35,914 nt of DNA from a virus. This document shows positions 1 through 35,914 of the stretch, in pieces. Within the stretch, counting starts at the first letter, position 1; the number at the start of each line of letters is the position of its first letter. Below the pieces are notes generated by a model. That model was not told the DNA's origin. It worked only from the letters and a program-made list of their open reading frames with translations, and searched no databases. The position numbers and the translations under genes were made by a program. The stretch covers positions 1-35,914 of the IMG/VR virus record IMGVR_UViG_3300042305_000931; one strand, given 5' to 3'.

Positions 1-408
1 CACCCTCGTTTCGGGGCAGTCATTGACCCAAAGGCAAAGAATCTAGATGAAATGATGGAAGAGATTGTGGCTGATTATATCGACATTCCGCCACAGCAGT
101 TTGTATTGTGTCAGACCGTGGAACGAGTACGCATTCCCCGTGACCATCTTGGCATCATCGTCGGCAAAAGCACCTACGCTCGGTGTGGCATCATTGTGAA
201 CACCACGCCGATTGAGCCAGAGTGGGAGGGGTATATCACCATTGAGTTGAGCAACACCGCGCCACTGCCGGTACGTGTGTACGCCAACGAGGGAATTGGC
301 CAGCTACTATTCTTTGAGGGAGAAGCACCCTGCGTCATCTCCTACGCTGACAAGGGTGGCAAGTATCAGAATCAGCAGGGTATTGAATTGCCAAAGGTGG
401 ATGCGTAA
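1..408 (+). CDS. dcd: dCTP deaminase (5' truncated by the window edge)
   Basis: The frame is open from base 1, so the gene starts outside the window; about 135 C-terminal residues are present. The family (dCTP deaminase/dUTPase fold) converts dCTP to dUTP, some members directly to dUMP, feeding dTTP synthesis. Seen here: the GKS motif with its Ser, the Arg of the following ARCG, the Glu of ITIELSN (the three catalytic positions of E. coli Dcd), the core IGQLLFFE, and a C-terminal GGKYQNQQG close to the family's G-S-K-Y-Q-G-Q-x-G nucleotide-binding tail. The stop overlaps the next start (TAATG), so it is translationally coupled to the sliding clamp. Whether it is mono- or bifunctional cannot be decided from this fragment. 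Confidence 0.93.
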
Positions 409-1496
409 TGAAGTTCTACGTACAACAAGACGTGTTTCGGAGTGTGCTGATGTCGGTATATCGTGCCGTTCCTAGCAAAAGCACACTACCGGTACTCTCA
501 AACTTTCTGTTTGAGGCAAAAGATGGCAACGTGCAAGTGTCGGCCACCAATTTGGAGTTAAGCATCTCGCTGACGATGCCTGCAAAGGTGGATGAGGCGG
601 GAAGCATCTGTATCCCTGCCAAGTTGTTGCTTGATCTTGTGAACAACTTGCCACCAAAGATGATTTACATTGAGGTGAGCGACGTGTCAGCCATCGTTAC
701 CTGTGAGAAGTCCAAAAGCACGCTAACCACAATGCCAGCAAGTGACTATCCAGATGTGCCAACCATCACCGATGCGCCATCGCATCAAATTGGCAACATT
801 GTGCGCTTGATGTCAAAGGTTGCGTCGGCAGCAGCGTATGATGACTCACGACCGGTGTTGACGGCAGTGAACATGCAACTTGGCGACGATGCGATGATTG
901 TGGCGGCAGACGGCTTTCGTCTTGCCAAGAACTCACTTCCAGCGTGGAATGGTGAGCCTATCAACTTGCTGATACCGGCCACCACCATCAACGAGGCAAC
1001 TCGCGTGTTCGCAGACGACGACGAAATCAGTATGCAGATAGCCGAAAACCAAAACAGCATCACACTGTTTACCAAGACCAAGTGCATGGTTTCTCGGCTG
1101 ATTGACGGAAAGTTTCCGGACGTTGGTCGGGTTATTCCCACTAACCACGAATCACTGTTTTCATTTGAGATTGCAGACTTCCAGAAAGCGGTCAAAATTG
1201 CATCATTGATGAATCCAGGGGGAGCGGTGCGATTAGACATCGGCAATGAAAGCACGATGTTGGTGTACAGCGGATCGCAACAAGGCACCGGCTCATCACG
1301 AATAGACGGTATGCACAGTGGCACGCATCACGAAGTAGCAGTGAACGGAAAGTTCCTGCAAGATGCGTTGTCTACGCTTGCAAGCATCAGCACACACGCC
1401 ATTCTCCACTCATCCAACGCAAATGCGCCCATCCTGTTTCGCCCACAGGGCAACGACACGTTCTTGTACATCATCATGCCAATAGCAGTGAGGTAG
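408..1496 (+). CDS. dnaN: DNA polymerase III beta subunit-like sliding clamp
   Basis: A 362-residue protein, almost the same length as bacterial DnaN (about 366). The N-terminus ([34 protein letters not shown]) follows the DnaN pattern of a short beta strand, a helix and a conserved K-x-T-L-P-V-L-x-N segment in the first of three clamp domains; the C-terminus YIIMPIAVR corresponds to the bacterial MPMRL end that shapes the peptide-binding pocket. It should form a dimeric ring that tethers a polymerase to DNA. Start is the ATG overlapping the dcd stop, with AAAGGTGG upstream. I see no polymerase gene in the window, so it either serves the host polymerase or a phage polymerase encoded outside. 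Recruitment of the host replisome is inference. Confidence 0.9.
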   Translation: MKFYVQQDVFRSVLMSVYRAVPSKSTLPVLSNFLFEAKDGNVQVSATNLELSISLTMPAKVDEAGSICIPAKLLLDLVNNLPPKMIYIEVSDVSAIVTCEKSKSTLTTMPASDYPDVPTITDAPSHQIGNIVRLMSKVASAAAYDDSRPVLTAVNMQLGDDAMIVAADGFRLAKNSLPAWNGEPINLLIPATTINEATRVFADDDEISMQIAENQNSITLFTKTKCMVSRLIDGKFPDVGRVIPTNHESLFSFEIADFQKAVKIASLMNPGGAVRLDIGNESTMLVYSGSQQGTGSSRIDGMHSGTHHEVAVNGKFLQDALSTLASISTHAILHSSNANAPILFRPQGNDTFLYIIMPIAVR

Positions 1497-1498
1497 AT

Positions 1499-2704
1499 AT
1501 GCGCTATACATTGCACCACGGCGATAATCGGGAAGTACTCAAAACGTTTGCCGATAATTCTATTGATAGCATCGTCACTGACCCTCCCTATGAACTTGGC
1601 TTCATGGGGAAGAAATGGGATAGCACGGGGATTGCCTACGACCAAACATTGTGGGCGGAGTGCCTGCGAGTGCTGAAGCCAGGTGGGCACTTAATCGCCT
1701 TTGGCGGCACTCGGACATATCACCGCATGACCTGCGCCATTGAGGATGCAGGCTTTGAGATACGGGATTGTATCCAATGGATATATGGCTCGGGATTCCC
1801 GAAAAGCCTTGACGTGAGCAAGGCGATTGATAAGCAGGCAGGGGCGGAGCGTGAGGTGGTGGGTAAAGGAAAACCAATGCGTTCGCTTGGTGTCATGCAC
1901 GATGATAAATGGATAAGTGATGCTGAATATGTTCTCACCGCCCCCGCCACTCCAGAAGCCCAACAGTGGCACGGCTTTGGCACATCTCTAAAACCAGCAG
2001 TTGAGCCCGCCGTTCTTGCACGGAAGCCACTGTCCGGCACGGTGGCGGACAATGTCATGACGTGGGGGTGCGGTGCGCTCAACATTGACGGGTGCAGGGT
2101 GGGGAGTGAACAATTAACACGAAAAAAAGGTAACAGCACAACTACGTCATACGGGAGCGACCGAACATGGAATACATCTACAACACCTCGCATAGATTGG
2201 ACAGGTACAGGCCGCTGGCCCGCCAACGTCATCCTCGATGAGGAGGCGGCGCAAATGCTGGATGAGCAGAGTGGGCACGGCGCCTCCCGCTTTTTCTACG
2301 TTGCCAAGGCATCACGGGCGGAGCGGGAAGCGGGGCTGGATGGGATGGAAAAAAAGCCCACAATGAATCGAAAAATGGAAGGAAACCTTAATGTATCTGA
2401 ATGGAGAAATGATTCACGTTCGCCAAATGGGGGGTATGAAAACAAACCACCAGAACGACGTGCCAACCACCATCCCACCGTCAAACCCATCACGCTGATG
2501 CGCTACCTTGTGCGTCTTGTTACACCACCAAACGGTGTGGTGCTCGATCCGTTCATGGGTAGTGGCAGTACAGGATGTGCGGCCGTGTTGGAAAACATGC
2601 AGTTTGTAGGCATTGAACTGAACGCTGAGTACATTGAGATAGCACGGCGGCGCATTGAGTTCCATGAGTACACGGTGCGTGAAAAGAATCCGATGGGGTT
2701 ATGA
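1499..2704 (+). CDS. Site-specific DNA methyltransferase, beta class (N6-adenine or N4-cytosine)
   Basis: 401 residues. Motif IV comes first (DSIVTDPPYELGFMGKKWDS, residues about 24-43), followed by a long variable target-recognition region, then the HPTVKP segment and motif I (LDPFMGSGSTGCAA, the SAM-binding loop) near the C-terminus; this order defines the beta class of amino-methyltransferases. DPPY favours N6-adenine methylation but does not prove it. No restriction enzyme lies next to it, so it is an orphan enzyme, as is common in phages for protection from host nucleases or epigenetic marking. GTGAGG precedes the ATG, overlapping the dnaN stop. Its stop overlaps the ParB-like gene start (ATGA). 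Confidence 0.93.
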   Translation: MRYTLHHGDNREVLKTFADNSIDSIVTDPPYELGFMGKKWDSTGIAYDQTLWAECLRVLKPGGHLIAFGGTRTYHRMTCAIEDAGFEIRDCIQWIYGSGFPKSLDVSKAIDKQAGAEREVVGKGKPMRSLGVMHDDKWISDAEYVLTAPATPEAQQWHGFGTSLKPAVEPAVLARKPLSGTVADNVMTWGCGALNIDGCRVGSEQLTRKKGNSTTTSYGSDRTWNTSTTPRIDWTGTGRWPANVILDEEAAQMLDEQSGHGASRFFYVAKASRAEREAGLDGMEKKPTMNRKMEGNLNVSEWRNDSRSPNGGYENKPPERRANHHPTVKPITLMRYLVRLVTPPNGVVLDPFMGSGSTGCAAVLENMQFVGIELNAEYIEIARRRIEFHEYTVREKNPMGL

Positions 2705-3255
2705 TGTACACAAATCGCATTGTTGGACACGGAGAAGAAGCACCCGACCAGCTTCTTGCCAATCCGTATAACTTCCGAATCCACGGCAAGGCACAGCAAA
2801 TGGCACTTCACTCGGTACTGTCTGACGTGGGTGTCGTGCAAAGCGTCATCGTCAATCGTGTCAGTGGGCACATCATTGACGGTCATCTGCGTGTGGCACT
2901 TGCGCTTCGCAACGACCAACCAATGGTGCCGGTGACGTATGTGGAGCTGTCGGAGAGTGAGGAAAAGACTATCCTTGCTACGTTTGACCCTATCAGCGCA
3001 ATGGCATCCATTGACGAAGAAAAGCTCGCAGAATTGTTGCAGGAAGTGGAAGTCACGGATGGCTTGGAGCATGTCATTGAGGAATTGAAGATTGACGCTG
3101 GCATTGAGCCACCGCCGATTGACAATCCAGAGGTATTGCCATCGTTTGAGAAAACGTTTATTGTACTTATAGAGCTTGACTCGTATGAAGACTATCAGGA
3201 TGTCAAGCTGGAAATGGAACGACGGGGATTTCGCGTGAAAGGGAATCAAAAATGA
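2701..3255 (+). CDS. ParB/Srx-fold N-terminal domain protein
   Basis: 184 residues. The first 95 or so carry the ParB-like nuclease/CTPase fold signature: an N-P-Y-N-F-R segment, a VVQSVIVNR strand and the box GHIIDGHLRVALA, which corresponds to the ParB GxxxxxGHRR motif. No HTH domain follows, so it is not a full partition protein; such short ParB-domain proteins are frequent beside phage methyltransferases and terminases. The acidic C-terminal half has no motif I know. Start overlaps the methyltransferase stop by four bases; an alternative ATG is the next codon. A role in DNA modification or packaging is inferred from position only. Confidence 0.8.
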   Translation: MMYTNRIVGHGEEAPDQLLANPYNFRIHGKAQQMALHSVLSDVGVVQSVIVNRVSGHIIDGHLRVALALRNDQPMVPVTYVELSESEEKTILATFDPISAMASIDEEKLAELLQEVEVTDGLEHVIEELKIDAGIEPPPIDNPEVLPSFEKTFIVLIELDSYEDYQDVKLEMERRGFRVKGNQK

Positions 3256-3650
3256 CCGTTATTTCAACCAAGAAGACACCGGATCGCATCCGCAAAGTTC
3301 TTCAAGCACTTGAGCTTGGAGCAACGTATACGCTTGCCGCCAACGCATCAGGCATCGCTGAAACCACCTTGCGCCGGTGGATGAAAGAGGATGAAGACTT
3401 TGCTGACCAATGTCGTGAGGCAGAGGGCAAAAGTGCGGTGCGGTGGCTCGCAAAGATTGAGCAAGCTGCAAGTGCTGGCGATTGGCACGCCGCCGCTTGG
3501 AAGTTAGAGCGACGTTTCCCACGGGATTACGGTAAGCGTATCGTTGAACACGAAGGGCAAGTGGACTATGTCATCGACCTCTCACTCGGACAAGCAAGTC
3601 ATCAGGCACTCAACGATGACGGAGCCTCAACGCCGCTTTTGGGCGAGTGA
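3252..3650 (+). CDS. terS: Terminase small subunit-like protein
   Basis: 132 residues. Residues about 8-45 form a helix-turn-helix (LELGATYTLAANASGIAETTLRRWM) like those with which small terminases bind packaging sites, followed by a helical oligomerisation-type stretch (ADQCREAEGKSAVRWLAKIEQAA) and the aromatic W-x-A-A-A-W-K-L-E-R-R-F-P segment seen in many phage terminase small subunits. Its position directly before the large subunit supports the call. Starts within the ParB-like stop (ATGA). The 3' end overlaps the start of terL. Confidence 0.8.
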   Translation: MTVISTKKTPDRIRKVLQALELGATYTLAANASGIAETTLRRWMKEDEDFADQCREAEGKSAVRWLAKIEQAASAGDWHAAAWKLERRFPRDYGKRIVEHEGQVDYVIDLSLGQASHQALNDDGASTPLLGE

Positions 3651-4755
3651 AGCACGGTATCGACTGTTTGTAGGCGGTGTCGGCTCTGGAAAAACTAGGG
3701 CTGGCATCGTTGAGTGTTTTCGTCAACCAGCAAACTCTATCGGCATGGTCGTTGCGCCAACGTACACCATGCTTCGAGATGCGACGCTTCGCACGTTTCT
3801 TGACCTGTCACGACAGGCAAGCATCCTAGTCAACTTCAAGCAAAAAGAGATGATGGCGGAGTTGAAAGGCAACCGCACCATTTTGTTTCGGTCAGGCGAC
3901 GATCCAGACCATCTCCGTGGCCCGAATCTTGGATGGTTTATGCTGGATGAGGCGGCGATGCTTGAGCAAGTGGTATGGCAGGTCATGATTGGTCGTCTAC
4001 GTGAGCATCCAAGCCGTGGCTGGGCAGTGACTACGCCTCGAGGAAAAAATTGGCTTTACCGCACGTTCAACTCTGGAAAAAATTACGAAATCATCAAATC
4101 ATCCAGCAAGGACAATCCCTATCTTCCCGAGGGATTCATTGAATCACTTCTTGACTCGTACACTGCTGAGTGGCAGGCACAGGAAGTAGAGGGTGAGTTT
4201 CTTGACCCGATGGGTGCGCTGTTTCGTCGGGATTGGTTTCGTATTGTGGCATCCGCTCCGGAGAATCTTCAGTGGGTACGATATTGGGATTTGGCAGCAT
4301 CGGTAAAGACTACTGCCGACTTCACAGCGTCCGTTGCTATTGCAATGGATGACGATGGCAATTTATACTTGAAAGAGGGAATCCACCTCCGAGCGGAGTG
4401 GCCCGATGTGCAAAAGATTATGATACGCACGATGCTGGAAGAGGAACACACCTTCCACTACATTGAAGAAGCCTTGCATGGTCTTGCGGCCATTCAAGAA
4501 TTGATGCGTATCAAAGAGATTGCACATATTCACATTGGGGGAATCCGTGTCGTTAAGGATAAAGTGCAACGAGCTATGGCATGGGCAAGTAGGGCAGAAC
4601 AGGGCAAAGTGCATATTGTCGCAGGATCGTGGATGAATGAGTTCTTGGATGAAGTCACCATGTTTCCAATGGGGCGACACGATGACTACGTTGACGCTGT
4701 ATCTGGTGCAATGCCGATGCTTGGCAGTGGAGGAAAGTTACTACTATGGGGTTAA
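3616..4755 (+). CDS. terL: Terminase large subunit (packaging ATPase and nuclease)
   Basis: From this start 379 residues. ATPase: Walker A GGVGSGKT (20-27), Walker B WFMLDEAAM (Asp111, Glu112), coupling motif TTPRG (139-143). RNase H-fold nuclease: YWDLAAS with the first metal Asp at about 225, a middle acidic residue in the EEALHG region, and a last acidic cluster in HDDYVDAVSGA. All parts of a working motor are present. Start is uncertain: ATG at 3616 gives the shortest overlap with terS (35 bp) but has a poor ribosome site; ATG at 3568 has GAAGGG about 10 bases upstream and would add 16 residues; 3544 is also open. The stop overlaps the portal start. Confidence 0.95.
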   Translation: MTEPQRRFWASEARYRLFVGGVGSGKTRAGIVECFRQPANSIGMVVAPTYTMLRDATLRTFLDLSRQASILVNFKQKEMMAELKGNRTILFRSGDDPDHLRGPNLGWFMLDEAAMLEQVVWQVMIGRLREHPSRGWAVTTPRGKNWLYRTFNSGKNYEIIKSSSKDNPYLPEGFIESLLDSYTAEWQAQEVEGEFLDPMGALFRRDWFRIVASAPENLQWVRYWDLAASVKTTADFTASVAIAMDDDGNLYLKEGIHLRAEWPDVQKIMIRTMLEEEHTFHYIEEALHGLAAIQELMRIKEIAHIHIGGIRVVKDKVQRAMAWASRAEQGKVHIVAGSWMNEFLDEVTMFPMGRHDDYVDAVSGAMPMLGSGGKLLLWG

Positions 4756-6776
4756 AGTCAATTCCGATAGAAGCGTTTCCGCCAAGCTATTGGCGAGTGC
4801 TTGAAGGGAAGCTTGATGAGTCTGGCCCAATCTCTGCAACACATGCGTACCGCAACGTACCGGTGATGCGATCTGCCATTGAGCTACGAGCGCACGCAGT
4901 CAGCAACTTGCCATACATCATCATGCAAGGCGACGAAGACGTTTCGTTTAAGCCGGAAATCGTAACGTTTATGCGAACGTTGCGTCCACTGCTTCGCAAG
5001 ATTGAACTGAATCTCTGTTTGTTTGGCTCGGCGTATTTGCTTATTGAGCGCAACAAGTATGGTCTGAATGGGAAACTTCGCAGTATTCTGCCGCTCACTA
5101 TCAACCCCATCTACAATGAAACCGATGGCTTAATTGGATTTAAGCGTGTTATTGGCAACAAAGAGTACAAACTGTCTACCAAAGATGTTGTGTATTTTTG
5201 GATGGATAACGTAGAAGCAGAGGTCGGCCCTGGGCCAGCACCTGCCGAAACGGCATTGCGATCTGCAAGCACGTTGTACTTTCTTGACACATTCCTGCAA
5301 AACTTTTGGAGTCGTGGCGCAATTAAGGCTACGTTGCTTACCGTCAATGGCCCAACTCAACAGTCTGAAATGGACAAGTTGGAGAATTGGTGGAAACGGT
5401 TTATGTCAGGGGTAAAGAACTCTTGGAACACCGTGGCTATTCGCTCGGATGTTAAACCGGTAGTAGTGGGAGATACGCTCAAAGACACCGTCAATCCGGA
5501 GCTGACCGAACAGTCACGCACAGATACATTGACGGCATTTGGCGTGCCACACTCGCTGGTGTTGAGCAACGCCGCCACGTATGCTACCGCAAACGTTGAC
5601 CGCCTTGCGTTCTACGAAGACACTGTCGTGCCGCAGGCACAGATGATTTGCGATGCGCTCAATGAGCAACTGTTAGAGCGTGCTAATCTTCGCATTATGC
5701 CACGTCCGGACAAGCTGGAAACCTATCAACGCAACGAGCTGGACAAGGCGCAGGGAGTGATTCAGTTGACCGGTAGCCCTATTCTCACGGTCAACGAGGC
5801 GCGCGATATGATGGGCTATGGGCCAATCGAACAAGCACCAATGAACATTGATGACAAGTTTGACCAACCAGAGGAAATCATCAACGCCACTGCGCCACGC
5901 ATTGTTGATGAAACTCCCGAGCCGGTGTCCACCGTTCCGGAAAAGCTGACAAAGTCACTTGCAAGTACGGCTTCGATTGACCTCAATCGCTGGAAAGCAA
6001 AAGCCATTAAGAGCATTAAGTCAGGGCGATCTGCGGACGTGCGCTTTGAGTCTACAGACATTCCGTACACTGATAGCTGTCACTTAAAGCACTTGCTGTC
6101 AGAAGCAGATTGTACCGATGCGGTCAGCCATATTTTCAAGGCGTTTAAGTCTGCCCCAGGAGAATCGCTGACACCGGATGAGCAAGAACTGTATGACATT
6201 CTATCCAAAGCAATGACAAAGATTCGCCGTGATGCACAGCGACAAGGCGTATCGTTAAGCGTAGATGAGTTTGCAAAACGGCTTGGCCGTGAGGTTGCGG
6301 CAGCACTCAATCTGTCACTGACAAGTGTGTATCAGCAACTGATTGCTGAGGCTGTCCAAGCCACCGGTGTGGCAGTAGACCCATTAACGCTGACACTTCG
6401 GATTGCGCCGGAATGGGATACGTATGTAAATAACCGTGGCAAGCAAATTGAAGACACCACTCGCCGATACTTAATGGCTATTATCAACGGTGGCATCATC
6501 AGTAACGATGCGCTGTTTGATATTCCATTTGGCGACCGCCGAGCGGAGATTATTGCGGTCACCGAAATCACAAATGCTAAAGCAATGGTAATCATCCAGA
6601 TTCAGGCGATTCTTGCAGAGCAAGGCATTCAGACACAACTAATATGGGTGACGGCGCAGGACGAACTTGTGTGTAGCAAGTGCCGACCGCTCAATGGACA
6701 ACCGCAATCCGTATGGAACACCCCTCCCCCAGCGCATCCATACTGCCGATGTTCATTGCGATTGGAGGTTGTGTGA
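4746..6776 (+). CDS. Portal protein fused to a C-terminal MuF-like domain
   Basis: 676 residues, clearly longer than the usual HK97/SPP1-type portal (400-500). Residues about 1-390 look like an HK97-family portal, with the repeated surface helices and an LTAFGVPHSLVLS segment typical of the clip/stem region. Residues about 500-676 resemble the phage Mu gpF/SPP1 gp7 head morphogenesis domain, ending in a probable metal site: a C-x2-C pair (CSKC), then HPYCRC. In many phages these are two adjacent genes; here there is one frame with no stop. GGAGGAAAG lies 9 bases before the ATG. The fused domain would be carried inside the procapsid at the portal vertex (inference). Confidence 0.9.
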   Translation: MGLKSIPIEAFPPSYWRVLEGKLDESGPISATHAYRNVPVMRSAIELRAHAVSNLPYIIMQGDEDVSFKPEIVTFMRTLRPLLRKIELNLCLFGSAYLLIERNKYGLNGKLRSILPLTINPIYNETDGLIGFKRVIGNKEYKLSTKDVVYFWMDNVEAEVGPGPAPAETALRSASTLYFLDTFLQNFWSRGAIKATLLTVNGPTQQSEMDKLENWWKRFMSGVKNSWNTVAIRSDVKPVVVGDTLKDTVNPELTEQSRTDTLTAFGVPHSLVLSNAATYATANVDRLAFYEDTVVPQAQMICDALNEQLLERANLRIMPRPDKLETYQRNELDKAQGVIQLTGSPILTVNEARDMMGYGPIEQAPMNIDDKFDQPEEIINATAPRIVDETPEPVSTVPEKLTKSLASTASIDLNRWKAKAIKSIKSGRSADVRFESTDIPYTDSCHLKHLLSEADCTDAVSHIFKAFKSAPGESLTPDEQELYDILSKAMTKIRRDAQRQGVSLSVDEFAKRLGREVAAALNLSLTSVYQQLIAEAVQATGVAVDPLTLTLRIAPEWDTYVNNRGKQIEDTTRRYLMAIINGGIISNDALFDIPFGDRRAEIIAVTEITNAKAMVIIQIQAILAEQGIQTQLIWVTAQDELVCSKCRPLNGQPQSVWNTPPPAHPYCRCSLRLEVV

Positions 6777-7240
6777 AGACGTACAAGGGAGTCATTCTTT
6801 CGCCGTTCTTGAAGAAGATGATTCGCAATCGTGGCGATGACTACGGAGTAAAGCTGGAACGACACACGACTGACCTGCTTCGAGTGTTGGCATCTCGAGG
6901 GCGTGACTATGTGTCACAGTATCCAGCAGAGCGAATGTTTAACTTGAAACGTCCACATTGGCGACGTGGTATTGGTATGGTGTACATCAAGAAGAGTGGC
7001 GGAATGAGTATCTACGAGCGGTCGCAAGTCTTGTTTGCGCGCTGGGCGATTTCGCAATTCCCTACGCAAGTAGTCTTGTACAACACGGCCACATACTCAG
7101 GATTGGTGCATCGGGAAGACATTCAGCGGTTTGCCCACATGGGGCTTTGGAGGACTGACGCAAACATGATTCAGCATCTTCGTAGAGAAATGCGTACCAT
7201 CATACCTGGTGGCATTATGTCAGTAGTGAGGGCTTTATGA
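6773..7240 (+). CDS. Unknown phage protein, GTG start
   Basis: 155 residues, basic and with many aromatic residues. No motif recognised. The GTG at 6773 is chosen because it overlaps the portal stop (GTGA) and has GGAGG just upstream; in-frame codons further upstream lie deep inside the portal gene. It sits between portal and fibre-like genes, and its stop overlaps the next ATG, so it belongs to the head operon; a head-assembly or internal-protein role would be inference. Confidence 0.65.
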   Translation: MKTYKGVILSPFLKKMIRNRGDDYGVKLERHTTDLLRVLASRGRDYVSQYPAERMFNLKRPHWRRGIGMVYIKKSGGMSIYERSQVLFARWAISQFPTQVVLYNTATYSGLVHREDIQRFAHMGLWRTDANMIQHLRREMRTIIPGGIMSVVRAL

Positions 7241-8172
7241 CTGAAATACGTATTCGAGATGGAGTCATTGCCAATTTACCAAGTACATGGAATGTGCTTG
7301 CGTGGGATGCGACACGCAACAGTGATAATGCCATACTACAAAACAGTGTGCCAGAATATTATTCTATTTGGAGCGAGTGGAATCTGACGCAATCGTACAA
7401 CATGATTAGCACTTGGGGGCAGTATGATGCCGATGCTTCACTGTCTACTACATACTCGGCAAATCGAACGCTTGAATCTGGTGGCGTTACGTTGTATCCA
7501 AGTTTTTGGGCGAGTGTGTGGACATACAACGGAAATAATATTGTCGCTGTTAAAAACAACGAGTTGTTTGGCATGGTGGCACAAATGGATATTTGGCCAA
7601 CAAATACCGGAGATGTTCGGCAGTTCCTTATATCTGTTGGCGCAAGAGGCAATGATAAACAGCCAACATGGGCAGCTGCTGGTCTTGCGTATTGGTACGA
7701 CTCAAGCAACGACCATCACTATTTCGAGTGTCGTGTGGGCGAAATCGTAAAGCAAGTTAAAGTGAATGGTTTTAATAGCAAAACTCCGCACTTATATGTC
7801 ATACGCAATCGTGACATCGGCAACGAGTTTGTGTTTTATATGGATAGCTTGGAGCTTGCCACCATATCTCATCCAAATTATCCAACCACGCTGTGGACGG
7901 CAAACAATCAAACCACGGTATATAACGGATGGTGGTATCAAAGTGAATACAACTACAAATACCTTATCGGAAATCCGGTAGATGAAACAGTTGCATATAC
8001 TTTGTTTTATATACACACCGAGGATACCGCATATGATCATACAGAATTGGTATCACTTTGTCGCAATCGATATGGGATTGGCAATAGTCAACACACTGCG
8101 TCATCGTCAACAATTACACTTACAAACTTTGGGGTATTTGGAACGAGTACATTTAGTACCATATTTTTATAG
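7237..8172 (+). CDS. Putative lectin-like virion surface protein
   Basis: 311 residues, rich in Trp, Tyr, Asn, Thr and Ser, with alternating polar and aromatic positions typical of beta-sandwich proteins. The middle part (about 110-230) reads like a concanavalin/LamG-type jelly-roll: strands ending in WYDSSNDHHYFECRV, then NEFVFYMDSLELATI, the pattern of proteins that present a sugar-binding sheet. I do not recognise a specific family. AT content is higher than in the neighbouring head genes, a hint of separate origin. Coupled by ATGA overlap to the gene before. Candidate head fibre or receptor-binding protein; functional assignment is inference. Confidence 0.5.
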   Translation: MTEIRIRDGVIANLPSTWNVLAWDATRNSDNAILQNSVPEYYSIWSEWNLTQSYNMISTWGQYDADASLSTTYSANRTLESGGVTLYPSFWASVWTYNGNNIVAVKNNELFGMVAQMDIWPTNTGDVRQFLISVGARGNDKQPTWAAAGLAYWYDSSNDHHYFECRVGEIVKQVKVNGFNSKTPHLYVIRNRDIGNEFVFYMDSLELATISHPNYPTTLWTANNQTTVYNGWWYQSEYNYKYLIGNPVDETVAYTLFYIHTEDTAYDHTELVSLCRNRYGIGNSQHTASSSTITLTNFGVFGTSTFSTIFL

Positions 8173-8181
8173 GAGGATAAC

Positions 8182-8736
8182 ATGACTTGGAACACGCCAA
8201 CAAACGTTTCAACGGGAAATGCACTCACCGCGCTACTATGGAACAATCTGCTTGGCACCAGCGGATCGCTTCAGTATGTGTACAACGAGCTGACTACGAC
8301 ACAGCTGAAACGATATGTGACGCTCTACAAAAGCACCAACACCGTGTTTGCCGCCGCTGGCACGACCAACATCGCATTTGACACGATTGTGACAAGCTAC
8401 TCAGGACAACAACAAGATTTTCCAATCACTACACCGATAACAAACATTCCCATTCCAGCAAAGGGTATGTATCTTGCCACTTATCAACTACGCTCAACCG
8501 CTGCGGTAGTGGTTCGTACAAACTTTTTGTATCAAAATGGGGCAGATGCGCGATTTTTTGCAAATCATCAAACTCCTACGGTAAACGTACTGTTTACTGA
8601 TATGTGTTTGTTTTATGCACCAGATAGTCTTGGCACGTTTACAGTAAGCACGCAGGTGTCAGCCGCTGCCACGATTACCGCTGTGGCACACTCTCCAACC
8701 GATGGAAGTCAGATTCTTACAATTACGAGGATTTGA
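8182..8736 (+). CDS. Putative fibre or decoration protein (WxTP-type N-terminus)
   Basis: 184 residues. The N-terminus (TWNTPTNVSTGNALTALLWNNLL) resembles the W-x-T-P-x-T-W-x-x-G-x-x-L-T-A-x-x-x-N-x-x-L opening that I know from many environmental-phage structural proteins of unknown exact role. The rest is predicted beta-rich (TTNIAFDTIVTSYSG, GMYLATYQLRSTAAVVVRT), resembling the C1q/TNF-like C-terminal folds of phage fibres. It has a very strong ribosome site (AGGAGGATAAC) right before the ATG, so it is probably highly expressed. Together with the preceding gene it makes a surface-protein pair between portal and protease. Confidence 0.55.
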   Translation: MTWNTPTNVSTGNALTALLWNNLLGTSGSLQYVYNELTTTQLKRYVTLYKSTNTVFAAAGTTNIAFDTIVTSYSGQQQDFPITTPITNIPIPAKGMYLATYQLRSTAAVVVRTNFLYQNGADARFFANHQTPTVNVLFTDMCLFYAPDSLGTFTVSTQVSAAATITAVAHSPTDGSQILTITRI

Positions 8737-9425
8737 TGAGTAATACATGGAAAGCCCCTGCCTCGGCTCGAGAGGCAGCTCGTCGTGCGCTAGAAGTGCG
8801 CGCCAAAAAACCTCCAAGCCAGCGTGGCATGATTTCCACCGGCCTTGCACGGGCACGCCAACTGATTAACAACGATGACTTTACAGAGAATGACATTCGC
8901 ACCATGTACGCATGGTTTCGTCGTCATGCCGTAGACAAAAAAGGCAGTACATGGGGAGAGAAAGGCAAAGGCTGGCAGGCGTGGCATGGATGGGGAGGTG
9001 ATGCCGCTTTCTCATGGGTGTCACGATTGGTCAGGCAGTTTGACCGATCTACCAAAGCTATTTCCGTCAAACCGTATTATCGTAACGGTCAGCGTGTAGC
9101 TGGATACACAACCGCTCGCAGTAAGGAAAAACCGATTGCCACAAGCGGGCCAGAGGTCGTGCCAGAGCAAGTAAAGTTTCCTGCGTTATATCGCAAAGCT
9201 CGCCGTCTTGCTCGACAAAAGTACTCTAGCAAGTGGCCATCTGCTTATGCGTCTGCGTTTATGGTGGCAACCTATGAGCGTCTAGTTAAAGCCCGTGGTG
9301 GCGGAAAACCATATCGTACAACCAAATCTCTTGAAGTGAAAGCCACGACTGTGCTAATGTGTAATCAGGAGGAGATACAAGCAATGGAGTATCTTGCAAA
9401 TATCTCTGAATGGTTTCGGGAGTAA
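8736..9425 (+). CDS. Phage protein of the AREAARRALEVRAK type, upstream of protease
   Basis: 229 residues, strongly basic. The N-terminal part (about 3-90: a PASAREAARRALEVR helix, a GMISTGLARARQLI helix, FTENDIRTMYAWFRRHAVDKKG, then WHGWGGDAAFSWV) matches a module I recall from phage head-protease and portal-associated proteins, where it precedes or is fused to other head domains. A second part (FPALYRKARRLARQKYSSKWPSAYASAFMVATYERL) resembles a short domain also recurring in phage proteins. Biochemical role unknown. ATG at 8736 is preferred over the TTG one codon upstream: it overlaps the previous stop (TGATG) and has ACGAGG upstream. Confidence 0.6.
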   Translation: MSNTWKAPASAREAARRALEVRAKKPPSQRGMISTGLARARQLINNDDFTENDIRTMYAWFRRHAVDKKGSTWGEKGKGWQAWHGWGGDAAFSWVSRLVRQFDRSTKAISVKPYYRNGQRVAGYTTARSKEKPIATSGPEVVPEQVKFPALYRKARRLARQKYSSKWPSAYASAFMVATYERLVKARGGGKPYRTTKSLEVKATTVLMCNQEEIQAMEYLANISEWFRE

Positions 9426-9427
9426 AT

Positions 9428-10534
9428 ATGAACTACACTGACAAACAGATTGCGCTTGCCGATGCGCTGAACGAAATCGTTATTCGTTATGGAGCGTTTG
9501 AGGCTGGCGATGATGCAAACGGATGCGACTATCGTGATGGCGAGGAAAACGCTAACCACGGTGGCAAGTGCTGTGCCGAGTGCATATTTTTTCGTGGCGG
9601 TGGCTGTGCCATTGTGAATGGCGACATTGACGCAATGGGCATCTGTCGATATTGGATTATCACCGACCAATCTCTTGAAGAAGGAGAGTACGACGATGGC
9701 TTACGGGAAGAAGACGGGGAAGATGGACAAGATGGGCAAGCCAATGCCGAAGCCGAAGACCCCTACGAAGAAGAAATGAAGTCTGTTCTTACGACGGCTG
9801 AGCGCAACAAACTGAAAGATAGTGACTTTGTATTTCCTAGCGAACGCGCGTTTCCGATTGTAGATGGAAGCGACGTAGAAGATGCGGTTTCCTCGTGGGG
9901 CCGGTATCGTGGCAGTGAATCCTTTGACACGTTCAAGAAGCGTTTGATTGCGCTTGCCCGTCGCAAGGATCTAGAAGACAAGTTGCCAGAGGCATGGAAA
10001 GACGAAAAGAAATCGTTTGACTTTGCCATTAAGGCGATTGGCGATGGCATGTATCGTGGGCTTGGAGTAGTCTTTGGTGGCAAAGACCTCACCAAAGATG
10101 AGTTCACCAAGCACACTGATTTAGGACTTGAGCGATCTCCTGAAAACATTCCCGTGTTTTTTGAGCATGGGTTGGATGATTCGGGGATTGGCACTGCCGA
10201 ACTGCGTAAACCGATTGGTCGAGTGGTGAAAGCAGAGCAAGACGATGTTGGTGTGTGGTTTGAGTTTCAGCTCAATAAACGCTCCAAGTACGTTGAGCGC
10301 ATCAAGGATTTGATTCACTCGGGTGCGGTTGGTCTTTCAACCGGCGCACTCCCTCACGTGGTGGAAAGAGAAAACGGGCAACTCAAGCAGTGGTACATAG
10401 GTGAGTTAAGCATCACGACGCACCCTGCCGAGCCACGGACTCTTGTTCATACAACGCCAAAGGTGGAGGCTAAAGCAGATGATGAATCATCTGAGTCGCC
10501 ACGACGGCCGATAGTAATCTTTCTAAAAAAGTAA
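9428..10534 (+). CDS. Prohead protease with N-terminal Cys-rich domain (composite gene)
   Basis: 368 residues in one frame with three parts. Residues 25-80: Cys-rich module with Cys at 33, 48, 49, 52, 60 and 73, like the small metal- or Fe-S-type phage proteins that end in C-R-Y-W. Residues 84-116: acidic linker, opposite another small ORF (see 9696-9779). Residues 117-190: a domain of the type F-P-I-x-D-x-x-x-V-x-x-A-x-x-x-W found before proteases. Residues about 195-360: HK97-type prohead serine protease, with an FFEHGL His, GLSTGALPH Ser region and a THP motif; it should cleave scaffold during head maturation. ATG at 9428 has GGGAG upstream. Met117 (9776) overlaps the stop of the small ORF (ATGA) and could start a separate protease. 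Confidence 0.85.
   Translation: MNYTDKQIALADALNEIVIRYGAFEAGDDANGCDYRDGEENANHGGKCCAECIFFRGGGCAIVNGDIDAMGICRYWIITDQSLEEGEYDDGLREEDGEDGQDGQANAEAEDPYEEEMKSVLTTAERNKLKDSDFVFPSERAFPIVDGSDVEDAVSSWGRYRGSESFDTFKKRLIALARRKDLEDKLPEAWKDEKKSFDFAIKAIGDGMYRGLGVVFGGKDLTKDEFTKHTDLGLERSPENIPVFFEHGLDDSGIGTAELRKPIGRVVKAEQDDVGVWFEFQLNKRSKYVERIKDLIHSGAVGLSTGALPHVVERENGQLKQWYIGELSITTHPAEPRTLVHTTPKVEAKADDESSESPRRPIVIFLKK
9696..9779 (+). CDS. Small basic ORF nested in the protease gene (27 codons)
   Basis: In the +1 frame relative to the surrounding gene: ATG at 9696 behind AAGGAGAG, a typical ribosome site at about 9-10 bases. The product would be 27 residues, nearly all Lys, Gly, Pro, Met and Thr (starting MAYGKKTGKM), ending in KKK. 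Its TGA (9777-9779) overlaps an in-frame ATG of the surrounding gene at 9776 (ATGA), the coupling style used throughout this operon. I recall short Lys-rich MAYGKK-type ORFs near phage head genes, but cannot check. Alternatively, the acidic linker of the long frame is the selected product and this ORF is a by-product of GAA/GAC-rich DNA. Confidence 0.45.
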   Translation: MAYGKKTGKMDKMGKPMPKPKTPTKKK

Positions 10535-10543
10535 GGTAAGGAC

Positions 10544-11680
10544 ATGCCTGACACTGTAACTCTTGACATGAATGAATTGGCATCACAGGTGGCTGGATCC
10601 ATTAAGGCGGATGTCATCGCCAGCCTGTTGAATGACCCAATCGTTGCCAAGCACGGCGTGGTCACCCCTGATGGTGGCGTTGCCGACAAGGAAGTGAAGA
10701 ACTTTGCCGACTACATGGCAGCCGTGATTCGTCGTGATGACAAGCGGTTGACCGGCGTATACGGCGTAAAGGCACAGGTGGAAAGCTCTGGTACGAGTGG
10801 CGGTTATGCGGTTCCGCCTGAGTACGGTGGCATGATTGATGGCTATGCTGTTGAGTCTGGATTGATTCGTCCAGGCGCAATGGTCATGTCGGTCAACAGC
10901 CCTGAGTTTAAGGCTCCGCGCTACGACCAGACGATTGCTCCCGATGGCTCATCGGCCATGCTTGCCGGTGTGAAGTTGTTCTGGACGGCAGAAGCTGGGA
11001 ACATTCAGTCAACCCAGGTCAAGTTTGACCAGATTGATCTGCGTGCCCACAAGTTGGCAGCGTACATCCAAATCACTAGCGAGTTGCTTGCTGATGCTCC
11101 GGCCTTGTCGGGAATGCTGATTCGTCAGTTTGGTCAAGCCAAAGCATGGTTTGAGGATTACAACTTCCTTAGCGGGAATGGCGTTGGAAAGCCGTTGGGC
11201 ATCCTCAATGCACCTGCCACGTACTCGGTTACGCGCGACACCGCCACCGACTTTAAGTTGGCTGATGCCAAGAACATGATTGCCCGTATGCCAGCAAGTG
11301 CGCTTGGTCGTGCGGTATTTATCATGCACCAGAGCGTCATGCCCAAGCTGTATAGCATGGCTGAGAGCGGTAACTTTGTTACTTTCTTGCGTGACTTGCA
11401 GGGCCGTCCGGCAACGCAGTTGCTTGGTCACACTGTCTTGTTTACTGAGAAGCTTCCGGTGCTTGGCACGGCTGGCGACGTGTTGTTGGTTGACCGCAAC
11501 GCATACTACATCATGGATCGACAAGACACCACCATCAGCACCAGCGATGCTCCGGCGTTCTTGACTGACCAGATGACGATGCGTATGACCAGCCGTCTTG
11601 ATGGTCAGCCTGCATTGAACGACAAGATCACCCTTGCCGATGGTTCGTATCAGGTTTCGCCGTTTATCAAGTTGAGCTAG
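10544..11680 (+). CDS. Major capsid protein, HK97 fold
   Basis: 378 residues. After a short helical N-terminal segment (about 1-80, the delta/scaffold domain removed by the protease) the text follows HK97-family capsids: TSGGYAVPPEYGGMIDGYAVESGLIRPGA, KLFWTAEAGNIQSTQVKFDQIDLRAHKLAAYIQITSELLAD, then NFLSGNGVGKPLGILN. Its position behind the protease is canonical. AAGGTAAGGA lies before the ATG. Codon use is biased to strong translation (many GCC, ACC and CGT codons), fitting the most abundant virion protein. Confidence 0.96.
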   Translation: MPDTVTLDMNELASQVAGSIKADVIASLLNDPIVAKHGVVTPDGGVADKEVKNFADYMAAVIRRDDKRLTGVYGVKAQVESSGTSGGYAVPPEYGGMIDGYAVESGLIRPGAMVMSVNSPEFKAPRYDQTIAPDGSSAMLAGVKLFWTAEAGNIQSTQVKFDQIDLRAHKLAAYIQITSELLADAPALSGMLIRQFGQAKAWFEDYNFLSGNGVGKPLGILNAPATYSVTRDTATDFKLADAKNMIARMPASALGRAVFIMHQSVMPKLYSMAESGNFVTFLRDLQGRPATQLLGHTVLFTEKLPVLGTAGDVLLVDRNAYYIMDRQDTTISTSDAPAFLTDQMTMRMTSRLDGQPALNDKITLADGSYQVSPFIKLS

Positions 11681-11690
11681 GAGTAAGGAA

Positions 11691-12134
11691 ATGCCTCATT
11701 TCACCGAACGACTGTCTGAGGGTTTGGCAATCATCGCCACGATTGACCCTGCCTCACACAGCACTGCCCAGAACAGCGATGGTATTGACATGCGCTTGTT
11801 CCGGCGTGTTATCTTTGTGGTGGCCGCAGGTGCCATTGGCGCAAACACTCTTACGGCAGTTATCAAGGGTGGCAACGACAATAGCACGTTTGCGACCACG
11901 TTGACCGGCAAGACGTTTTCGTCGGGCGTGTTTAGCGGTAGCGTGGATAACAACACGCAGGGTATCATTGAAGTGACTGCCGAAGAGTGTGCCGCGCAGG
12001 ACGTGCGCTACATTCGCATGGAAGCCACTCCAAGTGGTGCTGCCATCTTTGGCGTGGTAGCCCTTGCTGGTGTCGCTCGGTACGAGCCTGCAAGCGACTA
12101 CGATTTGGCATCCGTCGCAGAGATTGTTGCATAA
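11691..12134 (+). CDS. Probable head decoration or stabilising protein
   Basis: 147 residues, Ala/Gly/Val/Thr-rich, predicted mostly beta. Sequence similarity to a named family is not evident to me. A small beta-rich gene right behind the major capsid gene, with its own good ribosome site (AGTAAGGAA), is the usual place and size for a decoration protein; that is a positional inference. Alternative: a minor head protein of unknown role. Confidence 0.5.
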   Translation: MPHFTERLSEGLAIIATIDPASHSTAQNSDGIDMRLFRRVIFVVAAGAIGANTLTAVIKGGNDNSTFATTLTGKTFSSGVFSGSVDNNTQGIIEVTAEECAAQDVRYIRMEATPSGAAIFGVVALAGVARYEPASDYDLASVAEIVA

Positions 12135-12158
12135 GAACAGACGAAGGGGGAAAGTGCT

Positions 12159-12818
12159 GTGAAGCTGTTTATTTTTATGCCACGGTTGCGTACTATTGGA
12201 CGGACGCACGTTGCACTGTGGGAAGCTCGACAAACGTGGGGGAAGCCTCACATGTATGTGGAGTATCAACACGAACAACCGTCGAAAGATGGATACACGA
12301 ACGTGACGCACAACTATGAGAAAGCTCGCCAGCACTTTCTCTCTACGGACTGCGACGCATTTGTCAGTGTGGAGGATGACATCATCATTCCAAAGCATGG
12401 CATCAATGCACTTGCAGAATTGAACGTGGATGTTGCTATGGGTGTCTACTGTCTACGACAAAAACCAAACTACCGATGGAACGCTTTTGTGACCGTTGAT
12501 GAGTCAGAGGGGTTGTCGTGGACAGATCACAACAGCCCAAAAGTTTGCGAGCTTGCTCGTAACGGCTGGGTAAAAGAAGTGGCAGGCGTTGGTCTTGGGT
12601 TTACCATGATTCAGCGACATGTGCTAGAAACGCTAAAGTTTGAGAAGCGCGGAGGTGCATCAAACGATTGGTATTTTAGCATTGACTGCCAGAAGCATGG
12701 CTTTGGTCAGTTTGCTCACTTCGGCGTGTTGTGTGGACACATGATACAAACCAACACTCGCAAAATCTTGTGGCCGGACTATACGGCGCACAATATGCAC
12801 CGAGAGGAAGCTATCTAA
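12159..12818 (+). CDS. Glycosyltransferase-like protein (GT-A fold)
   Basis: 219 residues. Residues about 60-80 contain DAFVSVEDDIIIPKHG, the hydrophobic strand plus acidic cluster that binds the sugar-nucleotide metal in family 2-type GT-A glycosyltransferases; later DWYFSIDCQKHG and HFGVLCGHM fit the acceptor-side acidic residue and the late His often seen in this fold. The fold begins at once (MKLFIFMPRL) with no signal peptide or membrane segment, so it should act in the cytoplasm. GTG start with GAAGGGGG eight bases upstream. Lying between capsid and connector genes, it may glycosylate a virion protein; cell-surface sugars are the other option. Confidence 0.7.
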   Translation: MKLFIFMPRLRTIGRTHVALWEARQTWGKPHMYVEYQHEQPSKDGYTNVTHNYEKARQHFLSTDCDAFVSVEDDIIIPKHGINALAELNVDVAMGVYCLRQKPNYRWNAFVTVDESEGLSWTDHNSPKVCELARNGWVKEVAGVGLGFTMIQRHVLETLKFEKRGGASNDWYFSIDCQKHGFGQFAHFGVLCGHMIQTNTRKILWPDYTAHNMHREEAI

Positions 12819-13465
12819 TGGCATACGTAACGCTTGAAGCGTTGAAACGATACCTAAAAATCGCCACCGGTGTTACCGTTGACGACACACTGCTGACTGA
12901 GTTGATTGCTGACGCTACAAGCATCATCAATGCCTACACTGACCGAGTGTTTGAGGCATCCGTTGATACGGTACGACGCTTTGACGCAGTGCGGTATCGT
13001 GAGTATGCCGACCGGATGCAAATTGAGTACTATCAATACTTTGACTACTACGACCAACGAGTACTATGGCTTGGCAAGTACGATCTTGCACAAATCACCT
13101 CGATTGTAAATGGTGATGGCACAACCGTTGCAAGCACAGAGTACGTTACCCTTCCTATTAACGCAATCGCTGACGGACGGCCAATCTACGGGATTCGGTT
13201 GAAGCTGGATAGCGATATTGTGTGGACGTGGAATGACAGCCCTGATGCTGCTATTGTAGTGACCGGTCGGTGGGCGTATTCGGTAACGTGTCCAGGGGCA
13301 ATATCCTTTGCCACCAAGCGGTTAGCGCAATACCTGTATAAACAAAAAGATACAAGTGCTGAGCTTGACCGCACCATCTATACCGCAGATGGTATGGTTG
13401 TTCCGAACTCACTCCCAGCGGACGTGGTGCAATATCTTGAGCCATATAAGAGGTTGGTAATATGA
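12818..13465 (+). CDS. Head-tail adaptor (HK97 gp6-like connector)
   Basis: 215 residues. The N-terminal half is an all-helical connector pattern: VTLEALKRYLKIATGVTVDDTLLTELIADATSIINAYTDRVF, closely matching gp6-type adaptors that form a ring below the portal. The C-terminal part has beta strands and a conserved W-A-Y-S-V-T-C-P-G-A-I segment leading to a last helix (KRLAQYLYKQKD), also usual in this family. ATG at 12818 overlaps the stop of the glycosyltransferase gene (TAATG), with GAGAGGAAG upstream. Length slightly above the family average. Confidence 0.75.
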   Translation: MAYVTLEALKRYLKIATGVTVDDTLLTELIADATSIINAYTDRVFEASVDTVRRFDAVRYREYADRMQIEYYQYFDYYDQRVLWLGKYDLAQITSIVNGDGTTVASTEYVTLPINAIADGRPIYGIRLKLDSDIVWTWNDSPDAAIVVTGRWAYSVTCPGAISFATKRLAQYLYKQKDTSAELDRTIYTADGMVVPNSLPADVVQYLEPYKRLVI

Positions 13466-13899
13466 GTCAGATTAACGATATTATTCAAGACCTTGCGGCG
13501 ATGTCTGTTAACGGAATCACCGCCGAGTACAGTACGACGCTTCGAGATGATGCCGTATCGGCAGTACTGCCATACCGCTTTATTTCGCACCGTGGTGCTG
13601 GAATGTCAGCAAGTGCGCTCAATCGCACCACATTCTCCGGCTCTGCATATGAGTTGCAGTGGAAAATCGTAGATGCGGTATTGATTCGAGCGGTTGCTTC
13701 TGGCATTGGTGTATCGGATATTAGCTTTGATGTCTATGACTACATGGGTGAGTACGTATCGGCGTTGCGAGATATTGCAACAAACAAATACGTGGTAACC
13801 GATGTGCAAATAGAGTCAACGCTCGTAGAGTGGCCTGCTTCGTCAGATCGCCGATACGATGCGGTGATTGCAGTAGTTACGATTTCTGAAAACAATTAG
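13462..13899 (+). CDS. Head-tail joining or tail terminator protein
   Basis: 145 residues, with an N-terminal helix (MSQINDIIQDLAAM) followed by alternating strands and a C-terminal strand (YDAVIAVVTISENN). Family not recognised from residues; the call rests on gene order, since a small protein of this shape between adaptor and major tail protein is normally a head-closure or tail-terminator ring. Only one such gene is present here where many siphoviruses have two or three. Start overlaps the previous stop (ATGA). Confidence 0.5.
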   Translation: MSQINDIIQDLAAMSVNGITAEYSTTLRDDAVSAVLPYRFISHRGAGMSASALNRTTFSGSAYELQWKIVDAVLIRAVASGIGVSDISFDVYDYMGEYVSALRDIATNKYVVTDVQIESTLVEWPASSDRRYDAVIAVVTISENN

Positions 13900-13908
13900 G
13901 AGAAACTG

Positions 13909-14406
13909 ATGGCACAAACATCTGCAACGGTATCGGGCGTAATTGCTCGCATTGAAGTCAGTGCTGATTTGACTATTTGGCGCAACATCTCTGGTAGCGC
14001 ACAAAGTGTGCAAAGCACTGACCAGGAGCGTGCCACAAACGAGGCATACACGTTGGATGGCGACACGGCTATCATTGCTACCGGCAAGCGACAGCCGATT
14101 GACCTTGAGTTCAACATTGTGTACAGTGATACTAGCACGGAGGCCTACGAAGTCGCACGCGCCATTTTTGAGAGTGGCGATACGGGCAGTAAGGTATACG
14201 TGCGTTGGGTGCCGACTGGCGGAGCTGATGTGGCGTCGCCAATGTATCGCACGCCAATCACGGGCTCACCGGCGTATATCACGATGTTCCGCTATCCAGC
14301 GGTAGACGCTGCCGCACCTGGGCCTATCATGGGAATGTTTCGAGTACGCACGCCGCTTGTCCAGAAGACCACGGCGGGCAATACTACCGGAGGAAGTGGT
14401 ACCTAA
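13909..14406 (+). CDS. Major tail (tube) protein
   Basis: 165 residues, Thr/Ser/Ala/Gly-rich and beta-dominated. ARIEVSADLTIWRNISGSAQSV and EAYTLDGDTAIIATGKRQPIDLEFNIVYSDT follow the usual tube-protein layout (a strand describing the insertion point, then a loop, then strands ending in E-x-x-x-x-Y-x-D). It lies right before the tail chaperones and tape measure, the fixed position of the tube gene. AGGAGAAACTG gives a strong ribosome site. A Gly/Thr tail ends the protein. Confidence 0.78.
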   Translation: MAQTSATVSGVIARIEVSADLTIWRNISGSAQSVQSTDQERATNEAYTLDGDTAIIATGKRQPIDLEFNIVYSDTSTEAYEVARAIFESGDTGSKVYVRWVPTGGADVASPMYRTPITGSPAYITMFRYPAVDAAAPGPIMGMFRVRTPLVQKTTAGNTTGGSGT

Positions 14407-14645
14407 TGAAGAAGGCATTTCTGTATAAGTTGAAACGCAGTGACTTAACGGTCGCAGACATGAAGTTTATGTCGAACATGCGTAATGGGGGAGTGACTGA
14501 TGCAGAGGTCGTTGATTGGCTAGACCGTGTGGTTGAGGGGGGTGTCATGCACATTCCCCTTGACCAATTTCCCGATTTGTATGCGGAAGTATACAAGCAG
14601 TTCTACGAGATTGACGATCCAGAGGACGCATCGGGAAAAGCTTAA
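14406..14645 (+). CDS. Tail assembly chaperone G (unshifted product)
   Basis: 79 residues, helical and acidic at the C-terminus (FYEIDDPEDASGKA). Like lambda gpG it would bind the tape measure protein and hold it soluble during tail assembly. The stop of the tube gene overlaps its start (TAATG) and GGAGGAAG lies about 10 bases upstream. The last three sense codons sit on a slippery run, giving the longer G-T product described separately. Confidence 0.8.
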   Translation: MKKAFLYKLKRSDLTVADMKFMSNMRNGGVTDAEVVDWLDRVVEGGVMHIPLDQFPDLYAEVYKQFYEIDDPEDASGKA

Positions 14646-14830
14646 AGTTCCGCTTGATGGCGCACCTTCATACCGGAACTGAATCCATGCCGTTTGAGCT
14701 ACTACTCTTACGGCTTTGCCGAGAGTTTCACGTACTGCCAAGTGCGCTGTTGGCAGAGCCGTGGGAGTATATTGCTCCATTGTTAGTGTGTATGTCAGTA
14801 GAAGCGGAAGTAAGGGAGTTTCGGAGATGA
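14406..14830 (+). CDS. Tail assembly chaperone G-T made by -1 ribosomal frameshift
   Basis: Joining 14406-14639 with 14639-14830 (one base read twice) gives about 141 residues. The -1 frame after the slip is open for 63 codons, reading S-L-K-F-R-L-M-A-H-L-H-T-G, then FELLLLRLCREFHVLPSALL and AEPWEYIAPLLVCMSVEAE, and ends at a TGA that overlaps the tape-measure ATG (ATGA). The motif F-H-x-L-P-S-x-L-L-x-E-P-W-E-Y is like the T domains of many siphovirus chaperones. In the known systems only a few percent of ribosomes shift; G-T links tape measure and tube proteins. Confidence 0.85.
14633..14639 (+). promoter_or_regulatory. Slippery heptamer GGGAAAA for -1 frameshifting
   Basis: Read in the zero frame as G GGA AAA, which is the X-XXY-YYZ arrangement; the lambda G-T site is GGGAAAG. 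It lies two codons before the zero-frame stop, the usual place in tail chaperone genes. I saw no clear stimulatory hairpin directly downstream. Confidence 0.85.
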
Positions 14831-17691
14831 CCAACGAGCAATTTAAGGTAACGTTTTCCGCAAACAATCAGCTTTCTGCGGTGCTGACACAAATCACCAA
14901 TGAACTTGACCAGACATATCAAACAGCTGGTAAGACCACAAAGGCCATGCAGTCGTTGTCAAAGTCGTTTACTTCAACGGCTGGAATGAATAAGTTTTCG
15001 CAAAACATGTTGGCAGTGCAAAACTCGCTCAACACTTTGTCGGGAACGTTGAATGTTTCTAAACTAAATAATGCCGCAACCGCAGTAACAAACATCGCCA
15101 ACGCATTGCAGGCACTTTCTAAAATTACCGGCCCGAAAAGTGTTATTTCTTCACTACGTTCATTAAGCAATTTGAGCGTAAACAAACTGTCTAGCTCAAT
15201 GCAGAAGTTGGCCGTTTCAAGTGGAGCTGTGGCACGAAACCTCAATAGCATTGCCAAATCAATGGCAAAGCTTAACGCAATGGGCGCGTTAAATGCAAAA
15301 ATGAAAATTACTACACCTACCACCGGCACTGCTGGCACAGGCACCGGCGGTACGGGTACTGGCACCGGAGGAACAGCGGCAGCAACTTCTAAAGCCGCTA
15401 AACCGATGACTGCGTGGCAAACGTTTGAGAAAACACTACACGTGTTTAACTCGTTGACGTTTGCGGTAGGTACCGCTCAGATTGCATTTCAGAAGTTTTT
15501 TGACCTTATTGACAAAGGCAATCAGCTTACTAAAGCACAATCGCTGTTGATGGGTATATCACAGACAAAAGGATTGTTGCTTGGTACAAGTGCGGCGCAA
15601 CGATACTCCGAGGCGATTGGAGTAGCCACCAAAAACCAAATACTATTTGGCGGTTCGTTTTCTGAATCCATTACCGGCATTCTTAAATTGCAACAAATTG
15701 CAATTTCAGCAGGTGTGTCTGTTGAAGAATTAAACAATGTAGTGCAATTACTTTCAATGCGTGATCCCGTGCAAGGCATTGAGGGCGCAACGATTGCCAT
15801 TCAAGAATTGATGTCCGGCGACCCTATGTCGCTTCGGCGACGTTTTGAGTTGCCGTCGGATGAAGTTAATGTGCTAGCCAATGCGGCCGGCGATGCCAAA
15901 GGGCAAATTGCCGGACTAACTGCGTTGCTTGCCACACAAGGTATTACCGCCGATGTACTAGCTAATCAGCTGGATACCACCGCCGCAGCATACGCTCGAT
16001 TTGGTGCAATTACTTCATTTGCCACAGAAACAACCGGACAATCATTTGCCGCAATGTTTGCCGGAGTAACAGATGAGTTTGCAAAGTTTTTTGCACAAGG
16101 TCTGTATGGCTATGGCGCAATGGACACTGAAGTTGGCAAGTTTAGCAATACGCTTGCTACATTACTTATGGGCCCACTAGCGGCTTTTACTGCAAAACTT
16201 CCATTGATGGCATACGAAGCTAGCGACGCAAAGTTTGCGTTTCGTGAAATGAATCGAGAATACTTTGACGGCTTAATTAAAATGGGCATGATACATGATC
16301 CATATCGCCTCAAAGAATTGCAAGAAGCAGAATACGGCGTTTCTGCGTATACCGAACGTGTGTCTGAAATGACGCAAATCCAAATGCGCGCCAACGATGT
16401 TATCATGCAAACTGCGTTGGTGACAAGTGGACTTGGAGAGTCTATTGGTGATTTAATTTCGCAGTTGAATCAGCAAAACCAAGTATCACGGCGCGACTTG
16501 TTGCTGGAAGCGGCGTTAATCAAATCAAAGACTGACTTTGCTGGCGCAGTATCGGTTACTGCAAAAGTATTAAGCATTACCGAAGAAGAGGCATCACGCC
16601 TTATCAAGACCTTGCAAACCTCAAAGGAGTTTGAGGCAGGTGGGGGTGGTTTTCGAGGAATTGCGGCAGCCCTATTTGGCATTGAGTGGCCAGAGGAAGA
16701 AGTAAAAGAAACAGCCGCCGCCACACGAACGCTTGCGGATGAAACGGAACGCCTCAACGAAATCTATGAGGAAACACAACGTCGCCTTGTAGAGTTTGAC
16801 AAGGAAATCTACCGTAAGCGCATTCGTGAAATGCAGGCATACTACGCTGATGCCACGCTTTTGCAACAAAAGCGTGCGTATGAGATGCGTGCAAATGACC
16901 TTGACCTTGTAGAAGGCAAAAACAAAAAGCTGGATGCGGCAGATCGCCAGCGGTTGCTTGCCCGTGAAAACATTGAGGCATACGGTCAACTACAAATGAA
17001 TCAGGCAGTTGCCCGAGCTAATGAGTATGCACTTCAAGGGAATGCCAAGTTTGCCAAAGAGTACTTGGCCATTCAAGAAGAGCGTATCAGTGACGGGGAA
17101 AAGCTGTATCAGCAACTCCACGATACGCAGGTACGCTTGGAGGGCGATCCAGAAGCGCAACAACGTGCTAAGCAAGTGTACGATGATGCAATCAAATTGC
17201 AGGAAGAATACTACACTACACGAGTTGGTCTTGCAGATGCTGCGGCTCGACAAGAACGTGAGGAAGAAGCAAGTCAGCGACGGCAAATCATTGACGATGC
17301 CATCCAAAGCGTTATGCAGTTGGAGAATGTAGATGAAAGCCGTCGGCAGGCAATCATTCAAGGATTGGAGATTGCCAAGACCACCATCACCGACCTGTCT
17401 AACACGTATGTAGACAAGGTTGATGCCATGCGTGGCAGTCTTGACTTACTCGCCAATGCCCTTGCGCGAGTGCGTAACGAGTCAAACATTCTTACCCCTG
17501 ACCAGCTAGCCGCATTTAACGGTCTTGGCATTGGACAGATTACCGCTCCCCCTGGAGGTTCAATTGATGTGAATCAAACCACGGTAAATGTTGGTGGTAT
17601 TAACATTAGTGTGCAGTCGCAAGTAGATCCCGCCCAGATTCGCACTATTGTATTAGACGTACTGCAAAAGCAATTGAATCAGCGAGGATAG
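14827..17691 (+). CDS. Tape measure protein
   Basis: 954 residues, the longest gene here. N-terminal third: repeated short helices rich in Asn, Ser, Leu and Ala (SLSKSFTSTAGMNKFSQNM and similar), then a Thr/Gly linker at about 200-225. The central part has hydrophobic helices (for example LATLLMGPLAAFTAKL), likely membrane-interacting. The last third is a long charged coiled coil (LYQQLHDTQVRLEGDPEAQQ, AARQEREEEASQRRQ). If the family ratio of about 0.15 nm per residue applies, the tail would be near 140 nm. ATG at 14827 overlaps the G-T stop and has GGGAG upstream; the frame is open further upstream but those codons lie in the chaperone gene. Confidence 0.93.
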   Translation: MTNEQFKVTFSANNQLSAVLTQITNELDQTYQTAGKTTKAMQSLSKSFTSTAGMNKFSQNMLAVQNSLNTLSGTLNVSKLNNAATAVTNIANALQALSKITGPKSVISSLRSLSNLSVNKLSSSMQKLAVSSGAVARNLNSIAKSMAKLNAMGALNAKMKITTPTTGTAGTGTGGTGTGTGGTAAATSKAAKPMTAWQTFEKTLHVFNSLTFAVGTAQIAFQKFFDLIDKGNQLTKAQSLLMGISQTKGLLLGTSAAQRYSEAIGVATKNQILFGGSFSESITGILKLQQIAISAGVSVEELNNVVQLLSMRDPVQGIEGATIAIQELMSGDPMSLRRRFELPSDEVNVLANAAGDAKGQIAGLTALLATQGITADVLANQLDTTAAAYARFGAITSFATETTGQSFAAMFAGVTDEFAKFFAQGLYGYGAMDTEVGKFSNTLATLLMGPLAAFTAKLPLMAYEASDAKFAFREMNREYFDGLIKMGMIHDPYRLKELQEAEYGVSAYTERVSEMTQIQMRANDVIMQTALVTSGLGESIGDLISQLNQQNQVSRRDLLLEAALIKSKTDFAGAVSVTAKVLSITEEEASRLIKTLQTSKEFEAGGGGFRGIAAALFGIEWPEEEVKETAAATRTLADETERLNEIYEETQRRLVEFDKEIYRKRIREMQAYYADATLLQQKRAYEMRANDLDLVEGKNKKLDAADRQRLLARENIEAYGQLQMNQAVARANEYALQGNAKFAKEYLAIQEERISDGEKLYQQLHDTQVRLEGDPEAQQRAKQVYDDAIKLQEEYYTTRVGLADAAARQEREEEASQRRQIIDDAIQSVMQLENVDESRRQAIIQGLEIAKTTITDLSNTYVDKVDAMRGSLDLLANALARVRNESNILTPDQLAAFNGLGIGQITAPPGGSIDVNQTTVNVGGINISVQSQVDPAQIRTIVLDVLQKQLNQRG

Positions 17692-17693
17692 CC

Positions 17694-19172
17694 ATGTCAT
17701 CATCATGGGCAACATACTACAAAGTAGTGCAACTTAATAACATCACGGGTATTGTGAATCCAGGAGGGGATTATACCAATCCCACCACCACGCCTATTAT
17801 GGTATTGTCAGACTCTCAGGGTTCTGGTTATACGCCAATGACTACGCAGTTTATTGATGTGTATAGTGGTGGATCGCCGTTTACACTCACACAGGAGCTA
17901 GTGCAACGTGGCGCAGAAGTGCAAGAGGAAGAAATCCAGCTTGCAGTATGTGGCAACACAATTGAAGAAGTCACAGAGTTAGTTGAAATTATTCGCCGTG
18001 CATTGTCTTACCAAGAATATACCAATACTCAAATCTTGTCTATTCGGCGCAATGGTCAAACAAAGTATACAGAGTGGCTTGTGCAATCTGCCATTATTCA
18101 AGAAACGCCAACATTTCTTGGACGTGATGTGCAACGAAATATTCCGGTTGCATATCTGAATATTAAAATTACGCGCTCGCCGTATGGTGCTGATTCATCG
18201 CGTACCGAACTAGCAACGGTAGGATGGCCTGTTGCAAATACCGGCAATTCATTTTATGGCGATGGATTGTTTGATATTATTGACCTGTCTGATAAGCCAT
18301 ATTTGATTGGCTCAATGGTAAACGCTGACATTTCATTTAATTATGATGATATATTCAGCGATCCAAATGTGCGATTTGGCCCAACGGTACTTTCTATTGT
18401 GGCAGACGATACGGTAACCCAACAGGCTTTGTCGGTATCAGGAAGTTTGTCTGCTGGTGCATCAGCGACTGTTAGTCTTTCGTTGTCATATACGATGTTA
18501 GACATGTACTCCAATGCACCATTAGTCATTGCAATTACGGGCAACGTTGAAAGCAATGAGATTGAGATGCAAGCCACTATTAAGGGGTATAGCACGCCGT
18601 ATGTGCGCTCAATCGGTACAAATATCAACACAAGCAACAACGTCAATCGGCTATTCATCATGCCTCCAATTGATATTGGCAGTATTTTTTCTGGATTCCC
18701 CAATTACAACACGGCATACACCGTGCCAATTCAGATTAACATTCGCAATATCAATCGTGGTGCTGCTCGAACATATGCGTTTAGTCGTGTGTGGCTGTAT
18801 CGAGCGCACAGCACTATTCAACTTTTTCCTACAAGTGTGTGGACGGCACGCACCGAGCGGTACATTCAGTATCGTGTGGCAAGTTTTTATGACCAAACCG
18901 AAATGCCAGCACAGCCACTGCCAGCGCAAAAAGCAATGATTACTACATCGCAGTCATCGTCAAATAATTGGTTTTCATACTCAGAAGCCTGTGAGATACG
19001 AGGCCCAAGCATTCGTGTGCAACAAATGACCGGCATGATGCGTGGATTGATTTTTAATCTAAATGGAGTGTGTACCTACCTTATTCCTATTCCAGAGGAA
19101 GGTCAAGTTTATGCTCCGGCACTGTATATGCAGTTTCGTTTTGGCGCACTATATCAGACGATTCAGGAGTAG
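17694..19172 (+). CDS. Distal tail (Dit-like) protein
   Basis: 492 residues, beta-rich. The first 160 residues read like the ring domain of Dit proteins (an opening strand, then QRGAEVQEEEIQLAVCGNTIEEVTELVEIIRRALSYQ, and LVQSAIIQETPTF), followed by a large extension with jelly-roll-like strands and a late segment WTARTERYIQYRV. First gene after the tape measure, the standard Dit place. The extension could be a carbohydrate-binding domain, as in long Dit proteins. GCGAGG lies before the ATG. Confidence 0.65.
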   Translation: MSSSWATYYKVVQLNNITGIVNPGGDYTNPTTTPIMVLSDSQGSGYTPMTTQFIDVYSGGSPFTLTQELVQRGAEVQEEEIQLAVCGNTIEEVTELVEIIRRALSYQEYTNTQILSIRRNGQTKYTEWLVQSAIIQETPTFLGRDVQRNIPVAYLNIKITRSPYGADSSRTELATVGWPVANTGNSFYGDGLFDIIDLSDKPYLIGSMVNADISFNYDDIFSDPNVRFGPTVLSIVADDTVTQQALSVSGSLSAGASATVSLSLSYTMLDMYSNAPLVIAITGNVESNEIEMQATIKGYSTPYVRSIGTNINTSNNVNRLFIMPPIDIGSIFSGFPNYNTAYTVPIQINIRNINRGAARTYAFSRVWLYRAHSTIQLFPTSVWTARTERYIQYRVASFYDQTEMPAQPLPAQKAMITTSQSSSNNWFSYSEACEIRGPSIRVQQMTGMMRGLIFNLNGVCTYLIPIPEEGQVYAPALYMQFRFGALYQTIQE

Positions 19173-19174
19173 TC

Positions 19175-20341
19175 ATGACTACTGTCGATTCTATTACCGT
19201 CAATGTGCTTGACCGTGGCGTATATAGCGTGCCTATTTCGTCAAGCATTTTCCAAATCTCTGGCAACATTACGACGTATCAACATTCAATTACCGCTCGT
19301 GGTGGATGTGAATCATGCTCACTTACGTTAGATGTAAGATTAGAAGAAGCGTCGCAGTATTTGGATATGATTTTGCGGCACATACGCACAATAGATCAAT
19401 ACTCGCAACAGGTGTGGACGGGAATCATTACGTCTATCACGGTAGATTATGGTGGCGCAACAACATCGGTTGGTATTGATAATTTTGCATCACGATATGC
19501 GTTGTTCCGGTCAAGCTCAACTTCTCCAGCTGCCACACTATTTGATGCAAATATTGCTCAAACATACTGCGACAAGTACATGCCAATTCAACTAAAGGCA
19601 ACTATTGCTAATGGTGCTATGCAAACAGCATATTTGACTACGCAGTTAAATATGTTTGGTATGCCTAATGTGCAAACGGTGGCTAACGCTGAAACAAGGT
19701 CAAGTCAGCAATGCCGAGTAACTATCAACGCAGTAGGGTACTACTCTACACTTGCATGGGTGGTAGTTCCTGCGTTAAAAAGTGGACTTGGCACTACATC
19801 TGACGCATTTACTATTTCTATGCTGACAGAAGCATTAACAAACAACAACTACTATGGTATTGGTTATTTTTACGGATCAACAAATACAATTATTGGTGTT
19901 ACCGCCGAATGGAATGCATACACAACATATCAGCAAATTATTGATGATGCGTTAAATGCTGGTACAGATATTGGTCAAGTGCTTTCATGGGGAGTATTCC
20001 CCACCAATAACTCGTTTGAGCTGCGATTGTCGCAAATTAATTACAAGACGATTGACTACGTAAAGTCGCTTGGGAGTGCCAAGATTTTTGGTACGGCAGG
20101 AAATGAAATACCACCTACACAGGTACTGCCAGACAAAAATCTTTCCGTTCAGGAACTGAAGCCACTGTATCAGCAGTATGGTCTTTCCTCCATTCCTGGA
20201 TTACAGTACATAGATCGTGTTAATTTGCAAATTGACCGCAACGGCTATCAGTTGGCACTAGAGCCATCTGGCCTGTGGGATAATATATATGAGCTTGCAC
20301 GGCTTGTAAAAGACCGCAAATGGCGGTTTAGCACTCGATAG
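19175..20341 (+). CDS. Tail tip / baseplate hub-like protein
   Basis: 388 residues. It opens with short beta strands (SITVNVLDRGVYSVPISSSIFQISGNITTYQHSITARGGCESCSLTLDVRLEEA), then VWTGIITSITVDYGG, the pattern of gp27-like hub domains of tail-associated proteins. No peptidase motif is visible. ATG at 19175 follows CAGGAGTAG; the frame is open upstream but those codons overlap the previous gene. Second gene after the tape measure, where the hub or Tal protein is expected. Confidence 0.6.
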   Translation: MTTVDSITVNVLDRGVYSVPISSSIFQISGNITTYQHSITARGGCESCSLTLDVRLEEASQYLDMILRHIRTIDQYSQQVWTGIITSITVDYGGATTSVGIDNFASRYALFRSSSTSPAATLFDANIAQTYCDKYMPIQLKATIANGAMQTAYLTTQLNMFGMPNVQTVANAETRSSQQCRVTINAVGYYSTLAWVVVPALKSGLGTTSDAFTISMLTEALTNNNYYGIGYFYGSTNTIIGVTAEWNAYTTYQQIIDDALNAGTDIGQVLSWGVFPTNNSFELRLSQINYKTIDYVKSLGSAKIFGTAGNEIPPTQVLPDKNLSVQELKPLYQQYGLSSIPGLQYIDRVNLQIDRNGYQLALEPSGLWDNIYELARLVKDRKWRFSTR

Positions 20342-20351
20342 GGGGGGAGTG

Positions 20352-20831
20352 ATGAGAATTATTCGTGGTCGTGTTGTTCCAGAACAACAGGTGCTGTCAT
20401 GGTTTTCCAGCTACGCACGTCACCTAGACTTAAACGTGCGGTACGAGCTAGCAAGTTCGTATACGGCGTGTGGATACTTCACCACATTTGGCAATGTACA
20501 TCCACTTGCTCAAGCTGCCGTGGAAACTAATCATTTCACATCAGAAGCGTTTCTCCGCAATCGAAACGTGTTGTCAGGCGCACACATGTTTGATACTTAC
20601 TCAGCTGGGGTGCTAGCACACATGGCACACCTATGTGCATATGTGTACATTGATGACGATCTTGACGCATTCACCAAAGGATTTATTAAGCTCTCTCCTG
20701 CCATCCAGCAAGTGCAAAAATCACAGCTTCGTGGTACGGTCAAGGATTGGGAAGACCTGCAAGGTCGTTGGAGTACCGAACCATCCTATGTGAAGCAGAT
20801 TCACTATGTTGCACAAACCATTCTAGGTTAA
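20352..20831 (+). CDS. Glucosaminidase-like peptidoglycan hydrolase
   Basis: 159 residues. The core reads VHPLAQAAVETNHFTSEAFLRNRNVLSG, matching the endo-beta-N-acetylglucosaminidase pattern h-P-x-x-A-Q-A-x-x-E-T-x-x-x-T-S, with Glu58 as the likely catalytic acid; later come AHMAHLCAYVY and LQGRWSTEPSYVKQIHYVAQTIL, like the G-R-W-x-x-P-x-Y-x-x-x-I ending of such domains. No signal peptide. Last gene of the late operon, so it is a tail-tip wall-opening enzyme or a second lysin. GTG at 20349 or ATG at 20352 are both possible, behind a run of G. Its last 92 bases overlap the opposite rusA gene. Confidence 0.7.
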   Translation: MRIIRGRVVPEQQVLSWFSSYARHLDLNVRYELASSYTACGYFTTFGNVHPLAQAAVETNHFTSEAFLRNRNVLSGAHMFDTYSAGVLAHMAHLCAYVYIDDDLDAFTKGFIKLSPAIQQVQKSQLRGTVKDWEDLQGRWSTEPSYVKQIHYVAQTILG

Positions 20832-21228
20832 CATCAGTAAACGACACTTCAACTCTGCCAGATGGAAACGGTTCTGACCGACAAATCGCCACTGACTGAA
20901 TGTGTGAGTCGTCAATTCGTAGGCCATCGGTGATGGCATCTTGTAGTACTTTGAGTAGGTTATCCAAGTCGCGTTTCCGGCGATCCGGTGGATATACGGT
21001 CACCCACATGCTAAATGGACAGGGTACACCGCCGAAGCGTTGTACCCCGTTTGCTACAATGATAGACACAAGGTGACGATAATCGCGCGCCTCCGGCTTT
21101 AAGATGCGCCTACCGTTACTCAGTGTCATGTAACTATGGTTGACGCTGGGTGGGTACGGCAGCTCTACCGCCCACGGACTGAAAGGTACATTGTAATGAG
21201 CATATGCAGGTTTTTTGCTTTTGACCAT
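20740..21228 (-). CDS. rusA: RusA-type Holliday junction resolvase
   Basis: 162 residues. The RusA core is clear: ELPYPPSVNHSYM at the start, then YPPDRRKRDLDNLLKVLQDAITDG and IDDSHIQSV, which hold the three metal-binding Asp residues of the family (two in RDLDN, one in DDS). It resolves four-way junctions made during phage recombination and replication. E. coli RusA is 120 residues; here about 40 extra C-terminal residues are encoded, mostly over the convergent glucosaminidase gene. Start ATG has GAGGTG five bases upstream. Partner of the ERF annealing protein in the same operon. Confidence 0.9.
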   Translation of the reverse strand: MVKSKKPAYAHYNVPFSPWAVELPYPPSVNHSYMTLSNGRRILKPEARDYRHLVSIIVANGVQRFGGVPCPFSMWVTVYPPDRRKRDLDNLLKVLQDAITDGLRIDDSHIQSVAICRSEPFPSGRVEVSFTDVNLEWFVQHSESASHRMVRYSNDLAGLPNP

Positions 21229-21797
21229 TCCAGCACCTCGTCAATATCATACAGGTGAACTCGAGATTCAATCTTGCGTGGCAGGGGAAACTTTCCTGCT
21301 TGATTTGCCCATAAAGAAATCGTCTGATACGACAGTCCGGTGGCCTTTGCAATTTCCGTTCGAGTCAGATACCGGCGGTTTTGCTGAAAGACCCACTTAT
21401 GCTCTGCGTCTTTCAGTAGCTCTTTCATGTCGCTGGTAGTCGGCACAAACTTGCGCTTCCAATTTCCTGCTGACAGCCATTCTAACAGATTCTCTCGTGA
21501 TACATACGACGTGTTTGCACGTTTGTAGTGCTTAAGACCAGCATTGATGTATGAGTGAACGTTGGTCACTTCTACGCCCAATGCCTCAGCAAGGTCAGCC
21601 ACACTGTAATCGCTTGGCATCAGCGATCCACTACGCTTCCCAAACAAGCGGTGCATCCGGATAGTCACCGACCACACTGTGCGTCCAAGCTTGTGCGCTA
21701 CTTCCCGTGGCGTGGTATTCCCCTGCCACGCTTCCTGCAATAAAACATCTTCGTGTGCCTGCCACATGCGATGCGTGCGTGTTTCATATCGTGTCAT
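21165..21797 (-). CDS. DNA-binding protein with three HTH modules
   Basis: 210 residues. Module 1 (about 10-53) is a SANT/Myb- or GcrA-like HTH: HEDVLLQEAWQG, then TPREVAHKLGRTVWSVTIRMHRL. Module 2 (about 60-110) is MerR-like: YSVADLAEALGVEVTNVHSYI. Module 3 (about 143-192) is excisionase/MerR-like: LTRTEIAKATGLSYQTISLWA, followed by a basic wing and YDIDEVLEW. This layout suggests a regulator reading a composite operator. Start overlaps the methyltransferase stop (ATGA) with GGGAGA upstream. The 3' end overlaps the rusA start by 64 bases. Confidence 0.75.
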   Translation of the reverse strand: MTRYETRTHRMWQAHEDVLLQEAWQGNTTPREVAHKLGRTVWSVTIRMHRLFGKRSGSLMPSDYSVADLAEALGVEVTNVHSYINAGLKHYKRANTSYVSRENLLEWLSAGNWKRKFVPTTSDMKELLKDAEHKWVFQQNRRYLTRTEIAKATGLSYQTISLWANQAGKFPLPRKIESRVHLYDIDEVLEWSKAKNLHMLITMYLSVRGR

Positions 21798-22999
21798 TGC
21801 ATTTCTCCCATAATGCGTTTGCCAATCCACGTAGCAACCGGAACCGCCACAGCGTTGCCGAGTTGTTTGTAGCGATGTGTATCCGGCTGACCATCCGTCC
21901 ACCCATCAGGAAATCCCTGTAACCGTTCGCACTCCGTTGGTGTCAACCGTCGAACACCAATAAGTGGAATATTGTTGCCACCCGTGCCCATGCGTGATAC
22001 TAGCGTCGGCGACGTTTCTTGGTCTGGGCAGATGCGTGTAGGGTTATCCGTGTGGCACATCTCCCATAGTACTCCCACCGCATGTCTATCCATCGCCGTC
22101 AGTGTATACGACACGTTTTCCTGTGATATGCCAATTCCATTTGCACCACCCTTGTCACGGTCAATAATGTTTCCTTGAATAGCATAGGGAATTATGTTTT
22201 CTGATTCCCAATCCCCTCGTTGGCCGTGAGCTAACAGTGGACGTGCTACCTGATACGCCACAAATTGGTCTTGCATCGCAGATATGGTAAACGCTGATTC
22301 AGCTTTGTCTAGGTATCCAAGTCCTCCGGATCGCACTTGGTGTCCTCCGCGCTCTCCGCTTGGATTTCCTCCAGCTCTAATTTTCCATGACCAGCTGTGA
22401 ACATCAGAGCGTTCAGCAGCGGCTGTGGAATCTGCTTTCCCCTTACGCTTGCTCTCCGTATGATTCCGGCGCAGGCTTTCGGGCTCAAGTAGTACCGTGC
22501 ATCCACGTGGGCTTCCAAAACTTGCGACAATAAACACACGTTTTCTTCGTTGGGCAAGTCCGAAACCTTGAGCGTCAAGCACTCGCCACCCCACGCCATA
22601 CCCGCGGTTTGCCAGCCACTGAATGATGACGGCAAAATCTTCCCCTCGGGCTGAAGAGAATAACCCTGGCACGTTTTCAATGACCACCCACGCTGGTTCA
22701 GCCGTGTCGATAATTCGAGCAAACTCAAACCAGAGGCCAGACCGTTCGCCATCAAGTCCACGTCGTTTTCCTGCGACGCTAAGGTCTTGGCAGGGGAATC
22801 CTCCGCAAATAAGGTCAACTGACCCTCGCTCATAATGCACCTCTTTCACATCTGTATGCAACGTCGCCTCTGGGAAATGCCGTTGTAGCACCCTTTGGGC
22901 GTGCTTATCAATTTCGCACATGCCAATAACTTCCATCCCAGCCCGTTGAAACCCGAGGTCAAAGCCTCCAATGCCGGAGAATAGTGATAATACTTTCAT
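21794..22999 (-). CDS. DNA (cytosine-5) methyltransferase
   Basis: 401 residues with all key motifs: I (LFSGIGGFDLGF), IV (GGFPCQDLS, catalytic Cys70), VI (ENV, 108-110), VIII (QRRKR, 150-154), and after a variable target-recognition region RRLTPTECERLQGFPDGW and LGNAVAVP (IX-X). It transfers methyl from SAM to C5 of cytosine in an unknown target. No restriction partner is adjacent, so it is an orphan, presumably anti-restriction. ATG follows GAGGAACTGCC. Codons 56-231 are shared with a second ORF in the +1 frame (22309-22833). Confidence 0.95.
   Translation of the reverse strand: MKVLSLFSGIGGFDLGFQRAGMEVIGMCEIDKHAQRVLQRHFPEATLHTDVKEVHYERGSVDLICGGFPCQDLSVAGKRRGLDGERSGLWFEFARIIDTAEPAWVVIENVPGLFSSARGEDFAVIIQWLANRGYGVGWRVLDAQGFGLAQRRKRVFIVASFGSPRGCTVLLEPESLRRNHTESKRKGKADSTAAAERSDVHSWSWKIRAGGNPSGERGGHQVRSGGLGYLDKAESAFTISAMQDQFVAYQVARPLLAHGQRGDWESENIIPYAIQGNIIDRDKGGANGIGISQENVSYTLTAMDRHAVGVLWEMCHTDNPTRICPDQETSPTLVSRMGTGGNNIPLIGVRRLTPTECERLQGFPDGWTDGQPDTHRYKQLGNAVAVPVATWIGKRIMGEMQ
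22309..22833 (-). CDS. ORF nested out of frame in the cytosine methyltransferase gene
   Basis: 174 codons on the same strand as the methyltransferase, shifted by one base and lying fully inside it. ATG at 22833 has AGAGGTG six bases upstream, a good ribosome site. The product starts with SEGQLTLFAEDSPAKTLASQ and has a late segment YYLSPKACAGIIRRA. From memory, phage proteins starting LTLFAEDSPA and carrying YYLSPKACAGILRRA occur as annotated proteins; I cannot check this here. The LTLFAEDSPAKT segment is exactly the shifted reading of the codons for the catalytic GGFPCQDLSVAG loop. The function is unknown. The alternative is a passive shadow of a conserved gene, though length, start signal and the late motif argue for coding. 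Confidence 0.55.
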   Translation of the reverse strand: MSEGQLTLFAEDSPAKTLASQENDVDLMANGLASGLSLLELSTRLNQRGWSLKTCQGYSLQPEGKILPSSFSGWQTAGMAWGGECLTLKVSDLPNEENVCLLSQVLEAHVDARYYLSPKACAGIIRRASVRGKQIPQPLLNALMFTAGHGKLELEEIQAESAEDTKCDPEDLDT

Positions 23000-23166
23000 G
23001 GCAGTTCCTCACTATCAACAATTTGACCAGACTCTCGCAACGACTCATACACCGCATGAAATATTAAATCCCAACAAGATGAACAAAAGCAAATCGGGCC
23101 AACTGATTGCGATTGAATGATTGTCCCATCATCGCCAAGTTTATCGCCACATACCGCGCAATCCAT
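22996..23166 (-). CDS. Small zinc-ribbon protein
   Basis: 56 residues starting MDCAVCGDKLGDDG, with a second pair FCSSCWDLIF: two C-x2-C knuckles about 22 residues apart, a likely structural zinc site. The acidic C-terminus ends SEELP. ATG at 23166 overlaps the stop of the gene before (TGATG) behind AAAGGGAAG. It looks like a shortened relative of the C-terminal zinc ribbon of that gene (CILCGKK...FCKECW), and both genes start in the same GGGAAGTGATGGA context, which suggests an old duplication. Function unknown. Confidence 0.65.
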   Translation of the reverse strand: MDCAVCGDKLGDDGTIIQSQSVGPICFCSSCWDLIFHAVYESLRESGQIVDSEELP

Positions 23167-23846
23167 CACTTCCCTTTCTTTACAACCGGCACTGACACCC
23201 TCACCCAGCACTCCTTGCAAAACTTCAATCGTGTTTTGATAATGTCAATCGGAACTGCCTTTTTGCCACACAAGATACATTTTCCCATGTCATCATCGCA
23301 ATCACTTGTGTCATACAACACAACCTTTGATTGCTTTAGGACATCACGCCAATGCTCTGGAAACTCCCCATCAAAAAACTTGGAAACATATACGGTGTCA
23401 TCCCATAATTCCCATTCATTTTGACTATACAGCACGACCCTCCATCCAGACTTATCCTCAAACTCCTCCTTTGTCGCAATGACTTGTATTGGATCCTTTG
23501 GCTGTATGTAGTAGTATCCGAGCGTACTAGAAACAAGTGGCATCAAGTGCCCATAATTTCCATTAAACATTTGATGCAGGGCCATGTGCCGAACTCCTCG
23601 ATGCTTTGCGATGACAATATACAGTAGGTCATTAAAGTACTTGCTGTCGCAAAACTTTGCGTCATTGCCATAAATTATGGATTCCCAAACACTCTCATTG
23701 TTCAGGGTGATGTTCCATGAATTATTGCTTCGAGCGAGGCACACTTTATACTCACGACCAAGATATGTGCCAGACCAAAACCACACGTCCACACTTTGAC
23801 TTTTCACCACGTGATCCATATCACGGTCTAAGATTGTAACGTCCAT
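23166..23846 (-). CDS. Unknown protein with C-terminal zinc ribbon
   Basis: 226 residues. The first 185 are mixed alpha/beta with many aromatic residues (VWFWSGTYLGREYKVCLAR, LGYYYIQPKDP) and no motif I know. The end carries C-I-L-C-G-K-K ... F-C-K-E-C-W, a two-knuckle zinc ribbon, followed by a basic tail (VVKKGK). ATG at 23846 overlaps the stop of the helicase loader gene (TGATG); GGGAAG precedes it. In a replication operon the ribbon could bind DNA or a protein partner, but that is inference. Confidence 0.65.
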   Translation of the reverse strand: MDVTILDRDMDHVVKSQSVDVWFWSGTYLGREYKVCLARSNNSWNITLNNESVWESIIYGNDAKFCDSKYFNDLLYIVIAKHRGVRHMALHQMFNGNYGHLMPLVSSTLGYYYIQPKDPIQVIATKEEFEDKSGWRVVLYSQNEWELWDDTVYVSKFFDGEFPEHWRDVLKQSKVVLYDTSDCDDDMGKCILCGKKAVPIDIIKTRLKFCKECWVRVSVPVVKKGK

Positions 23847-24790
23847 CACTTCCCTCTCTCTCTGATTACTTGTCGATACGACTGCAACGGCAACCACAGC
23901 CGTTGGCACTGATTGATGCGATCTGCTAGACGCTCATCCATGCGATTGTAAAGTTCCTGTGGGTCAAGGTTGGATGTGTAGACGGTCTTTTTATTTGTCC
24001 GACCATCTACAATCCGAAACAGCCTGCCACGTATCCAATCGCTCTGGTCTTCCTCTGCGCCGATGTCATCAATGACAAGCATATCACAATATACAAGTTT
24101 GTCAATGATAGTATCCACCTGATTAGTCTTGACCGCAGACCGAAGTTCGTCCACAAGGTTCGGCATGATGCGGTAGACCACGTTATATCCTGCGTCGGCG
24201 TGCATGATGGCCCACGCACGGGCAAGATGACTCTTCCCAGACCCTACGTTGCCCCAAACGTAGTAAGACATGCTATCACTCGGGTTATCCTCTTTCAGTG
24301 CCTTATACGCCCGCTGAACGGCACTACGCTGGAAACGCTCGGTGATGGTTGTCTTGCCACTTTGATAGTCAGCCATTGGACGGTCAAGGTCAAATGAATC
24401 AAACGTGTCGTTTCGGAATGCTTGCAGCGATTCACGAAATGAATTGCCTGCCGAGTTGCACGCATCGCACCGTTGCAGTACTCGGTAGCGGTAGTCTGCT
24501 GGATCTACGTCCAAGTAGTACCATCCAGCCCCGTCGCAGTTGCATCCGTTAGTCAGTGGCTTAGAACGGTAAATCGTCTTCCGGTTGCCCTTTGGTCGGC
24601 TCTCGTAGTACTCCGCCCAATACTTCTTGCTGGCCTCGAACACTTCCTTGCCCGTCATCCCTGGTGTTATCACGCCGAGTTCCTCCAACGGTGATTTCTC
24701 TCTCGTACTCGGCAAGGTACGCTTCCATGCGTTGCTCACGTTGTTCCCGCTGAATGTCCCCTCGTTGCGCTTGTCGTCGTGGTCGTGCAT
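23846..24790 (-). CDS. DnaC/IstB-like AAA+ helicase loader
   Basis: 314 residues from this start. N-terminal half has a zinc-type site (Cys83, Cys85, Cys108, Cys111) as in many phage DnaC-like proteins; then Walker A GNVGSGKS (180-187), Walker B MLVIDDIGAEED (Asp241, Asp242), sensor-like VYTSNLDP and the arginine-rich ERLADRINQCQRL. It should load a replicative helicase (none is in the window, so host DnaB or a gene outside). Start uncertain: ATG at 24790 behind GAGGGG overlaps the initiator gene by 230 bases; GTG at 24673 behind GGAGG with 8-base spacing would give 275 residues and less overlap. Confidence 0.88.
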   Translation of the reverse strand: MHDHDDKRNEGTFSGNNVSNAWKRTLPSTREKSPLEELGVITPGMTGKEVFEASKKYWAEYYESRPKGNRKTIYRSKPLTNGCNCDGAGWYYLDVDPADYRYRVLQRCDACNSAGNSFRESLQAFRNDTFDSFDLDRPMADYQSGKTTITERFQRSAVQRAYKALKEDNPSDSMSYYVWGNVGSGKSHLARAWAIMHADAGYNVVYRIMPNLVDELRSAVKTNQVDTIIDKLVYCDMLVIDDIGAEEDQSDWIRGRLFRIVDGRTNKKTVYTSNLDPQELYNRMDERLADRINQCQRLWLPLQSYRQVIRERGK

Positions 24791-25439
24791 CCTTCCACCC
24801 CTCTTTGTACACTTGTAGGCAACCAGCAACGTTGCCCTTGCGATACCCTCTCCCTACCCACTCCTTGCACACGCTTTCCCAGCGTGGCAGATCGTCTACC
24901 TCACGCGCCACACTCTCTCGGAGTGCGATTGGTACAGATAGCCGGTGATACTCCCTAAACACTGTCAATGCAGTTGGCACTTCCTCTCTCGGCTCTTTTG
25001 GCTTTCGCTGCCGTTTCGGCTTCGGTGGCACACTGTGTACAATATCGTTAGATATTGTATTTCTTTCATTTTCTTTATATGTTGGCAATTTTTGCAATAC
25101 CTCTGTGGAAGTTTTTGCTATAGCAATTTCTTCTATAGCAATTTCTTCTATAGGTTCATCGTTGCAACATCCCTCTGGAACGTCGTGAATGACGTACACT
25201 GTGCCAATCGCCGTCTTCACTGATTGTGTGAGAAACCCAAGTGATTGTAGTCGAGCCGTGGCCGTACTGATTTGTCGGATTGAGCATCCGGTGTGCTTTG
25301 ATAGCACGGACAGTGACAGGGTGGCTTCACGCTGATGATACCCGATGGTGTGTCGGTATATCACCAGCATGATTTTCACCTCCGTCCCTGACAAGTCAGT
25401 CATGCGCTCAATGAACTTGTTAGGTAGTTTGGTAAACAT
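24561..25439 (-). CDS. Replication initiator-like winged-helix protein with SSB-like tip
   Basis: 292 residues. Residues 1-75 form a winged helix like lambda O-type phage replication proteins: FTKLPNKFIERMTDLSGTEVKIMLVIYRHTIGYHQREATLSLSVLSKHTGCSIRQISTATARLQSLGFL. A charged linker with IEEIAIEEIAIAK and a KPKRQRKPKEPRE stretch follows, then a helical domain. The last residues are EDDLPF, like the acidic C-terminal tip (DDDIPF) with which bacterial SSB recruits partners. It probably binds the phage origin and hands DNA to the helicase loader encoded next. ATG at 25439 is chosen; a TTG at 25457 is also open. Confidence 0.75.
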   Translation of the reverse strand: MFTKLPNKFIERMTDLSGTEVKIMLVIYRHTIGYHQREATLSLSVLSKHTGCSIRQISTATARLQSLGFLTQSVKTAIGTVYVIHDVPEGCCNDEPIEEIAIEEIAIAKTSTEVLQKLPTYKENERNTISNDIVHSVPPKPKRQRKPKEPREEVPTALTVFREYHRLSVPIALRESVAREVDDLPRWESVCKEWVGRGYRKGNVAGCLQVYKEGWKDARPRRQAQRGDIQREQREQRMEAYLAEYEREITVGGTRRDNTRDDGQGSVRGQQEVLGGVLREPTKGQPEDDLPF

Positions 25440-25463
25440 ATCATTCTCGTTATACAATCATAG

Positions 25464-25507
25464 TGCAGACCCCTCTGCAAGCGACGGGCACTCCCCCTGC
25501 CCGTCGC
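25464..25507 (-). promoter_or_regulatory. Two consecutive RNA hairpins in front of the initiator gene
   Basis: Two perfect inverted repeats in the gap upstream of the initiator gene: GCGACGGGCA / TGCCCGTCGC (25481-25490 and 25498-25507, 7-base loop) and TGCAGA / TCTGCA (25464-25469 and 25474-25479, 4-base loop). No T run follows in the direction of transcription, so they are not simple terminators. Candidates: mRNA processing site, translation control, or attenuation of the replication genes. Confidence 0.6.
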
Positions 25508-25513
25508 ATTCAT

Positions 25514-25828
25514 TTACTTTCCGCCGTGATACCACACCATCGCAATCCGTACCGCTTGTGCAATCGACACCTTGCGCCGAAGCGACAGGTCTTTGAGGCG
25601 ATTATAATCGGCTGGCTCAAAGTATGCACCAAGCGGTACCCGAAACCGTTCCATCTCTACCTCAAAGATAGGCGATCCTGCCTCAATCCACTTCTTGGTC
25701 ACGATGCGGATGTGGTCGCTCATGCTGTTCATTTCGGCGTCCGCTCGCAGACGGATCTTGTTGGCGAGTGGCTCGGGCACTGATGTGGCCACCATTGTGT
25801 ACGCTTTGATAGAGCTGTTCAATCGCAT
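25514..25828 (-). CDS. Tandem ribbon-helix-helix-like protein
   Basis: 104 residues from ATG 25828. Two segments look like ribbon-helix-helix units: VPEPLANKIRLRADAEMNSMSDHIRIVTKKWIEAG and VPLGAYFEPADYNRLKDLSLRRKVSIAQAVRIAMVWY, each a beta strand with small residues followed by two helices. Such proteins dimerise on short operators; one chain with two units could act as a fused dimer. ATG at 25828 lies 12 bases behind AAAGGAGAG; ATG at 25795 is the alternative. It overlaps the next upstream gene, another RHH protein, by about 146 bases in a different frame. Confidence 0.6.
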   Translation of the reverse strand: MRLNSSIKAYTMVATSVPEPLANKIRLRADAEMNSMSDHIRIVTKKWIEAGSPIFEVEMERFRVPLGAYFEPADYNRLKDLSLRRKVSIAQAVRIAMVWYHGGK

Positions 25829-25931
25829 ATCGTACAATCTCTCCTTTCGTCTTCCGAAGCCTGATAGATAGGTCGGTAATCTTGTTGTCTATTTGCTTAT
25901 CAATCCGCAGAGAAAAGATTCTTCCTAGCAT
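25683..25931 (-). CDS. Ribbon-helix-helix regulator (CopG/Arc type)
   Basis: 82 residues. Residues 1-42 are a clear RHH domain: RIFSLRIDKQIDNKITDLSIRLRKTKGEIVRYAIEQLYQS, with a basic strand, the first helix and a K-G-E-I-V turn. The rest (His/Arg/Gln-rich) is encoded over the start of the following RHH gene and has no evident fold; the true gene may effectively end after the domain. GGAGGGGAACG before the ATG is a strong ribosome site. Likely a small repressor acting on promoters of this phage, the target being unknown. Confidence 0.7.
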   Translation of the reverse strand: MLGRIFSLRIDKQIDNKITDLSIRLRKTKGEIVRYAIEQLYQSVHNGGHISARATRQQDPSASGRRNEQHERPHPHRDQEVD

Positions 25932-26263
25932 CGTTCCCCTCCAATAGGAAAGCCGTGAGTGTCTACGTGCTTCAGCACTTCCAGCGTCGCTGCCGCCATC
26001 GTGGTGCCAGCATCTATCTCTATGAAGTGAATCCCCTGTAACCGCTCCATATCATCACACATCTGCTTCATCATGTACTCAAAGCGCATGCGCTGAAACT
26101 GCTGATGGGATGGCTCTGGTGACAGTCCCATCTTGTCGATGCCTGCCAGCCATACTTCTGCTTCACGCAGATGTTCTACCATCTCGTTTAAGTGCTTGGC
26201 CCGCATCTCGTACACCTCACGCAGATGTTTGGCAGCGTTCTGCATATCCTCAAAGTAGCTCAT
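25925..26263 (-). CDS. Unknown small helical protein
   Basis: 112 residues, mostly helix with Met/His/Glu-rich heptad-like stretches (MQNAAKHLREVYEMRAKHLNEMVEHLREAEVWL; FQRMRFEYMMKQMCDDMERL), so a coiled coil is likely. No family recognised. A textbook ribosome site (AAAGGAGGAAGTG) precedes ATG 26263, itself right behind a strong hairpin (26277-26306). Member of the early operon. Confidence 0.65.
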   Translation of the reverse strand: MSYFEDMQNAAKHLREVYEMRAKHLNEMVEHLREAEVWLAGIDKMGLSPEPSHQQFQRMRFEYMMKQMCDDMERLQGIHFIEIDAGTTMAAATLEVLKHVDTHGFPIGGERC

Positions 26264-26276
26264 CACTTCCTCCTTT

Positions 26277-26306
26277 CGTGGCTAGGCAGTTGCCCACCTA
26301 GCCACG
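26277..26306 (-). promoter_or_regulatory. Strong hairpin directly upstream of a ribosome site
   Basis: Perfect 10-bp inverted repeat CGTGGCTAGG / CCTAGCCACG with a 10-base loop that can itself pair (GGCA with TGCC). On the minus-strand transcript it ends just before AAAGGAGG of the following gene. No T run follows, so it is not an intrinsic terminator; it may protect or process the mRNA, or tune translation. Confidence 0.6.
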
Positions 26307-26313
26307 GATACTA

Positions 26314-26583
26314 TTACCAATCCATATCTACGTAGTAGTTGTTAGTTTCCCATGCGACCGGAGTAAATATCCCCACCTCATCCGCGCCCAGCGTGCCTAA
26401 GATGTCGTTGTCGAGTACGGTGCGATCCATCGGTGACAGTCGCTGATTGTGGCTGTCGGTTGGTGTAACTACTACGTGGTTCACAAGGCCACCATCGGTA
26501 CGGTAGATAACCACCTTTGCACTCTTACCATGCAACGTGCCGATGTACACGGTGCCAATCATGGCTAATTGCATACTTCTCAT
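26314..26583 (-). CDS. Unknown small protein
   Basis: 89 residues, mixed beta: MIGTVYIGTLHGKSAKVVIYRTDGG then LVNHVVVTPTD, and an aromatic, acidic end (ETNNYYVDMDW). No motif recognised. ATG overlaps the stop of the ERF-type gene (ATGA) behind AAAGGGG, indicating coupled translation with that recombination gene. A second ATG lies three codons further on. Confidence 0.6.
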   Translation of the reverse strand: MRSMQLAMIGTVYIGTLHGKSAKVVIYRTDGGLVNHVVVTPTDSHNQRLSPMDRTVLDNDILGTLGADEVGIFTPVAWETNNYYVDMDW

Positions 26584-27125
26584 GCTTTCGCCCCTTTCTT
26601 GTCAATCTCGCCCTTGATGTATTTCCCCAGCTGGATGAGTTCCACATCATCCAAATCATCGATTGGCATATCCAGCAACGGATGAGCAAGGTCAATGTGC
26701 TTGTCGGCAGCTATCTTGAGCAACGCATCCAAGCGATCCTCAAACTGCTTGCGCTTGTCGACCGGCTTATTCGCATCATGCTCCGCACGTCGTTGCGCTT
26801 CTTCCACTTCCTCTCGGCTTGCAATCGCATAGCCCTGTCGCTTGTCGGATGAGTATCCAAGAAATGCCAGCGCACGGCCAATGGCAGACGTTTCGCAATC
26901 CTCAATCGGATTGGTAGCCTTTGCGCTATTGCCTGCGATGTCAAGCCGGAAGCTAGACGTGCCGGTAGCGTGGCGGTCGTTTCGCATGTACACGGTTGCC
27001 TGAATGTATCCCATCGCCGTGGTCAGCATGATTGGCTGACTGACTTCAATCTTGACGATTTCTGCCTGTGCATCAAAGATGCGCTCGGCTACACCCACAT
27101 AGTGCTGTAATCGGTTGTTAGTCAC
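26580..27125 (-). CDS. ERF-family single-strand annealing protein
   Basis: 181 residues. The diagnostic block is ATNPIEDCETSAIGRALAFLGYSSD, matching the ERF/Rad52-like consensus N-P-x-E-D-x-E-T-S-A-x-G-R-A-L-x-x-L-G-Y, preceded by strands (TTAMGYIQATVYMRN) and followed by a charged coil. These ring-forming proteins anneal homologous single strands for phage recombination and genome circularisation. The charged C-terminus (DDLDDVELIQLGKYIKGEIDKKG) may bind partners. GTG at 27125 is preferred: it overlaps the previous stop (GTGA) behind GAGG; an in-frame ATG at 27143 would add six residues. Functions with RusA of the same operon. Confidence 0.85.
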   Translation of the reverse strand: MTNNRLQHYVGVAERIFDAQAEIVKIEVSQPIMLTTAMGYIQATVYMRNDRHATGTSSFRLDIAGNSAKATNPIEDCETSAIGRALAFLGYSSDKRQGYAIASREEVEEAQRRAEHDANKPVDKRKQFEDRLDALLKIAADKHIDLAHPLLDMPIDDLDDVELIQLGKYIKGEIDKKGAKA

Positions 27126-27595
27126 TTGATTGCCTCTTTCCATGCCTGATGCTTTTCCCCTGCTGCCTTGTAGTGTTGGAGTGCCTGACCGAAGTACAAC
27201 TGCCCTTCCTTGTCGCCGTCCCCCAGCATGAATGCGGTGCGATGTGCGCCAAGACCCAAGCGTACTTCGTAGTCCACATCATTCACCAAGCGATCTGCTT
27301 CCTCGCCACACCCATACGGCAACTGCTTGGTGTCGTATTTGACGATAATGGCATCCAGCTGTGTGATGGTCTGTATGTCGCCCCACAACTCATACACTTC
27401 TACGAAGTTCGTTGACCATTCCTCTGGCTCGCAAGTTGCGGTTGATGTTTCTGTTGGCGCAATCGTGGGTGCAATGGTCGCCTGTGGCACTGCGGTTGCT
27501 TCCATGACGGTCTTGTCGGTGCCATCCATCAATGCGCCGATTGCGCCAAAGAACACCAGCAATCCGATGCCCCACACACATCCTTTGTTCTTCAT
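27122..27595 (-). CDS. Membrane-anchored or secreted small protein
   Basis: 157 residues. An N-terminal hydrophobic segment (about 6-24: CVWGIGLLVFFGAIGALM) follows MKNKG, so it is either a signal anchor or signal peptide; Cys6 is not in a normal lipobox. Next comes a Thr/Pro/Ala-rich spacer (PQATIAPTIAPTETSTATCEP), then a soluble helical domain with two further Cys. The layout is a small outward-facing anchored protein, of the kind used for superinfection exclusion, but no family is recognised and this is only a guess. The ribosome site GGGAG is unusually close to the ATG. Confidence 0.6.
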   Translation of the reverse strand: MKNKGCVWGIGLLVFFGAIGALMDGTDKTVMEATAVPQATIAPTIAPTETSTATCEPEEWSTNFVEVYELWGDIQTITQLDAIIVKYDTKQLPYGCGEEADRLVNDVDYEVRLGLGAHRTAFMLGDGDKEGQLYFGQALQHYKAAGEKHQAWKEAIK

Positions 27596-27599
27596 CTCC

Positions 27600-27917
27600 C
27601 TACCACTCTTTCTTGATAACTAGGTAACCCTTTGAGGTTGTTTCCGACCGTGCCTCGCTGATGGCGGTAGCGGTGTGGATGTCGCCGTCTTTCAGGCACT
27701 GTGCCACAAACGCATCCAGCTTCTTGGTGTCGTACTTGATGCTGGTGCGATCCTTCGTGACCGTCACCGTACCAAGTCCCTCTACGACCAACTTCTCGTT
27801 GTTGCGCTCTGCCATCACTTTGGCAATCTCCTGGCGCAGGATGTCCTTGCGCTCGGTAAGAAGCGTCAACTCACTCTCAACCTCTCCTAACTCTGACAAC
27901 AATGCGTTGATGTCCAT
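27600..27917 (-). CDS. Coiled-coil phage protein, first gene of the early operon
   Basis: 105 residues. Residues 1-40 form a coiled coil (INALLSELGEVESELTLLTERKDILRQEIAKVM); then a strand-rich part (VVEGLGTVTVTKDRTSIKYDTKKLDAFVAQCL) and a basic end (GYLVIKKEW). Similar layouts occur in small phage proteins near recombination genes, function not known to me. ATG follows GAGGGG. The promoter at 27963-27991 reads straight into it. Confidence 0.65.
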   Translation of the reverse strand: MDINALLSELGEVESELTLLTERKDILRQEIAKVMAERNNEKLVVEGLGTVTVTKDRTSIKYDTKKLDAFVAQCLKDGDIHTATAISEARSETTSKGYLVIKKEW

Positions 27918-27933
27918 AGTCCCCTCGTGCTAT

Positions 27934-27954
27934 TCGGAATCTCTCTTGTTCCGA
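27934..27954. promoter_or_regulatory. Inverted repeat in the leader of the early operon
   Basis: TCGGAA (27934-27939) and TTCCGA (27949-27954) face each other across 9 bases, just downstream of the likely transcription start. A possible repressor site for one of the RHH or HTH proteins; the match is short. Confidence 0.35.
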
Positions 27955-27962
27955 CAGTTCCT

Positions 27963-27991
27963 ATAGTAATACAAAAGAAAAGTGTTGTCAA
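27963..27991 (-). promoter_or_regulatory. Sigma70-type promoter of the early (replication) operon
   Basis: On the minus strand: TTGACA (27986-27991), 17-base spacer, TACTAT (27963-27968). Perfect -35, one mismatch in the -10. Transcription would start near 27956 and run leftwards through the 27917-20740 gene row. Confidence 0.8.
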
Positions 27992-28485
27992 GAGGAATCT
28001 TTGGCAATTTCCAAAACACGAACGAACGACCTCAATTCGCCACGCACGCACGCATGCGAGAATCGCATCGCCGAGTAGTAGCACGAACGCGCGGAACCAA
28101 GCTCCGAGTAGTAGCACGAACGAACGACGAACGACGAAGCTCCCCTCGCCGTCGCACGCGCGCGGAATTGAACGCCGAGTAGTAGGCGTGGCAGATACGC
28201 GCGGAACCGAACGCCGAGTAGTAGGGGGGGGAGGGGGGTGTTTGGCGCGCCTCCGGCCGCCTCCGGCGATCCGCTCCGGCCCCGTCGGCCGCCGGTCGAA
28301 CCTAGCACTTACTCATTTTCGCAACACAATACTGCCAATGCAGGCGATCCGCGTCAACACGCGCGCCTGCATACGACGTGTACGCGCCTGTGTGCTGTGC
28401 TGTGTTGGCAATGCCTATGTGTGTATCGTGTTTGATGCCATAATCGATTGTACGCGCGCCTGTGCGATTGTAGACGTATACACAA
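27992..28485. other. GC-rich non-coding region between early operon and U block
   Basis: About 490 bases without a convincing gene. From left to right: ACGAACGAACG-type short repeats; the CCGAGTAGTAG repeats (28071-28224); a G run with GGCGCGCCTCCGGCCGCC-like GC-rich DNA (28225-28310); a segment (28341-28367) repeated with few changes at 31935-31961; then CGCGCGCCTGTG and CTGTGCTGTG stretches. Composition differs strongly from both neighbours. It could hold a replication origin or a control region. Confidence 0.6.
28071..28224. repeat. Iteron-like repeats around CCGAGTAGTAG (four copies)
   Basis: CCGAGTAGTAG occurs at 28071-28081, 28104-28114, 28175-28185 and 28214-28224. The last three are the ends of 27-bp units (28088-28114, 28159-28185, 28198-28224) that begin CGCGCGGAA and agree at most positions; the last two differ mainly in CC/TT and the first has CCAAGCT in the middle. 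Unequal spacing argues against a CRISPR array. Candidate protein-binding iterons (origin or operator). Confidence 0.75.
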
Positions 28486-28523
28486 AAATCTGCCTATCCA
28501 CATGTGAGTGAATAGGCAGATTT
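28486..28523 (-). terminator. Terminator-like hairpin closing the U block
   Basis: Perfect 12-bp inverted repeat AAATCTGCCTAT (28486-28497) / ATAGGCAGATTT (28512-28523) with a 14-base loop, 20 bases beyond the U1 stop. On the minus transcript the stem runs into TTTTT. Fits an intrinsic terminator, though the stem is not GC-rich. Confidence 0.7.
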
Positions 28524-28542
28524 CTGTGTGGTCTGTGCTGTG

Positions 28543-29139
28543 CTATTGATTTACTAAATCGATTTGCGTCCATACATTAGTGATGTTTGGAATATCCTTG
28601 CTGCCTGTTTGGCGAGTGATAATGGTATATTCAGGCATAAATACACCATTTACTTGCATGTGTGCATATGTTGCATAGTGATCTATAGCATGTTGAATTG
28701 ATTGCCAATACTCTATCTGTGTATACATAGTCTGACTATTATCTTTCTGTGTATACATTTTTTGCATCATGTATGGTAGTGCCTTGTAATCATACGCGCG
28801 TGTCATTTCATCATCTGTGTATGCCTTTGTCACATACATACGTGATGCCTTGCCATATTTGTCATCTGACACACTACAATATTCTTTCAGATATTGCACA
28901 CGCGTTTCTATCTTGACGCGATAACCATGCTTATATCCGATAGTGTGCAATTTCTTGACAAACTTTTCATGCAATTCCATTGCATCACTTTCTGTGCATT
29001 CACATTTCATGTACTGATAATATGTGCCTTGCATGTGAGTGCCATTTCCATCAATAAGAAACGTGTGTGCGATACGCACAATCGCCTTATCGATGTGCCT
29101 ATCTTTGAGTAATTTCTTGCTCAATTCACTCGCTGCCAT
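28543..29139 (-). CDS. U1: unrecognised protein of the repeat-rich block
   Basis: 198 residues, starting MAASELSKKLLKDRHIDKAI. Rich in Tyr, Met, Gln, Asp and His; mixed helix and strand; segments such as YTDDEMTRAYDYKALPYMMQKMY have no match I know. Two close Cys (C-E-C) lie near residue 46. The ATG at 29139 follows GAAAGGCACAGG; the frame is open 15 codons further up but only through CACAG repeats (reading H-S-T-A-Q). Last gene of the block, followed by the hairpin at 28486-28523. Similar in opening (SKKLLKDRHI) to U4 (AAKKMLKDRDI), so the two may share a small domain. Confidence 0.7.
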   Translation of the reverse strand: MAASELSKKLLKDRHIDKAIVRIAHTFLIDGNGTHMQGTYYQYMKCECTESDAMELHEKFVKKLHTIGYKHGYRVKIETRVQYLKEYCSVSDDKYGKASRMYVTKAYTDDEMTRAYDYKALPYMMQKMYTQKDNSQTMYTQIEYWQSIQHAIDHYATYAHMQVNGVFMPEYTIITRQTGSKDIPNITNVWTQIDLVNQ

Positions 29140-29192
29140 AGTGTTGCCTGTGCCTTTCTGTGCTGTGCTGTGCTGTGTCTGCATATCATATG

Positions 29193-29246
29193 CAGATTGC
29201 AGGCGCGCCTGTGAGTGAGTGCCTACCAGGCGCGCCTGTAAATCTG
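29193..29246. repeat. Long imperfect hairpin with two GGCGCGCC cores (U1-U2 gap)
   Basis: Left arm 29193-29211 (CAGATTGCAGGCGCGCCTG) pairs with right arm 29227-29246 (CAGGCGCGCCTGTAAATCTG) with one mismatch/bulge and a 15-base loop. Each arm also holds a self-complementary CAGGCGCGCCTG. Sits between the U2 stop and U1 start, so on the minus transcript it is a stem-loop after U2. The rest of the 180-base gap holds CTGTG repeats and nothing else I recognise. Confidence 0.75.
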
Positions 29247-29319
29247 ACTATGCTATTGCCTGTGTTTGTTTTGTTGCCTTACAATCAGATACGCAATCAG
29301 AAATAAAATCAATTCCATA

Positions 29320-30207
29320 TTACTCGCCTGCCAATTCTTGCGCCTTGCGTAGGCGCGCCTGTGCTAGACGATGTAAGGCATCTGCCTGTGACATACAGAA
29401 ATCTACATCACTCTTATTTCGATGCCATTGTGAAAGATATTGATCCAACACAATCGCAACGCAAGTAAATGGTAGTGTGTCTATATCTTTCTCGCGCGCA
29501 ACAAATTGCTGAAATCGTACATGTTGCCTAATACTTTCACAATCTGATACGTCTGACATAATGCCTGTGTGGATTGCTTTCACATTGTTATACGCAGATG
29601 TGAATAATTGAACATACAGCATGGTATCGTTTACGCCTTTACATACATGGTCTAGTGATGCCTGCATTTTACGTAGGCGATCCATAGATTGCTGTAATCG
29701 TTTAATCGTGTGGTGTTGCGAGTAAAAGGCATGTGCAAAAAATGCAATACATACAGGATCTAGCATGTACACATTGTGCATTACATATATGTCATACTGA
29801 TAGTCATCTTGTGCAATTTCCATACCAATGGTGTTGTGTGCATAGTCATACCAGGCAGCATGTAGCAGGCCGGTGATTTCATCATCATCTACACCATGTT
29901 GTTCAACGCGGCGCAATGCTTTCTCGTAGGCATCTTTCCACGTGTTAGCATTGGCAGTAAGATCATTCACACGTTTATCCAACATCTGATAGTGTGGTAT
30001 CTTGTCATACGTTTCATCATAAATGGTGTGTGTAATGTTGCGGATATACAGCACACTCGTTTCTGCCATTTTGGCATCATTGTACGCATAGTGTGCCTGT
30101 GCAACATGTGCATAATCATTAACAATTTGCTTATCCGTTTCACTCATATCGCGCAAATACTCGTAGTAATTACTTGCCATATTCTCAAACTTGTTTGTGC
30201 TAGTCAT
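29320..30207 (-). CDS. U2: unrecognised helical protein of the repeat-rich block
   Basis: 295 residues, largely helical and rich in Tyr, Asp, His, Met and Gln (NYYEYLRDMSETDKQIVNDY; AQDDYQYDIYVMHNVYML). A charged helix near the C-terminus (ADALHRLAQARLRKAQELAGE) suggests a coiled coil; part of that end is encoded by a GGCGCGCC-containing stretch. No family recognised. ATG 30207 follows GAAAGGCACAGGCAATCAG. Separated from U3 by only 29 bases, which consist of this leader and two CTGTG units, so the two are probably cotranscribed. Confidence 0.72.
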   Translation of the reverse strand: MTSTNKFENMASNYYEYLRDMSETDKQIVNDYAHVAQAHYAYNDAKMAETSVLYIRNITHTIYDETYDKIPHYQMLDKRVNDLTANANTWKDAYEKALRRVEQHGVDDDEITGLLHAAWYDYAHNTIGMEIAQDDYQYDIYVMHNVYMLDPVCIAFFAHAFYSQHHTIKRLQQSMDRLRKMQASLDHVCKGVNDTMLYVQLFTSAYNNVKAIHTGIMSDVSDCESIRQHVRFQQFVAREKDIDTLPFTCVAIVLDQYLSQWHRNKSDVDFCMSQADALHRLAQARLRKAQELAGE

Positions 30208-30236
30208 CTGATTGCCTGTGCCTTTCTGTGCTGTGT

Positions 30237-31553
30237 TTACTTGTATTGATTGTCAGTAAGATGTTGCATACTATCTAGTGCGATTTTGTTCATCTTTTGA
30301 CAATAGTCGTATCGATGCAAAAATACACTATAATCGCGCAACGTTTCATAATATTCTTGAATTGTATCAGTAAGCATATGCACATTATGCTGTGTGAATG
30401 CAACACTTGTAATACCTGCATGTGCCTGCAACATTGCCATATATCCCACAACATTCTTGCCTAGGCCGTGTGGTATCTGATATGAGTAAGCTTGTTTAGC
30501 ATTTTCGCAATTCTCAAAAGTATGTATATACGTCTGTGTCATGCGTTCATATGCCTTGTTCATTGTGTCGCGTTTCTCTATCAGATGCACATACATATCC
30601 TGCATCTTAATTACCATGTTGCTGTGATAATTCTTGTATTTGATATACAGATTATCCATTGCCTTGTGCATGTATGTCTGAAATGGCATATACAGACTAT
30701 CATCATGATGCAAGGCATAAAACATGCTGTGTAGTGCTAACTTAACGCGTACAAATACTAATTCTTGATATCTATTGGCACTCGCGTTGTCATATTGCAC
30801 ATTGGCATCGATTTCTATCCAACGTAATCCTTTATTGCAGGCATACATCTGTGAAATGTCGCGCAACAATAATTCACCACTTGCGCGCAATGCGTAGGCG
30901 ATTGCATCGAAAATGGCAGCGTGTGCATGATCTGCAAATAGTTTGTACGTATACGGATATGTGCATGATGCAGCATACAATTCATGAAACGTGTTGATAA
31001 TATTTACATCAATTTGTGCATCGTATGTCTGACACAAACATTTTGCTTGTTCATAATGCTCAATGATTGTGTCATATAACTTACCATTATCGTGTTCATA
31101 CATGTAGATCCGCCAATCTATGTAATTACTCGCGTGTTCTTGTGTTTGCGACACGCCTGTGCTTTCACAGTATGCAACAAAGGCATCTTTGATTGCAGTA
31201 TGATGTGCCTTTACTTTTCGATACACTTCGCGATGTTTGTCTAGATTGTATATGGTGTAGTAATTGACACATGCCTTAATGTAGGCGTTCACCATACGAT
31301 GCAAATTGTTATGCTGTGCTGAAATCGCGCCTGTGTATGGTGTGCCTTTCTTGATCTGCAAGTAATCCAATTTGTGGTCTAACCACATGCCTGCATCATA
31401 TCCATACCATACATTATCATTGCCATACTGATAATCTTGCACATTGTACAAGGCACTCTCTAACAATGATTGTGCATAGTAAGCATAGTAATCCGCGCGT
31501 TGTTCATCATCGTTAAACGTTGGCAGATGAATTGAATAATCAATATTTGTCAT
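30237..31553 (-). CDS. U3: large Tyr-rich unrecognised protein
   Basis: 438 residues, the largest of the block. By hand count about 50 Tyr (near 11 percent), with many His, Met, Asn and Gln, and few Gly or Pro. Predicted mostly helical (for example KVKAHHTAIKDAFVAYCES, DTIIEHYEQAKCLCQTYDAQ). No transmembrane segment or catalytic motif seen. Shares style and possibly ancestry with U2 (both open with a YY-rich helix after about 20 residues: NYYEYLRD, ADYYAYYAQ). ATG 31553 follows GAAAGGCAATCATTCCT. Read from the promoter at 31677-31705 with a leader of about 117 bases. Confidence 0.75.
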   Translation of the reverse strand: MTNIDYSIHLPTFNDDEQRADYYAYYAQSLLESALYNVQDYQYGNDNVWYGYDAGMWLDHKLDYLQIKKGTPYTGAISAQHNNLHRMVNAYIKACVNYYTIYNLDKHREVYRKVKAHHTAIKDAFVAYCESTGVSQTQEHASNYIDWRIYMYEHDNGKLYDTIIEHYEQAKCLCQTYDAQIDVNIINTFHELYAASCTYPYTYKLFADHAHAAIFDAIAYALRASGELLLRDISQMYACNKGLRWIEIDANVQYDNASANRYQELVFVRVKLALHSMFYALHHDDSLYMPFQTYMHKAMDNLYIKYKNYHSNMVIKMQDMYVHLIEKRDTMNKAYERMTQTYIHTFENCENAKQAYSYQIPHGLGKNVVGYMAMLQAHAGITSVAFTQHNVHMLTDTIQEYYETLRDYSVFLHRYDYCQKMNKIALDSMQHLTDNQYK

Positions 31554-31676
31554 AGGAATGATTGCCTTTCAGATAATTGTAATATCAATAAATCGTGCTG
31601 TGTGGTGTGTGCCTGTGGTAGGATCTTTGTTGCACATGTGAGTGCCTGCCTTTCTATGCTCAAACAACATGATGCA

Positions 31677-31705
31677 ATCATATCAAATATAAAAATATTT
31701 GTCAA
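31677..31705 (-). promoter_or_regulatory. Sigma70-type promoter upstream of U3
   Basis: On the minus strand: TTGACA (31700-31705), 17-base AT-only-like spacer, TATGAT (31677-31682). Nearly consensus. The AT-rich island (about 31660-31760) around it stands out from the GC/TG-rich repeats on both sides. Drives U3-U2-U1. Confidence 0.85.
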
Positions 31706-32136
31706 TAATCAAATTGAAGAACAAAAAAGCTCAATTTCTTTCATCGTAATTGATTGCACATACTCACTCGCGTGTGGTGTTTGCGCGCGTAATTCCATAA
31801 CGAGAGTAGTAGGGGATATTTGGCCAAATTGGCGCGCCAACACGCGCGCAACGCGCGCCTGTGTGCCTATCACCACAGGCATCAATATCGTAATTTCTCA
31901 TTTTACTCACTCACTCGTAGGCATGCCATATGCACAGGCGATCCGCGCCAATACGCGCGCCAATGTTGGCAGCGTGTGCCTGTGTGCCTGTGTGTGCCTG
32001 TGTGCCTGTGGTGAGTGATCTGATTGCCTGTGTGTGCCTGTGTGCCTGTGTGCCTGTGTGTGCCTGTGTGCCTGTGTGGTCCTGTGTGTGCCTGTGTGGT
32101 CCTGTGTGGTCCTGTGTGTGCCTACCATGACACAAC
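31706..32136. other. Non-coding stretch between U3 promoter and U4
   Basis: AT-rich up to about 31790, then ACGAGAGTAGTAGGGG (a weak echo of the 28071-28224 repeats), GGCGCGCC at 31831 with CGCGCGC-rich DNA, a copy of the 28341-28367 segment (31935-31961) and the tandem array listed next. Open frames here read only Cys/Val/Pro or Thr/His/Gln repeats and are not credible genes. Confidence 0.6.
31975..32125. repeat. Tandem array of CCTGTGTG-type units
   Basis: About 150 bases built from CCTGTG followed by TG, TGTG or TGGT, with one interruption (GTGAGTGATCTGATTG near 32010-32027). Unit length varies between 8 and 10 bases, as expected from replication slippage. Same base motif (CTGTG) as the microsatellite at 32421-32495. 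Confidence 0.85.
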
Positions 32137-32170
32137 ACAGGCGCGCCTATTTCTAAATAGGCGCGCCTGT
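32137..32170. repeat. Perfect 16-bp inverted repeat with 2-base loop
   Basis: ACAGGCGCGCCTATTT (32137-32152), CT, AAATAGGCGCGCCTGT (32155-32170). It lies 16 bases beyond the U4 stop, so on the minus transcript it would be a very stable hairpin after U4 followed by GTGTTGTG; as DNA it could extrude a cruciform. Both arms contain GGCGCGCC. Confidence 0.85.
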
Positions 32171-32185
32171 ATGCTGTGCTGTGTA

Positions 32186-32404
32186 CTAATCATTATGATT
32201 GTAATAATCATAAAATACTTTCACATCATATACATACTTGCCACATGTTGAAGTGTAGTAAATGATTGCAGTATAACCATTGCCACAATATGTAATGTCT
32301 AAAATGTCGCGATCCTTAAGCATTTTTTTTGCGGCGAGTGAAATACTCTCGCCTTTATATTTCCGCGTGTCTTCAATATCTTGAATAATGTAGTATGGTT
32401 TCAT
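32186..32404 (-). CDS. U4: small unrecognised protein
   Basis: 72 residues starting MKPYYIIQDIEDTRKYKGESISLAAKK, with a Tyr-rich second half (YTAIIYYTSTCGKYVYDVKVFYDYY): a helix plus three strands. ATG 32404 follows TGAAAGGCACACAG, the same leader as U8. The frame continues upstream for 55 codons, but that part is the CACAG array read as H-S-T-A-Q and has no ribosome site, so I reject it as the start. Shares the K-x-x-L-K-D-R-D/H-I segment with U1. Confidence 0.65.
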   Translation of the reverse strand: MKPYYIIQDIEDTRKYKGESISLAAKKMLKDRDILDITYCGNGYTAIIYYTSTCGKYVYDVKVFYDYYNHND

Positions 32405-32420
32405 CTGTGTGCCTTTCATG

Positions 32421-32495
32421 CTGTGCTGTGCTGTGCTGTGCTGTGCTGTGCTGTGCTGTGCTGTGCTGTGCTGTGCTGTGCTGTGCTGTGCTGTG
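32421..32495. repeat. Pentanucleotide microsatellite (CTGTG)15
   Basis: Fifteen exact CTGTG units without interruption, i.e. (CACAG)15 on the strand of the genes, ending 16 bases upstream of the U4 start codon. Shorter runs of the same unit precede U1, U2, U6 and U7. Five-base units change the frame when one is gained or lost, so length changes would alter spacing or any upstream reading. Confidence 0.95.
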
Positions 32496-32501
32496 CTGGC
32501 A

Positions 32502-32537
32502 GCAGGCGCGCCTATTTCGATATAAACGCGCCTGTAT
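32502..32537. repeat. 36-bp repeat, copy A (hairpin-forming)
   Basis: Identical over 36 bases to 33094-33129. It starts GCAGGCGCGCCTATTTC and ends AACGCGCCTGTAT, so CAGGCGCG and CGCGCCTG face each other across an AT-rich centre. Between the U5 stop and the CTGTG array. Confidence 0.9.
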
Positions 32538-32558
32538 GCTGTGCTGTGAGTGCCTATA

Positions 32559-33014
32559 CTAGCATACACTCACGTATACATCATAGGCATTATCTGCAAC
32601 GCGTTGCGCCTTTCTTGCCTGCCTTTCAAGGCGTGCTATTTCTTTCCAAGCTTTACGCGTATCAATACTCACATTGTGCATATCCGCGCGTTGCTGTAAT
32701 TCTACAATGGCATGATACTCTATGTGCATGCTTGCACACCATGACATTGCATCATGTCGCGCGCGGACATATAGGATAAATGCTGTATATCGGATTGTAT
32801 AGTAATTACTGTATTGGATATGCTGTAATGTCAATTCATGTTGGCGGATAATGCTATGCAATTCCGCAATTTTACAGGATAATGGAATATTCATTTCCAT
32901 ATAATCCGTATACGCCTTGTGTAATTGCATTTCTAAATCGTATGCACGATCTACGCGCGCCTGTGCTGATTGCCTGTGCTGTGTGCTGATTGCCTGTGCT
33001 GTGTTGCGTTGCAT
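32559..33014 (-). CDS. U5: unrecognised helical protein with repeat-encoded N-terminus
   Basis: 151 residues. The first 20 or so (QRNTAQAISTQHRQSAQAR) are written in CACAGGCAATCAG-type repeats; the rest is helical (DLEMQLHKAYTDYMEMN, KAWKEIARLERQARKAQRVADNAY) with a likely C-terminal coiled coil. No family recognised. ATG 33014 follows TGAAAGGCAATCAGAC. A later in-frame ATG (Met29) would remove the repeat-coded part. Ends just before the copy A hairpin. Confidence 0.65.
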   Translation of the reverse strand: MQRNTAQAISTQHRQSAQARVDRAYDLEMQLHKAYTDYMEMNIPLSCKIAELHSIIRQHELTLQHIQYSNYYTIRYTAFILYVRARHDAMSWCASMHIEYHAIVELQQRADMHNVSIDTRKAWKEIARLERQARKAQRVADNAYDVYVSVC

Positions 33015-33079
33015 GTCTGATTGCCTTTCATGTTGGCAGCGTGTGAGTATACGCCTGCCTGTGCTGTGCTGTGTCTGCC

Positions 33080-33142
33080 ATTATTGGCAGATTGCAGGCG
33101 CGCCTATTTCGATATAAACGCGCCTGTATATCTGCCAATAAT
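33080..33142. repeat. Long hairpin containing copy B of the 36-bp repeat
   Basis: Outer arms ATTATTGGCAGAT (33080-33092) and ATCTGCCAATAAT (33130-33142) are perfectly complementary and enclose copy B (33094-33129) with its own inner CAGGCGCG/CGCGCCTG stem. The structure begins one base beyond the U6 stop, as expected of a transcript-end hairpin on the minus strand. Confidence 0.85.
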
Positions 33143-33143
33143 G

Positions 33144-33392
33144 CTAGCTTTCCTGTGCTGTGCTGTGCTGTGTTGGCATGTGGTAATAAACATATCGCAA
33201 CGCCTTGCAATATGTATACACTTCGTTGAGTGTGCCCGTGAAGATACCATACGTTGAGAAATAGTTAACGCCTACACTTTCAGTAATTCTATACCGCGTC
33301 ATGCCATCACCAGGCGACCACGTGTCCATACCATATCCATATAACGCGAGTGTGGTACGTATATACTCTTTTTTTTGTTTTACTGATTGCAT
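33144..33392 (-). CDS. U6: small unrecognised protein
   Basis: 82 residues starting MQSVKQKKEYIRTTLALYGYG, then WSPGDGMTRYRITESVGVNYFSTYGIFTG and NEVYTYCKALRYVYYHM: a basic helix, strands and a Tyr-rich helix. The last ten residues (P-T-Q-H-S-T-A-Q-E-S) are coded by CACAG repeats. Leader AGAAAGGCAATCAGAC before ATG 33392. Similar in ending style to U7 (DMKALYLYCMGLTQALYHC versus NEVYTYCKALRYVYYHM), suggesting two related proteins. Function unknown. Confidence 0.62.
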   Translation of the reverse strand: MQSVKQKKEYIRTTLALYGYGMDTWSPGDGMTRYRITESVGVNYFSTYGIFTGTLNEVYTYCKALRYVYYHMPTQHSTAQES

Positions 33393-33751
33393 GTCTGATT
33401 GCCTTTCTGTGCTGTGCTGTGCTGTGCTGACATTGGATTATGATTATATTGTGGTATCACATCGTAATATTGGCAATGGTACAATGCTTGTGTTAATCCC
33501 ATACAGTATAAATATAGTGCTTTCATGTCGCCTGTGCATAACACGTTGCCAACGTGGTCATATACGTGGTATGTCATTTCATCGTAGGCATAGGCGTATG
33601 AGAAATGAAATATACATAGCGCGCGTCTGATTGTATCATGCTGAAATTGTGACATAAATGTATCATATGAAATAGGCATTGGCAGATATAATAGCTCATA
33701 TGCTGACATTGGCGCGCCTGTGCTGTGCTGTGTGTCTGTGCTGTGTTGCAT
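33380..33751 (-). CDS. U7: small unrecognised protein related in style to U6
   Basis: 123 residues. N-terminus (QHSTDTQHSTGAP) and C-terminus (SAQHSTAQKGNQTCNQ) are both coded by CACAG repeats and the shared leader; the core (MSAYELLYLPMPISYDTFMSQF, AYAYDEMTYHVYDHVGNVLCTGDMKALYLYC) looks like a real small domain. ATG 33751 follows TGAAAGGCAATCAGAC; an internal ATG at 33709 behind AGGCGCGCC is the alternative. Overlaps the U6 start by 13 bases because the frame runs through the U6 leader. Confidence 0.6.
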   Translation of the reverse strand: MQHSTDTQHSTGAPMSAYELLYLPMPISYDTFMSQFQHDTIRRALCIFHFSYAYAYDEMTYHVYDHVGNVLCTGDMKALYLYCMGLTQALYHCQYYDVIPQYNHNPMSAQHSTAQKGNQTCNQ

Positions 33752-33825
33752 GTCTGATTGCCTTTCATGTTGGCAGCAGGCGCGCGCCTGTGAGTGATAC
33801 GCGCGCCTGTGTGCTGTGCTGTGTA

Positions 33826-34590
33826 CTATTCCTGTGTATACTCGTTGAGTGTTGCGAGTGCCTGCGTATATGTCGAAATCACTTGCAATGGCAGATTACT
33901 CAACGCAATTGACTGTGTGAGTGCCCGTATCTGTGCCACAAGATCCGCATTATCGCCGTTTACTTTCTCGCGGTGTATTGACTCTTTCATTTCCTGCCAT
34001 GCTACGCGTGATGCCTGTATGCTAGCTTTCAAGCTTTCATCATATGCCATTGCCAATTCATGTTGACATGACGCAATGTCATCGTCTGCAATGTCATCGT
34101 CTGCAATTTCGCGCGCGCAATCATCACAATATTGCGTGTCATTGTGTGTAGGCATCATGCACAGGCTACATACATCATCAATATATGTGTCTGCCTGTGT
34201 GTGCCATAACTCATACGCCTGTGTAGTGAGTGAGTTAACCAATAGACTGATTGCATACATTTCTTTCTCACAATACTCTGCATTGGCAGACATGCGTTTG
34301 TATTTCGCCTGTAATGATGCATCACTAAAGCCATTGCCTTGCGTCTGTGTGTCAACGTATGCAAGCCATTGGCGCGTATATTCATACTCTTTCACAAGGC
34401 GCGCCTTTTTGTCCTGTGCATGTCGCAATTCTTTGATTGCCTGCAATCGCGCGAAATATTGACCATCTGCCACATACATACCGGCAATGTTGGCATATGC
34501 CAGCAGATCACTCATGGACATTTCCATTGCCATTTCGTATGTGATGCCTGATACCATTTCCTCATATTGTGCCTGTGTGTCTGATTGCAT
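33826..34590 (-). CDS. U8: unrecognised protein with zinc-ribbon-like motif
   Basis: 254 residues from ATG 34590, helical with a central C-S-L-C ... Y-C-D-D-C pair of knuckles (about residues 140-160), followed by an acidic duplicated A-D-D-D-I. No family recognised; the ribbon between long helices could be a structural zinc site. ATG 34590 follows TGAAAGGCACACAG, exactly as in U4. Upstream in-frame ATGs at 34659 (behind AAAGGCAGG) and 34710 are possible but add repeat-coded Gln/Thr/His residues. First gene after the promoter at 34726-34754. Confidence 0.68.
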   Translation of the reverse strand: MQSDTQAQYEEMVSGITYEMAMEMSMSDLLAYANIAGMYVADGQYFARLQAIKELRHAQDKKARLVKEYEYTRQWLAYVDTQTQGNGFSDASLQAKYKRMSANAEYCEKEMYAISLLVNSLTTQAYELWHTQADTYIDDVCSLCMMPTHNDTQYCDDCAREIADDDIADDDIASCQHELAMAYDESLKASIQASRVAWQEMKESIHREKVNGDNADLVAQIRALTQSIALSNLPLQVISTYTQALATLNEYTQE

Positions 34591-34702
34591 CTGTGTGCCT
34601 TTCATTTCAATTACCTGTGCTGTGCTGATTGCCTGTGTGTCTGTGTGCTGTGTTGGCATCTGTGTGCCTGCCTTTCTCTGTGCTGTATATAGGCGTTGCC
34701 AT

Positions 34703-34720
34703 ATAGTCAATATTGACTAT
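34703..34720. promoter_or_regulatory. Perfect 18-bp palindrome next to the U8 promoter
   Basis: ATAGTCAATATTGACTAT, fully self-complementary, just downstream of the -10 box and covering the likely start of transcription. Typical place and shape of a repressor operator. Confidence 0.7.
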
Positions 34721-34725
34721 GACTC

Positions 34726-34754
34726 ATTATCTTACATTTATAAATGTATGTCAA
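34726..34754 (-). promoter_or_regulatory. Sigma70-type promoter of the U block, spacer is a palindrome
   Basis: On the minus strand: TTGACA (34749-34754), 17-base spacer, GATAAT (34726-34731). The spacer contains TACATTTATAAATGTA (34733-34748), a perfect 16-bp palindrome, so a bound protein would block both boxes. With the second palindrome at 34703-34720 this suggests tight control. Confidence 0.82.
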
Positions 34755-35331
34755 GTATCAATTTTATATTGCCTGTGTTGTGTGTGTGATGTGTTTTATA
34801 TGGCATTGGCAATATATGGTGTGTGTGGTGTGTGGTGTGGTGGATTGTATAGGCGCGCCAACACTCAACACAGCACACAGACACACAGACATACAGGCAC
34901 AGGCACAGGCAATCAGCACAGGCGCGTATACTCATATGTTGGCAGCGCGCGTACACACACAGGCACACACAGGCGCGCGCGCGTTGCGCGTAGGGAAAGA
35001 CGGCAGGCGCGGCGCGTTCTGGGCTTCCAATCGGAGCGCAATCCTACCACCCAAGATTAAAGAAAACTCCCCTCCCACGCATCGCAGATTTTTGGGTGGG
35101 GAATTGGATGTTTGGGGGGATGGGGGAAGAATCCTCCTCGGCGAACAACGTGAGCAACGGAGGATGCTGGGGGCAGGAGAAAGAAAGACTCCCCACCTCA
35201 TAGGAGTAGGAGAGAGAGCCTACTCGAGATGGAGAGTCTAACTGACAGAGGAAAGCGAGAAAGGTGGGAAACACTTCCCTCTATCGAACCGTCGGCCATA
35301 CACCGCAGCACACGGGTATCAGGGCGACATG
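34755..35331. other. Divergent non-coding region between U8 and the amidase
   Basis: Holds TG-rich DNA, GGCGCGCC at 34852, a CACAG/ACACAGG repeat stretch (34861-34980), a CGCGCGCG run, then purine-rich DNA quite unlike its neighbours. Small inverted repeats: CCACCCAA/TTGGGTGG (35047-35095), GAGTAGG/CCTACTC (35204-35210, 35219-35225) and GGGAA/TTCCC near 35268-35279. No convincing gene on either strand. A structured leader RNA or a packaging site cannot be excluded. Confidence 0.5.
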
Positions 35332-35361
35332 TTGATTATAGCATAGACGATTGGGTAAGAT
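35332..35361 (+). promoter_or_regulatory. Probable promoter of the amidase gene
   Basis: TTGATT (35332-35337), 18-base spacer, TAAGAT (35356-35361), followed by an A/G-rich leader to the start codon. Two mismatches in each box region at most; moderate strength expected. Confidence 0.55.
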
Positions 35362-35397
35362 AAAATGGGAAGTGAGGGGGGGAAGTAGGAGGATCGC

Positions 35398-35901
35398 ATG
35401 GGGTTTACGGTGATTGAGGCAAAGGCGAAGTCGTATGGCAGTCGCAGGGGTGCAATACCGAAGGTTGTGGTGTTGCATCATACGGGGGGAGCTGGCAACG
35501 AGAAAGCGGAGGTAGCGTACTTGCAGAGTAATCCGGTGGGGGTGTCGATTCATGTGTGTATTGCAAAGAATGGCACGCGGTATCGGATGGTAGATGATGA
35601 GGATGTGGCGTATCACATTGGGTACTCGAAGGTAGGGTCGCTTGGGATGCCAAATGTGGTGTCGCTGGGAATTGAGTTAATTAACACCGGTAGTCGAAAG
35701 CAACCAGATCCGTGGCCAACCGAGCAAGTGGACAGCTGTGCGGAGCAAGTGGCGGAATGGTTGTTGAAGTATCCAACGATTGAGATGATTACGAGTCATG
35801 CAGGGATTGATACGCGGGGGAAGTACGATCCGTGGATGTTTCCGTGGGACAGGTTCTGGCAGTTGTTGTCGTGGCACATGGGTCAGGCGGGAGGCGAGTA
35901 G
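35398..35901 (+). CDS. N-acetylmuramoyl-L-alanine amidase (endolysin)
   Basis: 167 residues, an Amidase_2/PGRP-type zinc amidase that cuts the bond between muramic acid and the stem peptide. Seen: VVVLHHTGG (His27/His28), IHVCIAKNGTRYRMVDDEDVAYHIG, LGIELINTG, TSHAGIDTRGKYDPW (His134, Asp144) as zinc ligands and catalytic surroundings. No signal peptide and no separate wall-binding domain, so a holin is needed for release. GGAGG lies about 6 bases before the ATG. Codon use favours G at third positions more than the other genes. The stop TAG overlaps a GTG (35901) that may open the next gene, cut off by the window end. Confidence 0.93.
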   Translation: MGFTVIEAKAKSYGSRRGAIPKVVVLHHTGGAGNEKAEVAYLQSNPVGVSIHVCIAKNGTRYRMVDDEDVAYHIGYSKVGSLGMPNVVSLGIELINTGSRKQPDPWPTEQVDSCAEQVAEWLLKYPTIEMITSHAGIDTRGKYDPWMFPWDRFWQLLSWHMGQAGGE

Positions 35902-35914
35902 TGGACACAACGGA

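Follow-up and report, generated by a model that had tools for sequence, protein, structure and literature searches.

The prohead-protease-like gene of this tailed phage is very probably a single gene whose flexible linker is overprinted by a nested gene in the +1 frame. The nested open reading frame (ORF), which would encode a short, Lys-rich peptide, is in all likelihood a real gene, and codon-level comparison of relatives shows amino-acid purifying selection on the nested frame in one clade only, where the overlapped linker needs only to stay open. The DNA analyzed here (the window) comprises the 35,914 nucleotides of IMG/VR virus record IMGVR_UViG_3300042305_000931, and its features of interest are the following:

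9428 to 10534, + strand: long gene (368 aa) made up of a Cys-rich module, an acidic linker, a phrog_16160-like segment and a prohead-protease-like region
9524 to 9646, + strand: Cys-rich module, with Cys 33, 48, 49, 52, 60 and 73 invariant in a 9-sequence alignment
9674 to 9775, + strand: acidic linker, long-frame residues 83–116, with a block-mean pLDDT of about 26–38
9681 to 9686, + strand: Shine-Dalgarno sequence AAGGAG, 9 nt before the nested ATG, with a duplex energy of -8.8 kcal/mol
9696 to 9779, + strand: nested +1-frame ORF for the Lys-rich, Arg-free 27-aa peptide MAYGKKTGKMDKMGKPMPKPKTPTKKK, a putative gene by selection, composition and clade restriction
9759 to 9779, + strand: C-terminal motif [ST]-P-x-K-K-K-stop, conserved in the window’s clade
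9776 to 9779, + strand: ATGA, in which the nested TGA (9777–9779) overlaps an in-frame ATG (9776) of the protease, with a ribosome-site energy of -1.0
9785 to 10027, + strand: segment after the linker matching phrog_16160, a PHROG family of unknown function that we take to be DUF6582
10544 to 11680, + strand: major capsid protein gene (Pfam Phage_capsid, E=1.9e-44)

An earlier note on this DNA had described the long frame as a Cys-rich module, an acidic linker and a protease joined together, and both the translation and the profile matches bear this out. The frame has a ribosome site (-6.9) at ATG 9428 and none at the further in-frame ATG 9410. The protease region is matched by PHROG 80/7015 (head maturation protease) in a PHROG profile search, while the matches to Pfam Peptidase_S78 (PF04586; E=0.0064, 17.1 bits versus a curated cut-off of 21) and NCBIfam TIGR01543 proheadase_HK97 (20.1 bits versus a cut-off of 59) both fall under their cut-offs. 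H247, S304 and E326, presumably the catalytic His, Ser and Glu with roles as in HK97 gp4, are invariant in 9 aligned protease sequences. The predicted model of the long-frame protein is poor overall (mean pLDDT 56.7), and the best PDB matches of this low-confidence model are herpesvirus proteases (E at least 6e-3, TM at most 0.33), the kind of fold expected for HK97-type prohead proteases. The likeness to these proteases lies in the PHROG matches, in the position of the gene directly upstream of the Phage_capsid-matching HK97-type capsid gene and in the weak herpesvirus-protease fold matches; the N-terminal Cys module and linker, together with the scores under the curated cut-offs, set the window gene apart. 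On these profile scores we describe the host gene as protease-like and do not file it as a member of the HK97-type prohead proteases.

The phrog_16160 segment, which lies between the linker and the protease region, is present in the window, L010, L011 and the sister clade defined below and is mostly missing from L012, L013 and L006, all three of which still have the nested ORF. Outside the fused gene, the Cys-rich module is found at the C-terminal end of a protein of 851 aa annotated as capsid maturation protease in Actinomycetia phage DSL-LC01 (L069:1709-4264) and, in L039–L041, close to the N-terminus of a longer frame that is also a fusion; in L012 there is a weak match (E=0.15) to an iron-oxidase profile, which we take to be HiPIP-like. 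The gene upstream of the protease (8733–9425 in the window) is domain-shuffled, with a phrog_2859 part and a DUF5872-like end in the window, a different C-terminal part in L010 and L011, and both kinds within one frame in L006. Elsewhere the window encodes a portal protein whose C-terminus carries a fused Phage_Mu_F-like minor head domain (4746–6776), as well as two DNA methyltransferases and a ParB-like protein (1499–2704 (+), 21794–22999 (-) and 2701–3255 (+)).

Relatives of the fused Cys-linker-protease gene were gathered by IMG/VR scans, with the major capsid protein gene serving to find and place them, and fell into two sets. Set I, the window’s clade, comprises the window, L010, L011, L012, L013 and L006, all complete, and L038, which is truncated by its contig end inside the nested ORF and enters pair counts only. 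Set II, a sister clade without the ORF, comprises L016, L018, L019, L025, L026 and L027. Left out of the counts were L008/L009 (on the same contigs as L001/L002 and L021/L022), which differ from the window by 12 bases in the gene and by none in the overlap; L014/L015 and L017, near-copies or copies of L013 and L016, respectively; L005/L007/L031/L048, which have no linker; L057; and L039–L041, which have the Cys module only, in their other fusion. In the capsid-protein tree one branch splits ORF-bearers from non-bearers (support 100/99), and the protease tree also separates the two sets (85/84), unlike the tree of the short Cys module. No prophage relatives were found among the genome contigs searched, and a Cys-motif pattern scan returned 28 stretches, 11 of them on further contigs, with no relative among them.

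The nested ORF lies wholly within the long gene, offset from it by one base, and its features are as the earlier note had reported: 27 codons, Lys-rich, with a strong ribosome site and an ATGA stop overlap. The peptide has 10 Lys and a net charge of +9. The ribosome site ranks fourth strongest of 15 starts (the nested ORF and 14 window gene starts, a ranking that leaves out ATGs 9410 and 9776). It is identical in L010 and L011 and weaker in L012 (-4.4), L038 (-5.7) and L013 (-4.1); L006 has no ribosome site at the scored ATG, which lies six bases upstream of the homologous ATG and is hence non-homologous. All of set I retains an ATG for the nested ORF, at the same position or close to it. The complete set I peptides are 27–43 aa long with a net charge of +9 to +12, and none contains R, H, V, I, L, F or W. 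Each of the six set I records has one match to the pattern [ST]PxKKK-stop and none of the six set II records has any, the pattern having been derived from these same peptides after inspection and some of the set II records being fragments. The KKK-stop is retained in L012 with TAA, whereas the other set I ORFs use TGA. The nested peptides match no PHROG, Pfam or NCBIfam model, the L012 peptide has no match by tblastn in 50,697 phage records (E up to 10, low-complexity filter on), and no separate small Lys-rich gene was seen elsewhere in sister-clade phages (10 sources scanned, five of them sister-clade loci).

The same note had suggested that the long frame may be three coupled genes read as one; spelled out, these would be a Cys protein, a basic peptide and a protease restarting at ATG 9776. 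This arrangement is very improbable. The ATGA overlap on which it draws is found in five of the six complete ORF-bearers, but it does not track the ORF, since it is also present in all six ORF-less relatives and is absent from ORF-bearing L012, where the nested ORF ends in TAA and there is no ATG; its stop follows from a Glu-Met-Lys/Met in the linker, and the ATGA is unlikely to be a coupling signal. There is next to no ribosome site at 9776, and a protease restart there is not supported. Cys module, linker and protease form one unbroken frame in 12 of 12 complete distinct records, six of which lack the ORF. Given each basic peptide, a stop-free long frame arises in only 7–17% of synonymous codings, so the long frame, too, is being kept open.

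How much of the nested ORF is to be expected by chance? An acidic linker casts a basic shadow in the +1 frame because its GAA and GAT codons, read one base over, give AAG and ATG, Glu and Asp thus turning into Lys, Met or Arg, and it could be argued that the ORF is such a mechanical by-product, with nothing made from it. When the linker amino acids were held fixed and synonymous codons drawn at random, the window yielded a +1 ORF of at least the observed length in 87% of draws, always at least as rich in K+R, and 41% of draws gave an ORF that long together with an equally strong ribosome site; across the six ORF-bearers, K+R reached at least the observed value with P of 0.77–1.0. The sister-clade linkers likewise have open basic +1 frames that terminate at the same ATGA. 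The earlier description is thus accurate yet mostly unremarkable on its own, as the redraws reproduce the ORF, its basic composition and its ribosome site.

The redraws fail to reproduce the kind of residues used. The window’s count of Lys, as opposed to Arg, is beyond chance with the codon usage of 11 window genes (P=0.0014), and with that of the protease and capsid genes none of 20,000 draws reaches it. With each record’s own codon usage (20,000 draws each), the Lys-count P in set I is 0 for the window and L010, 0.0001 for L011, 0.0013 for L012, 0.018 for L013 and 0.050 for L006; in set II it is 0.42 for L016, 0.24 for L018 and L019 and 0.16 for L026, with one sister-clade linker, L025, also showing a Lys excess (0.0076). 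The absence of R, H, V, I, L, F and W, a residue class picked after inspecting the peptides, was matched in 0 of 50,000 synonymous draws in each of the six set I records, whereas in the six set II records counts as low as those observed have P of 0.07–0.70. An independent case was considered and set aside: the protease of Salinibacter phage 15_1 (L071:1300-3840) has an acidic Met-repeat linker (GMAMDEE...) with an Arg/Trp-rich +1 frame from which the features of the peptide are missing.

The second line of evidence is the substitution pattern. Each base at a long-frame third position sits second in its basic-frame codon, and the long-frame first position is the basic wobble position. We applied a conditional-likelihood test to the codon-aligned pairs L012–L038, window–L011, L010–L011 and L013–L006. 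Over the 40 pooled differences omega is 0.23 for the basic frame versus 1.03 for the linker frame, and adding a basic-frame constraint improves the fit (p=5.5e-5) while adding a linker constraint does not (p=0.95), the pairs being not fully independent because window–L011 and L010–L011 have a common branch. Over four gap settings the p value for the basic frame runs from 1.1e-4 (the loosest) to 5.5e-5, and an alternative run on three MAFFT-aligned pairs (31 differences) gives omega of 0.245 for the basic and 1.19 for the linker frame (p=5.7e-4). Nineteen of the 40 differences leave the basic-frame residue unchanged and alter the linker residue. Single pairs are weak (window–L010, p=0.094–0.22; L010–L011, p=0.096; L013–L006, p=0.05–0.12 by gap treatment). 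Two controls behave as ordinary coding sequence: in the upstream Cys module (81 differences) the main-frame omega is about 0.13 and the basic-frame p is 0.28, and in the sister-clade linkers (27 differences) the main-frame omega is 0.08 (p=4e-7) with a basic-frame p of 0.14.

Counts of third positions point the same way. With the 60 nt before the nested ORF left out of the outside class, long-frame third positions differ at 1/28 sites in the overlap versus 154/319 outside it for window–L011 (p=6.7e-7), at 3/28 versus 148/319 for window–L010 (p=1.2e-4) and at 0/21 versus 20/69 for L012–L038 (p=0.0023). This drop is absent in five sister-clade pairs (p 0.39–0.92), in L010–L011 (p=0.45) and in MAFFT-aligned L013–L006 (p=0.41); with codon-level gaps the last pair falls to 3–6 differing third positions of 30–31. 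L012 and L038 have 19 of 20 basic residues in common versus 15 of 20 linker residues: all five differences in the overlap alter the linker (one E to Q, three D to N, one G to D), and four of the five are silent in the basic frame. For window–L011 the corresponding figures, from hand-picked ungapped blocks, are 25/26 and 21/26.

On this pattern of change, the basic peptide is the driver of the set I overlap and the acidic linker a passenger whose amino acids are nearly free. In set II, which lacks the ORF, close relatives show conservation of the linker itself. The sister clade thereby serves as an internal negative control by which shadow and real gene can be distinguished, and a by-product without function, which explains neither the Lys-only, hydrophobic-free composition nor a protected basic frame over a linker with omega of about 1, is improbable. 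The earlier note, which had the same bases coding for an acidic linker or a basic peptide and proposed comparing relatives codon by codon in both frames, is upheld on the double coding and supplemented by the finding of selection on the basic frame. It had also held that a basic frame broken in relatives that keep the linker would refute its reading; this is the situation in the sister clade, which keeps the linker without the ORF, and not in the window’s clade, which keeps both, so the answer is clade-specific.

If the nested frame is a gene, how is it translated? Ribosomes would start independently at ATG 9696 by way of AAGGAG and release a free peptide of 27–43 aa, and the sequence features make such independent initiation likely. 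A +1 ribosomal frameshift that adds a basic tail to the Cys module, with no free peptide, would draw on two features of the window, L010 and L011: 26 to 75 open codons ahead of the ATG in the +1 frame, and conserved long-frame third positions upstream of that ATG. In L012, L038, L013 and L006, by contrast, the +1 frame is closed by stops and only 5–6 codons are open before the ATG, which leaves little room for a frameshift and favors initiation at the ATG. The retention of that ATG throughout set I also speaks against a shift, and no shift motif is visible by eye; we give frameshifting a low probability.

The upstream conservation calls for a separate comment. In the window, L010 and L011 it starts about 24 codons before the nested ATG (9626–9695), across a stretch whose equivalent is open in the +1 frame in these three records and not in L012, L038, L013 or L006, and the 27-aa peptide does not account for it. 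A constraint on the RNA or DNA, such as a structure, a pausing site or a protein-binding site, would explain why conserved nucleotides reach upstream of the ATG, and the internal Shine-Dalgarno sequence could serve as a pause. Against this, the predicted fold of 9618–9717 is no better than that of shuffled sequences (z=0.27) and the tolerated changes track basic-frame codon phase, and we regard a nucleic-acid constraint in place of a peptide as highly unlikely. Since third positions are frozen upstream of the ATG, with no RNA structure and with the +1 frame open there, an N-terminally longer product or a constraint on the initiation region is possible in these three phages.

A peptide initiated at 9696 would be made alongside the portal, protease and capsid proteins and would most likely act in head assembly or packaging. 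Its composition is like that of protamine- or H1-tail-like DNA-condensing peptides (Lys-rich, no V, I, L, F or W, and an [ST]PxK motif in six of six records), DNA condensation being what the earlier note had put forward as a possible role, and from composition and head-gene position we infer that it is a candidate disordered nucleic-acid-binding or charge-neutralizing factor. Nucleic-acid binding itself is, by the same two lines, a reasonable possibility at slightly under even chances, and the peptide may equally well bind acidic stretches of proteins. A more specific and rather doubtful proposal is that it serves as the “protamine” of a tailed phage: a microprotein like a histone tail, with Lys as its only basic residue and its gene overprinted on the protease linker, with the products of opposite charge perhaps pairing in assembly and the linker relaxed to filler; if so, a DNA-neutralizing peptide and a protease would come from one message. 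SPKK-type DNA-compacting tails occur in histones and sperm proteins (PMC9903204), and the phage peptide resembles them in being [ST]-P-x-K-rich, Lys-rich and presumably disordered. It is distinct in being a phage peptide of 27–43 aa and a putative DNA binder, whose likeness to these tails is one of composition and motif.

Two known phage systems offer partial parallels. The phiX174 E protein is a membrane lysis protein, whereas the peptide here is devoid of V, I, L, F and W and is encoded in a tailed-phage head gene. The arrangement is otherwise like that of E inside D (PMC8227390): a short gene wholly within another, in a different frame, confined to one clade and with a low-complexity product. 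Overprinted nested genes are already known, and we file the present case, which lies in the +1 frame within the prohead-protease-like gene of a tailed phage, among them. The second parallel is lambda, in which Nu3 is nested in the C gene in the same frame. There, as in the putative case of the window peptide, a maturation-protease gene encodes a second head-assembly product; the window product differs in being basic, 27–43 aa long and in the +1 frame. Nu3 is described as a scaffold that assembles with protease C and portal B, and C may degrade it (PMC3224144). A prior description of an out-of-frame or other gene nested in a head maturation protease was not found in the literature searched, and as subscription journals lay mostly outside that search this absence proves little.

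Out-of-frame nested genes of tailed-phage head modules are easily missed, because inner ORFs are as a rule thrown out and because any acidic linker can cast a basic shadow. The codon-phase substitution test and the synonymous redraws used here are applicable to other acidic linkers. We know of no basic head-assembly peptide in this phage group, and the product of the nested ORF, if made, would be a candidate for one.
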